Positions 1 to 56,195 of a DNA stretch of 56,195 nt are shown in pieces. Location: positions 1 to 56,195 of the forward strand of contig SVOV01000014.1 in assembly GCA_015066205.1 (NCBI GenBank), read 5' to 3'. Position 1 is the first letter of the stretch, and the number at the start of each line of letters is the position of its first letter. Both the position numbers and the translations under genes were made by a program. The DNA is from Oscillospiraceae bacterium (GTDB lineage Bacteria; Bacillota; Clostridia; Oscillospirales; Acutalibacteraceae). The notes beneath the pieces are model-generated. The model was not told where the DNA came from. It ran no database searches and worked only from the letters and a program-made list of their open reading frames with translations.

Positions 1-5
1 TTTTA

Positions 6-128
6 AGGGTAGCAAGTAACAATCTTACGCGGTTGGCAGTCGTAATTACGCGTTGACGCGTTCGGCGAGGAATAGAGGGCTATGCCCGTATGTGAAAAAC
101 CACCCGCTTGGCGGGTGGATGTTTATTG
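6..128. repeat. Left terminal inverted repeat (123 bp)
   Basis: Positions 6-128 are the exact reverse complement of 56073-56195, so the window begins and ends with the same 123-bp sequence in opposite orientation. The unit contains small foldbacks: GGGC-TAT-GCCC near 78-88 and a strong hairpin with stem CACCCGC/GCGGGTG near 101-117. Compact imperfect hairpins like these are typical of subterminal regions of IS200/IS605-type elements, but no transposase is present here, so that link is only a guess. The most likely reading is a dispersed repeat at which the assembly stopped. Confidence 0.85.
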
Positions 129-180
129 ACTTTTGAAAAATCTTATCCTTATTTAAAAATTTACACAAAAATTCGAGAAT

Positions 181-360
181 GATGTCGGCACGGGAGTGCC
201 GGATAAAAAGTTTTGCTTGAGCTTTTTCAAAAGCTCACGGTGTCAAGAGGCAGAGCCTCTTGTCGCACTCCGCAGAGTGCGAAATTCTTAACACTCCAAA
301 AGCGCAGGAAAGTTTTTAAGAAGTCCCTCGCAGGGGGGGGCTTAAGTGCGAAGCACTATG
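181..360 (+). repeat. Multi-hairpin element, copy 1
   Basis: This is the divergent first copy of a roughly 200-nt element also found at 55579-55806 and 55846-56073. It holds consecutive hairpins: CGGCAC/GTGCCG, GAGCTTTT/AAAAGCTC, CAAGAGGC/GCCTCTTG, CGCACTC/GAGTGCG and a weaker final pair before a short GTGC/GCAC hairpin. The fourth stem differs from the other copies (CGCTGTC/GACAGCG) by two compensated base pairs. Together with the terminal repeat it fills the otherwise gene-free 1-412 interval. No coding potential is apparent. Confidence 0.75.
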
Positions 361-374
361 CATTTGTTTTTTAA

Positions 375-405
375 TAAAAAAATCCCGTATCCTGTGATAC
401 GGGAA
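375..405 (-). terminator. Rho-independent terminator of rplU-prp-rpmA
   Basis: On the minus strand an 8-bp stem CCCGTATC/GATACGGG with an ACAG loop is followed by a run of T (A-run at 376-382 on the plus strand). It starts 10 bp after the rpmA stop codon. Confidence 0.85.
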
Positions 406-412
406 ATTTTTG

Positions 413-691
413 TTAGTTGCTGTAAACGCTGACCTTTTTACGGTCCTTGCCAAGACGTTCAAACTTTACTTTTCCGTCGATAAGAGCGAAAAGTGTGTCG
501 TCAGAGCCTTTGCCTACATTGTTGCCGGGGTGGATGTGTGTTCCACGCTGACGAACGATGATAGTACCTGCATTAACGAACTGACCGTCACTTCTCTTTG
601 TACCGAGTCTCTTGGATTCAGAGTCACGGCCGTTACGGGTTGAACCCATACCTTTTTTATGAGCGAAAAGCTGAATGTTTATCTTAAGCAT
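413..691 (-). CDS. rpmA: Ribosomal protein bL27 with cleavable N-terminal extension
   Basis: This 92-residue protein is large-subunit ribosomal protein bL27, whose N-terminus reaches towards the peptidyl transferase centre. The body matches the family closely ([17 protein letters not shown], then [10 protein letters not shown] and HPG). It starts with [14 protein letters not shown], the extension found in Firmicutes, which must be removed by the Prp protease before the ribosome is functional. By analogy with Staphylococcus aureus the cut would fall between Phe9 and Ala10. The prp gene lies directly upstream, 3 nt away, in the usual rplU-prp-rpmA operon. Identification is secure; the cleavage position is inferred from the family. 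Confidence 0.98.
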
Positions 692-694
692 TAC

Positions 695-1000
695 TTACAC
701 CTCCGTTGTTACTGTGACATAATCGGGATAATCCTTTGACAGCTCCTCAAGATGAAGAAGAAGCCCTCTTATTATATCCCTTGCGGCACTGTTGCCGCTG
801 ACTTTGAACTGTAAATATCCGTCTTTTACCTTGACTGAGCCTTTTTCTCCGAGAATCTCCGTTACGGTGTTGACTGCCATATATGCTGCAGATGAAACTG
901 CCGCGCACACTATGTCTTCACCCGCCTCGGCAAATCCCGAATGACCCTTTACGGTAAAGGAAGCGGAATCTTCACGGATACAAAATGATGCTTTGACCAT
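695..1000 (-). CDS. prp: Ribosomal-processing cysteine protease Prp
   Basis: This 101-residue protein belongs to the Prp (YsxB/DUF464) family, a small cysteine protease that trims the N-terminal extension of bL27. The catalytic pair is visible: His20 in GHSGFAEAG and Cys32 in DIVCAAVS, at the family's usual spacing. Its start codon overlaps the rplU stop by one base (TAATG), indicating translational coupling, and rpmA follows after 3 nt. The substrate extension is present in the neighbouring bL27, so enzyme and target occur together. Confidence 0.95.
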   Translation of the reverse strand: MVKASFCIREDSASFTVKGHSGFAEAGEDIVCAAVSSAAYMAVNTVTEILGEKGSVKVKDGYLQFKVSGNSAARDIIRGLLLHLEELSKDYPDYVTVTTEV

Positions 1001-1311
1001 TATGCGTTGATAGTTGCGATTTCAACCTTTGTGTAGGGCTGTCTGTGACCGAGCTTTCTCTTCTCGTTCTTCTTGGGCTTGTAAGTCATAACGGTGATCT
1101 TCTTTGCTTTGCCGTTCTTGAGAACCTTAGCGTTGACTGTAGCACCTTCAACATAGGGAGCGCCTACCTTGATGCCGTCGTCGCCTGCAACTGCGATAAC
1201 CTTATCAAATACAACCTCGCTGTCACTTTCAATGTCAAGCTTTTCGATAAAAACAACATCGCCTGCTTCTACCTTATACTGCTTACCGCCTGTTTCGATA
1301 ATTGCGTACAT
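1000..1311 (-). CDS. rplU: Ribosomal protein bL21
   Basis: This 103-residue protein is large-subunit protein bL21. It shows the family start [18 protein letters not shown] and the conserved C-terminal [19 protein letters not shown] stretch, which contacts 23S rRNA. It is the first gene of the rplU-prp-rpmA operon, preceded by a structured leader and a strong sigma-A-type promoter. Length and context are standard. Confidence 0.98.
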
Positions 1312-1314
1312 TGA

Positions 1315-1384
1315 TGTTTTCTCCTTTATAAGTCTCGCTACGCAAGGTGGGAAATCCTCTTTAGACCTTGAATATGCGGCTTAA
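1315..1384 (-). promoter_or_regulatory. L21 leader-type structured 5' UTR
   Basis: On the minus strand the transcribed leader between promoter and rplU contains a CAAGGT/ACCTTG stem enclosing CTAAAGAGGATTTCCC, followed by GCGTAGCGAGA and an AAAGGAG ribosome binding site. This matches the remembered pattern of the Firmicutes L21 leader RNA, thought to give feedback control of the operon by L21. The assignment rests on position and on the GGTCTAAAGAGGATT core; a covariance model search was not possible. Confidence 0.65.
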
Positions 1385-1386
1385 GT

Positions 1387-1415
1387 ATAATACCATAACG
1401 AAAGAAAACTGTCAA
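1387..1415 (-). promoter_or_regulatory. Sigma-A promoter of rplU operon
   Basis: On the minus strand TTGACA (1410-1415) and TATTAT (1387-1392) are separated by exactly 17 bp. It drives the L21 leader and rplU-prp-rpmA. Confidence 0.85.
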
Positions 1416-1490
1416 TAGTTTAATTTATATAAATAAAGGGCTCTCTTAAAATAAAAAATATTACAAACTGTTAAAATCTTGCGGGAGATA

Positions 1491-1519
1491 TTGTAATTTG
1501 CTTTGTTTTCTTATATAAT
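1491..1519 (+). promoter_or_regulatory. Sigma-A promoter of LCP-galE-CDF operon
   Basis: TTGTAA (1491-1496) and TATAAT (1514-1519) have a 17-bp spacer and lie just upstream of the LCP-like gene, diverging from the rplU promoter. Confidence 0.75.
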
Positions 1520-1539
1520 ATCAAGGCAAAGGTGTGAAC

Positions 1540-2403
1540 TTGAAAATGAACAAAAAGGATGTTCTTAATTTTGCCCCCGAGGGTGAAAAAAGAAGACGCA
1601 GTGTGCCGGGCTATGTAAAGGTCATAGTATTTCTGTGCATTGCGGCATTTATAGGCTCTGTATTTATAATTCTCGCCGTCAACGATTTTGATATCGGTAA
1701 GGCGCTCGGTGCAAGAGAGGCCGAGGAGGAAATAACCGAGGAGGAGACCACGGCCCAAGCCAATGAAACTCTTCTTGATACGGCGCTTACGGATGCCGTT
1801 ACATTTCTTCTGATATGCTCCGAGGAAAAGGAGCTTACCTTCTGTCAGCTTGTGAGTGTTGATGTGAAGGCAAATAAGATAAGAATAAAGCCCATTCCTC
1901 CCGATTATACCCTTGAGACCTCTTCGGGTCAGGAAAGTGTGGCTGAAATATTCAGAAGCCGTTCAAAGAGTGTTTTTGCGGCATCATTTTCCTCAAGAAA
2001 TATCAACATAAAAAAATATGTTCATATAACCGAGGACAATTTCAAAAGGCTTATGGCAAAAATGGGAACCGTTCCTGTTGAAATAGGCGGTTACTACGAA
2101 TTCAATGTGGATGCGGTCAGATATACCTTTGAGCCCGGAGTTCAGAATATGACCTCCGATATGCTTCTCAAGTATATGAAATTTGCCGAAGAGGGCGAAG
2201 CGAAGCTCCGTCTTCAGGGCCACGCCGTCGCAGATGTGTTCAGACAGCATTTTACAAATGAAAATTACTCCAAGGGTGAGGAGCTCTTTTCAGAGCTTAT
2301 CAACCTTGTAGATACAAATATTACAGCATTCGACTACAATGCCGCAGCGGGTATTTTATCCCTGATGCTCTCGGGAGATACCGAAATTGCCGTTGTAAGC
2401 TGA
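1540..2403 (+). CDS. LCP-like membrane-anchored protein (degenerate)
   Basis: The protein has a basic cytoplasmic head, one membrane segment (about residues 25-47 from the TTG start), an acidic Thr/Glu linker and an extracellular domain with the layout of LytR-CpsA-Psr proteins, which attach glycopolymers to peptidoglycan. The domain looks eroded: the PRDT-type motif is replaced by PIPPDYT and the paired-arginine motif by FAEEGEAKLRLQG, so ligase activity is doubtful. Start choice is open: AAAGGTG precedes GTG 1534, TTG 1540 and ATG 1546; TTG has the best spacing and the same layout is used by the CDF gene at 3456. It heads an operon with galE, consistent with a cell-envelope role. It could instead be a nonenzymatic scaffold. 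Confidence 0.6.
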   Translation: MKMNKKDVLNFAPEGEKRRRSVPGYVKVIVFLCIAAFIGSVFIILAVNDFDIGKALGAREAEEEITEEETTAQANETLLDTALTDAVTFLLICSEEKELTFCQLVSVDVKANKIRIKPIPPDYTLETSSGQESVAEIFRSRSKSVFAASFSSRNINIKKYVHITEDNFKRLMAKMGTVPVEIGGYYEFNVDAVRYTFEPGVQNMTSDMLLKYMKFAEEGEAKLRLQGHAVADVFRQHFTNENYSKGEELFSELINLVDTNITAFDYNAAAGILSLMLSGDTEIAVVS

Positions 2404-2420
2404 ATGAAAGGAGATTAAAT

Positions 2421-3437
2421 ATGGCAGTACTTGTTACGGGCGGAGCAGGATATATCGGCTCCCAGACCTGCGTTCATCTTCTTGAAGCAGGCAAAGAAAT
2501 AGTTGTTATTGATAACTTTTCAAATTCCTCTCCCTTATCGTCTCAGGCGGTAAAGGAGATAACAGGCAAGGATTTCCCCGTTATCGAATGTGATATCAGG
2601 GATGAAGAGAAGCTGGGTGAGGTATTCTCTTCCTATAAGATAGAGGCTGTTATTCATTTTGCAGGTCTTAAGGCGGTAGGCGAGTCCTGTCAGAAGCCCC
2701 TTGAATATTATGACAACAATATCGGCGGAACGGTGAAGCTTCTTTCCGTTATGAAGAAATTCGGCGTCAAATGCATCGTATTTTCTTCCTCGGCTACCGT
2801 TTACGGCGAAAAGCATACCGCTCCCTTCAATGAAGAAATGGAGGTAGGCGGAACAACAAATCCCTACGGAACAACAAAGCTTTATATCGAGCAGATACTC
2901 CGTGACCTTTGTGCATCCGACAGCGAGTGGAGTGTATGTCTTCTCCGCTATTTCAATCCCATCGGTGCTCACGAAAGCGGAAAGATAGGCGAAGCTCCCA
3001 ACGGAATCCCCAATAACCTTATGCCCTATATTTCTCAGGTTGCCGTAGGTAAGAGAGAAAAGCTCTCCGTTTTCGGTGACGATTATGACACTCCCGACGG
3101 AACAGGCGTCAGAGATTATATCCATGTAGCCGACCTTGCCGACGGTCATGTAGTGGCTCTCGACAGAGCTCTCAGTGTCAAGGGCTGTGAGGTATATAAT
3201 CTCGGAACAGGCAAGGGTGTCAGCGTTCTTGACCTTGTAAAGGCATTTGAAGAGGCAACGGGAATAAAGATCCCCTATGTTATAGCTCCCCGCCGTCCCG
3301 GTGACATTGCAACCTCTTATGCGGACTGCAGCAAGGCAAAAAATGTTCTCGGCTGGGAAGCCAGAAGAGATGTCAGAAAGGCCTGCGAGGATACCTGGAA
3401 CTGGCAGAAAAACAATCCCGACGGCTTTACTAAATAA
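2421..3437 (+). CDS. galE: UDP-glucose 4-epimerase
   Basis: This 338-residue short-chain dehydrogenase interconverts UDP-galactose and UDP-glucose. The NAD-binding motif TGGAGYIG is at residues 6-13, the catalytic serine sits in SSSATVYG (Ser124) and the Tyr-Lys pair in NPYGTTK (Tyr149, Lys153). The length is that of bacterial GalE. A good AAAGGAG site precedes the ATG by 6 nt. It connects the galactosidases in this window (GH2, GH4) to glucose metabolism and also supplies UDP-galactose for envelope glycans, in keeping with the LCP-like neighbour. Confidence 0.96.
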   Translation: MAVLVTGGAGYIGSQTCVHLLEAGKEIVVIDNFSNSSPLSSQAVKEITGKDFPVIECDIRDEEKLGEVFSSYKIEAVIHFAGLKAVGESCQKPLEYYDNNIGGTVKLLSVMKKFGVKCIVFSSSATVYGEKHTAPFNEEMEVGGTTNPYGTTKLYIEQILRDLCASDSEWSVCLLRYFNPIGAHESGKIGEAPNGIPNNLMPYISQVAVGKREKLSVFGDDYDTPDGTGVRDYIHVADLADGHVVALDRALSVKGCEVYNLGTGKGVSVLDLVKAFEEATGIKIPYVIAPRRPGDIATSYADCSKAKNVLGWEARRDVRKACEDTWNWQKNNPDGFTK

Positions 3438-3455
3438 TTGAAAAGGTGAATAAAC

Positions 3456-4625
3456 TTGATAAAGCTCCTCTCGAAACTCTTTGTTAAAGAAAATGAAAGC
3501 GGGGAAGTGCTTCGTCAGAAATACGGAATGATATGCTCGGGAGCGGGTATTGCTCTCAACATACTGTTATTCATCATAAAGTTTACGGCAGGCTCCCTTT
3601 CGGGAGCCATTTCCGTTACTGCGGATGCTTTCAACAATCTTTCCGACTCGGGCTCTTCTCTCATAACAATGTTCGGCTTCCGTATGGCTTCAAAGAAGCC
3701 CGACCCCGAGCACCCCTTCGGCCACGGCAGAATAGAATACCTCTCGGGAATTGCCGTGTCCATTCTTATTGTCCTTATGGGCTTTGAGCTTCTCACAAGC
3801 TCCTTTGATAAAATAATGAATCCCGCTTCTCCCGAAACGGGTGCTGTTGTATTTGTCATCCTTGCTGTCAGTATTGCGGTGAAATTCTATATGTTCCTTT
3901 ACAACAGAAAATACGGCAAGGTATGTAATTCCGCCGCTATGAAGGCAACGGCTACAGACTGCCTTTCGGATATGATATCAACTGCAGTTGTTTTTATTTC
4001 TATGATAATCACACATTTCACCAATGTGAACATAGATGCCTACTGCGGTCTTGCCGTATCCCTCTTTATCCTCTGGGCAGGTCTGAAATCAGCCTATGAG
4101 ACCGTAGGCCCTCTTCTCGGTCAGCCTCCCGAAAAGGAATTTGTCGAGGAAATTGAAAGAATAGTTACGGCGGGCAAGGATATTATAGGTATCCACGACC
4201 TTATTGTCCACGACTACGGACCGGGAAGAAGAATTATTTCTCTTCACGCCGAGGTGCCCGCAAGCGGAGATATTCTTGATATCCACGATGAAATCGATAA
4301 TCTCGAAAGAGAGCTCAGCGATAAGCTCGGCTGTATTGCGGTCATTCATATGGACCCCATACAGACGGACAACGAAAATGTGACCCGCCTTAAGGAAATT
4401 GCGGAAAATGCCTGTAAGAGGGTCTATGAAAATATGCATCTGCACGATTTCAGAATCGTTGAGGGCAACACCCACACAAATCTTATCTTTGATGTTGTTG
4501 TTCCCCATGGCTTTAAGATGACCGATTCCGAAATAAAAAAGAGGATTCAGGAAGAAATAAAAGCCGAAGACGAAAGCCTGTTCACGGTCGTAACCGTTGA
4601 TAAGAACTTTACAATGAACGAATAA
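3456..4625 (+). CDS. Cation diffusion facilitator family metal exporter
   Basis: This 389-residue protein is a CDF transporter, a proton-coupled exporter of divalent metals such as Zn, Fe or Mn. It has the six-helix core, a cytoplasmic HPFGHGRIEYLSG loop (residues 86-98), a first metal-site segment DAFNNLSD (57-64) and a second TDCLSD motif near 168-173. The usual His of the first site is Asn here, which may alter metal choice. The C-terminal cytoplasmic domain (HDLIVHDYGPGRR, HMDP) is followed by a second beta-alpha region, making it longer than FieF. The start is TTG, supported by AAAAGGTG 7 nt upstream and no nearby ATG. It is the last gene of the operon. Confidence 0.9.
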   Translation: MIKLLSKLFVKENESGEVLRQKYGMICSGAGIALNILLFIIKFTAGSLSGAISVTADAFNNLSDSGSSLITMFGFRMASKKPDPEHPFGHGRIEYLSGIAVSILIVLMGFELLTSSFDKIMNPASPETGAVVFVILAVSIAVKFYMFLYNRKYGKVCNSAAMKATATDCLSDMISTAVVFISMIITHFTNVNIDAYCGLAVSLFILWAGLKSAYETVGPLLGQPPEKEFVEEIERIVTAGKDIIGIHDLIVHDYGPGRRIISLHAEVPASGDILDIHDEIDNLERELSDKLGCIAVIHMDPIQTDNENVTRLKEIAENACKRVYENMHLHDFRIVEGNTHTNLIFDVVVPHGFKMTDSEIKKRIQEEIKAEDESLFTVVTVDKNFTMNE

Positions 4626-4626
4626 C

Positions 4627-4815
4627 GGCTCTGCGAAGATCGGAGGTCGGAGTTATATAAGGAAAACACTTCGTGTCTTATTCCGCTTACGCTTATGCGG
4701 GAGCGAAAACCGCTCCCCTACGGGTGAGTCGCTTCTTCTGTCGGAGAGGAGGGGGCTTCCCTCCCGAGATAAAAAGTTCGGCGGTGCTTTCTCCGAATTC
4801 CGAAGTCCGAAATCC
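4627..4815. repeat. Intergenic G-rich foldback plus CCGAATTCCG repeat
   Basis: The gene-free interval 4626-4923 holds a hairpin-rich repeat. GGGAGCGG-type and CCGCTCCCCTACGG sequences near 4698-4724 are the reverse orientation of the element at 27351-27423, followed by a GGGAGG/CCTCCC foldback near 4745-4768. At 4790-4815 lies CTCCGAATTCCGAAGTCCG, a short relative of the minisatellite at 8876-9105. An imperfect GAAAACACTTCGTGT stretch is also present. No gene is seen. Confidence 0.6.
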
Positions 4816-4860
4816 TAATTGTTTTCCGACATTTGGCGGAAAAATTGTTTGTTTGTTCTA

Positions 4861-4889
4861 TTGAATTACGGTTCGCTTTAGTGTATAAT
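4861..4889 (+). promoter_or_regulatory. Sigma-A promoter of SGNH hydrolase gene
   Basis: TTGAAT (4861-4866) and TATAAT (4884-4889) are separated by 17 bp, 35 bp before the start codon. Confidence 0.75.
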
Positions 4890-4923
4890 GTATATAATTT
4901 GATTAAAAAGGGAAGAGCTTCGG

Positions 4924-6726
4924 ATGAAAAAGTTTTCTAAATTACTCTCAATACTTCTGGCACTTGTTATTTTTGTTTCCCCTATGGGCGGATTTTTCAG
5001 CATAAAAGCCGAGGCGGCAAGCAGCTGGGTCAGCTCCTGGGCTACCAGTATGGTTGACTCTGCCATCACTCTCGCAAGTCTTAATCTTCAGGATCTTATC
5101 CCCGCAAGGAGCACCATAAGAATTGAGCTTAAGGTCACAACGGGCGGTGAGAAGCTCCGTCTGAAGTTCTCAAATGAATACGGTGCCGCTCCCATTACAA
5201 TAAGTGAGGCAACTGTTGCAAAGACAGTGGGTTCCGGCAAAGCGGACATTGACGAAAAAACAGCAACGGGACTTACCTTTAACAAGGGAAGCAGATCGGT
5301 TTCGATCCCCGCAGGACAGACAATATGGTCAGACCCCGTTGATTTCAAGACAGAGGCTCTTGATGCTCTCAGTGTCAGCCTTTACTTTGAAAACACCACA
5401 TATATCACATCGGCAGGGCTTTCCAATGCAAGAACCTATCTCGGTCTTCGTTCAATCTTCAGAGAGGATGTTTCCCAGTGCTATGCTGCGGACATCTACA
5501 GCGCAAGAGAAATTACCATAGGCTCGGGAACCATTACATATCACACAACTCCCTTCCTTGCAGAAATTGATACCCTTGTACCCGCAGGCTCAACGGATGT
5601 TGCCGTATTTATCGGTGACTCCACCCTTGTTAATGATACCTACTATTACTTTGCAGAAAAGCTTGTAAAGGCAGGCTACAAAAATATAAGCGTTGTCAAC
5701 GAGGCTGTTATCGGTAACAAGCTTCTCAGTGACGGAACGGGTATTATTGGAAATCTTTACGGCGATGCTCTTATTGACCGCTTTGAGAGAGATGCTCTTA
5801 ATATTTCGGGTGTCAAATATATTTTCGTAAAGATCGGTCTTAACGATATTCTCCATCAGTTCTCAAAATCAATGGGCGACAGCGTTCCCCATTATTCCGC
5901 AAAGGCCATAATCAACGGCTATAAGACCCTTGTTGAAAGAGCCCACGCTAAGGGAATCAAGATATATTTCTTCACAAAGTCCCCCTGGAAGGGCTATGAG
6001 AGAGAATTCCTCGGACAGACGGGCGATGTTGTCTGGAACAAGGAAATGCAGGATATGTGCGATTCTCTTGACAGATGGATAAAGACAAATGATATGGCTG
6101 ACGGTTATATTGACTGCTCGCCTCTTGCAAATCCCGCTGATGAATATGCCCTTTGCCCCTCCTTTACTCCCGACGGCGCTCATCTTACTCCCATTGCCTC
6201 CGTGGCTCTCGCTGATCTTATCCCCGTATCCTTTGTGGGCGTTGATAAGAAAATAAGAAGCTCTGCGCTTCTTCATAATGTTGACCCCTATAAGGAGAAA
6301 AAGCAGATAATCTATGACCTTGAGCATCCCACGGAAAAGGAGACCGAGCCCGCTCCCGAGGAGAGCACAACAAAGAAGCCCTCTGAAAACACAACAAGAC
6401 CTCCTGAAGCTACAACCAACAGGGAAGAGAGCACGACCGCACAGAATTCCGGCTCTGCTTCAACTACTGTTCCGAGTGTTGAAAGCACCACCTTCCCCCA
6501 GTATATTCCCCCCGAAAATGTAACGGTTCCCGTAATTTCAAAGCCTCAGGGCGGAAATACGGGCGCACAGATAACCCCCGATTATAATATTTCGGACACC
6601 GTTCCCGAAACCATCGGAAACGGCGCTCCCATAGCATTTATGCTTGTTCTCTTTACCGTAGTTATAGTTGCGGGCGCTGTAGTTTTCCTTACTCTTACGA
6701 GAAAAAATGAGGAAGAATTTGAATAA
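4924..6726 (+). CDS. Membrane-anchored SGNH/GDSL hydrolase
   Basis: A 600-residue exported esterase-type protein. It has a signal peptide (residues 1-32), a beta-rich domain (about 35-215) and an SGNH domain. The four blocks are readable: Ser233 in FIGDST, Gly264/Asn265 in AVIGN, Asn307 in GLND, and Asp417/His420 in PDGAHL. A Thr/Pro/Glu-rich spacer (about 465-565) leads to a C-terminal membrane helix (568-592) and a short charged tail, so the catalytic part would project from the cell surface. Such enzymes often remove acetyl groups from carbohydrates; the substrate cannot be told from sequence. It is monocistronic, with its own promoter and terminator. Confidence 0.9.
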   Translation: MKKFSKLLSILLALVIFVSPMGGFFSIKAEAASSWVSSWATSMVDSAITLASLNLQDLIPARSTIRIELKVTTGGEKLRLKFSNEYGAAPITISEATVAKTVGSGKADIDEKTATGLTFNKGSRSVSIPAGQTIWSDPVDFKTEALDALSVSLYFENTTYITSAGLSNARTYLGLRSIFREDVSQCYAADIYSAREITIGSGTITYHTTPFLAEIDTLVPAGSTDVAVFIGDSTLVNDTYYYFAEKLVKAGYKNISVVNEAVIGNKLLSDGTGIIGNLYGDALIDRFERDALNISGVKYIFVKIGLNDILHQFSKSMGDSVPHYSAKAIINGYKTLVERAHAKGIKIYFFTKSPWKGYEREFLGQTGDVVWNKEMQDMCDSLDRWIKTNDMADGYIDCSPLANPADEYALCPSFTPDGAHLTPIASVALADLIPVSFVGVDKKIRSSALLHNVDPYKEKKQIIYDLEHPTEKETEPAPEESTTKKPSENTTRPPEATTNREESTTAQNSGSASTTVPSVESTTFPQYIPPENVTVPVISKPQGGNTGAQITPDYNISDTVPETIGNGAPIAFMLVLFTVVIVAGAVVFLTLTRKNEEEFE

Positions 6727-6759
6727 TTACTTGACGGATAGAATAACTTAAAGTAAACT

Positions 6760-6795
6760 AAAGTCATAGGCTTCGGTCTATGACTTTAAATTTTT
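6760..6795 (+). terminator. Rho-independent terminator
   Basis: A 10-bp stem AAAGTCATAG/CTATGACTTT is followed by AAATTTTT. It separates the SGNH hydrolase gene from the GH4 gene. Confidence 0.75.
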
Positions 6796-6814
6796 CCTAC
6801 GGGAGGTAAATGTG

Positions 6815-8134
6815 ATGAAAATAACCTTTATGGGTGCAGGCAGCACCGTATTTGCAAAGAATGTTTTAGGCGATGTTCTTATGACACCCGCTCTTCGCGA
6901 ATGTGAGATATCTCTTTATGATATCGACGGCCAGCGTCTTGAGGAATCATATATTATGATTTCTGCTCTTAATAAGAATATCAACGAATCAAGAGCAGTT
7001 GTTACAAAGCACCTCGGTGTTGAAAACAGAAAGGAAGCATTGAGAAATGCCAATTTCGTTGTAAACGCAATTCAGGTCGGTCTTTATGACCCCTGTACCA
7101 TAATCGATTTTGAGGTGCCCAAGAAATACGGCCTGCGTCAGACAATTGCCGACTCCAACGGCATCGGCGGTATTTTCAGAGCTCTCCGTACAATTCCCGT
7201 ATTAAAGGATTTTGCAGAGGATATGGCAGAGGTATGCCCCAATGCATATTTCCTTAACTATACAAATCCCATGGCTCAGCTTGCCGGCTATATGCAGAGA
7301 TTCACTCCCATTAAGACCGTAGGTCTTTGCCACAGCGTTCAGGGCTGCTCAAGAGGACTTCTCAACGGTCTCGGAATGGAATATAAGGAGCCCATCAGAG
7401 AAAAAATTGCAGGTATCAACCATATGGGCTGGCTTCTTGAAATTGAGGATGCAGACGGTAATGACCTCTATCCCGAAATCAGAAAAAGAGCTATTGATGT
7501 TCTTAACGGCGACCATACCGACAAGTATGACCTTGTAAGATATGAATACATCCGCCGCTTCGGATATTACTGCACAGAGTCAAGTGAGCATAACGCAGAA
7601 TACAATAACCTTTTCATCAAGGCAAAATATCCCGAGCTTATCGAAAGATATAATATTCCCCTTGATGAATACCCCCGCCGCTGTATAAATCAGATAGCCC
7701 GCTGGAAGGATGAAAGAAAGATCTATCTTACAGACGATGTAAAGCACGAGAGAACTCACGAATATGCTTCTTATATTATGGAAGCTATCACAACCGATAT
7801 GCCCTATAAGATAGGCGGTAATGTTATCAATAACGGCGTTATCGAAAATCTCCCCAGAGAAGCCTGTGTTGAGGTTGCCTGTCTTGTAAATAAGTACGGT
7901 ATTCAGCCCTGCTATCAGGGAAGACTTCCCGAGCAGCTTGCCGCAATGAACAGACTTATGATAAATGTTCATCTTCTTACCATTGAAGCAGCTGTTACTC
8001 TCAAGAAGGATGCTATCTATCAGGCAGCTCTTCTTGATCCTCATACCTCCTCCGAGCTTTCAATAGATGAGATCGTTGCTCTCTGCGATGACCTCATAGA
8101 AGCGCACGGAGACTATTTGCCTAAATATCATTAA
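6815..8134 (+). CDS. GH4 glycosidase, MelA-type alpha-galactosidase
   Basis: A 439-residue family 4 glycosidase, an enzyme class that cleaves by NAD- and metal-dependent redox chemistry. The Rossmann start ITFMGAGSTVFAKN binds NAD. NYTNPM (148-153) and the metal-binding GLCHSVQG (Cys172, His173) followed by INH (His203) are visible. CHSVQ is the signature of the alpha-galactosidase subgroup, as opposed to 6-phospho-beta-glucosidases. No signal peptide is present, so it acts on imported galactosides such as melibiose or raffinose fragments. ATG 6815 is preferred over the in-frame GTG 6812 because GGGAGG lies 8 nt before it. Substrate specificity is inferred from the motif. Confidence 0.9.
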   Translation: MKITFMGAGSTVFAKNVLGDVLMTPALRECEISLYDIDGQRLEESYIMISALNKNINESRAVVTKHLGVENRKEALRNANFVVNAIQVGLYDPCTIIDFEVPKKYGLRQTIADSNGIGGIFRALRTIPVLKDFAEDMAEVCPNAYFLNYTNPMAQLAGYMQRFTPIKTVGLCHSVQGCSRGLLNGLGMEYKEPIREKIAGINHMGWLLEIEDADGNDLYPEIRKRAIDVLNGDHTDKYDLVRYEYIRRFGYYCTESSEHNAEYNNLFIKAKYPELIERYNIPLDEYPRRCINQIARWKDERKIYLTDDVKHERTHEYASYIMEAITTDMPYKIGGNVINNGVIENLPREACVEVACLVNKYGIQPCYQGRLPEQLAAMNRLMINVHLLTIEAAVTLKKDAIYQAALLDPHTSSELSIDEIVALCDDLIEAHGDYLPKYH

Positions 8135-8141
8135 AAAATCC

Positions 8142-8660
8142 GCACAAATCACCGTATTTGCCGCGCGGGATTTTAATGGTGTAGTGCAGATGTTTGTTTT
8201 TTTGTGCAGACTTTGAATTATCTGCTTTTATTGAAGTAATAAGGCGCTTTGTTTTCGGCGGTTCGCAGTACCTGTGTACAGCCCCCTCCGCCGAAAACAA
8301 CAACAACGGCAATTTCTGCAAACTTTTTTCAAAGTCCGCACAAATCACCGTATTTGCCGCGCGGCAATTAAAGGGTGTAGATATATTTTTATATTTTGTG
8401 CTGACTTTGAATTATCTGCCTTTATTGAAGTAATAAGGCGCTTTGTTTTCGGCGGTTCGCAGTACCTGTGTACAGCTTGCCACCGCCGAAAACAACAACT
8501 ACGGCAATTTCTGCGGACTTTTTCCGAAATCTGCAGAGACTCAGTTTAGTTAGTTTTATCCGACGCGTAAGGGCAGGGTCTGCGGTTTCCGATAAATGTC
8601 CATATTTCACTCATCTGCCGCCGATTTCTGCGGAAAAACGGCGCCACCTGAGCAAAATCT
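8142..8660. repeat. Tandem foldback-derived repeat (two ~196-bp units and a tail)
   Basis: Two units beginning GCACAAATCACCGTATTTGC start at 8142 and 8338 and run in tandem. Each contains a long hairpin TTGTTTTCGGCGG/CCGCCGAAAACAA and ends near CGGCAATTTCTGC. The tail from about 8530 (TTTAGTTAGTTTTATCCG, then TCCGATAAATGTCCATATTT) matches the interior of the foldback at 39762-40348. The region looks like a partial, internally duplicated copy of that element. Short frames through it are not genes. Confidence 0.8.
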
Positions 8661-8697
8661 GAACATTTCTCGTCAAACGGGAAGCTTGTGCAAAAGG

Positions 8698-9105
8698 CGG
8701 GTTTTCGCTCGCGCCTTCGGCACATTGCGGATGTAACAACTCCCGGAATTACACTTTTTAGAGATTTGTAACTTTAACACTTTGCACTTTGCATTTTGCA
8801 CTTTGCATTTACACTCCGCTTGTCGGAGTGTATGGCACATTGCGGATGTAACTTTATCTTGGGATTTGGTGTGTGCGATTCTCCGAATTCCGAATTCCGA
8901 AATCCGAATTTGCGCGAAGCGTCACCGTTCCGAATTCCGAATTTGCGCGAAGCGTCACCGTTCCGAAATCCGAATTTGCGCGAAGCGTCACCGTTCCGAA
9001 ATCCGAATTTTCGCTCGCGCCTTCGGCACATTGCGGATTTAACTTTACCTTGGGATTTGGTGTGTGCGATTCTCCGAATTCCGAATTCCGAAATCCGAAT
9101 TTGCA
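8698..9105. repeat. Minisatellite with CCGAATTCCGAAATCCG and GCGCGAAGCGTCACCG units
   Basis: Three direct copies of AATTTGCGCGAAGCGTCACCG-type units run between about 8907 and 8998. They are flanked by a duplicated segment containing TTGGGATTTGGTGTGTGCG (at about 8858 and 9051) and by two copies of TTCGCTCGCGCCTTCGGCAC (near 8705 and 9010). A TTTGCACTTTGCATTTTGCA microsatellite lies at 8776-8810. All frames are open only because of the repeat structure. With 8142-8660 this fills the 1-kb gap between the GH4 and mutase genes. Confidence 0.8.
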
Positions 9106-9139
9106 TTTTGCAGAAATATAACTAAAGGATTAATCTATT

Positions 9140-10612
9140 ATGTCTTTGATGAAGCTTAAGAGCGGTACTGATATCAGAGGTACTGCTGTGGGGGAGAATA
9201 CCGAGCTTACCGATGAGGCGGTTATGAGGATCGCTTCGGCGTTTATCTCCTATCTTCCCGAAAAAACAGGTGTAAAAAAAGAAAATATTACTCTTGCGGT
9301 GGGACACGATTCGAGAATCTCTGCCCTGAGAATAAAAAATGCTCTTCTGTCCGTTTTTGCGGCAGAGGGCATAAGAGTCCTTGACTGCGGGCTCTCTTCA
9401 ACTCCCGCTATGTTTATGACTACCGTTACTCTCGGAGTTACCGCTTCCGTTCAGATCACGGCAAGCCATCACCCCTATGACAAGAACGGCCTGAAATTCT
9501 TCACGAAGGACGGCGGCTTTGAGGGTGAGGATATAAAGGCTGTGCTTCTTAAGGCGGATGAGCTTTCCGAGGTAAAAACTGCCTCTCCCGATGCCGAAAA
9601 AACGGATTTTATGTCGCAGTATTCCGAAATTCTCAAAAAGAAGATAATTGACGGAATCACGGACGGCGAAAAGCCTCTTTCGGGCTTTCATATCGTGGTC
9701 GATGCGGGAAACGGTGCGGGCGGATTTTTCAAAAAGCTTTTAGATGAGCTTGGTGCAGATACCGTCGGTTCGCAGTTTTTGGAGCCGGACGGAATGTTCC
9801 CCAATCATATCCCGAATCCCGAGGATAAAACGGCTATGGGCTTTATATGTAAGGCCGTTACGGATAATAATGCGGATCTCGGCATTATCTTTGATACCGA
9901 TGTCGACCGTGCCGCCTGTGTGTCCTCCGACGGAAACGAAATAAACCGCAATGCTCTTATTGCGCTGGCAAGTGTTATAGCTCTCGAGAATTCACCGGGA
10001 GGAACCGTTGTTACGGACTCCGTGACCTCCTCGGGACTGCGTGAATTCATAAATGAACAGCTTCACGGACAGCACTACCGCTATAAGAGAGGCTATAAAA
10101 ATGTTATAAATAAAGCCATAGAGCTGAACCGAGAGGGAATCGACTGTCCTCTTGCCATTGAAACCTCGGGTCATGCTGCCTTAAGGGAGAATTTCTTCCT
10201 TGATGACGGCGCATATCTTATGGTAAAGATAATAATTCTGATGGCAAAAATGAGAAAAGAGGGTAAGACTCTGCAGTCACTTCTCAGCTCCCTCAAAAAG
10301 CCATACGAAGAAAAGGAGATCCGCTATATCATTGAGGAAGAGGATTTTCGTGCCTACGGTGAAAAAGTCATAAGGGATTTTGAGGAATACTGCGAGCAGT
10401 TCCCCCTTATTATTCCCGCCGACGATAACCGTGAGGGCTTCAGAGTCAATTTCCACAGGTGCTGCGGTGACGGCTGGCTTCTTGTAAGGCTCAGTGTCCA
10501 CGACCCCGTTATTCCCGTCAATATGGAAACCGACAGCGATGACGGAATGGCGGATATTGAAAGATTCTGGAACGGCTTTATTAAAAATTACGAAAAATTA
10601 AGAAAGAAATAA
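9140..10612 (+). CDS. Phosphoglucomutase/phosphomannomutase family protein
   Basis: A 490-residue alpha-D-phosphohexomutase that moves phosphate between C1 and C6 of a hexose phosphate. The phosphoserine loop is TASHHPYDKNG (Ser109), the magnesium loop is DTDVDR (252-257) and the sugar-binding loop is ETSGHA. Glucose-1-phosphate versus mannose-1-phosphate preference cannot be read safely. Length fits the two-specificity PMM/PGM group. A start at 9140 follows AAAGGATTAATC; an internal ATG at 9149 is possible. The downstream isomerase is 12 nt away, suggesting one transcript. Confidence 0.93.
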   Translation: MSLMKLKSGTDIRGTAVGENTELTDEAVMRIASAFISYLPEKTGVKKENITLAVGHDSRISALRIKNALLSVFAAEGIRVLDCGLSSTPAMFMTTVTLGVTASVQITASHHPYDKNGLKFFTKDGGFEGEDIKAVLLKADELSEVKTASPDAEKTDFMSQYSEILKKKIIDGITDGEKPLSGFHIVVDAGNGAGGFFKKLLDELGADTVGSQFLEPDGMFPNHIPNPEDKTAMGFICKAVTDNNADLGIIFDTDVDRAACVSSDGNEINRNALIALASVIALENSPGGTVVTDSVTSSGLREFINEQLHGQHYRYKRGYKNVINKAIELNREGIDCPLAIETSGHAALRENFFLDDGAYLMVKIIILMAKMRKEGKTLQSLLSSLKKPYEEKEIRYIIEEEDFRAYGEKVIRDFEEYCEQFPLIIPADDNREGFRVNFHRCCGDGWLLVRLSVHDPVIPVNMETDSDDGMADIERFWNGFIKNYEKLRKK

Positions 10613-10624
10613 AAGGTGATACCA

Positions 10625-11470
10625 ATGTACAATTTCCCTATAGGTATAATCATTAATTCATTCAGAACCGATATTCCCACTGCAGTAAAAAAGGCTGCAG
10701 AGCTTGGTGCAAAGGGTATTCAGGTCTATTCTACAAGAGGAGAAATGGCTCCCGAAAACCTTTCTCCCGAAAAGAGAAGAGAATTCCTGAAGCTTGTAAA
10801 GGATAACGGACTTGTTATTTCAGCTCTGTGCGGAGACCTCGGCTGCGGCTTCTACCGTCCCGATATGAATCCCGAGCTTATTGAAAAGTCAAAGAGAATA
10901 CTTGACCTTGCAAAGGATCTTGAAACAGATATCGTTACTACTCATATCGGTGTTGTTCCCGAGGATAAGGAGCATCCCCGATTCAAGATAATGCAGGAGG
11001 CCTGCGGTGAGCTTGCAGCCTATGCCGATTCCATAAACGCCCATTTTGCAGTTGAAACAGGCCCCGAAACCTCTCTTGTTCTCAAAAGCTTCCTTGATAC
11101 TCTCGGCTCTACCGGTGTCGGTGTAAACCTTGACCCCGCAAACCTTGTAATGGTAACGGGCGATGACCCCGCAGGTGCTGTATATAATCTTAAGGATTAT
11201 ATCGTTCACACCCACGCAAAGGACGGCGTTATGAACTATTTCAAGGACCCCGAATTTATCTACGGCATCAAGCACGATGACGCTCTTGTTACGGCTCCCT
11301 CCTTTGAAGAGGTGCCCCTCGGAGAGGGCAGTGTGCCTTGGGATAAGTATCTTGCGGCTCTCGATGATATCGGCTTCAAGGGCTTTCTTACAATAGAAAG
11401 AGAAGTAGGCGACGACCCCGCCAAGGATATCGGAATGGCAGTAAAATTCCTTCAGGAAAAAATGAAATAA
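10625..11470 (+). CDS. Sugar phosphate isomerase/epimerase (xylose isomerase-like TIM barrel)
   Basis: The 281-residue protein has the AP endonuclease 2/xylose isomerase-like barrel fold. Typical metal-ligand segments are seen: AVETGPE (Glu), NLDPANL (Asp), VHTHAKD (His) and a final FLTIERE (Glu). Such enzymes epimerise or isomerise free sugars, polyols or inositols with a divalent metal. ATG 10625 is chosen over GTG 10616 because AAAAGGTG lies 6-7 nt before it. It probably shares an operon with the mutase upstream. The precise substrate is unknown. Confidence 0.85.
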   Translation: MYNFPIGIIINSFRTDIPTAVKKAAELGAKGIQVYSTRGEMAPENLSPEKRREFLKLVKDNGLVISALCGDLGCGFYRPDMNPELIEKSKRILDLAKDLETDIVTTHIGVVPEDKEHPRFKIMQEACGELAAYADSINAHFAVETGPETSLVLKSFLDTLGSTGVGVNLDPANLVMVTGDDPAGAVYNLKDYIVHTHAKDGVMNYFKDPEFIYGIKHDDALVTAPSFEEVPLGEGSVPWDKYLAALDDIGFKGFLTIEREVGDDPAKDIGMAVKFLQEKMK

Positions 11471-11527
11471 AAATTCAAAATATCGGAAATATTTGCCTTA
11501 TTCCGCTTCGCTATATAATAATAAAAC

Positions 11528-11559
11528 CGGCACGGAACTCTGTTCAGAGTTGCGTGCCG
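11528..11559. terminator. Bidirectional terminator between convergent genes
   Basis: Stem CGGCACG/CGTGCCG extended by AACTCT/AGAGTT around a TTC loop. It lies between the isomerase (+) and lysR (-) stops and is flanked by A/T-rich sequence on both sides. Confidence 0.7.
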
Positions 11560-11578
11560 ATATTATTAAAATCAGGAC

Positions 11579-12475
11579 TTACTCTCTTATGGGCGGGAGT
11601 AATTCAAGCACCGTATCTATAAACACCTGAAGCTGGGGGGTCATTGCCTTGCCCTTGAGGTAGGCAAGCTGTGACCACTGGTTGAAATCACATTCGGGCA
11701 CATTTATCATTTTGAGCGAGCCCTCCTGAATACTCTTTCTTACCTCGAAGATGGGGAGCATAGTTACATAGTTTGAGGATCTTGTAAGGCGCATAATTGT
11801 GTCGGTATTTGCAATTTCTATTGAGGGCGTGACAAAAATATTTCTCTTTGCCAGTTCATCATCGAAAAGATAACGGTAGCCCTCTCCGGGAGGCATAAGG
11901 ATAAGCTTTTCCTTTGTAATTTCCTCAAAGCTTACTCTTGTTCTCTGTGCAAGGGGATTTTCGGGGTTTGTTACGAAAATAATGGGCTCAACCTCCTCAC
12001 GGACTCTGACCCATTCTTTTCTCGGCACTTTATAGTCCAGCATATAGCACAAATCAAGCTCGTTTGCCCTGACCTTTGCTTCAATTTCTCTTGCAGAGCC
12101 GACAAAAATGCTCAGGTTTATATGGGGATAACGGCGGTTGAATTCGGGAAAAATGGGGATGAAGCAGGACTTGAGAATTGAGTCAACAAGACCGAAGCGG
12201 ATAGTTCCTTTCATATCCTCATTGTCGGTTGCGAAATTCTGCGCCTTTTCGATGGCCTCGATAACGCCGTTTGCATATTCAATGAAATTGACACCGAACT
12301 GGGTAAGCTTGATATTTTTTCCTATTCTGTCGAAAAGGGGAACACCAAGCTCCGTTTCAAGCTGCTGCATCTGAACGGTTACCGCAGACTGGGAATAGCC
12401 GAGTACCCCCGCAGCCTTTGTGAAATTGTTAAGCTCTGCTACCTTGAGAAAGGTTTTTAAGTTTCTGACATCCAT
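11579..12475 (-). CDS. LysR-family transcriptional regulator
   Basis: A 298-residue regulator with an N-terminal winged helix-turn-helix (about residues 1-60: NLKTFLKVAELNNFTKAAG, YSQSAVTVQMQQLE, LGVPLFDR) and a C-terminal LysR substrate-binding domain (about 88-295). ATG 12475 is chosen over GTG 12484 since GGTGAT sits at ribosome-binding distance. The gene is divergent from the lipoprotein gene at 12687, and the 200-bp intergenic space holds an inverted repeat (12599-12627) that could be its operator. Its effector and targets are unknown. Confidence 0.93.
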   Translation of the reverse strand: MDVRNLKTFLKVAELNNFTKAAGVLGYSQSAVTVQMQQLETELGVPLFDRIGKNIKLTQFGVNFIEYANGVIEAIEKAQNFATDNEDMKGTIRFGLVDSILKSCFIPIFPEFNRRYPHINLSIFVGSAREIEAKVRANELDLCYMLDYKVPRKEWVRVREEVEPIIFVTNPENPLAQRTRVSFEEITKEKLILMPPGEGYRYLFDDELAKRNIFVTPSIEIANTDTIMRLTRSSNYVTMLPIFEVRKSIQEGSLKMINVPECDFNQWSQLAYLKGKAMTPQLQVFIDTVLELLPPIRE

Positions 12476-12530
12476 TTGTATCACCGATTAGCAAAAATTA
12501 TTGAAAACTGTAAATCTATTATTTTTTCTT

Positions 12531-12559
12531 ATGATACAGCATTTTTCACAGTAAGTCAA
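12531..12559 (-). promoter_or_regulatory. Promoter of lysR gene
   Basis: On the minus strand TTGACT (12554-12559) and TATCAT (12531-12536) have a 17-bp spacer, about 55 bp upstream of the start codon. Confidence 0.65.
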
Positions 12560-12598
12560 TACTTAATTCAATAAAAAACACGGATAAAAAGTCTGTTT

Positions 12599-12627
12599 TG
12601 CACAAAATGAATTTTATTATTTGTGCA
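12599..12627. promoter_or_regulatory. Inverted repeat, possible operator
   Basis: TGCACAAA (12599-12606) and TTTGTGCA (12620-12627) are perfect inverted arms 13 bp apart. The right arm overlaps a weak promoter-like TTGTGC-N17-TATGAT (12621-12649) for the lipoprotein gene. A LysR or other dimeric regulator could bind here; this is inference. Confidence 0.4.
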
Positions 12628-12686
12628 GTAATGCGACAGTGTTTATGATAAAATAATATATATATTTTCTCACGGAGGCTTTTTTT

Positions 12687-13472
12687 ATGAAAAAAATCAT
12701 ATCCTGTCTTATTGTTGTTCTTACACTTTCTCTGCTTCTCTCATCCTGCTCGAAAAGTGACGCGGCAAAGGCATTTATTGAAGAGGTTGAGGCAATAGGA
12801 GAGGTTGCTCCCGAAAAGAGCGAGCTTATTGAAAAGGCTGAAAAAACCTATGCATTTTTATCAGCCGACGATAAGGGCGATGTAAAAAAGGCATTTGAAA
12901 AGCTCAATACAATGAAGGAACAGCTTGCAAAGATCAATGATTTTGATGAAAGAGCAAAGGAACTCAGTGCAGTTTTCGGTAAGGTGCTTACCGAATACGG
13001 TATCAGCCGTGACAGCTTTATGACGGAATATGAGGCTCTTAAGAGTGAGATAGACGGTGCCGATGATTTTTATAAGGTCTTCTTCCAAAAGAGCTTCGAT
13101 GAGGTCGAGGCGAAATACTCTCAGCTTGCTGAAACAGAAAAGAATGCCGCCGCATCTGCCGTTTCTTATATAAAGGGCTTTAATGAATATATGAAAAATG
13201 AGGGCAGAACCGCTTCTGTCAAAAAAATCGGCTGTATTGCCCAGATAGCAGATGAAACGGAATATTTCCTTTTTGCCGTGACTGTTGAAGAAAACGGAGA
13301 GGAAAAAAATATTTATTCCCGTGCAAGATTTGCGGGCACTCCTGCCGTAAAATCCTTTACTCAGTATGCTGAAAACTTCTATAACGAAGCCCCCGCATCC
13401 GAAAAGACAGATGCACTTATAAACGGCAATGTTCTTATTGATACGCAGGCAGTTTTATCTTCCGTACAGTGA
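12687..13472 (+). CDS. Hypothetical lipoprotein
   Basis: A 261-residue exported lipoprotein of no family I recognise. The signal peptide ends in the lipobox LLSSC (Cys21), so the mature protein would be lipid-anchored to the outer face of the membrane. The remainder is Glu/Lys-rich with long predicted helices (about 24-150), then a short beta-rich tail (about 160-255). It is preceded by CGGAGG. The downstream diesterase follows closely, so the two may be co-transcribed. Confidence 0.8.
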   Translation: MKKIISCLIVVLTLSLLLSSCSKSDAAKAFIEEVEAIGEVAPEKSELIEKAEKTYAFLSADDKGDVKKAFEKLNTMKEQLAKINDFDERAKELSAVFGKVLTEYGISRDSFMTEYEALKSEIDGADDFYKVFFQKSFDEVEAKYSQLAETEKNAAASAVSYIKGFNEYMKNEGRTASVKKIGCIAQIADETEYFLFAVTVEENGEEKNIYSRARFAGTPAVKSFTQYAENFYNEAPASEKTDALINGNVLIDTQAVLSSVQ

Positions 13473-13489
13473 AAAGAGGTATGATATAT

Positions 13490-14272
13490 ATGTCAACTAA
13501 GGTCATAGCACACAGAGGTGCAAACAGAAAGGCACCGCAGAATACTCTCCCCGCCTTCAGAGTTGCAATAGAGGAGGGGACAAACGGCTTTGAAACCGAT
13601 GTCCATCTGACTCTTGACGGTGTCCCCGTTATCTGCCATAACTATACCATTGATGCCACCTCTGACGGCAGGGGTGAAGTGAGCTCATATAAGCTGGAGG
13701 AGCTTCGGAAATTTGATTTCGGCTCATATTTTTCCCCCGATTTCAAGGGTGTGACGCTTCCCACTCTCGATGAATTTCTTGAGCTTACAGCCGCAAGTCC
13801 CGCCGAGATCATCAATATCGAGCTCAAATGTCCGAGGGATAATAATATCACCCACCTTGTTGAAAAAACTCTTGAATGTGTAAAAAAGCACGGCTGTCTT
13901 GACCGTGTCATAATATCGAGCTTCTCTCCCAAGGTGCTTTCAACGGTGAAAAAAATTGATGCAAGATGCCGTACCGCATTTTTATATCCTATCAGCCATC
14001 CCTCTGTTTGCAGAATGATAATCTATCCGTTTTTTATGGTTAAAAAGATAAAGGCGGATATCATCCATCCCGCCTCTCTCGTTGTGTCAAAGGAGCTTGT
14101 AAAAATAGCCCATAATCTCGGAATTCAGGTCAATGTCTGGACAGTAAACGACAAAAAGACCATAATTAAGCTTCTTGACTGCGGTGTTGACGGAATCATC
14201 ACGGATATGCCCCTTGAAACAAGAAAAATAATTGACGAATATGAACTGAAGAAGGCAAAGGAAAATGTTTGA
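13490..14272 (+). CDS. Glycerophosphodiester phosphodiesterase
   Basis: A 260-residue cytoplasmic GDPD-family barrel that splits glycerophosphodiesters into glycerol-3-phosphate and alcohol. Key residues are in place: His8-Arg9 in AHRG, Glu35 and Asp37 in FETDVHLT, and His50 in ICHN, with a later IELKCP and the C-terminal VNVWTVND and GVDGIITDMP blocks. The start at 13490 is chosen because AAAGAGG lies 10 nt upstream; GTG 13469 and ATG 13481 are poorly spaced. It overlaps the next gene by 8 bp, indicating coupling. Confidence 0.92.
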   Translation: MSTKVIAHRGANRKAPQNTLPAFRVAIEEGTNGFETDVHLTLDGVPVICHNYTIDATSDGRGEVSSYKLEELRKFDFGSYFSPDFKGVTLPTLDEFLELTAASPAEIINIELKCPRDNNITHLVEKTLECVKKHGCLDRVIISSFSPKVLSTVKKIDARCRTAFLYPISHPSVCRMIIYPFFMVKKIKADIIHPASLVVSKELVKIAHNLGIQVNVWTVNDKKTIIKLLDCGVDGIITDMPLETRKIIDEYELKKAKENV

Positions 14273-14960
14273 CGGAAAAATGAAGGCCGTTACCTTCAGC
14301 TATGATGACGGCGTAACTCAGGACAGAAGACTTATAGAGCTTTTCAATAAATACGGGCTGAAAGCCACATTTAATCTCAATTCAGAGCTTCTCGGAACAA
14401 AAAATATACTGACCTACGGGGATAAAAGAACGGACCATAATAAGGTCAACCCGGATGAAGTAAGAGAGCTTTATAAGGGGCACGAGGTCGCGGTCCATAC
14501 CCTGACACATCCCCATCTGCCTGCTCTTTCTGATGAAGAGATCATAAGACAGGTGGAAAAAGACAGAGAAAAGCTCTCCGAGCTTACAGGCTACGAGGTC
14601 GTAGGAATGGCATACCCCGGAGGCGGAGTGAATTTCGATCTGAGAGTCGCAGATATTATTAAAAATAATACGGGCGTAAAGTATGCCAGAACCACCGTTC
14701 ATTCCTTCAGCTTCTTTTTACAGAAGGACTTGTATATTTTCAGCCCCACCGTGCATCATAATGACACTGTACGGTGTCTTGAAATGATAGACCGCTTTCT
14801 TGATATGAAGCCCGATACTCCTCAGCTTTTATATATCTGGGGACACAGCTATGAGTTTGATCTCAATGATAACTGGGATCTTGCCGAGGAAATGTGCAGA
14901 AAACTTGCGGGAAAAGAGGATATTTTCTACGGTACAAACCGAGAATGCTTCGGTTTATAA
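14265..14960 (+). CDS. Polysaccharide deacetylase (NodB/CE4-like)
   Basis: A 231-residue protein with a NodB-type fold. The catalytic/metal aspartates are in FSYDDG (Asp14, Asp15) and the metal histidines in HTLTH (His78, His82), followed by AYPGGG and a late YIWGHSYEFD block. CE4 enzymes remove acetyl groups from N-acetylglucosamine polymers or small amides. There is no signal peptide, which is unusual for a cell-wall enzyme and suggests an intracellular or imported substrate. It starts inside the end of the diesterase gene. Confidence 0.88.
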   Translation: MFDGKMKAVTFSYDDGVTQDRRLIELFNKYGLKATFNLNSELLGTKNILTYGDKRTDHNKVNPDEVRELYKGHEVAVHTLTHPHLPALSDEEIIRQVEKDREKLSELTGYEVVGMAYPGGGVNFDLRVADIIKNNTGVKYARTTVHSFSFFLQKDLYIFSPTVHHNDTVRCLEMIDRFLDMKPDTPQLLYIWGHSYEFDLNDNWDLAEEMCRKLAGKEDIFYGTNRECFGL

Positions 14961-14984
14961 TAAATTAAAAAAGGAGAAACGGTT

Positions 14985-16130
14985 ATGAAAAAAGTACTTG
15001 CTATTGTTCTTGTTTTCACTGTGGTGTTATGTTCATCTGTATTGAGTGTCGGTGCCTTTGAGCTCGACGGTGTTTACACCATAGAATACGGACAGACGCT
15101 GACGGTGAGCGTTCCCTCAGAAGGTCTTATTAACTTTATTCAGATTCAGTTTATCCCCGAAGAATCGGGCTCCTATGCCCTGAGCTCAGTATCGGACAAT
15201 ATGCTCTCAGATCCTTACTGTGAGCTTATGGAGGGCTATAACTTCAATATTGTTCAGGACAGCGATGACCATAACGGTTTTGATTTCTGTCTGAAATATA
15301 ATTTTGAAGCAGGCGTTCTTTATACCTTTATTGTTTATGATTTCAGCGGCTCGGAAGAATTTCAGGTAACATTGGGCTGCGGTCATAACTACATTGACGG
15401 CATCTGCGAAAACTGCAGTGAAGAATGTCCCCATACTCCTGTTTGCGGTACTATGGGCTTCTGTGAATGCGGAAAGGTATTTGCGGGCAAAGATATTTTC
15501 CCGGGCGATACTCTTTCGGGAGCATTGGACGAAAACTGCCTTGAAGGAAATATCTATAGATTTGTTCCCGAAAAGAATTGTATATATACCTTCTCATCGG
15601 AAACCGCAGATGAAGAGACAGATCTTTTTGCTGACCTTTACGATAAAGACGGAAACTGGCTTGAAAGTGCCGATGACGAAAATGGTTTTGATTTTGTTCT
15701 TTATTATAATTTTACCGCAGGTGAGGAATATTTCTTTGTCGTAACTTGTTATAACGAAACTGCGGAAGAATATAAAGTAAGTCTTGAAGAAGCCGTTCAT
15801 AAAACAGATGACGGCAGTGTTCATTCTCTCGTTATATCCGATGAAATTTATTCTACCTGTACTGAAGTCGGATACACAAAAGGACTTTACTGTGAAGAAT
15901 GTGAAGAATATATCATCGGTCACGAGGAAATTCCCGCAGACGGACATTGGGATATCAATGGAGACGGCATCTGTGAGTTATGCGGCGGGGAAACTCCTCT
16001 TCCCGATTGCTCCCACCTTTGCCACAGCACCCATCCCATCCTTTCTTTCTTCTGGAAAATAATCAGATTCTTCAACAGATTTTTAGGAATAGAGCCTTTC
16101 TGCGAATGCGGAAGCTATCATTTCGCATAA
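14985..16130 (+). CDS. Secreted protein with duplicated beta domain and Cys-rich C-terminus
   Basis: A 381-residue exported protein without a family I can name. After a signal peptide (1-24) there are two related beta-sandwich modules, around 30-128 and 172-268. Both contain a FxPExxxxYxxSS start, a D/ENGFDF core, YNFxAG and an end such as FQVTL/YKVSL, resembling pre-peptidase C-terminal-type domains. Between and after them are zinc-knuckle-like pieces (CGHNYIDGICENCSEEC; HWDINGDGICELCGG). The C-terminus has CSHLCHSTHPI, a Phe/Trp/Ile-rich helix (FFWKIIRFFNRFLG) and CECGSYHF. That ending looks like a conserved tail rather than random sequence and may direct surface retention. Confidence 0.75.
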   Translation: MKKVLAIVLVFTVVLCSSVLSVGAFELDGVYTIEYGQTLTVSVPSEGLINFIQIQFIPEESGSYALSSVSDNMLSDPYCELMEGYNFNIVQDSDDHNGFDFCLKYNFEAGVLYTFIVYDFSGSEEFQVTLGCGHNYIDGICENCSEECPHTPVCGTMGFCECGKVFAGKDIFPGDTLSGALDENCLEGNIYRFVPEKNCIYTFSSETADEETDLFADLYDKDGNWLESADDENGFDFVLYYNFTAGEEYFFVVTCYNETAEEYKVSLEEAVHKTDDGSVHSLVISDEIYSTCTEVGYTKGLYCEECEEYIIGHEEIPADGHWDINGDGICELCGGETPLPDCSHLCHSTHPILSFFWKIIRFFNRFLGIEPFCECGSYHFA

Positions 16131-16175
16131 GCCCGTTTTTGAATCGATAAATTCAGATTTTTTTGACTGATTATT

Positions 16176-16224
16176 AAAAAAACAGAGCTTGGTTTACTTT
16201 TTTGTAAATCAAGCCTGTTTTTTT
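16176..16224 (+). terminator. Terminator after secreted protein gene
   Basis: Stem GCTTGGTTTAC/GTAAATCAAGC (one G-T pair) is extended by AAAAACAG/CTGTTTTT and ends in a T-run. It works in either direction by sequence. The rest of 16225-16402 has an inverted repeat GGAGAACCGC/GCGGTTCTCC (near 16262 and 16319) and no gene. Confidence 0.85.
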
Positions 16225-16342
16225 GATGGAGATATATATTACGGAGACGGAAGATTCGTAAGGGAGAACCGCGAAAGGGGTTGGAAGAATACAATAGAAA
16301 GAGGAGTTTTTGAAAAAGTGCGGTTCTCCGTAATCGCTGTTG

Positions 16343-16360
16343 AGTTAGCATATGCTAACT
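16343..16360. promoter_or_regulatory. 18-bp perfect palindrome, operator candidate
   Basis: AGTTAGCATATGCTAACT is a perfect palindrome 42 bp upstream of the -35 box of the aldo/keto reductase operon. With no spacer loop it is suited to binding a protein dimer rather than forming an RNA terminator. The regulator is unknown. Confidence 0.5.
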
Positions 16361-16402
16361 ACAATTTAAGTATATATGTTTTTTATTTATTTGTCAAGTA
16401 TA

Positions 16403-16431
16403 TTGTAAAAAAAATTTTTTTGTTGTATTAT
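16403..16431 (+). promoter_or_regulatory. Promoter of aldo/keto reductase operon
   Basis: TTGTAA (16403-16408) and TATTAT (16426-16431) with a 17-bp spacer, 30 bp before the start codon. The tract between is A/T-rich. Confidence 0.6.
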
Positions 16432-16460
16432 TAATAATATAAATAACTGCGGAGGAGAAT

Positions 16461-17576
16461 ATGCTTTACAGAAACTTTAAGGACAAAAAAATATCCTTAC
16501 TTTCAATGGGAACAATGCGGCTTCCCACGAAGGACGGGAAGATAAATGAAGAAGAAACTGCTCTTATGATAGATGAGGCACTTTCGGGCGGAGTCAATTA
16601 TTTTGACACAGCCTGGGGCTATCACGGCGGAGAAAGCGAGACCGTTACGGGAAAAATACTTAACCGCTATCCGAGAGATTCTTTTTATATAGCAACAAAG
16701 TTTCCCGGCTACGACCTTAACAATATGGGTAAGGTTGAGGAAATTTTTGAAAAGCAGCTTGAAAAGACGGGAATGGAATATTTCGATTTCTATCTTGTGC
16801 ATAATGTGTGCGAGCTCAATATTGACGAATATCTGAATCCCGCCCACAAAACAAAGGAGTATCTTATAAAGCAAAAGGAAAACGGAAGAATTAAGCACCT
16901 CGGCTTTTCCGTTCACGGCACGACGGAAACTATGCTTCGTTTTCTTGAGGAATACGGAGAATATATGGAATTCTGTCAGATACAGCTCAACTGGGTAGAC
17001 TATGAATTCCAGAAGGCATATGAAAAAATTGAGATACTCCGTGAAAGAGGGATACCTGTATGGGTAATGGAGCCCTTAAGAGGCGGAAAGCTTTCAAAGG
17101 ACAATGCTGTCTTTGACGGCTTAAAGGGAAAGTATCCCGACTTTTCACCCGTAAAATGGAGCTACCGCTTCCTTAAGAGCATCGATGAGGTGGTGACCGT
17201 TCTGTCGGGTGCTTCATCAATAGAGCAGATGAGGGAAAATATCCGTCTTTTCTCCGAAAACGACCCTCTTTCGGCTGAAGAAAGGGAAGAGCTTCTTTCT
17301 CTCGGACGCCGTCTTACTGCGGGAATACCCTGTACCGCCTGTAAATACTGCGTAAAGGACTGTCCTATGGGAATAAATATTCCGGAGATAATTGAGATGT
17401 TCAATGAATTCTCCTTTACGGGCGGAGGCTTTCTGGCTCCTATGAGGCTTAAGAGCATCCCCGAGGAAAAACGCCCCTCTGCCTGTATTTCCTGCGGAAA
17501 ATGCAAGGAGCTTTGTCCGCAGTGCATAGACATCCCCTCAGTAATGGCAGAATTTACAGAAAAAGTGGGAAAATAA
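16461..17576 (+). CDS. Aldo/keto reductase with two 4Fe-4S clusters
   Basis: A 371-residue protein. Residues 1-280 form an AKR barrel with the catalytic tetrad Asp49 (YFDTAWGY), Tyr54, Lys80 (ATKFPG) and His114 (LVHNV). The C-terminal part carries two ferredoxin-like motifs, Cys291/294/297/301 and Cys342/345/348/352, each in the CxxCxxCxxxCP pattern. Such fusions are common in anaerobes and may couple sugar carbonyl reduction to ferredoxin-type electron carriers. It starts from GGAGGAG and heads a run of oxidoreductase and glycosidase genes. The substrate is unknown. Confidence 0.92.
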   Translation: MLYRNFKDKKISLLSMGTMRLPTKDGKINEEETALMIDEALSGGVNYFDTAWGYHGGESETVTGKILNRYPRDSFYIATKFPGYDLNNMGKVEEIFEKQLEKTGMEYFDFYLVHNVCELNIDEYLNPAHKTKEYLIKQKENGRIKHLGFSVHGTTETMLRFLEEYGEYMEFCQIQLNWVDYEFQKAYEKIEILRERGIPVWVMEPLRGGKLSKDNAVFDGLKGKYPDFSPVKWSYRFLKSIDEVVTVLSGASSIEQMRENIRLFSENDPLSAEEREELLSLGRRLTAGIPCTACKYCVKDCPMGINIPEIIEMFNEFSFTGGGFLAPMRLKSIPEEKRPSACISCGKCKELCPQCIDIPSVMAEFTEKVGK

Positions 17577-17615
17577 AACTATTTATTAAACAATAAAGCT
17601 TTTGGAGTGATATAT

Positions 17616-19433
17616 ATGGCACAGTTAAAAATGTTCTGGATAAATGATAAAAAGGTTGAGCTTTTGCCTCTTCCCGAGGGCTATTCATTCTCGACCTATA
17701 AGGATGAAGCCGATAAGGCGGCATGGGTCGAATGCTGCAAGAACGGTCTTGTAGGCGATGACACAAAGCCCGAATTCTTTGACGACTGTATTGCGGGCGA
17801 CGAGCACTGCAACCCCTGTACAGACTGCTTCTTCCTCGATTATAACGGCGAGCACATAGGCACTATTACCGCTATCAATCAGGGCGGTATCGGCGATATG
17901 CATATGGTAGGTATGAAGACCGAATTCAGAGGAAAGGGTCTCGGAAAATACCTCAACAATATGTGTATATATAAGCTTGCAAACGAGGGTGTTTCCCATA
18001 TTTATCTTACAACAGATGAATGGAGAAAGGGTGCGGTAAAGAGCTATCTTACCTCAGGCTTCCTGCCCGTTCAGTATGAAATGGGTATGGAGGAGCGCTG
18101 GGAAAAGGTGCTTGAGGAATACGGCATTGACAGTGTGGATATGCTTTATGAGGACTGCACACTTTATAAGAAGATATACAGAAGCTCCCTTGCAAAGAGA
18201 GTAAAAATAGGTGTTGTCGGTGCGAGAAGAGGACAGACAATGCTCAATTACTGTAAGACGGGCTTTAACTGCGATGTTGTTGCCATCTGCGATAATGCTC
18301 CCGATTTTCTTGCCGGCGCTAAAGAAAAATACGGTGAAGACGGTATTACATATTACGATAATTTCGATGAGTTCATAAAGCACGATATGGACGGCGTTGT
18401 TCTTGCAAACTTTGCAAATGAGCATACTCCTCTTGCAATAAAGGCTATGAAAGCCGGAAAGCATGTTTTAAGCGAGGTGCTTCCCTGTCAGCATATGAAG
18501 GAGGCAGTTGAGCTTGTTGAAGCGGTAGAGGAAACAGGAATGATCTATGCCTATGCCGAAAACTACTGCTATATGCCCGCTCCCCGTGAAATGAGAATTC
18601 AGTACAGAGAGGGAAAGCTCGGCAAGTTTGAATACGGCGAGGGTGAATATGTCCATAACTGTGAGCCCGGCTGGCACGGATATTCAAACTGTGACCCCGA
18701 GCATTGGAGAAATACGATGAGTGCTTTCTATTATTGCACCCATTCTCTCGGACCTCTCGTTCACATAACAGGTCTTCGTCCCGTAAAGGTATCGGGCTTT
18801 GAAATTCCCTTCAATGACAGAATGTACCGTATGGGCGCAAAGGCGGGTGCTATGGCAGTTGAGATGGTAACCCTCGAAAACGGTGCCGTTCTCAAGAGCA
18901 TCCACGGTGTCGGCCCCTCAAGGAATTCCGTATGGTATTCGGTCTACGGCTCAAAGGGCAGACTTGAAAGCGCAAGAGAGGACGATTCCGATAAAGAGGG
19001 CGTCGGCACGCTCTTCGGAAATCTCGATTCCTACGAGGGCGAAAACAACGATAACCCCAAGGAAATGGATACAAGCGATTCACTCAGTAAACTCGCAGAG
19101 GATTCAGGCCACGGCGGCTCCGATTTCTATACAATGTATCACTTTATTCAGGCAATAAAGGGCAACCGCAATGCCGAAATAGTTGATGTATATGAGGCAA
19201 TGGATATGTTCCTTCCCGGACATTTCGGTTATCTCAGTGCAATGAACAATAACAAAAGCTACGATATCCCCGACCTCAGGGATAAGGCCCAGAGAGATAT
19301 CTGGAGAAACGATACCACCTGCACAGTAAAGGAAAAGGCAGGCGATATGTATATCCCCTCATATTCAAAGGGCAACCCCGAAATACCCGATGAGGTTTAT
19401 GAAGCACTTAAGAAAAAGAGAGAGAATTCATAA
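17616..19433 (+). CDS. GNAT acetyltransferase fused to Gfo/Idh/MocA oxidoreductase
   Basis: A 605-residue two-domain protein. Residues about 20-175 look like a GNAT acetyltransferase: the acetyl-CoA loop FRGKGLGKYL is near 104-113, followed by HIYLTTDEWRKGAVKSYL and SGFLPV. Residues about 196-600 are a Gfo/Idh/MocA oxidoreductase with the NAD loop IGVVGARRG (198-206). The usual EKP lysine motif is replaced by SEVLPCQH, as in family members that do not follow simple dehydrogenase chemistry. ATG 17616 follows TTTGGAG at 8 nt; the in-frame GTG 17607 overlaps that site. A single enzyme that oxidises a sugar and acetylates an amino or hydroxyl group is one reading; the roles are not established. 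Confidence 0.85.
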   Translation: MAQLKMFWINDKKVELLPLPEGYSFSTYKDEADKAAWVECCKNGLVGDDTKPEFFDDCIAGDEHCNPCTDCFFLDYNGEHIGTITAINQGGIGDMHMVGMKTEFRGKGLGKYLNNMCIYKLANEGVSHIYLTTDEWRKGAVKSYLTSGFLPVQYEMGMEERWEKVLEEYGIDSVDMLYEDCTLYKKIYRSSLAKRVKIGVVGARRGQTMLNYCKTGFNCDVVAICDNAPDFLAGAKEKYGEDGITYYDNFDEFIKHDMDGVVLANFANEHTPLAIKAMKAGKHVLSEVLPCQHMKEAVELVEAVEETGMIYAYAENYCYMPAPREMRIQYREGKLGKFEYGEGEYVHNCEPGWHGYSNCDPEHWRNTMSAFYYCTHSLGPLVHITGLRPVKVSGFEIPFNDRMYRMGAKAGAMAVEMVTLENGAVLKSIHGVGPSRNSVWYSVYGSKGRLESAREDDSDKEGVGTLFGNLDSYEGENNDNPKEMDTSDSLSKLAEDSGHGGSDFYTMYHFIQAIKGNRNAEIVDVYEAMDMFLPGHFGYLSAMNNNKSYDIPDLRDKAQRDIWRNDTTCTVKEKAGDMYIPSYSKGNPEIPDEVYEALKKKRENS

Positions 19434-19472
19434 TTTATCATAAAAAATCAATGTTTTCAGGGGGCTTCGGCT

Positions 19473-20819
19473 ATGTGTTGTGATGTTTTAATTGTCGGCG
19501 GTGCCACATCCGGCTCATTTTTTGCCCGCCGTATGGCTGAACAGGGCTTTTCTGTTACTGTGCTTGATTCGCATTCCGAGAATAAGATCGGCTCAAAGTA
19601 TGATATTTTTCATATGTGTAAGAGAGATTTTGAGAGATTCGGTCTTCCCTCAGCTTCAAAGGACGACGGAACATGGGCTTTCGAATTTTCAGAGGGGCTT
19701 ACCTCCTCACCTTACGGAAATTTTCCAAAGACCACTTATGACACCGTTATCGGAATGCATATGCACGAATATGTTCTCAAGATGAACCGATGGGCAAAGG
19801 AAAAGGGCGCACGGTATATTTACGGTGCAAAATATCTTGCTCCGATTTTTGAGGGCGGAAGGATTTCGGGCGTAAGATATGAAAAGGATGGGGAAGAAAA
19901 GGAGATATTTTCCCGTGTTACCGTTGATTGCTCGGGAATGAACGCGTATGTGAGAACATCTCTTCCCGACGGCTACGGAGTTGAAAATTTCCGTCTGGGC
20001 GGAAACGATATGTTCTATGTTATCCTTCGCTATGTAAAGCTTCTGCGTGAAAAGGATTACCTGAACGGCTCCTGCGGTTGGCCCTATTATAAGACCTGGA
20101 TAGCACCCCAGCACGACCCACACGGTGCGATCCTCGGAATAGGTGCCTGTAACAGCTTTTCTGATGCCGAGGAAATATATAAAAAATTCGAGGAGAATAT
20201 TTCTCTCCCCGACCATGAAATACAGTATTTTGAAAGGGGAACAACGCCCTATTGCCGCTGTCCCTATTCATTTGCAGCAGATAATTTTATCGTAACGGGC
20301 GACGCCGCCTGTCTTACAAAGCCTCTTAACGGCGAGGGTATCACAAGCAGTATGGTGCATATGGAAATTGCCGCAAGGGTGCTTACAAGGGCTCTTAAGA
20401 AAAACCGGACCCGAAAAGAGGATCTCTGGGAAATAAATACCCTCTATAACAAGACACAGGGAGCGGATTTCTGTTTCCTTCGTGCAGTTCTTACAAAGGC
20501 AGTCAATGCAAAGGCGGATGAATGGGAATATTTCTTTGCAAATGACATAATCTTCTCCGAGCCTCTTATGAACGCAGTTTCGACGGGAGAAGAAATACCC
20601 CTCACCCCCGATGTGATAGGAAGTATGGTGAAGAGTATTGCACGGGGTGTAAAAAAGGGTGTCATAACAAAGGATACCCTGAAAACAGTCGGGGGCGGAG
20701 TTTTACTTGCAATAAGCATAAAGAATCACTATCTTAAATTCCCCGCTTCTCCCGACGGCTTTGAAAAATGGTGTAAAAAAGCAGACAAAATATGGCAAAA
20801 GATCGGAAAAATGCAATAA
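19473..20819 (+). CDS. FAD-dependent oxidoreductase, geranylgeranyl reductase-like
   Basis: A 448-residue flavoprotein. The N-terminal dinucleotide fold is CDVLIVGGATSGSFFARRMA (residues 3-22), and the second FAD motif is GDAACLTKPLNGEGI (276-290), characteristic of the geranylgeranyl reductase/RebH-like group. A central Cys pair (CRCP, near 261-264) could be structural. The C-terminal 100 residues are helical. Family members reduce isoprenoid chains or dehydrogenate varied substrates; within this operon a sugar-linked role is conceivable. No signal peptide. Confidence 0.8.
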   Translation: MCCDVLIVGGATSGSFFARRMAEQGFSVTVLDSHSENKIGSKYDIFHMCKRDFERFGLPSASKDDGTWAFEFSEGLTSSPYGNFPKTTYDTVIGMHMHEYVLKMNRWAKEKGARYIYGAKYLAPIFEGGRISGVRYEKDGEEKEIFSRVTVDCSGMNAYVRTSLPDGYGVENFRLGGNDMFYVILRYVKLLREKDYLNGSCGWPYYKTWIAPQHDPHGAILGIGACNSFSDAEEIYKKFEENISLPDHEIQYFERGTTPYCRCPYSFAADNFIVTGDAACLTKPLNGEGITSSMVHMEIAARVLTRALKKNRTRKEDLWEINTLYNKTQGADFCFLRAVLTKAVNAKADEWEYFFANDIIFSEPLMNAVSTGEEIPLTPDVIGSMVKSIARGVKKGVITKDTLKTVGGGVLLAISIKNHYLKFPASPDGFEKWCKKADKIWQKIGKMQ

Positions 20820-20842
20820 AAAAATAAAGGCAGGTACTTACT

Positions 20843-23026
20843 ATGAAAAAATTAAGATTTATCCTGGCGCTTATTATGTTATTTACTTTTTCTTTCCCGA
20901 TTATCTCTTCTGCTGAAGAAAGCGGCGGATATATCACGCTTTCAGATACAGCGGATGCCCGCCTCAATGCTGCGGGCGACACTCTTTCAAGGTATATGGA
21001 GCAGATCACGGGAAAGGCTTTCCCGAAAGCCGAAAGCGGAAGCGGAATAAAATTTTCCCTGTCCTTTGACAGCAGTGTTCCCGATAACGGATATGTCATT
21101 GAAACCGCTGAAAACGAGGTTTCTATAAGAGGAAACGGCACAAGAGGTGTCATTCACGGCGTTTATGCATTTCTTGAAAAATACTGCGGCTGTGACTGGT
21201 ATACATCAACTCTTTACAGCATCCCCGAAAACAAGGAGCTTGTGATTCCCGCAGGGGAAAAGACTGAGTATAAGCCCTTCTTTGAATATACGGATACAGA
21301 CTGGGTAAGTCCCAGAGATGTTGAATATTCTCTTGCAAACGGACTTAACGGCAGTCCCTACAGAACGATTCCCGCAGAGCTCGGCGGTACAGTTTCCTAT
21401 ATTTCCAATTTCTGCCACACTCTTACAACACAGTTTTGTGCTTCCTCTGTTTACTTTGAGGAGCATCCCGAGTATTTCGCTCTCCATATGGGAACGAGAG
21501 TACCCGATCAGCTTTGTCTTACAAATGAAAAGACCTATGAGATAGTCCGTGACGAGGTTATGGCTCTTCTCAAGGAAAAGCACGATCCCGATGAATCTCT
21601 TCAGATAATATCCCTTACTCAGCACGATAACAGAAAAATGTGTCAGTGTGACAGCTGTAAAAAGATAGACGATGAAAACGGCTCACATTCCGGAACAATG
21701 ATAAGCTTTGTCAACCGTATCGCAAGAGATGTAAAGGCGGCGGGCTACGAAAATGTGGCTATTGATACATTCGCTTATCAGTACACAAGAAAAGCACCGA
21801 CAAATGTAGTTCCCGAGGATAATGTAATTGTCCGTCTTTGCACGATAGAATGCTGCTTTGCCCATGCTCTTGATGATGGGAACTGCGAGGAAAATGTTGA
21901 TCTTATGAATGATCTTTCCGAGTGGAGTAAGATCTGTAAGAGGATCTATGTATGGGATTATACGACAAACTATGCCAACACTCTCGGTATTTTCCCCGAT
22001 TTCGGTGTGCTTCAGAGGAATATTCAGATATTCTATGAAAACAATGTTGTCGGTCTTTATGAAGAGGGCAACTACTATATGGCAGCCTGCGACGGCGAAT
22101 TCGGTGAGCTTCGCTCCTATCTTCTTTCAAAGCTTATGCAGGATCCCTATATCGACTATGATGCATATATGAATGAATTCATTGAGGCCTACTACGGAAA
22201 GGGCTGGGAGAATATCCGTGAATTCCTTGATATGACCATGGAAAAGCCCGTCCCCGAAAATGAGCATCTTATGATATATGTTTCTATGCCCGAGACTCTG
22301 GGCTTCAATGATGCCGATATTGAAAAAGCCGACAGCCTTTGGGAAAATGCAAAGGCACAGGCTGAAAACGAGACCTTCCTTAACCGTATAAAAAGAAGTG
22401 AGATCTGTTGGAGATATTGGAAAGGCTTCAATGCTTATGACAGGGCTGAATGTGATCAGCTTATAAAGGATATGAAGGATTTCGGTATCACAATGGTGAA
22501 TGAGGGTGACTCCATAGGCCCCGATAAAATTAATTTTACCGCCTACCGCTTCAAGGCTTTCGGTGACGGTGTTTTATTCCCCGTATCTATTGCTCTTTAC
22601 GGCATTGCGGCAGTGCTTTCCGTCATTGCTATGATAATTGCAATAAAGGGTAAAAAGTATATTTATATTGCACTGCCCGTGCTTATAGGTGTCTTCTTCG
22701 AGGTATTCGGCTGGCACAGAAGAGCATTCCTGTCATGGACGGATATGTTCGGATATGCATTTACTCTCATATTGATATTCTTCCTCTTTGCCTTCGGCGG
22801 TGCGCTTATGGTAAGAGGCAAAAAACAGAGAATTATTTCAGCTCTTGTCTGCTCCTTCGGTTGGTTTATCCTCTATGAAGCAGCAACACTGATACTCAAT
22901 AATCTTATTTTCGGCGGCTCGGCAAATGCTCTCGGTATAGGTGCATCATATCTTTTAACGGGCATTGAGGCTGTAATAATACTCATAATAATGATAAAAA
23001 ACTTACTTAAGGAAGCAAAAAAATGA
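20843..23026 (+). CDS. DUF4838 domain protein with signal peptide and multi-pass C-terminus
   Basis: A 727-residue exported protein. It has a signal peptide (1-24), an N-terminal alpha-glucuronidase-like domain (about 28-145, with RGVIHGVYAFLE and CDWYTS), and a DUF4838 barrel (about 150-520). In the barrel, CQCDSCKKID and VYVWDYTTNY-like motifs are readable. DUF4838 is thought to be a glycoside hydrolase-like family with unknown substrate. Unusually, residues 573-723 carry about five hydrophobic segments, so the catalytic domain would be held outside by a membrane bundle. The gene overlaps the GH2 gene by 4 bp (ATGA), implying joint synthesis. Confidence 0.82.
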   Translation: MKKLRFILALIMLFTFSFPIISSAEESGGYITLSDTADARLNAAGDTLSRYMEQITGKAFPKAESGSGIKFSLSFDSSVPDNGYVIETAENEVSIRGNGTRGVIHGVYAFLEKYCGCDWYTSTLYSIPENKELVIPAGEKTEYKPFFEYTDTDWVSPRDVEYSLANGLNGSPYRTIPAELGGTVSYISNFCHTLTTQFCASSVYFEEHPEYFALHMGTRVPDQLCLTNEKTYEIVRDEVMALLKEKHDPDESLQIISLTQHDNRKMCQCDSCKKIDDENGSHSGTMISFVNRIARDVKAAGYENVAIDTFAYQYTRKAPTNVVPEDNVIVRLCTIECCFAHALDDGNCEENVDLMNDLSEWSKICKRIYVWDYTTNYANTLGIFPDFGVLQRNIQIFYENNVVGLYEEGNYYMAACDGEFGELRSYLLSKLMQDPYIDYDAYMNEFIEAYYGKGWENIREFLDMTMEKPVPENEHLMIYVSMPETLGFNDADIEKADSLWENAKAQAENETFLNRIKRSEICWRYWKGFNAYDRAECDQLIKDMKDFGITMVNEGDSIGPDKINFTAYRFKAFGDGVLFPVSIALYGIAAVLSVIAMIIAIKGKKYIYIALPVLIGVFFEVFGWHRRAFLSWTDMFGYAFTLILIFFLFAFGGALMVRGKKQRIISALVCSFGWFILYEAATLILNNLIFGGSANALGIGASYLLTGIEAVIILIIMIKNLLKEAKK

Positions 23027-25980
23027 TCGAAAAATACTACCTTTCCCCCGAATATTTGCATATAGGCTGTGAAAAGCCTGCGGCATATTTCATTCCCTTT
23101 TCGGGGGATGAAAATGCCTTTTCGGACAGAGAAAGCTCATCACGCTTTACTCTTCTGAACGGCATATGGGATTTTAAGTTCTATCCCAATGTAAGAGAGC
23201 TCGATTTTTCAGCTCCCTCTTACCCCTCCCGTGAGTGCTGTCCCGATAAAATGAAGGTGCCCTTCTGCTGGCAGCTGGAGATGAACAAGGGCTATGATGT
23301 ACCCAATTATATCAATCAGGACTATCCCTATCCCGTAGATCCCCCTCATCTTCCCGATGTTATCCCCGCGGCTCTTTACAGAAGAGAGACAGAATTCGTA
23401 AAAAAGGATGATAAGAAATATTTTCTCACCTTTGAGGGTGTTTCCTCCTGCTTCTATCTGTGGGTGAACGGTCAGTTTACGGGCTATTCTCAGGTAAGCC
23501 ACGCAGAAAGCAAGTTCGATGTGACAGATAAGCTCGTTTCGGGCAAAAATACCGTTGAAGCTCTTGTAATCAAGCACTGCGACGGCTCTTATATGGAGGA
23601 TCAGGACTTTTTCCGCCTTTCGGGTATTTTCAGAGATGTATATATTCTTGAAAGAGATGAAAGGTATCTTAAGGATATCCATATTTTAAGAGAATTCAGC
23701 GAGGACTTTTCCGAGGCTGAGGTTACTGTCAAGCCTGAATTCTCGGAGAATACCGCATTTTCCTGGACACTTTTTTCTCCCTCGGGTGAAAAAATACTCT
23801 GCGGAGAAGAAGCAGGGGAATTCAGCATTAAGATATCCTCTCCCGTTTTATGGAGCAGTGAGCTTCCCGAAAGATATTCCCTTGAATTAAAATACGGGGA
23901 TGAAAAGATAGGCTTCCGTGTCTCTCTCGTAAAAGCCGAAATAAAGGATAAGTGCTTCCTTATAAACGGCAAGAAGATCAAGTTCTACGGCATCAACCGT
24001 CACGATTCACACCCCGAAAACGGCTACAGCGTCACTATGGAGGATATGATAAGAGATATCAATATCTTAAAGGGCGCAAATGTCAATATGATAAGAACCT
24101 CCCATTATCCCAATGACCCGAGATTCGTTGATCTTTGTGAAAAGGCAGGCTTTATGCTCGTTGACGAGGCAGATTTTGAAACTCACGGAATGGGCTATAA
24201 CTACGGCGACTGGTACTGGGATTATTGGGCACATCTTGCCGACACTCCCGAATGGAAGGATGCCTGTCTTGACAGAGCCGAGCGCCTTTTTGAAAGGGAC
24301 AAAAACTACGGCTGTGTGGTTATGTGGAGCCTCGGAAACGAATCGGGCTGCGGTGAAAACCACCGCCATATGGCAAATTGGATAAGAAGCCGTGACAAGA
24401 ATGCAATTATCCACTATGAAAATGCAAGACTTGAATATGAGGGCAGAGTCGGCGGAAGAGATTTCAAGGATATCTCCGATGTTGAAAGCCGTATGTATGC
24501 CGAGCTTACATATCTTGAAGAGTATCTCAACGATGAAAAGCACACGAAGCCCTTCTTCTACTGCGAATATGTTTCGGATAAATCCACGGGCGATATTCCG
24601 CTCCATTGGAGAGATTTTGAAAAATATGACAATTATTCCGGCGGCTGTATCTGGGAATACTGCGACCACGCCGTGAATATCGGTACAAGAGAAGAGCCGA
24701 AATACCGTTACGGCGGAGATTTTGGGGACTATCCCAATGATAAGTATTACTGTGTTGACGGACTTGTATATCCCGACAGAAGCCCCCGTCCCGGCTTTTT
24801 TGATATGAAGCAGACCTATATCCCCATAACAGCTTCCTACGAAAACGGAGTGCTTAAGGTCTTTAATAAAAGATTTTTCAAGGCATTATCGGAATATGAG
24901 CTGAAGGCTGTTTTCTCTTATGATATGACAGAGGGTTCTCCTGTCACTCTTGATGTCAGCGGTATTCTTCCCCGTGAGGAAAAGGAATTCAAGCTTTCCC
25001 CCGAAAAAACCGACGGTGTTGTTACTCTTACAGTATATCTCGTTCTCAAAGAGGATACCTTCTATGCGAAAAAGGGCTTTGAGGCGGGCTTTGTTCAGTT
25101 TATTTTAAGTAACGGCGTTATAGAATATAAGGAAGAAGAAAAGTGTCCCCCCGAGATATCCGAAGACAGAAATAATTATTATATCCTTTTGAACGGGATA
25201 TCCTACATTTTCAGTAAGATTTCGGGAAAAATAACCTCTGTCAGAAAGGGAGAGGATGAGCTTCTTAATGCTCCCGTCGAATTTTCCTTATGGCGCCATA
25301 CCTTCAGCCATAAGGACGATATGGAAAGAGCAAGATATGATAAGGCATATCAGAAGACATATTCCGTTGAAATGACAAAGGATGAGGATATTAAGATATC
25401 CTGCAATATCTCCTTTGCCGCCTCGGCAATGCCTCCGGCTCTGAGAGGTACGGTTTCTTATACCTTCTCCGCCGACGGCAGTGTGAAGATCTTTTTCACG
25501 GGCGACAGGACAGAAAATGCACAGCCTCTTCCGAGATTCGGACTTATCTTCTCTCTCAAAAAGGAATTTGAGGATGTGGAATATTTCGGCTACGGCCCCA
25601 AGGAAACTTATCCCGACAGATATATTTCACAGCGTCTGGGACTTATGAGAAGCACCGTAACAGGGGAGTATGAAAAGTACATAAGACCCTGCGAATCCTC
25701 TTCCCATTATAAGACAAAGTATGCGAGAGTTTCCTCTCCCAAGGCTTCGGTGGAATTCTACGACACCGATAAGAGAGGCTTCTCGTTCAAGGCTCTGCAT
25801 TTTAATGACAGACAGATGAATACCGTTCTGCACTCCGATGAGCTTGTTCCTCTCGACGAAACCGTTGTAAGCATCGATTATAAGCTTCACGCCGAGAATC
25901 AGGGGCTTACATATCTTGAGCCCGAAAGAGCCTTTACGGAAAAGCATATTGAGTTTTCTTATATAATAAAAGTTAAGTAA
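23023..25980 (+). CDS. GH2 beta-galactosidase (LacZ-type)
   Basis: A 985-residue family 2 glycosidase with the five-domain LacZ layout: sugar-binding jelly roll (about 40-210), Ig-like domain, barrel (about 305-610), second Ig-like part and a C-terminal small-chain domain (about 700-985). The acid/base is Glu440 in WSLGNESGCG and the nucleophile Glu515 in FYCEYVSD. The nucleophile context differs from the usual CEYAHAMGN, so specificity may not be lactose; beta-glucuronides or other galactosides are possible. No signal peptide, hence cytoplasmic. It ends the operon begun at 16461. Confidence 0.9.
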   Translation: MIEKYYLSPEYLHIGCEKPAAYFIPFSGDENAFSDRESSSRFTLLNGIWDFKFYPNVRELDFSAPSYPSRECCPDKMKVPFCWQLEMNKGYDVPNYINQDYPYPVDPPHLPDVIPAALYRRETEFVKKDDKKYFLTFEGVSSCFYLWVNGQFTGYSQVSHAESKFDVTDKLVSGKNTVEALVIKHCDGSYMEDQDFFRLSGIFRDVYILERDERYLKDIHILREFSEDFSEAEVTVKPEFSENTAFSWTLFSPSGEKILCGEEAGEFSIKISSPVLWSSELPERYSLELKYGDEKIGFRVSLVKAEIKDKCFLINGKKIKFYGINRHDSHPENGYSVTMEDMIRDINILKGANVNMIRTSHYPNDPRFVDLCEKAGFMLVDEADFETHGMGYNYGDWYWDYWAHLADTPEWKDACLDRAERLFERDKNYGCVVMWSLGNESGCGENHRHMANWIRSRDKNAIIHYENARLEYEGRVGGRDFKDISDVESRMYAELTYLEEYLNDEKHTKPFFYCEYVSDKSTGDIPLHWRDFEKYDNYSGGCIWEYCDHAVNIGTREEPKYRYGGDFGDYPNDKYYCVDGLVYPDRSPRPGFFDMKQTYIPITASYENGVLKVFNKRFFKALSEYELKAVFSYDMTEGSPVTLDVSGILPREEKEFKLSPEKTDGVVTLTVYLVLKEDTFYAKKGFEAGFVQFILSNGVIEYKEEEKCPPEISEDRNNYYILLNGISYIFSKISGKITSVRKGEDELLNAPVEFSLWRHTFSHKDDMERARYDKAYQKTYSVEMTKDEDIKISCNISFAASAMPPALRGTVSYTFSADGSVKIFFTGDRTENAQPLPRFGLIFSLKKEFEDVEYFGYGPKETYPDRYISQRLGLMRSTVTGEYEKYIRPCESSSHYKTKYARVSSPKASVEFYDTDKRGFSFKALHFNDRQMNTVLHSDELVPLDETVVSIDYKLHAENQGLTYLEPERAFTEKHIEFSYIIKVK

Positions 25981-25986
25981 AAGAGA

Positions 25987-26019
25987 TCAGGTCATTTTCC
26001 GAAAGGGAGAATGACCTGA
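25987..26019. other. Strong intergenic hairpin
   Basis: TCAGGTCATT/AATGACCTGA is a perfect 10-bp stem closed by TTCCGAAAGGGAG. It lacks a T-run on the plus strand, so terminator function after the GH2 gene is uncertain. It may be an attenuator or RNA-end protector. Confidence 0.5.
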
Positions 26020-26038
26020 AAAACAAAGGGAGCAGACT

Positions 26039-27214
26039 ATGGAATGGTTAAAGGATAAGAAAAAACAGACGGCACTGTGGATTATCGGTGTTTTCACCGC
26101 TTGCTCACTGATATTTCTTGCCGTTCAGAATATAGGCACGGTGGCGGGAGCTGTCGGCTATGTGATAAAGCTGTTCCTGCCTCTCATAATGGGCTTCGGC
26201 TTTGCCGTTGTCCTTGATGTGCCGTTGAAATTCTTTGAAAATCACATTTTTACAAAAACAAAGAAGCCCCGTCTTCTTAAAATGAAAAGGCCTCTTTGCT
26301 TTCTGATATCAATTCTTATAATAGTTGCAATTCTTGTCGGTGTCATAATGCTCGTTATCCCCGAGCTTATTGAAGCCGTCAAGGTCATTATTCAGATAGT
26401 GACGGATTTTGTAAATAAGCTTCTCGCAATGGATGAAGAGCAGATAAGAGAGCTTCCCCTCGGTGAACAGCTTCTTAATACCGACTGGAAGAAGATGCTC
26501 GAGTCTTTTCTCGATATGCTCAAAAACAGCGGCGGCAAGATAGTAAACACAGCCTTTACCACCATAGGCTCGGTTATAACAGCGGTTGTAAATGTGGGCG
26601 TTGCCCTCGTCTTTGCGGCATATATACTGCTGAGTAAAGATAAGCTTAAAAGACAGGGAGAAAGACTTATCCGCGCCTGGCTTCCCGAAAAGGCGGGAAA
26701 TACCTTCCTTTATGTCGTAAGAGTTGCCAACGAAAATTTCAGGAACTTTATTTCGGGTCAGACCCTTGAAGCTCTGATACTGGGCGGACTTTGTATGATA
26801 GGAATGTTGATCCTTCGTATTCCCTATGCTCCGATGGTCGGCGCTCTCGTGGGCGTTACCGCTCTTATTCCCGTAATAGGAGGCTTTATCGGAGCGGGAG
26901 TGGGTGCAGTTATGATTCTCACCCAGAATCCCCTGAAAGCCCTTATTTTCGTCATTTTCCTCATTGTTTTACAGCAGATAGAGGGTAATTTCATTTACCC
27001 CAAGGTAATGGGAAGCCGTGTCAGCCTCCCCTCAATGTGGATACTTGCCGCCGTCACCGTCGGAGGCAGTATAGGAGGCCCCCTCGGAATGCTCCTCAGC
27101 GTCCCCATAGCCTCAACCTGCTATGCTCTTATAAGAGAGATGACCGCCGCAAAAGAGCAGAAAAAAATAAAACCCGCAGAAGCACCCTCCGATCCCCCCG
27201 TCACACAAGAGTAA
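26039..27214 (+). CDS. AI-2E transporter family permease
   Basis: A 391-residue integral membrane protein with about eight hydrophobic segments, beginning at residues 14-32 and 38-60, and conserved late blocks (PYAPMVGALVGVTALIPVIG; GNFIYPKVMG; PSMWILAAVTVGG). This is the AI-2E/PerM/YdiK family, whose members include sodium- or proton-coupled exporters; the autoinducer name should not be taken as function. The C-terminus is Lys/Pro-rich. It has GGGAGCAG before the ATG and its own terminator. Confidence 0.9.
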   Translation: MEWLKDKKKQTALWIIGVFTACSLIFLAVQNIGTVAGAVGYVIKLFLPLIMGFGFAVVLDVPLKFFENHIFTKTKKPRLLKMKRPLCFLISILIIVAILVGVIMLVIPELIEAVKVIIQIVTDFVNKLLAMDEEQIRELPLGEQLLNTDWKKMLESFLDMLKNSGGKIVNTAFTTIGSVITAVVNVGVALVFAAYILLSKDKLKRQGERLIRAWLPEKAGNTFLYVVRVANENFRNFISGQTLEALILGGLCMIGMLILRIPYAPMVGALVGVTALIPVIGGFIGAGVGAVMILTQNPLKALIFVIFLIVLQQIEGNFIYPKVMGSRVSLPSMWILAAVTVGGSIGGPLGMLLSVPIASTCYALIREMTAAKEQKKIKPAEAPSDPPVTQE

Positions 27215-27238
27215 AAAACAAATAAAAAGCGAGGTGAA

Positions 27239-27272
27239 TGCGTGGGTGTCCTAAGGACACTCACGCAGTTTT
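27239..27272 (+). terminator. Terminator after AI-2E family gene
   Basis: A 13-bp stem TGCGTGGGTGTCC/GGACACTCACGCA (one G-T pair) with a TAA loop, then GTTTTACTT. Confidence 0.75.
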
Positions 27273-27350
27273 ACTTAAAGTAAAAAGCGCACTTACTCAC
27301 CACTTTTAGTGACAGTGCAAAATGCAGAATGATAAATTACAAATCTTAAA

Positions 27351-27423
27351 TACGGGAGGGGTGACCCCTCCCCTACGATAAACAAACCAACTCATCCGTA
27401 GGGGAGCGGTTTCCGCTCCCGTA
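27351..27423. repeat. G-rich double-hairpin element (copy in 27-kb locus)
   Basis: Two hairpins, GGGAGGGG/CCCCTCCC and GGGAGCGG/CCGCTCCC, are linked so that CCCCTACG pairs with CGTAGGGG and the outer ends TACGGGAG/CTCCCGTA also pair. The related copy at 35096-35165 has a different second stem (GGCGGGG/CCCCGCC) and different outer ends (GCGGG/CCCGC), yet all pairings hold. A short GTGCAAAATGCAGAATG tract precedes it. Confidence 0.75.
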
Positions 27424-27447
27424 TAAATCATATGTAATGTCTGCAAA

Positions 27448-27704
27448 GTGCCAACGGCACGAGCGAGGCTGACGCGGCTAAATTGACCTGCGGTCAGCTA
27501 AATTCACAACTGCGTTGTGAGCTAAATTGCTTCGCAGCTAAATTTTTGCCTACGGCAAAAGCTCCTCACAGCATAGAGCGTAAGCGGAATAAGGCGAAGC
27601 CTTCCTTCACATTTTCCGCAGGAAAATATTTCACTCATTCCGCAAGGAATGAATTTCACCCGAATATCATTCGGATTTCACCGACACTTCAGTGTCGATT
27701 TCAC
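27448..27704. repeat. Hairpin array A (AGCTAAATT and ATTTCAC linkers)
   Basis: The convergent interval between the AI-2E gene and the next minus-strand gene is a chain of short hairpins. Part one: GTGCC/GGCAC, then GACC/GGTC (27485-27495), CACAAC/GTTGTG (27505-27519), TGC/GCA and TTTGCC/GGCAAA, separated by AGCTAAATT. Part two: GGC/GCC, ATTTTCC/GGAAAAT (27611-27627), TCATTCC/GGAATGA (27635-27652), CCGAAT/ATTCGG (27660-27674) and CGACACT/AGTGTCG (27682-27697). The last four junctions are each the identical linker ATTTCAC (27628, 27653, 27675, 27698). The final linker abuts the terminator at 27709. The open frame across it is a by-product. Confidence 0.85.
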
Positions 27705-27708
27705 TGAT

Positions 27709-27742
27709 AAAAAAAGGGACTGCCCTGCAGTCCCTTTTTTTT
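27709..27742. terminator. Terminator at the stop codon of the hypothetical membrane protein gene
   Basis: Stem GGGACTG/CAGTCCC, extended by A-run/T-run, overlaps the stop codon of the minus-strand gene. It is symmetric, so it can terminate both directions, and it forms the last palindrome of hairpin array A. Confidence 0.85.
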
Positions 27743-28346
27743 ATCTTATTGCGCCCTTGCAGAGAACGGTTTCGGTTTCTGTTGTTTCGCCGTCCTCATT
27801 CTTGATTTCTCTTTCGATCTCCCAGTAGGGAACGAATACATCGTAGATCTCGCCGGCTTCAATGGAGCCTGCACCGATGATGTCGTACTTTTCAGCTGTT
27901 GTTTCGTCTGCTGTCACGGTTTCGTCATCGTCGCGTTCGATACCTGCTTTGTAGATATATTTAAGAAGAGAATCTGCACATTTTACATACTTACCCTTTT
28001 TGCCCTTGAAGGAAGCAACATCGCCGAACTTCTTGTTGAAGGCTTCCTTGAAGGCTTCGTTACCCTCAAGAGAGTTGACCTTTTCGTTCCAAGCGTCAAG
28101 AACAGCGTCTTTTCTGCCGGTTCTGCCTGAAGCAAGAAGGAAGAGGGGCTCATAGATATCAGCGAAGGCTTCAGCGTTATCGCGAAGACCGATGATGATA
28201 TCCTTTTTGGGTGAGGGCTTCATATCGTCAGCGGATTTTTTACCCTTGTTTCTGATAAGGAAGAAAGCAAGAACTGCGCCTGCGCCTACAAGAGCTGAAA
28301 TTATGCTTGCCCAGATAACATTATAGTTTACGATGTAAAAAAGCAT
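27741..28346 (-). CDS. Hypothetical membrane-anchored protein
   Basis: A 201-residue protein I cannot assign. Residues 8-31 form a single N-terminal membrane segment (VIWASIISALVGAGAVLAFF), followed by a Lys-rich stretch and a soluble helical domain (about 48-135) with an acidic C-terminal part that may bind a partner. It is expressed from a strong promoter 70 bp upstream and preceded by AAGGAGATATTC. The AAAAAAGGGACTG terminator overlaps its stop codon, and hairpin array A lies directly downstream on its transcript strand. Confidence 0.7.
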   Translation of the reverse strand: MLFYIVNYNVIWASIISALVGAGAVLAFFLIRNKGKKSADDMKPSPKKDIIIGLRDNAEAFADIYEPLFLLASGRTGRKDAVLDAWNEKVNSLEGNEAFKEAFNKKFGDVASFKGKKGKYVKCADSLLKYIYKAGIERDDDETVTADETTAEKYDIIGAGSIEAGEIYDVFVPYWEIEREIKNEDGETTETETVLCKGAIR

Positions 28347-28411
28347 TATGAATATCTCCTTTTTTGTGTTTGTTTCAACATAAAAATATAATTTATGTCA
28401 CAATCACTGTT

Positions 28412-28440
28412 ATTATATATATAAAAAACGGATTTGTCAA
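28412..28440 (-). promoter_or_regulatory. Sigma-A promoter of hypothetical membrane protein gene
   Basis: Minus-strand TTGACA (28435-28440) and TATAAT (28412-28417) with a 17-bp spacer: a near-consensus promoter. Confidence 0.9.
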
Positions 28441-28466
28441 TATAAATCGGGATGTAAAGAGAGGTA

Positions 28467-29660
28467 TTAAACTATGCGTTTTCTTAAAATATCTCCCTCG
28501 TGAAGCTTATGGGGACAGAAAATGTCAACCTTTTCCTGAACAAGATGCGCGCTTTCCCTGTCATTTCCGTGAAGATCCCTTATTGAGGTCACGGGGAAGG
28601 ACATACCTATCTTTGACGGGGAGAGTATTTCCAGAGTATCGCCCACATTGAAGCGGTTTCTCTGTTCGACTATATATCTTCCGTCACCCTTATCCTCGAG
28701 GACTATTCCCATAAAGGAGCAGGTCTGATGGTAAAACCCGTCATTATTGGGGTCAGCCTTGGCTTCACCGAAGAAAAAGCCTGAGGCAAAGGGGCGGTGT
28801 GAAGCACAGTCAAGCTCGTTTTCACATTCCTCGAGCGAGGCTTTCCCGTCCATAAAATGGCGGTAGGCGTTTACTACCGTTGCCACATAATAGGGGGATT
28901 TCATTCTGCCCTCTATCTTAAAGGATTTTACTCCCGCCTTTTCAAGACGGTCAAGGAATTCTATTGCCTTAAGGTCGGTGGAGCTGAGCACCGCCGTAGC
29001 ACCGTCCTCTTCAATTACGGGTAAGAACATATTCTGTCTTTTTTCTTCCATAAGATAGTAGTTCCAACGGCAGGGCTGTGAGCACTCCCCTCGGTTTCCC
29101 GAGCGGTTGGAAAGGAAGGAGCTTAAAAGACAGCGTCCCGAATATGCCATACACATAGCACCGTGAACGAAGACCTCAATTTCCATATCCTCGGGTATTC
29201 TGCCCTTAAGGTCCTCTATCTGTGCCATTGTCATTTCTCTTCCGAGAACCACTCTTTCAACGCCCATCTTATGATAGACCTCAATGGTTTTGAAATTCTG
29301 TGTGTTTGCCTGAGTTGAAATATGTACGGGAAGAGAGGGGCATTTTTCCCTGATCTCATAAACTGCCCCGAGGTCAGATACGATAACAGCATCAACACCT
29401 AAATTCTTAAGGGTGTTTGCGTAATCGCCCAGCTGTTCTATCTCCTCGTTCTCTGCAAAGCAGTTTACCGTTACATATATCTTTTTTCCTCTTTCGTGGG
29501 TGTATTCCACCGCTTTTTTCAGCTCATCAAATGAAAATCCCGCTCCCGATGCCCGAAGCTGTAAAAGAGGGCCTCCGCAGTATACGGCATCCGCACCGAA
29601 ATAAAGGGCGGTTTTAAGGCTTTCAAAGGAGCCCGCAGGGGCTAAAAGTTCAACATTCAT
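28467..29660 (-). CDS. U32 family peptidase-like tRNA/rRNA hydroxylation protein
   Basis: A 397-residue member of family U32, now linked to prephenate-dependent 5-hydroxyuridine formation in tRNA (TrhP) or hydroxycytidine in rRNA (RlhA) rather than to proteolysis. The start ELLAPAGSFESLKTAL and the core VFVHGAMCMAYSGRCLLSS plus RSGNRGECSQPCRW provide the conserved cysteines expected to hold an Fe-S cluster. A C-terminal beta domain follows FKIEGRMKSPYYVA. The length suits the TrhP group. It lies 4 nt after the dipeptidase gene on the minus strand. Confidence 0.88.
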   Translation of the reverse strand: MNVELLAPAGSFESLKTALYFGADAVYCGGPLLQLRASGAGFSFDELKKAVEYTHERGKKIYVTVNCFAENEEIEQLGDYANTLKNLGVDAVIVSDLGAVYEIREKCPSLPVHISTQANTQNFKTIEVYHKMGVERVVLGREMTMAQIEDLKGRIPEDMEIEVFVHGAMCMAYSGRCLLSSFLSNRSGNRGECSQPCRWNYYLMEEKRQNMFLPVIEEDGATAVLSSTDLKAIEFLDRLEKAGVKSFKIEGRMKSPYYVATVVNAYRHFMDGKASLEECENELDCASHRPFASGFFFGEAKADPNNDGFYHQTCSFMGIVLEDKGDGRYIVEQRNRFNVGDTLEILSPSKIGMSFPVTSIRDLHGNDRESAHLVQEKVDIFCPHKLHEGDILRKRIV

Positions 29661-29663
29661 TTT

Positions 29664-31064
29664 TTATTCTCCGTAGCAAAGCTCATAAATTATTGAAGCA
29701 TACATTTTAGTTGTGAGAAGAAGCTCGTCAATGACAGCAAATTCATCCGCACCGTGAATACGGTAGTCAGTACCGGGGAATTCGATTCCGAAGGCAACAC
29801 CGCCGGGAATCCCGTGGACATATGTACCGCCGCCTATGGAAAGGCATTTACCGGGAAGTCCCGTATATTCCTCATATACCTTAAGAGCAGTCTTTATTAT
29901 CGGAGCGTCCTCGGGCACGAAATGAACGGGTATCATTTCGTTTTCACCAACGGGTGAGAAGCCGTTTTCCGAAAGGGCTTTTTCAATTACAGCCTTTACA
30001 TTCTTTTCATCTGCTCCGAGGGGGCATCTTAAATCGAGTGCGCCCGTGAATTTTCCGTCTGAAAAATGAAGAACACCGAAATTAAGGGTAAGTGCGCCTG
30101 ATTTTTCCTCACTCATTTTAACTCCCGAGGATGTGCCGTCGGTCTCATTGTGGGGGAAGAGCCTTTCAAGGCTTCTGAATGAAAGTGCGGCTTCATTCTC
30201 CGTAAGAGGAAGTCTGTTTATAAGATAAACGAGAGCGGTTCCCGCATTGTTGCCGTTTTCGGGATGAGCTGCGTGAGCGGAAACCCCGAGAGCTGAAATT
30301 GAAAGAACTCCGTCATTTTCAGCCGTACTGAATGAAACGCCCGTTTCTTTCTCGCATTGCTTGATAATATCAGTAATTTTCTCTTCTTTTATTCCCGAAA
30401 TCACGGCTGATGCCTTACAGGGAACTATATTCTTTGTGTTACCGCCCGTAAAGGATAAAACTCTCTTTTCACCCCCGTTTTCTGCGGTCTTTGTGAAATC
30501 GGGTGCATATCTGCCCTTTTCGAGGTTTATAAGGGGATAATCCGCATCGGGGGAGAGGGTATAGGGGAGAAATTCTCTCTTGCTGAAATAATACTGCATA
30601 TCCTCACTGCCCGTTTCCTCACCGCAGCCCAGACACAGGCGGACACCTCTTTTGGGAGTGCCGAAAAGCTCTCTTACGGCTTTCATGGCATAAAGACAGC
30701 AAAGAGCGGCACCCTTGTCGTCGGTAGTGCCTCTGCCGTAGGCTTTTCCGTCCTCAATTACCATATTATAAGGCTCTTTTGTCCAGAAATCGCCCTCGTC
30801 AACCACATCAAGATGTGAAAGGAGCATAAGCACGGGGTCTTCTCCCAGAGTGATCTCTCCCGCATAGTTTTCAAAATTAATTACACTAAAGCCGTGGGAA
30901 GCGGAAATTTTTATTGCCTCCTCAAGAGCTCTTGCGGGGCCGTCGCCGAAGGGCTTACCCTCTTTCTTTTCCTCTCTTACGCTTTTTATATCAACAAGAC
31001 TTTTTAAGTCCCTGATAAAATCATTTTTCTGCAGATCAATATATGCTGAAATTCTGTCTTTCAT
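29664..31064 (-). CDS. pepV: M20 family dipeptidase (PepV-like)
   Basis: A 466-residue zinc aminodipeptidase. Metal and catalytic residues are seen in SHLDVVDEGD, GRGTTDDKGA (bridging Asp) and GCGEETGSED (catalytic and metal Glu), with a lid domain in the middle and a C-terminal GGGTYVHG block carrying the last metal His. It releases amino acids from imported peptides. The start is ATG 31064, preceded by GGGAGG at 7 nt. The frame is open a further 59 codons upstream, but that stretch is a dispersed repeat and not coding. Confidence 0.9.
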   Translation of the reverse strand: MKDRISAYIDLQKNDFIRDLKSLVDIKSVREEKKEGKPFGDGPARALEEAIKISASHGFSVINFENYAGEITLGEDPVLMLLSHLDVVDEGDFWTKEPYNMVIEDGKAYGRGTTDDKGAALCCLYAMKAVRELFGTPKRGVRLCLGCGEETGSEDMQYYFSKREFLPYTLSPDADYPLINLEKGRYAPDFTKTAENGGEKRVLSFTGGNTKNIVPCKASAVISGIKEEKITDIIKQCEKETGVSFSTAENDGVLSISALGVSAHAAHPENGNNAGTALVYLINRLPLTENEAALSFRSLERLFPHNETDGTSSGVKMSEEKSGALTLNFGVLHFSDGKFTGALDLRCPLGADEKNVKAVIEKALSENGFSPVGENEMIPVHFVPEDAPIIKTALKVYEEYTGLPGKCLSIGGGTYVHGIPGGVAFGIEFPGTDYRIHGADEFAVIDELLLTTKMYASIIYELCYGE

Positions 31065-31082
31065 ATATCCTCCCGTATTTAA

Positions 31083-31155
31083 ATGCAAAATGCAAAATGC
31101 TCCGGACTCACGGTACGCGGGAGGGGGAACCCCTCCCCTACGATAGGAGAACCGA
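31083..31155. repeat. TGCAAAA microsatellite and half G-rich hairpin element
   Basis: TGCAAAATGCAAAATGC (31084-31100) is followed by GGGAGGGGG/CCCCTCCC (31119-31137) and CTACGATAGGAGAACC. This matches only the first half of the double-hairpin element at 27351. It lies between the ligA stop and the dipeptidase start, both on the minus strand. Confidence 0.65.
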
Positions 31156-31251
31156 ATTTTCCTTAAGAGCTTCGACCGTCCCACCCGTATGAAGCACCGG
31201 CAGAAAACAGATGAAGCCGACCTTGGTTTGTGCACCGACAAGGCTCGGTTT

Positions 31252-33913
<2,662 letters not shown>

Positions 33914-33961
33914 AAAAGCCGCCTCTTGAAAAAAGTTTTTATATATTGTAAACTACTGACT

Positions 33962-34927
33962 ATGAAAGAATTTATAATTACAAAAAATGATGCCGATCAG
34001 CGTTTTGACAAATTCATCACGAAGACCGTGCCCCTTTTGCCTCAATCCCTTTTATATAAGTATCTCCGTCTGAAGAGGATCAAGCTCAACGGAAAGAAAG
34101 CGGAAATCTCAACAAGGCTCAAGGTCGGCGATAAGGTCGAGATGTATATAAATGACGAGTTCTTTGCCCCGAGGGAGGAGAAATATTCCTTTATGTCTGC
34201 GGGAAAGGAGCTTAGTATCGTCTATGAAGACGAAAATATAATGGTGCTCAATAAAAAGGTCGGTCTTCTCTCTCATCCCGATGAGGGGGAATATACGGAC
34301 ACTCTTATTACGAGAGTTCAGCGTTATCTCTATGAAAAAGGGGAGTATGACCCGAAAAACGAGCTTTCCTTTGCACCCGCACTTGCAAACAGAATAGACC
34401 GTAATACAGGCGGTATTGTCCTTGCGGCAAAAAACGCCGAAACTCTCCGTATTCTCAACGAGAAGATAAAAAACCGTGAAATTGAAAAGCGTTATCTTTG
34501 CATAACCATCGGCCGCCCGCCAAAAAAGAGCGGTATTGCCGAGGGCTTTATTGTCAAGGACGAGAAGAAAAACACCGTTACAGTCCTTAAAAACCCCGTA
34601 AAGGGCGGAAAAAGTATTAAAACGGGCTACAGCGTGCTTGAATCAAGAGGAGAGCTGTCCCTTGTGGAAATAGAGCTTTTCACGGGCAGGACCCATCAGA
34701 TAAGAGCGCATATGGCATCAATGGGCTGTCCTCTTCTCGGTGACGGAAAATACGGCACCAATGCCCTCAATAAAAAATACGGCGGCTACAAAAAGCAGTG
34801 CCTTTGCTCCTATAAAACCATATTCACATGGAAGACCGATGCGGGTATCCTCAATTATCTCAAGGATAAGTCCTTTGAGGTGGAGGACATATGGTTCAGA
34901 ACTGCATTTTATCATAATGAGTTATGA
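33962..34927 (+). CDS. RluA-family pseudouridine synthase
   Basis: A 321-residue enzyme that converts uridine to pseudouridine in rRNA or tRNA. It begins with an S4 RNA-binding domain (about 12-75) and continues into the catalytic domain with Asp146 in NRIDRNTGG, then FTGRTHQIRAHM and GDGKYG. The start is ATG 33962, which opens the S4 domain correctly; the frame extends upstream but overlaps the divergent EEP gene. Ribosome-binding sequence is weak. Its RNA target (RluC-, RluD- or YlyB-like) cannot be decided. Confidence 0.9.
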   Translation: MKEFIITKNDADQRFDKFITKTVPLLPQSLLYKYLRLKRIKLNGKKAEISTRLKVGDKVEMYINDEFFAPREEKYSFMSAGKELSIVYEDENIMVLNKKVGLLSHPDEGEYTDTLITRVQRYLYEKGEYDPKNELSFAPALANRIDRNTGGIVLAAKNAETLRILNEKIKNREIEKRYLCITIGRPPKKSGIAEGFIVKDEKKNTVTVLKNPVKGGKSIKTGYSVLESRGELSLVEIELFTGRTHQIRAHMASMGCPLLGDGKYGTNALNKKYGGYKKQCLCSYKTIFTWKTDAGILNYLKDKSFEVEDIWFRTAFYHNEL

Positions 34928-34984
34928 TAAAATGCAAAGTGCAGAATGAAAAACAAATCCTGAGAAATGTAACTCCGGCAAGGG

Positions 34985-35325
34985 CCGAAGGCACGAGCGA
35001 GGCTGACGCGGCTAAATTGACCTGCGGTCAGCTAAATTCACAACAGCGTTGTGAGCTAAATTGCTTCGCAGCTAAATTTTTGCCTGCTTTTCATTGCGGG
35101 AGGGGTGACCCCTCCCCTACGATAGAAGAACCAACTCACCCGTAGGGGCGGGGTATCCCCGCCCGCATAGAGCGTAAGCGGAATAAGGCGAAGCCTTCCT
35201 TCACATTTGCGGAGCAAATATATCACTCATTCCGCAAGGAATGAATATCACCCGCGTGACGGCGGATATCACTCGTTTCGAAGAAACGAATATCACTGCA
35301 TTGGTCAAAAGCTTTTGAACAATGC
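34985..35325. repeat. Hairpin array B (AGCTAAATT and ATATCAC linkers)
   Basis: Second array, also in a convergent interval. It begins GCC-GAA-GGC and GACGCGGCTAAATT, then GACC/GGTC, CACAAC/GTTGTG (loop AGC here, TGC in array A) and TGC/GCA joined by AGCTAAATT. It is interrupted by the double-hairpin element at 35096-35165, then resumes: GGC/GCC, ATTTGC/GCAAAT (35205-35219), TCATTCC/GGAATGA (35227-35244), CCGC/GCGG (35252-35265) and TCGTTTC/GAAACGA (35273-35289). The four junctions are ATATCAC (35220, 35245, 35266, 35290). The last linker leads into a palindrome (35298-35325) on the stop codon of the phosphatase gene. Confidence 0.85.
35096..35165. repeat. G-rich double-hairpin element inside array B
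   Basis: GGGAGGGG-TGA-CCCCTCCC followed by GGCGGGG-TAT-CCCCGCC, with CCCCTACG/CGTAGGGG pairing between them and GCGGG/CCCGC closing the whole. In array A the same element lies upstream of the array; here it sits inside it, between the two linker sections. Confidence 0.75.
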
Positions 35326-35760
35326 CTTGCAGCCTTTATAAATACATTCATAAGCTTCCTTGAATCTGCCGGTGTACCAGGGGTCGTCCACATCTCCTCC
35401 GCCGCAGTAATCGAGAAGCTTTTTTATTTTGTTTTCTTTGTCCTCTCCCAGCATCAGGGCAATGTTTCTCATATTCATTTTGTCCATGCCGATAAGAAGA
35501 TCGAAATTATTATAGTCTTCCCTTGTAAGTCTTCTTGCCCGTTTTTCACCGGGGTCGATGCCGTGAAGAAGAAGCTGTTCTCTTGCGGGAGGGTAGACGG
35601 GGTTTCCGATACCTCGGAAAATTTCATCATCGCTTGTGGCGGCGGATTCTATATAAAATTCATTTTCTCTTCCCGCCCGTTTTACCATATCCTTGAAAAT
35701 AAACTCTGCCATAGGACTGCGGCAGATATTGCCGTGGCAGATAAAAAGTATTTTAGTCAT
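35305..35760 (-). CDS. Low molecular weight protein tyrosine phosphatase
   Basis: A 151-residue LMW-PTP or arsenate reductase-fold phosphatase. The P-loop CHGNICRS begins at Cys8 and includes Arg14; the general acid Asp lies in VDDPWYTG near residue 126. In Firmicutes such enzymes dephosphorylate protein-tyrosine or protein-arginine residues, often affecting exopolysaccharide control and stress responses. It sits 8 nt after the shikimate kinase gene. Its last codons and stop form part of a palindrome that ends hairpin array B. Confidence 0.93.
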   Translation of the reverse strand: MTKILFICHGNICRSPMAEFIFKDMVKRAGRENEFYIESAATSDDEIFRGIGNPVYPPAREQLLLHGIDPGEKRARRLTREDYNNFDLLIGMDKMNMRNIALMLGEDKENKIKKLLDYCGGGDVDDPWYTGRFKEAYECIYKGCKALFKSF

Positions 35761-35768
35761 AATTTTTC

Positions 35769-36269
35769 CTACCGATTTTCTAAAAGTGAGAATATATTTT
35801 TAACACATTCCTCGGGAGTTTTATCAGTGCTCTCAAAGGTGATATCGGCATATTTTTCATAAAGGGGAGCTCTCTCCTCGTAAAGAGAAAGGATGCTCTT
35901 GCCCTTTTCCATGGCAATTCCCCTTGTGGTGATGTCGCCGAGTCTTTTTATCAGTTCAGAGGGTGCGACCTTCAGATAAACGCATATCCCGTTTTCTTTC
36001 AGCTTCTTCATTGCCCTTTCACCGTAAACGGCACTGCCTCCCGTGGCAATCACCGTATTGCTGAAATTCTCTCCGAGAATTATTTGCTCTTCCGTTTTTA
36101 TGAAATATGCCGTGCCGCTTTCGTTTATTATGTCCGAGAGTGCTTTTTTCGTTTTTCTCTGAATTATAAGGTCGGTATCCGTAAAATCCATAAGAAGCGA
36201 CTTTGCAAGAAGCACTCCGACGGTGCTCTTCCCCGCTCCCGGCATACCGATAAGAACAATGTTTTTCAC
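35769..36269 (-). CDS. aroK: Shikimate kinase
   Basis: A 166-residue P-loop kinase that phosphorylates shikimate in the chorismate pathway. It shows Walker A GMPGAGKST, the shikimate-binding Asp in FTDTDLII, and ATGGSAVY near residue 75. The start is taken as GTG 36269, with GGTGAT just upstream. Counting from the promoter, transcription should begin near 36281, so a start there would be leaderless. The gene pairs with the phosphatase; no other aromatic pathway gene is nearby. Confidence 0.88.
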   Translation of the reverse strand: MKNIVLIGMPGAGKSTVGVLLAKSLLMDFTDTDLIIQRKTKKALSDIINESGTAYFIKTEEQIILGENFSNTVIATGGSAVYGERAMKKLKENGICVYLKVAPSELIKRLGDITTRGIAMEKGKSILSLYEERAPLYEKYADITFESTDKTPEECVKNIFSLLENR

Positions 36270-36287
36270 TTTTATCACCAATAAATT

Positions 36288-36316
36288 ATTATATCATATA
36301 TTTTAATAAATGGCAA
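36288..36316 (-). promoter_or_regulatory. Promoter of aroK-phosphatase operon
   Basis: Minus-strand TTGCCA (36311-36316) and TATAAT (36288-36293), 17-bp spacer. The predicted leader is about 12 nt, unusually short. Confidence 0.75.
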
Positions 36317-36359
36317 CGGATTATAAGGTGAAAGATTTTTCGGAAATATTATTTTTTTG

Positions 36360-36388
36360 TTGACAGGAAAAGGGGGAGGGTATATAAT
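36360..36388 (+). promoter_or_regulatory. Promoter of metal-efflux operon
   Basis: TTGACA (36360-36365) and TATAAT (36383-36388), 17-bp spacer with a purine-rich spacer tract. The operator follows directly. Confidence 0.9.
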
Positions 36389-36398
36389 ATGTTTGAAC

Positions 36399-36418
36399 AT
36401 TTGAATGAATGTTCAAAT
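36399..36418. promoter_or_regulatory. ArsR/CadC-type operator
   Basis: ATTTGAATGAATGTTCAAAT contains TGAA-N6-TTCA, the arrangement bound by CadC/CzrA/SmtB repressors, with arms extended to ATTTGAA/TTCAAAT. An extra TGAACA half-site precedes it at 36394. It covers the expected start of transcription, so bound repressor would block initiation. Confidence 0.75.
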
Positions 36419-36441
36419 ATTAAAATATAAAGGGGTAGTTT

Positions 36442-36801
36442 ATGGAAAAGAAAAAAGATCTCGAAGCCCCCGTATGCGAATGTAAGCATGATTCATCCTC
36501 TGAAATCAAGGGAAATATTCCCGGAGACGATGAGCTTTTCTCTCTCGGAGAATTTTTTAAGGTTTTCGGTGAGGTATCGAGGCTTAAAATATTATATCTT
36601 CTTCTGGGCAGAGAGCTTTGTGTCTGCGATATTGCCCGGGGGGTGGGGGCATCTGTTTCTGCGGTTTCCCATCAGCTGAAAATACTTAAAGGTGCCCGTC
36701 TTGTCAAATTCAGAAAAGAGGGCAAGAGCTGTTTTTATTCCCTTTCCGATGACCATATAAGCGGGATTTTATCATTGGGAATGGAGCATATTGAAGAATA
36801 A
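36442..36801 (+). CDS. cadC: ArsR/SmtB-family metal-sensing repressor (CadC-like)
   Basis: A 119-residue winged-helix repressor. The metal motif ELCVCD (Cys60, Cys62, Asp63) lies in the alpha-3 helix, and the N-terminus offers Cys12, Cys14 and His16, together resembling the thiolate site of CadC that senses Cd, Pb or Zn. The C-terminal helix has Asp104-His105 and His116/Glu119, like the zinc alpha-5 site of CzrA. Thus both sites seem present. It binds the operator just upstream and would be released by metal, inducing the two downstream efflux genes. Confidence 0.92.
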   Translation: MEKKKDLEAPVCECKHDSSSEIKGNIPGDDELFSLGEFFKVFGEVSRLKILYLLLGRELCVCDIARGVGASVSAVSHQLKILKGARLVKFRKEGKSCFYSLSDDHISGILSLGMEHIEE

Positions 36802-36813
36802 AGGAGTTATATT

Positions 36814-37032
36814 ATGAAAAAGACATTTAAGATCGAAGACCTTGACTGCGCAAACTGTGCCGCAAAGCTTGAAAGAGCAATAAATGACATTGAGGGTGTG
36901 GAAAAGGCATCAGTCAGCTTTATTGCCCAGAAAATGATAATTGAAGCCGCGGAAGAGAATTTTCCGAAAATTATCTCCGCTATCCCTAAGGCCGCCAAAA
37001 AGGCAGTTCCCGACTGTACCGTTATATTATGA
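36814..37032 (+). CDS. Stand-alone heavy-metal-associated (HMA) domain protein
   Basis: A 72-residue ferredoxin-fold metal chaperone with the metal site DCANCAAK (Cys12, Cys15) after an acidic DLD. This context is typical of the N-terminal domain of Zn/Cd ATPases rather than of copper chaperones. Here it is a separate gene whose end overlaps the ATPase start by 4 bp, so domain and pump are made together but not fused. It probably hands metal to the ATPase. Confidence 0.92.
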   Translation: MKKTFKIEDLDCANCAAKLERAINDIEGVEKASVSFIAQKMIIEAAEENFPKIISAIPKAAKKAVPDCTVIL

Positions 37033-38876
37033 GTAAAAAACAGAAAAAGCTTCTTTACAGGATAATAATTTCTTTTGTGCTTTTCCTTGGGATAATAACC
37101 GCAGAAAAAGTATTTTCTCCCCATAAATTTATAATACTTGCCGCTTTTCTTGTACCCTATTTTATTGCGGGCTACGATGTTTTAAGGGACTGTGTTAAAA
37201 ATATTTTCAGGGGAAAGCTCTTTGACGAAACCTTTCTTATGACCCTTGCTACCGTCGGTGCGTTTATTATCGGAGAATACCCCGAAAGCGTATTTGTTAT
37301 GCTTTTCTATCAGGTGGGAGAGCTGTTTCAGAGCGTGGCGGTGGGAAAAAGCCGCCGTTCCATAAAGGATCTTATGGAGCTTTTCCCGGATGAAGCAACA
37401 GTGCTCCGTGACGGAGAGGAGAGCACCGTTTTTCCCGAGGAAATATGCGAGGGTGATGTGCTTCTTGTCCGCCCCGGTGAAAAAATTGCGGTTGACGGCG
37501 TTATAACCGAGGGGGAAGCCTCTCTTGATATGAAGGCCCTTACGGGAGAGAGTGCTCCCGTTGAGGTGAAAGCAGGCGACAGTGTCAAGGCGGGAAGCAT
37601 TAATCTTACGGGTGTGCTGACTGTCAGAGCCGAGAAGGAATATTCAGAATCCACCGCCGCAAAAATACTTGAGCTTGTGGAAAATTCCACCCTGCATAAG
37701 GCAAAAACAGAGAAATTTCTTACGAGATTTTCAAAATATTATACCCCCGCTGTGGTGATCCTCGCAGTTCTTGTTGCGGTAATTCCGTCACTTATCACGG
37801 GGGACTGGAGGGAATGGGTCTACAGAGCCCTTATCTTCCTTGTGGTGTCCTGCCCCTGTGCTCTTGTTATTTCCGTTCCTCTTTCATATTTCAGCGGAAT
37901 AGGGCTTTCTTCAAAGCACGGAATTCTCATAAAGGGCGCATCATATCTTGAAACACTTGAAAAAGCGGATACCTTCGTATTCGATAAAACGGGAACTCTT
38001 ACAACCGGCCGGTTTAGAGTAAGCGGTATTTCCCCTGTGGAGGGTATTTCAGAAAGTGAGCTTCTGAAAATTACCGCTTCGGCTGAATATTATTCCTCTC
38101 ATCCTCTTGCAAGGGGAATTATCGAGTCGGCGGGTGAAATAACACCGCCCGAGGCTGTAAAAGAGAGCTCGGGCTTCGGTGTTGAAGCTACAGTACAGGG
38201 AAAAAAGATACTTGCGGGAAGCAGAAGATTTCTCACGGAAAACGCAGTTTCAGTGCCCGACGGGAAGGAGCTGCGCACAGCTGTTTATGTAGCCTCGGAC
38301 GGGAAATTCTCGGGAGTTATCTCTCTTCAGGATACCGAAAAGAAAGGCGCAGAAAAAGCGGTTTCCGAGCTTAAAAAAATGAATATACGAAATATGGTTA
38401 TGCTCACGGGAGATAACAAAGCGGCAGCTGAAATAACAGCCCGAAGAATCGGGATAACACAGTATGAAGCGGGGCTTTTACCCACCGATAAGGTGGAAAA
38501 GGTCAGGGAGCTTTGTGAAAAGAGAGAGAAGAACCGCTCGGTCATTTTTGTGGGCGACGGTATAAACGATGCCCCCGTTTTAGCCCTCGCGGATGTGGGA
38601 ATTGCCATGGGCGGAGTGGGAAGCGATGCCGCAATAGAGGCGGCGGATATCGTCATTATGGATGACAGTATTGAAAAATGCTCACTTGCCGTAAAAATTG
38701 CAAAAATGACGGGACGAAAGGTCCGTCAGAATGTGTTCTTTGCGCTTTTTGTAAAATTTGCAGTTCTCCTCTTATCTGCCCTCGGTATAACAAATATGTG
38801 GCTCGGTGTAATAGCCGATGTAGGTGTTGCCGTAGCGGCAATAATAAACGCCGTGACACACAGGGAAATCAGATAA
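37029..38876 (+). CDS. cadA: P1B-type heavy metal efflux ATPase (Cd/Zn)
   Basis: A 615-residue metal pump. It has about eight membrane segments, the actuator TGES (172-175), the metal-binding CPC (275-277) in SCPCALVIS, the phosphorylated Asp319 in DKTGTLT, the nucleotide-domain SSHPLA histidine and the GDGINDAP hinge. The N-terminal HMA domain present in most CadA/ZntA proteins is missing and is encoded by the preceding gene. Regulator, operator and motif types favour Cd/Zn/Pb over copper. Confidence 0.94.
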   Translation: MSKKQKKLLYRIIISFVLFLGIITAEKVFSPHKFIILAAFLVPYFIAGYDVLRDCVKNIFRGKLFDETFLMTLATVGAFIIGEYPESVFVMLFYQVGELFQSVAVGKSRRSIKDLMELFPDEATVLRDGEESTVFPEEICEGDVLLVRPGEKIAVDGVITEGEASLDMKALTGESAPVEVKAGDSVKAGSINLTGVLTVRAEKEYSESTAAKILELVENSTLHKAKTEKFLTRFSKYYTPAVVILAVLVAVIPSLITGDWREWVYRALIFLVVSCPCALVISVPLSYFSGIGLSSKHGILIKGASYLETLEKADTFVFDKTGTLTTGRFRVSGISPVEGISESELLKITASAEYYSSHPLARGIIESAGEITPPEAVKESSGFGVEATVQGKKILAGSRRFLTENAVSVPDGKELRTAVYVASDGKFSGVISLQDTEKKGAEKAVSELKKMNIRNMVMLTGDNKAAAEITARRIGITQYEAGLLPTDKVEKVRELCEKREKNRSVIFVGDGINDAPVLALADVGIAMGGVGSDAAIEAADIVIMDDSIEKCSLAVKIAKMTGRKVRQNVFFALFVKFAVLLLSALGITNMWLGVIADVGVAVAAIINAVTHREIR

Positions 38877-38882
38877 GAAACA

Positions 38883-38915
38883 AGACCGCTTCTTTTTGAA
38901 GCGGTCTGTTTTTGT
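38883..38915 (+). terminator. Terminator of metal-efflux operon
   Basis: Perfect 10-bp stem AGACCGCTTC/GAAGCGGTCT with a T-rich loop, then GTTTTTGTTTG. Confidence 0.9.
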
Positions 38916-38943
38916 TTGCTTGTTCACAACGGTAAACAGAATA

Positions 38944-39051
38944 TCAAAGGGCTGCTACTGTCATTGCGATCACTACGGAAGCGGTAAAAACTCCCGAAAT
39001 AAGAGCGGCAGAAACTAATTCCCATCTGTTCGAAGCGATGAAGCGTTTCAT
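38944..39051 (-). CDS. Small 35-residue membrane protein
   Basis: An ATG at 39051 opens a 35-codon frame ending at 38944. It starts MKRFIASNRWELVSAAL and continues as one hydrophobic helix (about residues 12-34) to the C-terminus, rich in Ala, Val, Ile and Ser, with a positive N-terminus. CGGAGA lies 9 nt before the start, and a TAGACA-N17-TATTAT promoter is 70 bp upstream. Support is therefore promoter, ribosome site, composition and sensible topology. It resembles type I toxin or transporter-subunit peptides in general form only; the role is unknown. Confidence 0.6.
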   Translation of the reverse strand: MKRFIASNRWELVSAALISGVFTASVVIAMTVAAL

Positions 39052-39118
39052 ATAAAAAATCTCCGTTCTGCACAAAGAAGTGCAAAAATAATTGTGCAAA
39101 AAAATAAAAACCTCACGC

Positions 39119-39147
39119 ATAATACCCTAAAAAAACAGTTTTGTCTA
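39119..39147 (-). promoter_or_regulatory. Promoter of small membrane protein gene
   Basis: Minus-strand TAGACA (39142-39147) and TATTAT (39119-39124), 17-bp spacer. The leader contains a TGCAC/GTGCA hairpin near 39070-39083 just upstream of the ribosome binding site, and another TTGCACAAT copy. Upstream lie two tandem GGTTACAAAA copies (39157-39176) and a CGACTTTTTC/GAAAAAGTCG hairpin (39179-39207). Confidence 0.6.
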
Positions 39148-39241
39148 TAGGTTTTTGGTTACAAAAGGTTACAAAATCCGACTTTTTCGGAAAATAAGAA
39201 AAAGTCGAACAAAATATCCTGTCGCGGTGAATTTAATTTGT

Positions 39242-39269
39242 ATATTATGCTGAAAACGGTGCACAATAT
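39242..39269 (+). promoter_or_regulatory. Possible sporulation-type promoter of coat gene
   Basis: ATATT (39242-39246) and CACAATAT (39262-39269) have a 15-bp spacer, loosely like mother-cell sigma-E/K promoters (ATATT ... CATACAAT). No good sigma-A pair is seen. Weak evidence, supported only by the coat-protein product. Confidence 0.3.
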
Positions 39270-39301
39270 ATATGAGTAAAATCTGAAAGGAGCACTAAAT
39301 A

Positions 39302-39751
39302 ATGGATTTCTCAGAAAAAGAAAGAAGCTATCTTGAGGAGCTGAAAAGCCACGAGAAGCTTTGTATTGAAAAGTATAAAAGACACTCGGAGTCGGCGCAC
39401 GATGAACAGCTGAAAAGCCTTTTTCAGGGGTTGTCGGCAGAGGAGCAGCAGCATCTGTCTTCTCTCGAGCAGATATCAATGGGAACGGTGCCCGCCATCA
39501 ATAACACTGAAAAGCCTCTGCCCGTATTTACGGCAAAATACAAGGCAATGCTCTGTCCCGAAAAAAGTGCCGATATGTACCTTTGTACCGATGTGCTGTC
39601 CGGGGAAAAGCAGGTGTCCCACTTATATGATACTGCAACCTTTGAGTTCCGTGATAAAAATGTGAGGGATTATCTCAACCACATCCAGAAGGACGAGCAG
39701 ACCCACGGTAAGATAATATACGACTACATGGCCACCAACGGCATGTATTAA
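39302..39751 (+). CDS. CotF-like spore coat protein
   Basis: A 149-residue ferritin-like helical protein of the coat F family. The C-terminal block (MYLCTDVLSGEKQVSHLYDT, then FRDKNVRDYLNHIQKDEQ and HGKIIYDYM) is characteristic. The N-terminal half is a second helical hairpin. Members are found in spore coats of Bacillus and Clostridia, so the host lineage is probably spore-forming. It has an AAAGGAGC ribosome site, and no gene follows for 770 bp. Confidence 0.85.
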   Translation: MDFSEKERSYLEELKSHEKLCIEKYKRHSESAHDEQLKSLFQGLSAEEQQHLSSLEQISMGTVPAINNTEKPLPVFTAKYKAMLCPEKSADMYLCTDVLSGEKQVSHLYDTATFEFRDKNVRDYLNHIQKDEQTHGKIIYDYMATNGMY

Positions 39752-39761
39752 CGGAAAGTCC

Positions 39762-40348
39762 GCACAAATCACCGTATTTGCCGCGCGGCAATTAAAGGGT
39801 GTAGATGTATTTTTGTATTTTGTGCTGACTTTGAATGATATGCCTTTGTTGAAGTTATAAGGCGCTTTGTTTTCGGCGGTTCGCAGAACCTGTGTACAGC
39901 TTGCCACCGCCGAAAACAACAACTACGGCAATTTCTGCGAACTTTCCCAAAGTCTGTACAGACTTGGTTTAGTTAGTTTTTCCCTGCGTGTGGGGGGAGT
40001 GTCTGCTTTTTCCGATAAATGTTCAGATTTTGCGGAAGTGCGCCGGTTTTCTTTGGAAAAGCGGATGCAATTCCGTGAAATATGGGCATTTATCGGAAAG
40101 AGCAGGCATTGTCCTTACGCGTAGGATAAAACAAACTTAACCGAGTCTGCACGGACTTGGGGGAAAGTGGGCAGAAATTGCCGTAGTTGTAGGATTTGAC
40201 ACCGGAAGGCGTACGATGGTACGCCGAGGATGGCAAAGACTAAGCGCCTTTGAAGTTCGATATAGGCAGAAAATTTCTGTTTGCTCTGAATCTTAGTCAA
40301 AGGCACTTAAACCTATATTTTTTGCGCGGCAAATACGGTGATTTGTGC
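39762..40348. repeat. ~590-bp imperfect foldback element
   Basis: The ends (39762-39786 and 40324-40348) are perfect 25-bp inverted repeats starting GCACAAATCACCG. Further in, CTACGGCAATTTCTGC pairs with GCAGAAATTGCCGTAG (near 40170), and TCCGATAAATGTTC pairs with ATGGGCATTTATCGGA-type sequence about the centre (40010-40095). The left half keeps the hairpin TTTCGGCGG/CCGCCGAAA also found in the tandem units at 8142 and 8338; the right half is diverged and has its own GGCGTAC/GTACGCC hairpin. No transposase is inside. It resembles a nonautonomous mobile or structured element. The remaining 40349-40476 is A/T-rich with nothing recognised. Confidence 0.75.
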
Positions 40349-40527
40349 GCATCTTTCCCATTTTTGTGATTTTTACTAAAAGTTTTATAGATATTTTTAT
40401 ATTGGTTTTATTTTATATTATTGAAATTTCCGTTTTCTTGTGATAAAATCAACAATGTATAAGTATAATTCTATCTTTGCACCCTGATCTTCGTAAGATG
40501 CGGGGGGCAGGAAAAGGAGAGAACTCT

Positions 40528-43500
40528 ATGAAAAAAACCAGAATGACAACAAAGGCTTTGTCGATGCTTCTCACCGTTATTATGTTGTTCACAACAATTT
40601 CGGTGGGTATCGTTGTGCCCGACGGTAAGCTCACGGCAGATGCGGCAACAGTAGGTCAGACCTATTCGGTCAACTCCATTACTGCGCTGAATAATGCTAT
40701 CACATCTGCAAATAATGCCGGAACGGGTGTTATTACAACTATTAAGCTTACGGGCGATATTGAGCACAACAGTGATCAAGGCGCAACAATAGCTGCGTTT
40801 AATACAATTTCAAGCGCCAACATCGTGCTCGACCTTGCCGGATTCAGTATTATTGTAAGATCCACCAAGGCAGGTGACTATGAAAGCAACCAGTCTGATA
40901 TACAGCTTCCCAAAAATAATGCGGGAACTATATACGGAGCGACTGACAAGCTTTCAACTGCTATGATCAATGTCAGCGCAGGGTCAACTCTTCAGATCAT
41001 CAGCTCTGAAAGCGGTAATGCCAGTACGATTCAGGTATATACCGATATTGATGACAGCGATAAAAATGAGGACACAAACCATCAGACCTCGTCCCATGTA
41101 ATCTATTCTGCCGGTACTCTTATTATCGGTGATAAAAACACGGCAAATAATGATATCAATATCTATGCCCATTCATCATCGCGAGTTACACAGGATGACT
41201 ATACCTGGAATCATAAGTCCAAGACAGCATCTGCTCTCGCTTATGCCGTAACTGTTGAAGGCAGTAGTGCTATTTTTAAGATGTACGGCGGTAAGGTTCA
41301 GGCAACAGGTGTTGCAAGAGCTCACTATAACGGCGGAGCCAACCTCAGAGTATATGCTCTTAATATTGAAAGCTGTTATTCTGCCGAGATCTACGGCGGT
41401 CAGATCAATATCCCCCTCACCGATTTAACCGATGACGAGTATTCAGGTCTCAGACAGTCCACAAGTACTGCAACAAACGAAACAAACGCAACAGTATCCG
41501 CAATCAGATGTAATTCTCCTTATCTTTACATCTTTGATGTTGACTGCGTTGTAACAACCAAAACAGGTGCGGACTCATCAAAGGATGCAGACCTTAATAC
41601 GAGCTGTATTTATACAACTGCAGATGCCAATGCTCCCTATGTTTACGGCGGTAATTTCAGCTATACTACCTACCGTGCAGGCGGTAACTCCACTGCTGAA
41701 AACATCGGTTATGTTGTAAGAGGTGCATATAAGCTTGCTTCAAACGGCACTCTTAATCCCTCTGCTGTCTCAGGCTCAAATTACGGTCACTCGAATCCCG
41801 GTGCCGGAAAAACAGGTTCAGGCTCGGTTGCAACATATACTGTATTTATCGGAGATAACGGCGTTGTCCGCAATAATAATAACATTACGGCGACCGATAT
41901 GCCCGCAGAAAACGGTATTGATATGTTCTCATATGCAACATACCGTCAGTATCTCGCACAGTATACCTCAGCTCTTGATAAGCATTTCGGAGATACTGTA
42001 ATTACAACAAACGGTGACGGTGCAGCTGAACCCGCATCAAAGAACTATCTCCGTAACGGTTATACACACGAAACCTGGGCAGGTAAGACCCATCCCGGTG
42101 CAGCTTATGAACTTACATATAAAACTCCCAATGCTGCAGGAATTTCTTCAAACGGCGGTTCTCTCTATCTTGTTCCCGCATGGACAGAAAATGTTTATAA
42201 TATTACCTATGACTGGAATGACGGTGACAGTGATATCAAGGTTTCCGATACCTCCACCTGTCACGGCACCTATAAGATAACAACCTCTCAGGTTCTCGGT
42301 ACTCCCGTGCGCCACGGTTATGAATTCAAGGAATGGATAGTAACCGCTTTTGATTATCCCGCAACCGATACAAAGAAGCCATGGATGGAAGCACAGTATC
42401 CCGCAGGTTTCTCTCTCAACGGAAAGAACGGTCACATCTGGGTGCAGGCACAGTGGACACAGATTCCCTATAAAGCAACCTTTGACCTTGACGGCGGAAA
42501 CTATGCAGGCTCAACGGCTGATATCGTAATTGATTACAGCGTAAACAATGTCTTCCGTTTCCCCCAGAATATTCAGAAGGATTATTATAATTTTGACGGC
42601 TATTTCAAGGTAGTAACGGGTGACGGCTCCTGGGCTGCAAACGATACTCTTTATGCCGCAGGCGACACTTCCGCCTTCGGTCAGTACGGTAACCCCGTAT
42701 TCAAGGCACAGTTCACACCCGTACAGTACACTGTTACATACGATTCTATGCTCGGCTCATCCGTTGATGATGAAGCAGCAAAGACCTATAATGTTGAAAG
42801 CACACATACTCTTCCCGCAGTAACAAGACAGGGCTATCAGTTCGTAGGCTGGCGTCCCGCCGCTTCCGCAGGCTCGTGGTCAGGAGCAAAGGTTTATCCT
42901 GCAGGCTTCTCCTTTAACGGAATGAACGGCAATATAAGACTTGAGGCAGTATGGGAAAGCGCAGTTTATAAGCTCAACCTCGAGCTTGCCGCAAACGAAA
43001 GCATTTCAGGTGCAACTGAATATAACTATGCATATGCAAATTCACTCACAATTTCAAATCCCTCAAAGACAGGCTATACCTTCGCAGGCTGGAGGGTAAA
43101 GACAGCTTCCGATGCAAATACCACTTGGGTAGTGGGTGATATCTACAAGGACGGAATTGAAGACGGCAGCGTTACAATTCCCGCAAACAAGCTCGGTAAT
43201 GTAACTCTTGAGCCTACCTGGACTCCCGTTACATACACCGTATCCTTTAACTCAAACGGCGGTCAGGGCTGTGAAGCCTTCACATTCACAATTGAAGACA
43301 GCTTCCGTCTTCCCGTGACCACAAAGAAGGGCTACACCTTCGCAGGCTGGTCAGTTTCCGAAAACGGCGGTAACTGGAATAACGCAAATTATGCAGGCGG
43401 TGAGACCGTAACAGGTATGTACGGCGATGCAACACTTGTTGCCAACTGGACTATTGCAGGCTACACCGTAACTCTCAATGCAGACGGCGGTACAGTAAAC

Positions 43501-46500
43501 CCCGCAACTCTCGTCTATACCTTTGAATCCCAGCCCGTTCTTCCCGTGCCCGTAAAGACAGGCTACTCCTTTACAGGCTGGCGAGTATCCTCTATGGATG
43601 CATCCGCATCTTGGGTAATGGATACTGTTTATACAGATGCTCTTCCCTCAGGTCAGTACGGTAATGTAACTCTTACAGCCCTTTGGGAGCACACACCCTA
43701 TAACATCCACTTTGTTTCCTCTGGTACTACTCCCTCTGACCTTAAGTATTATATCGATTCTCCCTCTTTCAGAGTTCCCGCATCCTCATATCCCGGCTTC
43801 CGCTTCCTTTACTGGAATGTTACAACTCCCGCAGGTAACTGGGAAATGAACGAAAAGGTATACACCGATACCGATATTTCAGGTAAATACGGCAATGTGA
43901 CCCTCAATGCAAACTTTGAAGCAATAGACTATACAATTATATATAAGTACGACGGCGAAAACAGCAAGGAAGTAAGCTATAATATGTCCACTCCCGTTAC
44001 TCTCGAGAGTTACGAAAAAGCGGGATACACCTTCGGCGGCTGGAGAGTTGAATCTCTTACAGACGGTGCCGGCTGGTCAGGAACATATCAGCCCGGCGAC
44101 TACACCGCAGGTGAGCGTTACGGTAATGTTGTTCTTGTTCCCGTGCTTACTCCCGTTGAATATGAGATCACATTCATTCCCGACGGCGGTACACCCTATG
44201 CAAACCTTTCTTACACAACAGAAGCAACAGATACTCTTCCCACACCCGAAAAGACAGGCTATAATTTCGACGGCTGGAAGGTAACTGCAGCAGGCGGAAG
44301 CTGGGCTGACGGTGATGTGTTTAAGGGCGGCGAGGCTGTTACAGGTCAGTACGGCAATGTAACTCTTACTGCACAGTGGACTCCCAAAAAGTACATTATC
44401 ACATGGGTAACAGGTAACGACACTCATACTACAGAAGCTCCCTACGGACTTGTTCCCGATTACAGCACGGTTGATACAAGTAAGGACGCTGATGCACAGT
44501 ATACATATACCTTCACAGGCTGGTCACCCGCACTCGTTTCAGTTACGGGCGAAGCCACCTATACAGCACAGTACAGCAAGACTCTTAATTCCTATACTGT
44601 TACATGGAAATATGAAACAGACGAGACCTCAGGCGAAAAGACTGTTATTTCTACCTATAATTACGGTGAAATGCCCGTATTCAATAACGGTGTCAACCCC
44701 GAAAAGACATCCTCAACAGGTAAATATTACAGATTTATCGGCTGGACAGATGAAAACGGATATGATGTCAGCGTTGTTACGGGTGATGCGGTATATACCG
44801 CACTGTTCATGGAGGTTCAAGCTCCGAGAACCGTAACATGGGTAATTAACGGAAATGAACAGAAGACAATGTGGGGTGTCGGTGAAACTCCCGTTTATGT
44901 AGGTACTCCCGTAAAGCCCGACTCGGACGGTATGAAATATACCTTCTCACATTGGTCACCCGCTGTAACGGTTGTTGAAGCAAATACAGACTACCGCTAT
45001 GAAGCAGAATTCGCCGAGTCCCTTCAGTCCTACACTGCAGTATTTGATGCAGACGGCGGCAGCTTCACAGGAAATGCTGAGGTTACTTATAATAAGTCCC
45101 CAGGTCTTACAATGCCTCAGCCCGTAAAGGACGGCTATACATTCGCAGGCTGGCGTGTTGTTTCAAATGACGGCACATGGACCTCAACCGATCTTCTCAA
45201 TTTCACAACCTATTCGGGTCTTTGGGGTAATGTAAGCTTCAAGGCAGAATACACGGCAACTGAATATACCTTTACCGTTGAAGACGACGACGGAACATCC
45301 TCGGAATTCTCCTACACCATTGAAAGCACGGATACTCTTCCCGCACTCACAAAGGACGGCTTCGTTCTTTCAGGCTGGATGATAGTTTCCGCAGACGGCA
45401 ACTGGACAGCAGGCGACACTGTTGCGGCAGATAAGGTATTTACGGGAATGTTCGGTGATGTAACGGTACATCCCTTATGGACAGCAAGACTTTATAAGAT
45501 TAATTGGGTAAGCGGAGATATCACACAGACAGTAGAATTCAAGTTCGGCGATGCTGTTGTGACCTATCCTCCCATTGCAAAGCCGGGTTATACCGCAGTA
45601 TGGGATAAGTCAGTTCCCGCAGTTATGCCCGCAGAGGATCTTACATTTACTGCAGTTTATTCCCCCATTCAGTATTACCTCAGATTCAACTCCAACGGCG
45701 GCAGTGAGGTTTCAAACTTCTATTACGACATCACCTCAACCGGAGCTCTTCCCATTCCCACAAGAGAGGGTGCTACCTTTAAGGGCTGGAAGGTTTCCGC
45801 AGGTACAGGCAGCTGGGTAAAGAATAAGGTATATGAGGGCGGCACATCCCTTACAGGTCACTACGGTAACATCACTCTTACCGCAGTATGGGAGATTCAG
45901 ATCCATACCGTAACCTGGGTTGCAGGCGATGTAACCAAGGTCACAAAGTGGTATCACGGTGCTACTCCCTCCTTTGACGGTGTTCCCTATAAGTCCTCAG
46001 ACGATTATAATTCATATGAATTCACAGGCTGGGACAAGGAGATCGTGACTGTTACAGAGGATGTAACATATACAGCTCTTTTCAAGGCTACCGAAAGAAA
46101 ATATATCATCCGTTGGAATGTTGACGGACACATTGTTGAAGAGGATATCTGCAGATACGGAGAAACTCCCTCCTTTGACAAGCCCGTTCCCACAAGACCC
46201 TCAACAACAGAATTCGATTTCACCTTCGCAGGCTGGACACCCGAGATCAGCAAGGTAACAGGCGATGTTACATATGTTGCGGTATTCAATGTGTTTACAA
46301 AGCTTCAGGGACTTCGTATAGACAAGACTGCTGTATTTATGGATATGGGTGATGAAGCTGTTCTTACAGCAATCATCTCTCCCGCAACCGCTTCAAGCAA
46401 GGATGTTACATGGATATCCTCCGACGAAAGCATTGTCAAGGTAGATATCAACGGTAAGCTTACTGCGGTAGGTACAGGTGACGCGGTTATCCGTGTTGAA

Positions 46501-47184
46501 TCCAAGGACGGAAAGTTCAAGTCATACTGCGTTGTAAATGTCGCTCCCGTTATAACTGAATATATCGTTATAACAGCAAACGGCGTTTCCACAACACAGC
46601 TTCCCGGTACGGCAATTCAGCTTACAGCTACAGTTCAGCCCTCAAATGCAACAAACAAGAACCTCAAGTGGTCATCAGCCGATACAACTATTGCAATGGT
46701 TGATGCTAACGGACTTGTAGTATTCGGTGAGGTTGCAGGCACTACCGTTATCACGGCAGTAGCAGACGGCTATGCAGTAGGTACTATAGAAGTTACCACA
46801 ACAACAAACGAAACAGAGATAGAAGACAATGTAAAGACCTATATGGTTATGTTTACAAAGTCCACATCCTCTTATGTAATTGACGGCACCACCTATGAAA
46901 GCCTCAATGTAATCTATCCCGAGGGTGCAACAGTTGAATTCATTCTCACAGAGCCTCACTTTGTAACTCTTAACGGCAACCGCTTTGAAAGAGATACAGA
47001 CGGTGTTTACAGAATCCAGAACCTCAGCAGAAACTACACTGTAGTTGCTACCGAGCGTGCAGATATCGGCTTCGAGGATGAAGACGGCGACGGCAACACA
47101 GCTCCCTCAAATCCCAGCTTCTTTGAAAGAGTAAAGGCATTCTTCAGAAGCATCATCGAATTCTTCAGAAATCTTTTCTCATAA
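40528..47184 (+). CDS. Giant surface protein with 18 Listeria-Bacteroides-type repeats
   Basis: A 2218-residue exported protein, the largest here. ATG 40528 follows AAAAGGAGAG and opens a signal peptide (about 1-40); the frame upstream is not used. Residues about 45-550 resemble a right-handed beta-helix (Asn/Thr/Gly-rich, SAIFKMYGGKVQATG, SAEIYGG). Residues about 556-1925 carry 18 tandem repeats of 60-90 residues with core GYTFAGW and ending in YGNVTLTAxW, like InlB B-repeats. Two bacterial Ig-like 2 domains follow (about 1926-2006, 2010-2091), then a short domain and a Phe-rich tail ending FFRNLFS. No LPXTG or SLH is seen. Probable adhesin or glycan-binding protein. Confidence 0.9.
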   Translation: MKKTRMTTKALSMLLTVIMLFTTISVGIVVPDGKLTADAATVGQTYSVNSITALNNAITSANNAGTGVITTIKLTGDIEHNSDQGATIAAFNTISSANIVLDLAGFSIIVRSTKAGDYESNQSDIQLPKNNAGTIYGATDKLSTAMINVSAGSTLQIISSESGNASTIQVYTDIDDSDKNEDTNHQTSSHVIYSAGTLIIGDKNTANNDINIYAHSSSRVTQDDYTWNHKSKTASALAYAVTVEGSSAIFKMYGGKVQATGVARAHYNGGANLRVYALNIESCYSAEIYGGQINIPLTDLTDDEYSGLRQSTSTATNETNATVSAIRCNSPYLYIFDVDCVVTTKTGADSSKDADLNTSCIYTTADANAPYVYGGNFSYTTYRAGGNSTAENIGYVVRGAYKLASNGTLNPSAVSGSNYGHSNPGAGKTGSGSVATYTVFIGDNGVVRNNNNITATDMPAENGIDMFSYATYRQYLAQYTSALDKHFGDTVITTNGDGAAEPASKNYLRNGYTHETWAGKTHPGAAYELTYKTPNAAGISSNGGSLYLVPAWTENVYNITYDWNDGDSDIKVSDTSTCHGTYKITTSQVLGTPVRHGYEFKEWIVTAFDYPATDTKKPWMEAQYPAGFSLNGKNGHIWVQAQWTQIPYKATFDLDGGNYAGSTADIVIDYSVNNVFRFPQNIQKDYYNFDGYFKVVTGDGSWAANDTLYAAGDTSAFGQYGNPVFKAQFTPVQYTVTYDSMLGSSVDDEAAKTYNVESTHTLPAVTRQGYQFVGWRPAASAGSWSGAKVYPAGFSFNGMNGNIRLEAVWESAVYKLNLELAANESISGATEYNYAYANSLTISNPSKTGYTFAGWRVKTASDANTTWVVGDIYKDGIEDGSVTIPANKLGNVTLEPTWTPVTYTVSFNSNGGQGCEAFTFTIEDSFRLPVTTKKGYTFAGWSVSENGGNWNNANYAGGETVTGMYGDATLVANWTIAGYTVTLNADGGTVNPATLVYTFESQPVLPVPVKTGYSFTGWRVSSMDASASWVMDTVYTDALPSGQYGNVTLTALWEHTPYNIHFVSSGTTPSDLKYYIDSPSFRVPASSYPGFRFLYWNVTTPAGNWEMNEKVYTDTDISGKYGNVTLNANFEAIDYTIIYKYDGENSKEVSYNMSTPVTLESYEKAGYTFGGWRVESLTDGAGWSGTYQPGDYTAGERYGNVVLVPVLTPVEYEITFIPDGGTPYANLSYTTEATDTLPTPEKTGYNFDGWKVTAAGGSWADGDVFKGGEAVTGQYGNVTLTAQWTPKKYIITWVTGNDTHTTEAPYGLVPDYSTVDTSKDADAQYTYTFTGWSPALVSVTGEATYTAQYSKTLNSYTVTWKYETDETSGEKTVISTYNYGEMPVFNNGVNPEKTSSTGKYYRFIGWTDENGYDVSVVTGDAVYTALFMEVQAPRTVTWVINGNEQKTMWGVGETPVYVGTPVKPDSDGMKYTFSHWSPAVTVVEANTDYRYEAEFAESLQSYTAVFDADGGSFTGNAEVTYNKSPGLTMPQPVKDGYTFAGWRVVSNDGTWTSTDLLNFTTYSGLWGNVSFKAEYTATEYTFTVEDDDGTSSEFSYTIESTDTLPALTKDGFVLSGWMIVSADGNWTAGDTVAADKVFTGMFGDVTVHPLWTARLYKINWVSGDITQTVEFKFGDAVVTYPPIAKPGYTAVWDKSVPAVMPAEDLTFTAVYSPIQYYLRFNSNGGSEVSNFYYDITSTGALPIPTREGATFKGWKVSAGTGSWVKNKVYEGGTSLTGHYGNITLTAVWEIQIHTVTWVAGDVTKVTKWYHGATPSFDGVPYKSSDDYNSYEFTGWDKEIVTVTEDVTYTALFKATERKYIIRWNVDGHIVEEDICRYGETPSFDKPVPTRPSTTEFDFTFAGWTPEISKVTGDVTYVAVFNVFTKLQGLRIDKTAVFMDMGDEAVLTAIISPATASSKDVTWISSDESIVKVDINGKLTAVGTGDAVIRVESKDGKFKSYCVVNVAPVITEYIVITANGVSTTQLPGTAIQLTATVQPSNATNKNLKWSSADTTIAMVDANGLVVFGEVAGTTVITAVADGYAVGTIEVTTTTNETEIEDNVKTYMVMFTKSTSSYVIDGTTYESLNVIYPEGATVEFILTEPHFVTLNGNRFERDTDGVYRIQNLSRNYTVVATERADIGFEDEDGDGNTAPSNPSFFERVKAFFRSIIEFFRNLFS

Positions 47185-47199
47185 GAATTACTGACAAGG

Positions 47200-47231
47200 G
47201 CCATCCCGTTTTTGCGGGATGGCTCATTTTT
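47200..47231 (+). terminator. Terminator of giant surface protein gene
   Basis: Perfect 9-bp stem GCCATCCCG/CGGGATGGC followed by TCATTTTTG. Confidence 0.9.
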
Positions 47232-47234
47232 GAT

Positions 47235-47263
47235 TTGACATTGTATATTATTAATGATAATAT
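47235..47263 (+). promoter_or_regulatory. Promoter of GH5-DUF1294-SUF operon
   Basis: TTGACA (47235-47240) and TAATAT (47258-47263), 17-bp spacer, immediately after the preceding terminator. Confidence 0.8.
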
Positions 47264-47297
47264 TAAAATGAATAAATATTTATCAGAGGTGCTTACT

Positions 47298-48761
47298 ATG
47301 AACACAATTTCTGTTTCAGGAAAAAGACTCATTGATGAATACGGAAGAGAAAGAATTTTCAACGGTATAAACTTTGTTTATAAAGAAGTGCAAAAAGACA
47401 GCGACGGCGTTATCAGATATAAAACGGAGCTTACCGAGGAGCTTATTGTTTCTCTTCGCAAAAAGGGTATAAACATCATAAGACTCGGTCTTACCTGGGC
47501 GGGAATAGAGCCCGAAATGGGTGTTTATAACACACAGTATCTTGACAGCTATAAAAAGGTGCTCGAAATGTGTGAAAAGCACGAAATGTATGTATTTATT
47601 GACTGGCATCAGGATCTTTTCAGCTATTTCTGCTCGGCTCCCGGTGACGGTGCACCCGAATGGGCTTGTATTCATACAAAAAAAAGAAGAGACCCTCGTT
47701 TTATCTGGGCTGAGGGCTATTTCTTCCATAAGGATATACATAAGTCCTTTGATTCATTCTGGGAAAATGAAGAAATAAACGGCAGAGGTTTGCGCGACCG
47801 CTTCTGCGATATGCTGACCTTTACCGTGGATTATTTCAAGGATCTCAAGTGTATTATGGGCTATGATGTATTCAATGAGCCCTTCCCAGGAACGCCCGGC
47901 GGAGAGATTTTCAGAAGGCTTGTGAAAAACGGTATTGAAACGGTTGCCTTCAATAAGAGAGTTGACCGAAAGGGACTTTTTGCCGATGTCCGCAAAAAGG
48001 ATATTATGGCAATGCTTTCCGTTGCCGATGACCCCAAGGTGTATCATAAGATAATTGACAGTGCGAATGAGCTTCTTTTTGAGTTTGATGTAAAGAGATA
48101 TTATCCTTTCCTTGTTGCCGCTGCCGAGGCAATAAGAAAGGTCGATAAAACAGGCATCATAATCTCCGAAAACTGCTATTATTCAAATCTCGGTATTCCC
48201 TCAAGTGTTCCGAGGATCGTCTACCGTGACGGAAGCAGAGAAGAAAACCATATTTTCTCTCCCCACGGCTATGATATAACCGTTGATACTCCTCTTACGA
48301 ATAATGCAAGCTCTCACAGGGTAGATTTTATCTTTGACGAGCATAAGAGAACTCAGGAGAGAATGGATGTTCCCGTGCTTGTGGGCGAATGGGGCGGAAT
48401 GGTCCCCGGAAGCGAGGAATATCCCGCTCTCGAGCATCTTATTGATAAGTTCGACTCCAACAAGTGGAGCCAGACCTACTGGCATTATTATAGTGACTTT
48501 GAAAATACGAAGATCATGGATATCATCAACCGTCCTCTTCCCGTGGCGGTTGCAGGTGAAATAAAGAAATATTCCTTTGACAGACGCGAAAAGCTCTTCA
48601 CCCTTACTTATACGGGCTCATCCGACATCAAGGCTCCCACTCTTATTTATTTACCGAGCGAGCCGAAAAAGGTATATTCCACTAAAAAATATAAATATAA
48701 GGATAATATCCTTTCGGTATATGCAGGTAAGGGCGAGTGCATTGTAAAGGTTGAGTTATGA
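47298..48761 (+). CDS. GH5 glycoside hydrolase (endoglycoceramidase/cellulase-like)
   Basis: A 487-residue family 5 barrel. It opens with a typical SGKRLIDEYGRERIFNGINF strand, then LGLTWAGIEP, the FIDWHQDLFS loop, the acid/base Glu194 in DVFNEP and the nucleophile Glu364 in VGEWGG, and ends in a small beta domain (about 410-487). The DWHQD loop and C-terminal beta domain are features of endoglycoceramidase-like GH5 members acting on glycolipids or beta-glucosides. No signal peptide is present. ATG 47298 follows AGAGGTG; the frame opens earlier inside the promoter, so that start is excluded. Confidence 0.88.
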   Translation: MNTISVSGKRLIDEYGRERIFNGINFVYKEVQKDSDGVIRYKTELTEELIVSLRKKGINIIRLGLTWAGIEPEMGVYNTQYLDSYKKVLEMCEKHEMYVFIDWHQDLFSYFCSAPGDGAPEWACIHTKKRRDPRFIWAEGYFFHKDIHKSFDSFWENEEINGRGLRDRFCDMLTFTVDYFKDLKCIMGYDVFNEPFPGTPGGEIFRRLVKNGIETVAFNKRVDRKGLFADVRKKDIMAMLSVADDPKVYHKIIDSANELLFEFDVKRYYPFLVAAAEAIRKVDKTGIIISENCYYSNLGIPSSVPRIVYRDGSREENHIFSPHGYDITVDTPLTNNASSHRVDFIFDEHKRTQERMDVPVLVGEWGGMVPGSEEYPALEHLIDKFDSNKWSQTYWHYYSDFENTKIMDIINRPLPVAVAGEIKKYSFDRREKLFTLTYTGSSDIKAPTLIYLPSEPKKVYSTKKYKYKDNILSVYAGKGECIVKVEL

Positions 48762-49021
48762 CAGAAAAATATATTTTGGCAATTTCTGTAATAACCGTGA
48801 TCGTGACCGTTTATGACAAGCTTGCGGCAAAGCATCTCAAAAGATACCGTGTTCCCGAAAAAGTGCTTATGGGACTGGGATTTTTCGGCGGTGCAGCGGC
48901 AGAATATATAACGATGAAGCTGATACGCCATAAGACCCGTCATAAAAAGTTTATGCTGGGTCTTCCCGCTATGACAGTTTTTCATATTATTGTTTTTGCG
49001 GTTTATTACTTTATTAATTAG
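48758..49021 (+). CDS. DUF1294 small membrane protein
   Basis: An 87-residue protein with two hydrophobic segments (about 5-20 and 65-85), a basic loop, and the DUF1294 pattern YDKLAAKHLKRYRVPEKVLM ... GGAAAEYITMKLIRHKTRH. The family has no assigned function. It overlaps the GH5 stop by 4 bp (ATGA) and is followed 9 nt later by the SufC-like gene. Confidence 0.88.
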   Translation: MTEKYILAISVITVIVTVYDKLAAKHLKRYRVPEKVLMGLGFFGGAAAEYITMKLIRHKTRHKKFMLGLPAMTVFHIIVFAVYYFIN

Positions 49022-49030
49022 GAGAAGCAA

Positions 49031-49768
49031 ATGTTAGAAGTTAAAAACATAGGATTTACGGTTGCCGACGAAAACGGGAAAGGCAGCCTTGAAATAATCG
49101 AGGATGTTTCCTTTACGCTTGAAGACGGAAAATTCCTCGTAATCACAGGACCCAACGGCGGAGGAAAATCGACCCTTGCCCGCCTTATTATGGGTATCGA
49201 AAAGCCCACAAAGGGTCAGATACTTTATAACGGAACGGATATAACAGATCTTTCAATAACCGAAAGAGCAAAGCTCGGCATAGGCTATGCCTTTCAGCAG
49301 CCGCCCCGCTTCAAGGGACTTACCGTAAGAAAGCTGCTGTCACTGGCTCACGGCAGTCCTCTTCCCGAAAATGAGTGCTGTTCTTATCTTACAAAGGTAG
49401 GTCTTTGCTCAATGGATTACCTCAACCGTGAGGTGGATTCATCCCTTTCGGGCGGTGAAGTGAAGAGAATCGAAATAGCAACACTAATGGCAAGAGATTT
49501 AGGCCTTGCAATTTATGACGAGCCCGAGGCGGGAATTGACCTCTGGAGCTTCTCAATGCTCGTTCAGTCCTTCAGAGATATTGCGGCAGACAGAAATGAA
49601 AGCGTTATGATAATTTCCCATCAGGAAAGAATTATGCAGCTTGCCGACGATATTCTTGTTATTGCAGACGGCAAGATCCGTTCATTCGGTACAAAAGCGG
49701 AGATCCTCCCCACACTTCTGGGAGAATTTGACAGCAAATGTTCTTTAAGAGGTGACAAAAATGCTTAA
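49031..49768 (+). CDS. sufC: SufC-like ABC ATPase of iron-sulfur assembly
   Basis: A 245-residue ABC ATPase. Walker A is GPNGGGKST, the signature LSGGEVKRIEIA and Walker B IYDEPEAGIDL (the EAGID wording is typical of SufC), with a switch His in ISHQERI. It powers Fe-S cluster building with the SufB/D protein. It overlaps the next gene by 8 bp. There is no SufS, SufU or SufE nearby, so this is a two-component locus. Confidence 0.88.
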   Translation: MLEVKNIGFTVADENGKGSLEIIEDVSFTLEDGKFLVITGPNGGGKSTLARLIMGIEKPTKGQILYNGTDITDLSITERAKLGIGYAFQQPPRFKGLTVRKLLSLAHGSPLPENECCSYLTKVGLCSMDYLNREVDSSLSGGEVKRIEIATLMARDLGLAIYDEPEAGIDLWSFSMLVQSFRDIAADRNESVMIISHQERIMQLADDILVIADGKIRSFGTKAEILPTLLGEFDSKCSLRGDKNA

Positions 49769-50684
49769 TATTACAGATAAAAATCTTCTCAATACAATTT
49801 CTGATTTTTCCGCCATTCCCGTCGGCGCATCCTATAACATCAGAAAAAACGGTGCGGGAATCGAAAGAAGCACAAACGAAAATGTAAATATCGTAAATAA
49901 AACAGATAAGCCCGGAATCGACATAATAATCAAGCCCGAGACCAAGGGCGAACAGGTATATATCCCCGTAATTATTACTGAAGAGGGCGTTTCCGATAAG
50001 GTATATAATGATTTTTATATCGGAGAAAATGCGGATGTTACAATAATTGCAGGCTGCGGAATCCATAATTCGGGCTGCAGTGAAAGCCGTCACGAGGGTA
50101 TTCACCGCTTCTTTATTGGAAAGGGCGCAAAGGTGAAATACATCGAAAAGCACTACGGTGAGGGTGAGGGCACGGGTGAAAAGATACTGAATCCCGAAAC
50201 TGCCGTATTTATGGAGGAAAATTCCGTCTGCGAAATGGAATCCGTACAGATAAAGGGCGTAGACTCCACAAAGAGAAACACTATAGCAAAGCTTGGTAAA
50301 AACGCTAAATTCATTGTAACGGAAAGACTTATGACCCACGGAGATCAGGTGGCTGATTCCGATATGACTATTGAACTCAACGGTGAGGGGGCATCCGCCC
50401 AGATAATCTCCCGTTCCGTCGCAAAGGACAATTCAAAGCAGCTGTTCTACCCCAAGGCTGTCGGTAACGCTCCCTGCTCGGCTCATGTGCAGTGCGATTC
50501 GATTATTATGGATAATGCGGGAATCCGCTCCATCCCCGAAATTGCCGCAAACCACGCCGAGGCAGCCATTATCCACGAGGCAGCAATAGGAAGAATAAAC
50601 AATGAACAGCTTCTGAAATTAATGACCTTCGGAATGAACGAGGAGGAAGCAGAGGAAATTATAATTCAGGGCTTCTTAAACTGA
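49761..50684 (+). CDS. sufB: SufB/SufD-family Fe-S scaffold protein
   Basis: A 307-residue protein with the SufBD beta-helix (about 60-270) and the closing block NHAEAAIIHEAAIGRINNEQL, in which the His and Glu residues are family hallmarks. It is much shorter than classical SufB (about 460 residues), lacking the N-terminal domain, and matches the compact SufB of minimal SUF systems found in anaerobes. ATG 49761 follows AGAGGTG and is preferred to GTG 49752. Expected to bind SufC and act as scaffold. Confidence 0.87.
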   Translation: MLNITDKNLLNTISDFSAIPVGASYNIRKNGAGIERSTNENVNIVNKTDKPGIDIIIKPETKGEQVYIPVIITEEGVSDKVYNDFYIGENADVTIIAGCGIHNSGCSESRHEGIHRFFIGKGAKVKYIEKHYGEGEGTGEKILNPETAVFMEENSVCEMESVQIKGVDSTKRNTIAKLGKNAKFIVTERLMTHGDQVADSDMTIELNGEGASAQIISRSVAKDNSKQLFYPKAVGNAPCSAHVQCDSIIMDNAGIRSIPEIAANHAEAAIIHEAAIGRINNEQLLKLMTFGMNEEEAEEIIIQGFLN

Positions 50685-50717
50685 AAAAGGGAAAATTTTC
50701 TCTCAAAAAAGAAATCA

Positions 50718-50760
50718 AGCACAAGGTTACAATTACCGTAGCCTTGTGCTGAATTTTTTT
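50718..50760 (+). terminator. Terminator of GH5-SUF operon
   Basis: Stem AGCACAAGG/CCTTGTGCT with an inner TAC/GTA pair, then GAATTTTTTT. Confidence 0.88.
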
Positions 50761-50782
50761 CAGAAAAAACAACTCTTCGTAT

Positions 50783-50855
50783 CGGGAGGGCAGCCCCCCC
50801 CTTAAGCGAAGAGGAGAACAGGAGTATCCGCAGGGGAGCGGTTAGAAGCTCCCGC
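50783..50855. repeat. Degenerate G-rich double-hairpin element
   Basis: GGGAGGGCAGCCCCCCCC and CAGGGGAGCGGTTAGAAGCTCCC recall the element at 27351 but with broken first-stem pairing. It lies in the convergent gap between sufB and the esterase gene. Confidence 0.5.
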
Positions 50856-50872
50856 ACAGAGCGGATGAAAAA

Positions 50873-51877
50873 TCAGAAGAAATCAAAGGAAAGCCTGCCT
50901 GATACCTCGTGCCGGCCATGGTGTATGTCATAGGTGAAATTCTCTTTTACACCCGCTCTTTCATAAACCTCTTCAATTTTTTTAATGGCTTCAAGAGAGG
51001 CTTTTAAGGGAAAGAGCTTATCTCTTTCACCGCACTCGATAAGAAGCTTTTTCGGTACGAGTGCCGCCGCAAAGTCACTCATATCTCCGACGGTGAGAAT
51101 TGACGGGATGTAATTATCCGTGCAGTGCCACATTGAAAGGACGCTGTCCCGAAAGGAATTTACATAGCCCGACACCACGGTCTTTTCAATTCTGTCATCA
51201 ATAAGCGAGGTATAAAGGGATACAAGTCCGCCTCCCGATATCCCCATGATTCCGACGGAATCCACACCCTCTTTTTCGAGAATATCAATGCATCTTTGTG
51301 CCTGATATATACGAAGAGAGGCTGTAGTGAAGCCGTACATCAGAGAATGCATTGAAACGGTTTCGCAGGAGGAGATATAAAAGGGCTTTTTGCTGTCCTT
51401 TTTAAGTCTTGCCTTTCCGAAAGCCACAGGCTCAAAGGCAATTACCGTATTTCCTCTTTCAGCGAGCTTCTCGGCAAAGTTTTTCTGATAGTTGTCGAGA
51501 AAATTAATTTTTCGGTATTTTCCGTTTTCAGCCTGTCTTATTATCTGCCTTACCCCGTAGCCGTGACCGGGTACTGCCACAACTCCCGAGCCGTTTTTCT
51601 TTTCGGGGATGAGAAGATAACAGAGCATATTCCAACTGCGGCATATTTCAACTGAAAGGGCTTTTATCTCATAGCTCTTTCTTTTTTCGGAAAAAAGCTC
51701 CTTGGGGGAGAGCTTTTCGGTCTTTTCGGGAATCTTATCAAGGGCAAATATCTCTTTTGCTCTGATTTTTATATCCTCTGCCGTCTTTTTTACATCATCA
51801 GACCCGAAAAAGGGGGCGGGACTGCTTTCATACAGCTCCCGAAAATATAAGTCGGGAGAAAAATCGTCTTTTTTCAT
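50873..51877 (-). CDS. Alpha/beta hydrolase, acetyl xylan esterase-like
   Basis: A 334-residue serine hydrolase. The nucleophile is Ser214 in GISGGG, the acid lies in ECGERDKLFP (near 288) and the catalytic His in HHGRHEVSG (near 322). An N-terminal helical extension and VAVPGHGYG recall the prolyl peptidase-like/AXE1 esterases that deacylate glycans or secondary metabolites. No signal peptide. It starts 2 nt after the GH3 stop, so both are co-transcribed, and it may remove acyl groups from the GH3 substrate. Confidence 0.82.
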   Translation of the reverse strand: MKKDDFSPDLYFRELYESSPAPFFGSDDVKKTAEDIKIRAKEIFALDKIPEKTEKLSPKELFSEKRKSYEIKALSVEICRSWNMLCYLLIPEKKNGSGVVAVPGHGYGVRQIIRQAENGKYRKINFLDNYQKNFAEKLAERGNTVIAFEPVAFGKARLKKDSKKPFYISSCETVSMHSLMYGFTTASLRIYQAQRCIDILEKEGVDSVGIMGISGGGLVSLYTSLIDDRIEKTVVSGYVNSFRDSVLSMWHCTDNYIPSILTVGDMSDFAAALVPKKLLIECGERDKLFPLKASLEAIKKIEEVYERAGVKENFTYDIHHGRHEVSGRLSFDFF

Positions 51878-51879
51878 CG

Positions 51880-53901
51880 TTATTCTCCGAAACGGAAAGT
51901 GATCTTATGCTCTCTTGCGTTCTTTTCACTGTTACCGATAAAGGCGGTGTAATCAATATCCTCCTCGGTAAAGCCCGTATCCTTGTAGAAAGCAAGGTCG
52001 CTCTTGGTTACTTTCAGTATGATTTCTGTTTCTTCTCCCTTTCCGAGATACACTCTCTTAAAGTCACGAAGCTCTCTTTGGGGGCGGTGTACGGCACTGT
52101 TATTGAAGCCTATGAACAAGAACAGAGTTTCACTGCCCTCTCTCGGCCCGATATTCTTTACCTTTACGCTGAAGCTTGCTTCCTTTTCATCTTTTGACAG
52201 GAGAACGGGCTCTGAAATTTCAAAGTCAGTGTAGGAAAGACCGTGTCCGTAGGAAAAGTCCTCCTCCTTTTTGTCGTGAAGAAGCTTTTTATAGCCGTGG
52301 TAATAATCATAATGCTGATTGAAACTCTGCCATTTTACCTCGGGAAAATCGCTGTCTGCTTTACCTATAACAAAGGGGAGCTTTCCGCCGGGGTTGACCT
52401 TACCGAAAATTATGTCGGCAATGGCATTTCCGCCCTCCATACCGGGGTAATAGGCAAAGAGAATTGAATTTATGCTGTCCTGCCATTCATTCACTCTTAT
52501 CATATTTCCGCCCATAACAACAGCGACGGTGTTTTTGTTGAGTGTACCCAATGTGTTCAGCATTTCGGGCTCTTTTCTCTTAAGTCCCAGCTGCTTTCTG
52601 TCACCGCCGATGACCACAATATATTCGCCCTCATCGGAATGCTTCATTCCGACCACGGCAATTACCGCATCAGCCTGCTTTATAAGCTCTTGCTTTGACT
52701 TTACTGCCCTCGAGGGGATGAAATCCGTTTTTACATCGGGGTAGCTTTCCCTGAAAGCCCCGAGAACGGTCTTTATATAAGGGGGATGCACCTGACTTGA
52801 GCCGTTGTCGCCGATGTTTTCTTCCTTTGCAAGATCCCCGACTACGGCAATTCTCTTTATTTTTTTCGTATCAAGGGGGAGAAGGCTGTTTTCATTCTTA
52901 ATGAGAGTTATGCTCTTTTCGGCAACCTCTCTTGAAAGGGCAATATGCTCCTTACAGGCTATAAGCTCCTTGGGATATTTTTTGCCGCCTCTTGCATTTT
53001 CAGCCGCAAGAATGGTTCTTACGATTCTGACGGAGGCTTCATTTATCTGTTTTTCTGTTATCTTGCCTTTTTTCAGCAATCTTTTTATATTGGAATAGGT
53101 ATACTTTCTTCTGATGTTCATTTCAACATCAAGTCCCGCATTCATACCCTTTGCGGCATTGTGAAGACCGAAGAAAAAGTCCGAAACGACGAAGCCGTCA
53201 AAGTCCCATTCACCCTTTAAGACATCTCGCAGAAGATAGTTATTCGCACCGTTGAAATGTCCGAGGTATCTGTTGTAGGAGCTCATAACAGCCGCCGCAC
53301 CTTGCTCTATACATTCCTTGAAATGTCGGAAATATATCTCTCTTTCCGTTCTTTTGTCGGCGGTGATGTTTACCCAGAAGCGGGAGTTTTCCATGCTGTT
53401 GAAGGCAAAATGCTTTATACAGGCAATAACGCTTTCATCCTGAACGCCCTTTATGAGAGCGGATGCCATTCGTCCTATATGAACACTGTCCTCGCCGTAG
53501 GTCTCCTGACTTCTGCCGCCGCCGGGATTATAGGGTACATTTATACATACACCGCCGTAGAAATTACCGCCGTTGGCTCTTATCTCCTTTGCTATGGCGT
53601 TTCCCACTCTTTCTTCAAGCTGTGTATCAAAGGTGGCGCCTCTTGCCATTGAAACGGGGAAGCAGGTGGACTGTCCGCTGACACAGCCTCTCGGGCCGTC
53701 GCAGAAGAGCATCTGCGAAATTCCGAGTCTTTCGTTTCCGCCTGCGCCGTAGGGGAAGCTGTTGTATGAGCCGATGCCCATACTCTGATACCATTTGCAG
53801 TGTCCCGCAAGAAGCACGACCTTTTCCCGAAGGCTCATTTTATCCACAAGCTCCTCGGCAGTTTTTGTGAAAGAAAGCCTGTAATTTTTGTCATTAAGCA
53901 T
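51880..53901 (-). CDS. GH3 beta-glucosidase family enzyme
   Basis: A 673-residue family 3 glycosidase. The barrel domain carries the KH pair in CIKHFAFN (near 163) and the nucleophile Asp241 in VVSDFFFG (Phe replaces the usual Trp). Next is the alpha/beta sandwich with DNGSSQVHPP and SDEGEY, where the acid/base Glu is expected. A C-terminal fibronectin III-like domain follows (about 565-665). It probably hydrolyses imported beta-glucosides or xylosides. Start at 53901 follows AAGGGG; the frame opens earlier, inside the promoter. Cytoplasmic. Confidence 0.9.
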   Translation of the reverse strand: MLNDKNYRLSFTKTAEELVDKMSLREKVVLLAGHCKWYQSMGIGSYNSFPYGAGGNERLGISQMLFCDGPRGCVSGQSTCFPVSMARGATFDTQLEERVGNAIAKEIRANGGNFYGGVCINVPYNPGGGRSQETYGEDSVHIGRMASALIKGVQDESVIACIKHFAFNSMENSRFWVNITADKRTEREIYFRHFKECIEQGAAAVMSSYNRYLGHFNGANNYLLRDVLKGEWDFDGFVVSDFFFGLHNAAKGMNAGLDVEMNIRRKYTYSNIKRLLKKGKITEKQINEASVRIVRTILAAENARGGKKYPKELIACKEHIALSREVAEKSITLIKNENSLLPLDTKKIKRIAVVGDLAKEENIGDNGSSQVHPPYIKTVLGAFRESYPDVKTDFIPSRAVKSKQELIKQADAVIAVVGMKHSDEGEYIVVIGGDRKQLGLKRKEPEMLNTLGTLNKNTVAVVMGGNMIRVNEWQDSINSILFAYYPGMEGGNAIADIIFGKVNPGGKLPFVIGKADSDFPEVKWQSFNQHYDYYHGYKKLLHDKKEEDFSYGHGLSYTDFEISEPVLLSKDEKEASFSVKVKNIGPREGSETLFLFIGFNNSAVHRPQRELRDFKRVYLGKGEETEIILKVTKSDLAFYKDTGFTEEDIDYTAFIGNSEKNAREHKITFRFGE

Positions 53902-53941
53902 AATGAACAGCCCCTTGTATTGATAATTTTGTATATATTTA

Positions 53942-53970
53942 ATAATAACAACTAAAAAGTATATTGTCAA
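53942..53970 (-). promoter_or_regulatory. Promoter of GH3-esterase operon
   Basis: Minus-strand TTGACA (53965-53970) and TATTAT (53942-53947), 17-bp spacer. Its -35 overlaps that of the divergent malQ promoter. Confidence 0.85.
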
Positions 53971-53992
53971 TATAAACCAAGTATGATAAAAT
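53964..53992 (+). promoter_or_regulatory. Promoter of malQ
   Basis: TTGTCA (53964-53969) and TAAAAT (53987-53992), 17-bp spacer. Five bases are shared with the -35 box of the GH3 promoter on the other strand. Confidence 0.65.
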
Positions 53993-54026
53993 ACATATAA
54001 TTTACTTAAAAAGGATAATGATACCT

Positions 54027-55550
54027 ATGTTAAAAAACAGAGCAGCAGGTGTGCTTATGCACATCTCAACAATTCCCTCCGATTACGGAATCGGTGTATT
54101 TGACGAAAACTGCAGATATTTTGCAGATAAGCTTAATGAAATGAGCTTCGGCTATTGGCAGGTGCTTCCCTTTAATCCTGTTGATAAGTCCAATTCTCCC
54201 TATTGCTCCGCTTCTGCTTTTGCGGGGAATATTCTCTTTATTGACCCGAAGCAGCTTTATGAAGAGGGGCTTTGCACAAAAGAGGAGTATGAGGAGAATA
54301 TTTATAAGGGAACGCCTTATACGGCAGACTATGAATTTGCCCTTGAAAAGAGAATGAAGCTTCTTAAAACCGCTTTTTCAAATATTTCAGCCGAAACCGC
54401 AGAGGCTGTAAGAGAATTTGCAAAGGAAAATCCCTGGCTTTCCGATTTTTCTCTCTTTATGGCAATAAAGGAAAAGCAGAACGATGCTCCTTGGTGGGAA
54501 TGGGATGAAAGCTACAGAAGATTTGACACCGCCAAAAAGAGCCGCCGCGCTCTTGAAGAGGAATGTGCATTCTGGAAATTCACGCAGTATGTCTTCTTTA
54601 CCCAGTGGAGTAAAATAAAGGAATATGCCAATAAAAAGGGTATTGCGATAATAGGCGATATGCCCATATATGTTGCAATGGATTCCGCCGATGTGTGGGC
54701 AAATACCGCACAGTTTCAGATAGACCCCGATACTTTGAAGCCCAGAGCGGTTGCGGGCTGTCCTCCCGATTATTTCTCTGAGGACGGTCAGCTCTGGGGA
54801 AATCCCCTTTATAACTGGGACTATATGGAAAAGGACGGCTACAAATGGTGGCTTTCCCGTATAAAGCAGTGCTTTAAGACCTATGACTGCGTAAGAATTG
54901 ACCATTTCAGAGCCTTCGCATCCTATTGGGAGATCCCCGCCGGGAGTAAGACCGCCAAAAACGGCAGATGGGTCGAGGGCCCGAGGATGAAGCTTTTCAA
55001 TAAGATAAAGAAGACCTTCGGTGAGCTTCCCATAATTGCGGAGGATCTGGGAGTTTTCGGCGAGGATGTGCCGAAGCTTCTTTCAGATACTCGCTTCCCC
55101 GGTATGAAGGTGGTGCAGTTCGGCTTTGAGCCTGACGGTGATTCTCTTCATATGCCCCATAATACGGTAATAAATTCCGTAAACTACTGCGGAACTCACG
55201 ATAACAACACTCTTCTCGGCTGGCTTTGGGAGGCGAGCGAAAGAGAAAGAGCCTTTGCTCTCGAATACACGGGCTTTACGGGAAATAACTGGGGCGACGG
55301 CGGATATAAGTCGGAAAGCTGCCGTAAGATAATAGAAGCCGTATGGAGATCCTCGTCCAATACTGCGGTTATTGCCTTTCAGGATATGTGCGGCTTCGGC
55401 TCCGATGCGAGAATGAATATCCCCGGAGTCCCCGAAAAGAACTGGAGATACCGCACAACAAGAGAAACCATAGATAATGTGGATAAGGAATACTTCAGGA
55501 AGATTAATTCACTCTACAGAAGAACTTATCCTGTCTTCCCTGAAAAATAA
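54027..55550 (+). CDS. malQ: 4-alpha-glucanotransferase
   Basis: A 507-residue GH77 amylomaltase that transfers segments of alpha-1,4-glucan between maltooligosaccharides. It begins AAGVLMHISTIPSDYGIG and has the family blocks DMPIYVAMDSADVWAN, the nucleophile Asp near 292 in VRIDHFRA, the acid/base Glu in IIAEDLG and the transition-state Asp in GTHDNN. Length is normal for bacterial MalQ. ATG 54027 is preferred because the protein start then fits the family; ATG 54018, only 3 nt from AAGG, is possible. It may be linked to the glycosidase network through the shared promoter region. Confidence 0.96.
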   Translation: MLKNRAAGVLMHISTIPSDYGIGVFDENCRYFADKLNEMSFGYWQVLPFNPVDKSNSPYCSASAFAGNILFIDPKQLYEEGLCTKEEYEENIYKGTPYTADYEFALEKRMKLLKTAFSNISAETAEAVREFAKENPWLSDFSLFMAIKEKQNDAPWWEWDESYRRFDTAKKSRRALEEECAFWKFTQYVFFTQWSKIKEYANKKGIAIIGDMPIYVAMDSADVWANTAQFQIDPDTLKPRAVAGCPPDYFSEDGQLWGNPLYNWDYMEKDGYKWWLSRIKQCFKTYDCVRIDHFRAFASYWEIPAGSKTAKNGRWVEGPRMKLFNKIKKTFGELPIIAEDLGVFGEDVPKLLSDTRFPGMKVVQFGFEPDGDSLHMPHNTVINSVNYCGTHDNNTLLGWLWEASERERAFALEYTGFTGNNWGDGGYKSESCRKIIEAVWRSSSNTAVIAFQDMCGFGSDARMNIPGVPEKNWRYRTTRETIDNVDKEYFRKINSLYRRTYPVFPEK

Positions 55551-55578
55551 TAAGCTTGCAAAAAAGTTATTTACTAAA

Positions 55579-55806
55579 AGACGGTAGCTGATGTTCGGCA
55601 CGGGAGTGCCGGAGGAAAAGTTTTGCTTGAGCTTTTTCAAAAGCTCACGGTGTCAAGAGGCAGAGCCTCTTGTCGCTGTCCTGAGACAGCGAAATTCCTG
55701 TTGCTTATTGAAGTGCAGGAAAGTTGTTAAGAAAACCCTCGCCGGGGGTTTTCTTAAGTGCAAAGCACATAATAAATAACGATGAATTTTTATTTCGTAA
55801 GAAGAC
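55579..55806 (+). repeat. Multi-hairpin element, copy 2
   Basis: A 228-nt unit repeated at 55846-56073 with a 267-nt offset. Hairpins in order: CGGCAC/GTGCCG (55596-55611), GAGCTTTT/AAAAGCTC (55629-55646), CAAGAGGC/GCCTCTTG (55654-55672), CGCTGTC/GACAGCG (55674-55691), TTAAGAAAACCC/GGGTTTTCTTAA (55727-55757), GTGC/GCAC (55758-55768). Differences from copy 3 fall mostly in loops or unpaired bases. The frames open across it are repeat by-products. Confidence 0.85.
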
Positions 55807-55842
55807 AAAAAGCGAAAGAGCATTGTGCCCTTTCGCTTTTTT
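55807..55842. terminator. Bidirectional terminator between element copies
   Basis: Perfect 12-bp stem AAAAAGCGAAAG/CTTTCGCTTTTT-type pairing with flanking A and T runs. It may end malQ transcription or belong to the duplicated elements. Confidence 0.75.
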
Positions 55843-55845
55843 ATC

Positions 55846-56073
55846 AGACGGTAGCTGATGTTCGGCACGGGAGTGCCGGAGGAAAAGTTTTGCTTGAGCT
55901 TTTTCAAAAGCTCACGGTGTCAAGAGGCAGAGCCTCTTGTCGCTGTCCGCAGACAGCGAAATTCCTGTTGCTTATTGAAGCGCAGGAAAGTTGTTAAGAA
56001 AACCCTCGCCGGGGGTTTTCTTAAGTGCGAAGCACATAATAAATAACGATGAATTTTTATTTCGTAAGAAGAC
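55846..56073 (+). repeat. Multi-hairpin element, copy 3
   Basis: Nearly identical to copy 2, including the trailing AACGATGAATTTTTATTTCG segment, and joined directly to the right terminal inverted repeat. The fourth hairpin keeps stem CGCTGTC/GACAGCG but has loop CGCA instead of CTGA. With copy 2 and the terminal repeat it accounts for all of 55551-56195; no gene is present. Confidence 0.85.
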
Positions 56074-56195
56074 AATAAACATCCACCCGCCAAGCGGGTG
56101 GTTTTTCACATACGGGCATAGCCCTCTATTCCTCGCCGAACGCGTCAACGCGTAATTACGACTGCCAACCGCGTAAGATTGTTACTTGCTACCCT
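56073..56195. repeat. Right terminal inverted repeat (123 bp)
   Basis: Exact inverted copy of 6-128, containing the CACCCGC/GCGGGTG hairpin and GGGC-TA-GCCC foldback. Abuts multi-hairpin copy 3. Confidence 0.85.

Follow-up and report, generated by a model that had tools for sequence, protein, structure and literature searches.

The array of short hairpins at positions 27448–27742 of the window (the whole 56,195-nucleotide stretch that was analysed, from an Oscillospiraceae bacterium) is best explained as a non-autonomous copy, without a gene, of a dispersed mobile element of the S23p type whose hairpins are maintained by pairing. We favour this reading with some reserve; in all probability, what remains here is the non-coding part of a previously unrecognised mobile element. 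Such an element would consist of a palindrome or terminator followed by an oriented 7-nt word that alternates with short perfect hairpins. Its arrays would often be built of two inverted halves with complementary words, and complete copies would add a gene for a four-helix-bundle protein of PF05635 (S23p/IVS, with the Avd fold). The arrays are dispersed, their word is constant, their stems are compensated, their halves are complementary, and they frequently start at palindromes and at the 3' ends of tRNA and tmRNA genes. They are linked to PF05635 both physically and in copy number, and in this genome two different tRNA genes are each followed by a copy of one element. We infer that the window arrays are copies of this element that lack the gene.

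The right half of the array (27591–27704, minus strand) belongs to Family I, in which the word reads GTGAAAT on the minus strand. Its stems are AAGGC/GCCTT and those of ATTTTCC-gca-GGAAAAT (27611–27627), TCATTCC-gcaa-GGAATGA (27635–27652), CCGAAT-atc-ATTCGG (27660–27674) and CGACACT-tc-AGTGTCG (27682–27697), and its junctions are CCTTCAC at 27604 and ATTTCAC at 27628, 27653, 27675 and 27698. The earlier note had described exactly these four ATTTCAC junctions, with perfect hairpins of 15–18 nt and mutually unrelated stems beside them, and the sequence bears out both statements. The array starts at the base of a terminator-like, near-perfect palindrome of 40 nt (27706–27745, no strand assigned), which contains a perfect 15-bp stem at 27709–27741 and overlaps the stop codon of a minus-strand gene (27741–28346). 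This palindrome had been overlooked, as had a second word, GCTAAAT, which occurs four times in the left half (27477–27560, plus strand) at 27477, 27497, 27521 and 27537, alternating with the hairpins TGACC-tgc-GGTCA, TCACAAC-tgc-GTTGTGA, TGCttcGCA and TTTTGCC-tac-GGCAAAA. The GCTAAAT word and the TGACC..GGTCA hairpin also adjoin a PF05635 gene at another locus (L295); there, the copies of the GCTAAAT array flank the gene in direct and not in inverted orientation. The centre of the window array (27561–27590, no strand assigned), GCTCCTCACAGCATAGAGCGTAAGCGGAAT, is also present in L211. At the start of the interval, the hairpin GTGCC(aac)GGCAC (27448–27460, no strand assigned) is probably part of an adjoining repeat module. 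The left word GCTAAAT and the right word ATTTCAC are unlike, whereas two-sided sister arrays mostly have complementary halves. Counting perfect hairpins with a stem of at least 5 and a loop of 2–4, we found 10 in 27448–27742, whereas 2000 dinucleotide shuffles averaged 0.99 and never exceeded 5; among 948 overlapping window tiles of 295 bp the maximum was 9, and none had 10. Chance is therefore ruled out.

A second array of similar build, also overlooked before, lies at 35011–35325. Its left half (35011–35077, plus strand) carries GCTAAAT at 35011, 35031, 35055 and 35071, its right half (35185–35296, minus strand) carries ATATCAC at 35220, 35245, 35266 and 35290, and the near-perfect palindrome GCATTGGTCAAAAGCTTTTGAACAATGC (35298–35325, no strand assigned) stands at its base.

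Other hairpin repeats occur in the window. Three copies of one unit (186–282, 55596–55692 and 55863–55959) are built as CGGCAC(ggga)GTGCCG, TGAGCTTTT(tc)AAAAGCTCA, CAAGAGGC(aga)GCCTCTTG and an 8-bp hairpin with a variable stem, and L230 has a unit resembling this repeat downstream of the orthologue of a window gene. Beside the arrays there are also dispersed palindromes of the form GTAG-GGGAGGGG(tga)CCCCTCCC-CTACGA, whose stems vary while their flanks stay constant; in the window they lie at 27354–27423, about 31119–31137 and 35098–35164. The words TGCAAAATGCAGAATG and GAATTCCGAAATCCGAATT, at 27316–27335 and 8706–9112, are like the word arrays that flank PF05635 genes in L292, L309, L315 and L328 and in L294 and L302; judged by this likeness in sequence, they may be what is left of further elements of this class.

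The earlier note knew of no named element with this form, and here it has to be corrected. The right half of the array passes the gathering cut-off of the Rfam family Gut-1 (RF01706) at 27623–27706 on the minus strand (51.4 bits; gathering 50), and this is the only Rfam match above gathering in the window; the second array gives a sub-threshold match of 48.3 bits at 35215–35298. Gut-1 was described as a non-coding RNA and, in the part of the report available, as found only in environmental sequence from the human gut (Weinberg 2010; PMC2864571). The window copy is like the published RNA, which has three hairpins and UGAAAU joining words (PMC2864571). Unlike Gut-1 as presented in that part of the report, arrays of the window type are dispersed, with variable stems, several word types, basal palindromes and a linked gene family (PMC2864571). 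The genome itself (2.71 Mb in 83 contigs) holds at least 79 Gut-1 matches with an E value of 0.001 or better, at least 36 of them above the cut-off, among the 150 of 495 candidates that were scored; in this list, an overlapping match at 27583–27661 takes the place of 27623–27706. At least six matches are no more than about 400 bp from the end of a contig, which fits repeats that break assemblies. Matches are present in 43 of 59 genomes, mostly from the same genus, family and order, and in only three of 299 genomes drawn across the phylum (the window's own genome included in both counts); thus, the word family is mainly confined to the order of the window. Among the matches listed in an exact-pattern scan of named genomes were gut Clostridia, Oscillospiraceae and unrelated taxa, the last of which may be chance matches.

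Across all of the loci examined, the word RTGAWAT/ATWTCAY is constant, and 361 of the 613 distinct segments between words are perfect palindromes. The reversed word yielded 4 segments and a permuted word 31, with no perfect palindrome among them. The 17 copies of Family I in the genome, which include both window arrays, follow one arrangement (word, HP1, word, HP2, word, HP3, word, HP4 and a GTGAAGG-type junction), and slots 1–4 hold 5, 5, 2 and 2 distinct perfect stems as alternatives. Stem pairs that differ at one base pair were compensated in 179 cases, one-sided in 78 and otherwise changed in 25; these comparisons are between related sequences, and the counts are not independent events. 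The proposal that the linker is constant while the hairpins vary and keep their two-fold symmetry is thus upheld. The opposite pattern, which the earlier note associated with a relic repeat (stems fixed in sequence that decay without compensation), is not what the paralogous and related arrays display.

Many arrays have RTGAWAT in the left half and ATWTCAY in the right half. Among 78 two-sided arrays (three ties dropped), all but one have a left word that is complementary to the right word (77 of 78); with both words read on one strand, the W position is A/A in 58, T/T in 19 and discordant in one. Complementary halves would be able to pair as a spine from which the hairpins branch off. Among five elements that were folded, L261 and L192 form a word-paired spine under DNA parameters; in the RNA folds the words of L261 are partly paired and those of L192 are not. 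L200, L213 and the window array gave no spine with either set of parameters, and in L200 and L213 the 5' end is predicted to pair with the centre. A spine of paired halves is a possible structure and not an established one, because only some of the five models form it. Relatives follow a like plan with other word pairs (for instance GTGATGT/ACATCAC, ATGAAGC/GCTTCAT, GTGAAGT/ACTTCAC, GTTATGA/TCATAAC and TCGATAT/ATATCGA), which were read by eye with 6-mers counted.

In Family I, 11 of 17 copies have their start no more than 5 nt from a palindrome of eight or more pairs. Another array family sits behind tRNA genes; a tRNA gene is found in 12 of 40 array loci of the genome, and a tRNA or tmRNA gene in 18 of 40 array loci of its relatives. 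Five locus pairs were compared between species (L193/L320, L316/L234, L316/L244, L205/L251 and L191/L296), giving six junctions at five tRNA genes, and in each the homology stops 0–16 nt beyond the 3' end of the tRNA. Different arrays lie beyond all five junctions that were inspected, the sixth being that at the tRNA-Arg gene of L320, and the array in L234 is a Gut-1 match. At a site without tRNA (L210/L245), homology stops at the palindrome and first word. Within the genome, one unit of palindrome, array and gene lies behind both tRNA-Gln (L316) and tRNA-Ser (L319), with 89.5% identity over 476 bp and a shortened gene in L319, and a second pair (L198/L214) lies behind tRNA-Thr and tRNA-Ser with 80% identity over 643 bp. 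At another non-tRNA site, L288/L289, two genomes (G004 and G007) each carry a PF05635 element between flanks that are 95% and 88% identical; the two elements differ and point in opposite directions. In L302/L311, one locus in two species, the words differ alike on both sides of the PF05635 gene; by sequence, this may reflect either concerted change or replacement of the whole element. No clean empty site with a target duplication was found among the loci compared. Orthologues of the two genes that flank the window array (L168–L170 and L228–L231) lack an array at that place; their gene order differs, so that these loci do not amount to a clean empty site. In L246 and L325 (G017) and in L321 (G006), the arrays or PF05635 elements come after the 3' end of a gene common to all three, with about 92% identity; this gene looks like one for a serine recombinase that terminates in a tRNA-like att remnant.

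The gene linked to the arrays emerged from clustering of open frames in 199 loci, where a four-helix-bundle protein ranked first, with 14 loci. In 10 of these the gene lies within about 60 bp of the array and reads away from it; in the other four (L049, L058, L233 and L266) the short query located no gene. The family, PF05635, is present in 43 of the 59 genomes and in 57 of the 299 phylum genomes, the window's own included in both. Inverted repeated words stand beside 27 of 44 near PF05635 genes and none of 36 control genes (those for Y1 and an AI-2E transporter, and a conserved uncharacterised gene), while shuffled flanks gave 0–2 of 44. This complexity-filtered test counts a 6-mer and its complement when each occurs at least three times in the flanks; the threshold was not preset, having been chosen after a k-mer test with a minimum count of two gave no separation (44/44 versus 33/36) because A-runs were counted. 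The near set comprises 50 loci, 30 of them the best matches of the search and 20 chosen by hand, for several of which the genome was already known to be array-rich, and L325 was already known to adjoin a Gut-1 match; the gene was located in 46, of which 45 were distinct and 44 had enough upstream DNA. The remaining 17 of 44 near genes fail the word test, and only 7 of 29 distant PF05635 genes pass it (shuffled, 0–1). An inverted repeat between upstream and downstream flanks with z of at least 5 was found for 19 of 45 near genes, for 16 of 30 distant genes and for none of 35 controls; z was below 1 for 7 of the 30 distant genes. A tRNA or tmRNA gene is present in 13 of the 50 PF05635 loci and in none of the 34 control loci scanned (of 36). 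The separation by upstream hairpins is modest, with at least three in 18 of 44 PF05635 loci and 4 of 36 controls (rank test on counts, p=0.017; Fisher, p=0.005). Strict detection of hairpin chains found arrays in only 7 of 30 PF05635 loci, since many have words without hairpins.

Copy numbers agree with this physical linkage. Gut-1 and PF05635 counts correlate across the 59 genomes (rho 0.78), as does their presence (p=2e-6; outside the window's genus, p=4e-4), although the sequences behind these linkage counts are related, so that the events cannot be taken as independent. Of the 131 listed Gut-1 matches from genomes other than the window's own, at least 12 lie no more than 700 bp from a PF05635 match, as judged by comparison with 20 PF05635 places, the contigs having been selected by eye. 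Flank words are common to 15% of locus pairs with protein identity below 30% and to 68% of those at 60–85%, and the correlation of word sharing with protein identity was reached by none of 2000 permutations. In four genomes Gut-1 occurs but PF05635 does not, among them G014 with its 18 Gut-1 matches, and in four others the reverse holds. The window's genome has eight PF05635 matches, none of them on the window's contig (C46), and the sister copies L198, L214 and L318 carry the gene.

The predicted structure of one such protein (L114; pLDDT 91) matches 2RLD with a TM score of 0.88 and 2GSC with 0.85, and the diversity-generating retroelement accessory protein Avd (4DWL) with 0.84 (E 0.07). NCBIfam assigns the protein to TIGR02436, and PADLOC annotation gave no defence-system match. 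We know of no nuclease or recombinase activity of PF05635 proteins. This point weighs against the proposed element, as do the genomes in which Gut-1 and PF05635 do not go together, the lack of the gene on the window's contig, the many PF05635 genes without the repeat signal, the want of a clean empty site and the Coxiella report cited below. Scanning of 15 of the 30 distant PF05635 loci placed four of them in 23S rRNA and a fifth in RNase P RNA (L360, where the element is inside the gene and the RF00010 match spans 1229–2003); the classical 23S rRNA intervening sequence (IVS) thus belongs to the same set. The sister elements share its protein family (PF05635/TIGR02436), and the IVS gene is often flanked by inverted repeats. 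Unlike it, the window copy is intergenic, not in a 23S rRNA helix, and without a PF05635 frame. The available part of one account gives S23p no known function, treats IVS mobility as proposed and not demonstrated, and reports that in the Coxiella IVS tandem heptamers precede an S23p gene that is probably not produced (PMC4990558). The Coxiella heptamers in that account are in tandem, whereas those of the window alternate with variable hairpins (PMC4990558). In searches of open-licence PMC literature, none of the listed titles and beginnings of abstracts linked Gut-1 or such arrays to S23p.

Other explanations have to be weighed against this element. If Gut-1 is what its Rfam entry states, a structured non-coding RNA in many copies, its hairpins would be selected as RNA; the above-threshold match and the compensated stems fit this, and single mismatches on the ATWTCAC strand are G.T in 44 cases and A.C in 19 (p=0.002). 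However, without the outermost and innermost pairs the excess falls to 21 versus 10 (p=0.07). Read on the same strand, 161 of 249 triloops have the form GNA and 113 of 177 tetraloops the form GNNA, and the closing pair is C-G in 396 of 453 loops; in DNA, hairpin loops of the types C(GNA)G and C(GNNA)G are exceptionally stable. The third base of the GNNA tetraloops is a purine in 62 and a pyrimidine in 51, and they are thus not the GNRA loops expected for RNA. Dozens of copies, many starts behind terminators and a word that varies between families also speak against selection as RNA, which we regard as improbable. We give equally little credence to a functionless, passive repeat whose palindromes are kept by a mutational process such as hairpin template switching or quasipalindrome correction. 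Templated correction would also yield perfect stems and compensated changes, and the words of L302/L311 differ alike on both arms; however, the non-random loops and the conservation of words and slots are not expected of it.

The chain of hairpins might instead extend a terminator or insulate transcription, blocking read-through before the next promoter, as arrays appear by eye to lie between a terminator-like palindrome and a promoter-like start of the next gene. However, the array hairpins lack T tracts and are followed by ATTTCAC or GCTAAAT, only 27706–27745 fits, and the words, the inverted halves and the PF05635 linkage are left unexplained, so that this reading is less credible still. 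REP sequences likewise combine an oriented word with a hairpin, in inverted pairs dispersed between genes, and their stems are constant within a genome. A REP/BIME-like repeat moved by a Y1 enzyme (RAYT/IS200), or a reverse-transcriptase element (DGR, retron or group II), is nevertheless very unlikely. The window arrays differ from REP/BIME with RAYT in their variable stems and lack of Y1 linkage, and G058 has 48 Gut-1 matches and no Y1. The Y1 transposase was rejected as mobiliser, as it does not co-occur with Gut-1 across the 59 genomes (p=0.38). A reverse-transcriptase element was likewise rejected, with no PF00078 match in the window's genome, G006, G017, G038, G046 or G058, all incomplete assemblies. 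The fold that PF05635 shares with Avd in a structure search (4DWL, 8UB7; TM about 0.8) would favour the retroelement reading, but identity to Avd is 11–15%, and no reverse transcriptase was found in the genome. Mitochondrial double-hairpin or repetitive hairpin-forming elements are alike in being dispersed intergenic hairpins, with a mobility mechanism given as unknown; the available part of that report describes no constant-word arrays or linked protein gene (PMC2800124).

For the S23p-type element, a mechanism can be proposed. The S23p-type protein would recognise the word, together with the hairpin. The hairpins would fold out in one strand and act as spacers, so that the stem sequence would be free to change while pairing is kept; the folded strand may be single-stranded DNA at replication or a transcript, and both readings stand. 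Complete copies would supply the protein in trans and thereby move the element, and the array would be delivered beside existing hairpins such as terminators.

A wider proposal, which we offer tentatively and hold to be rather doubtful, is that S23p-type proteins define a widespread class of transposable elements without a canonical transposase. They would recognise a lineage-specific heptamer in inverted arrays and target hairpins such as terminators and the helices of rRNA and RNase P RNA. Word and stems would be rewritten in concert on both arms with complementarity kept, and Gut-1 and the 23S IVSs would be two faces of the class. If this is true, two orphans, the Gut-1 'RNA' and the S23p four-helix-bundle protein, become parts of one element, and S23p gains a testable ligand, the heptamer word beside a hairpin. 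The arrays would also offer a natural system for the upkeep of perfect palindromes despite sequence change, and they would caution that covariation by itself can lead to mobile DNA hairpins being classed as a family of non-coding RNAs.
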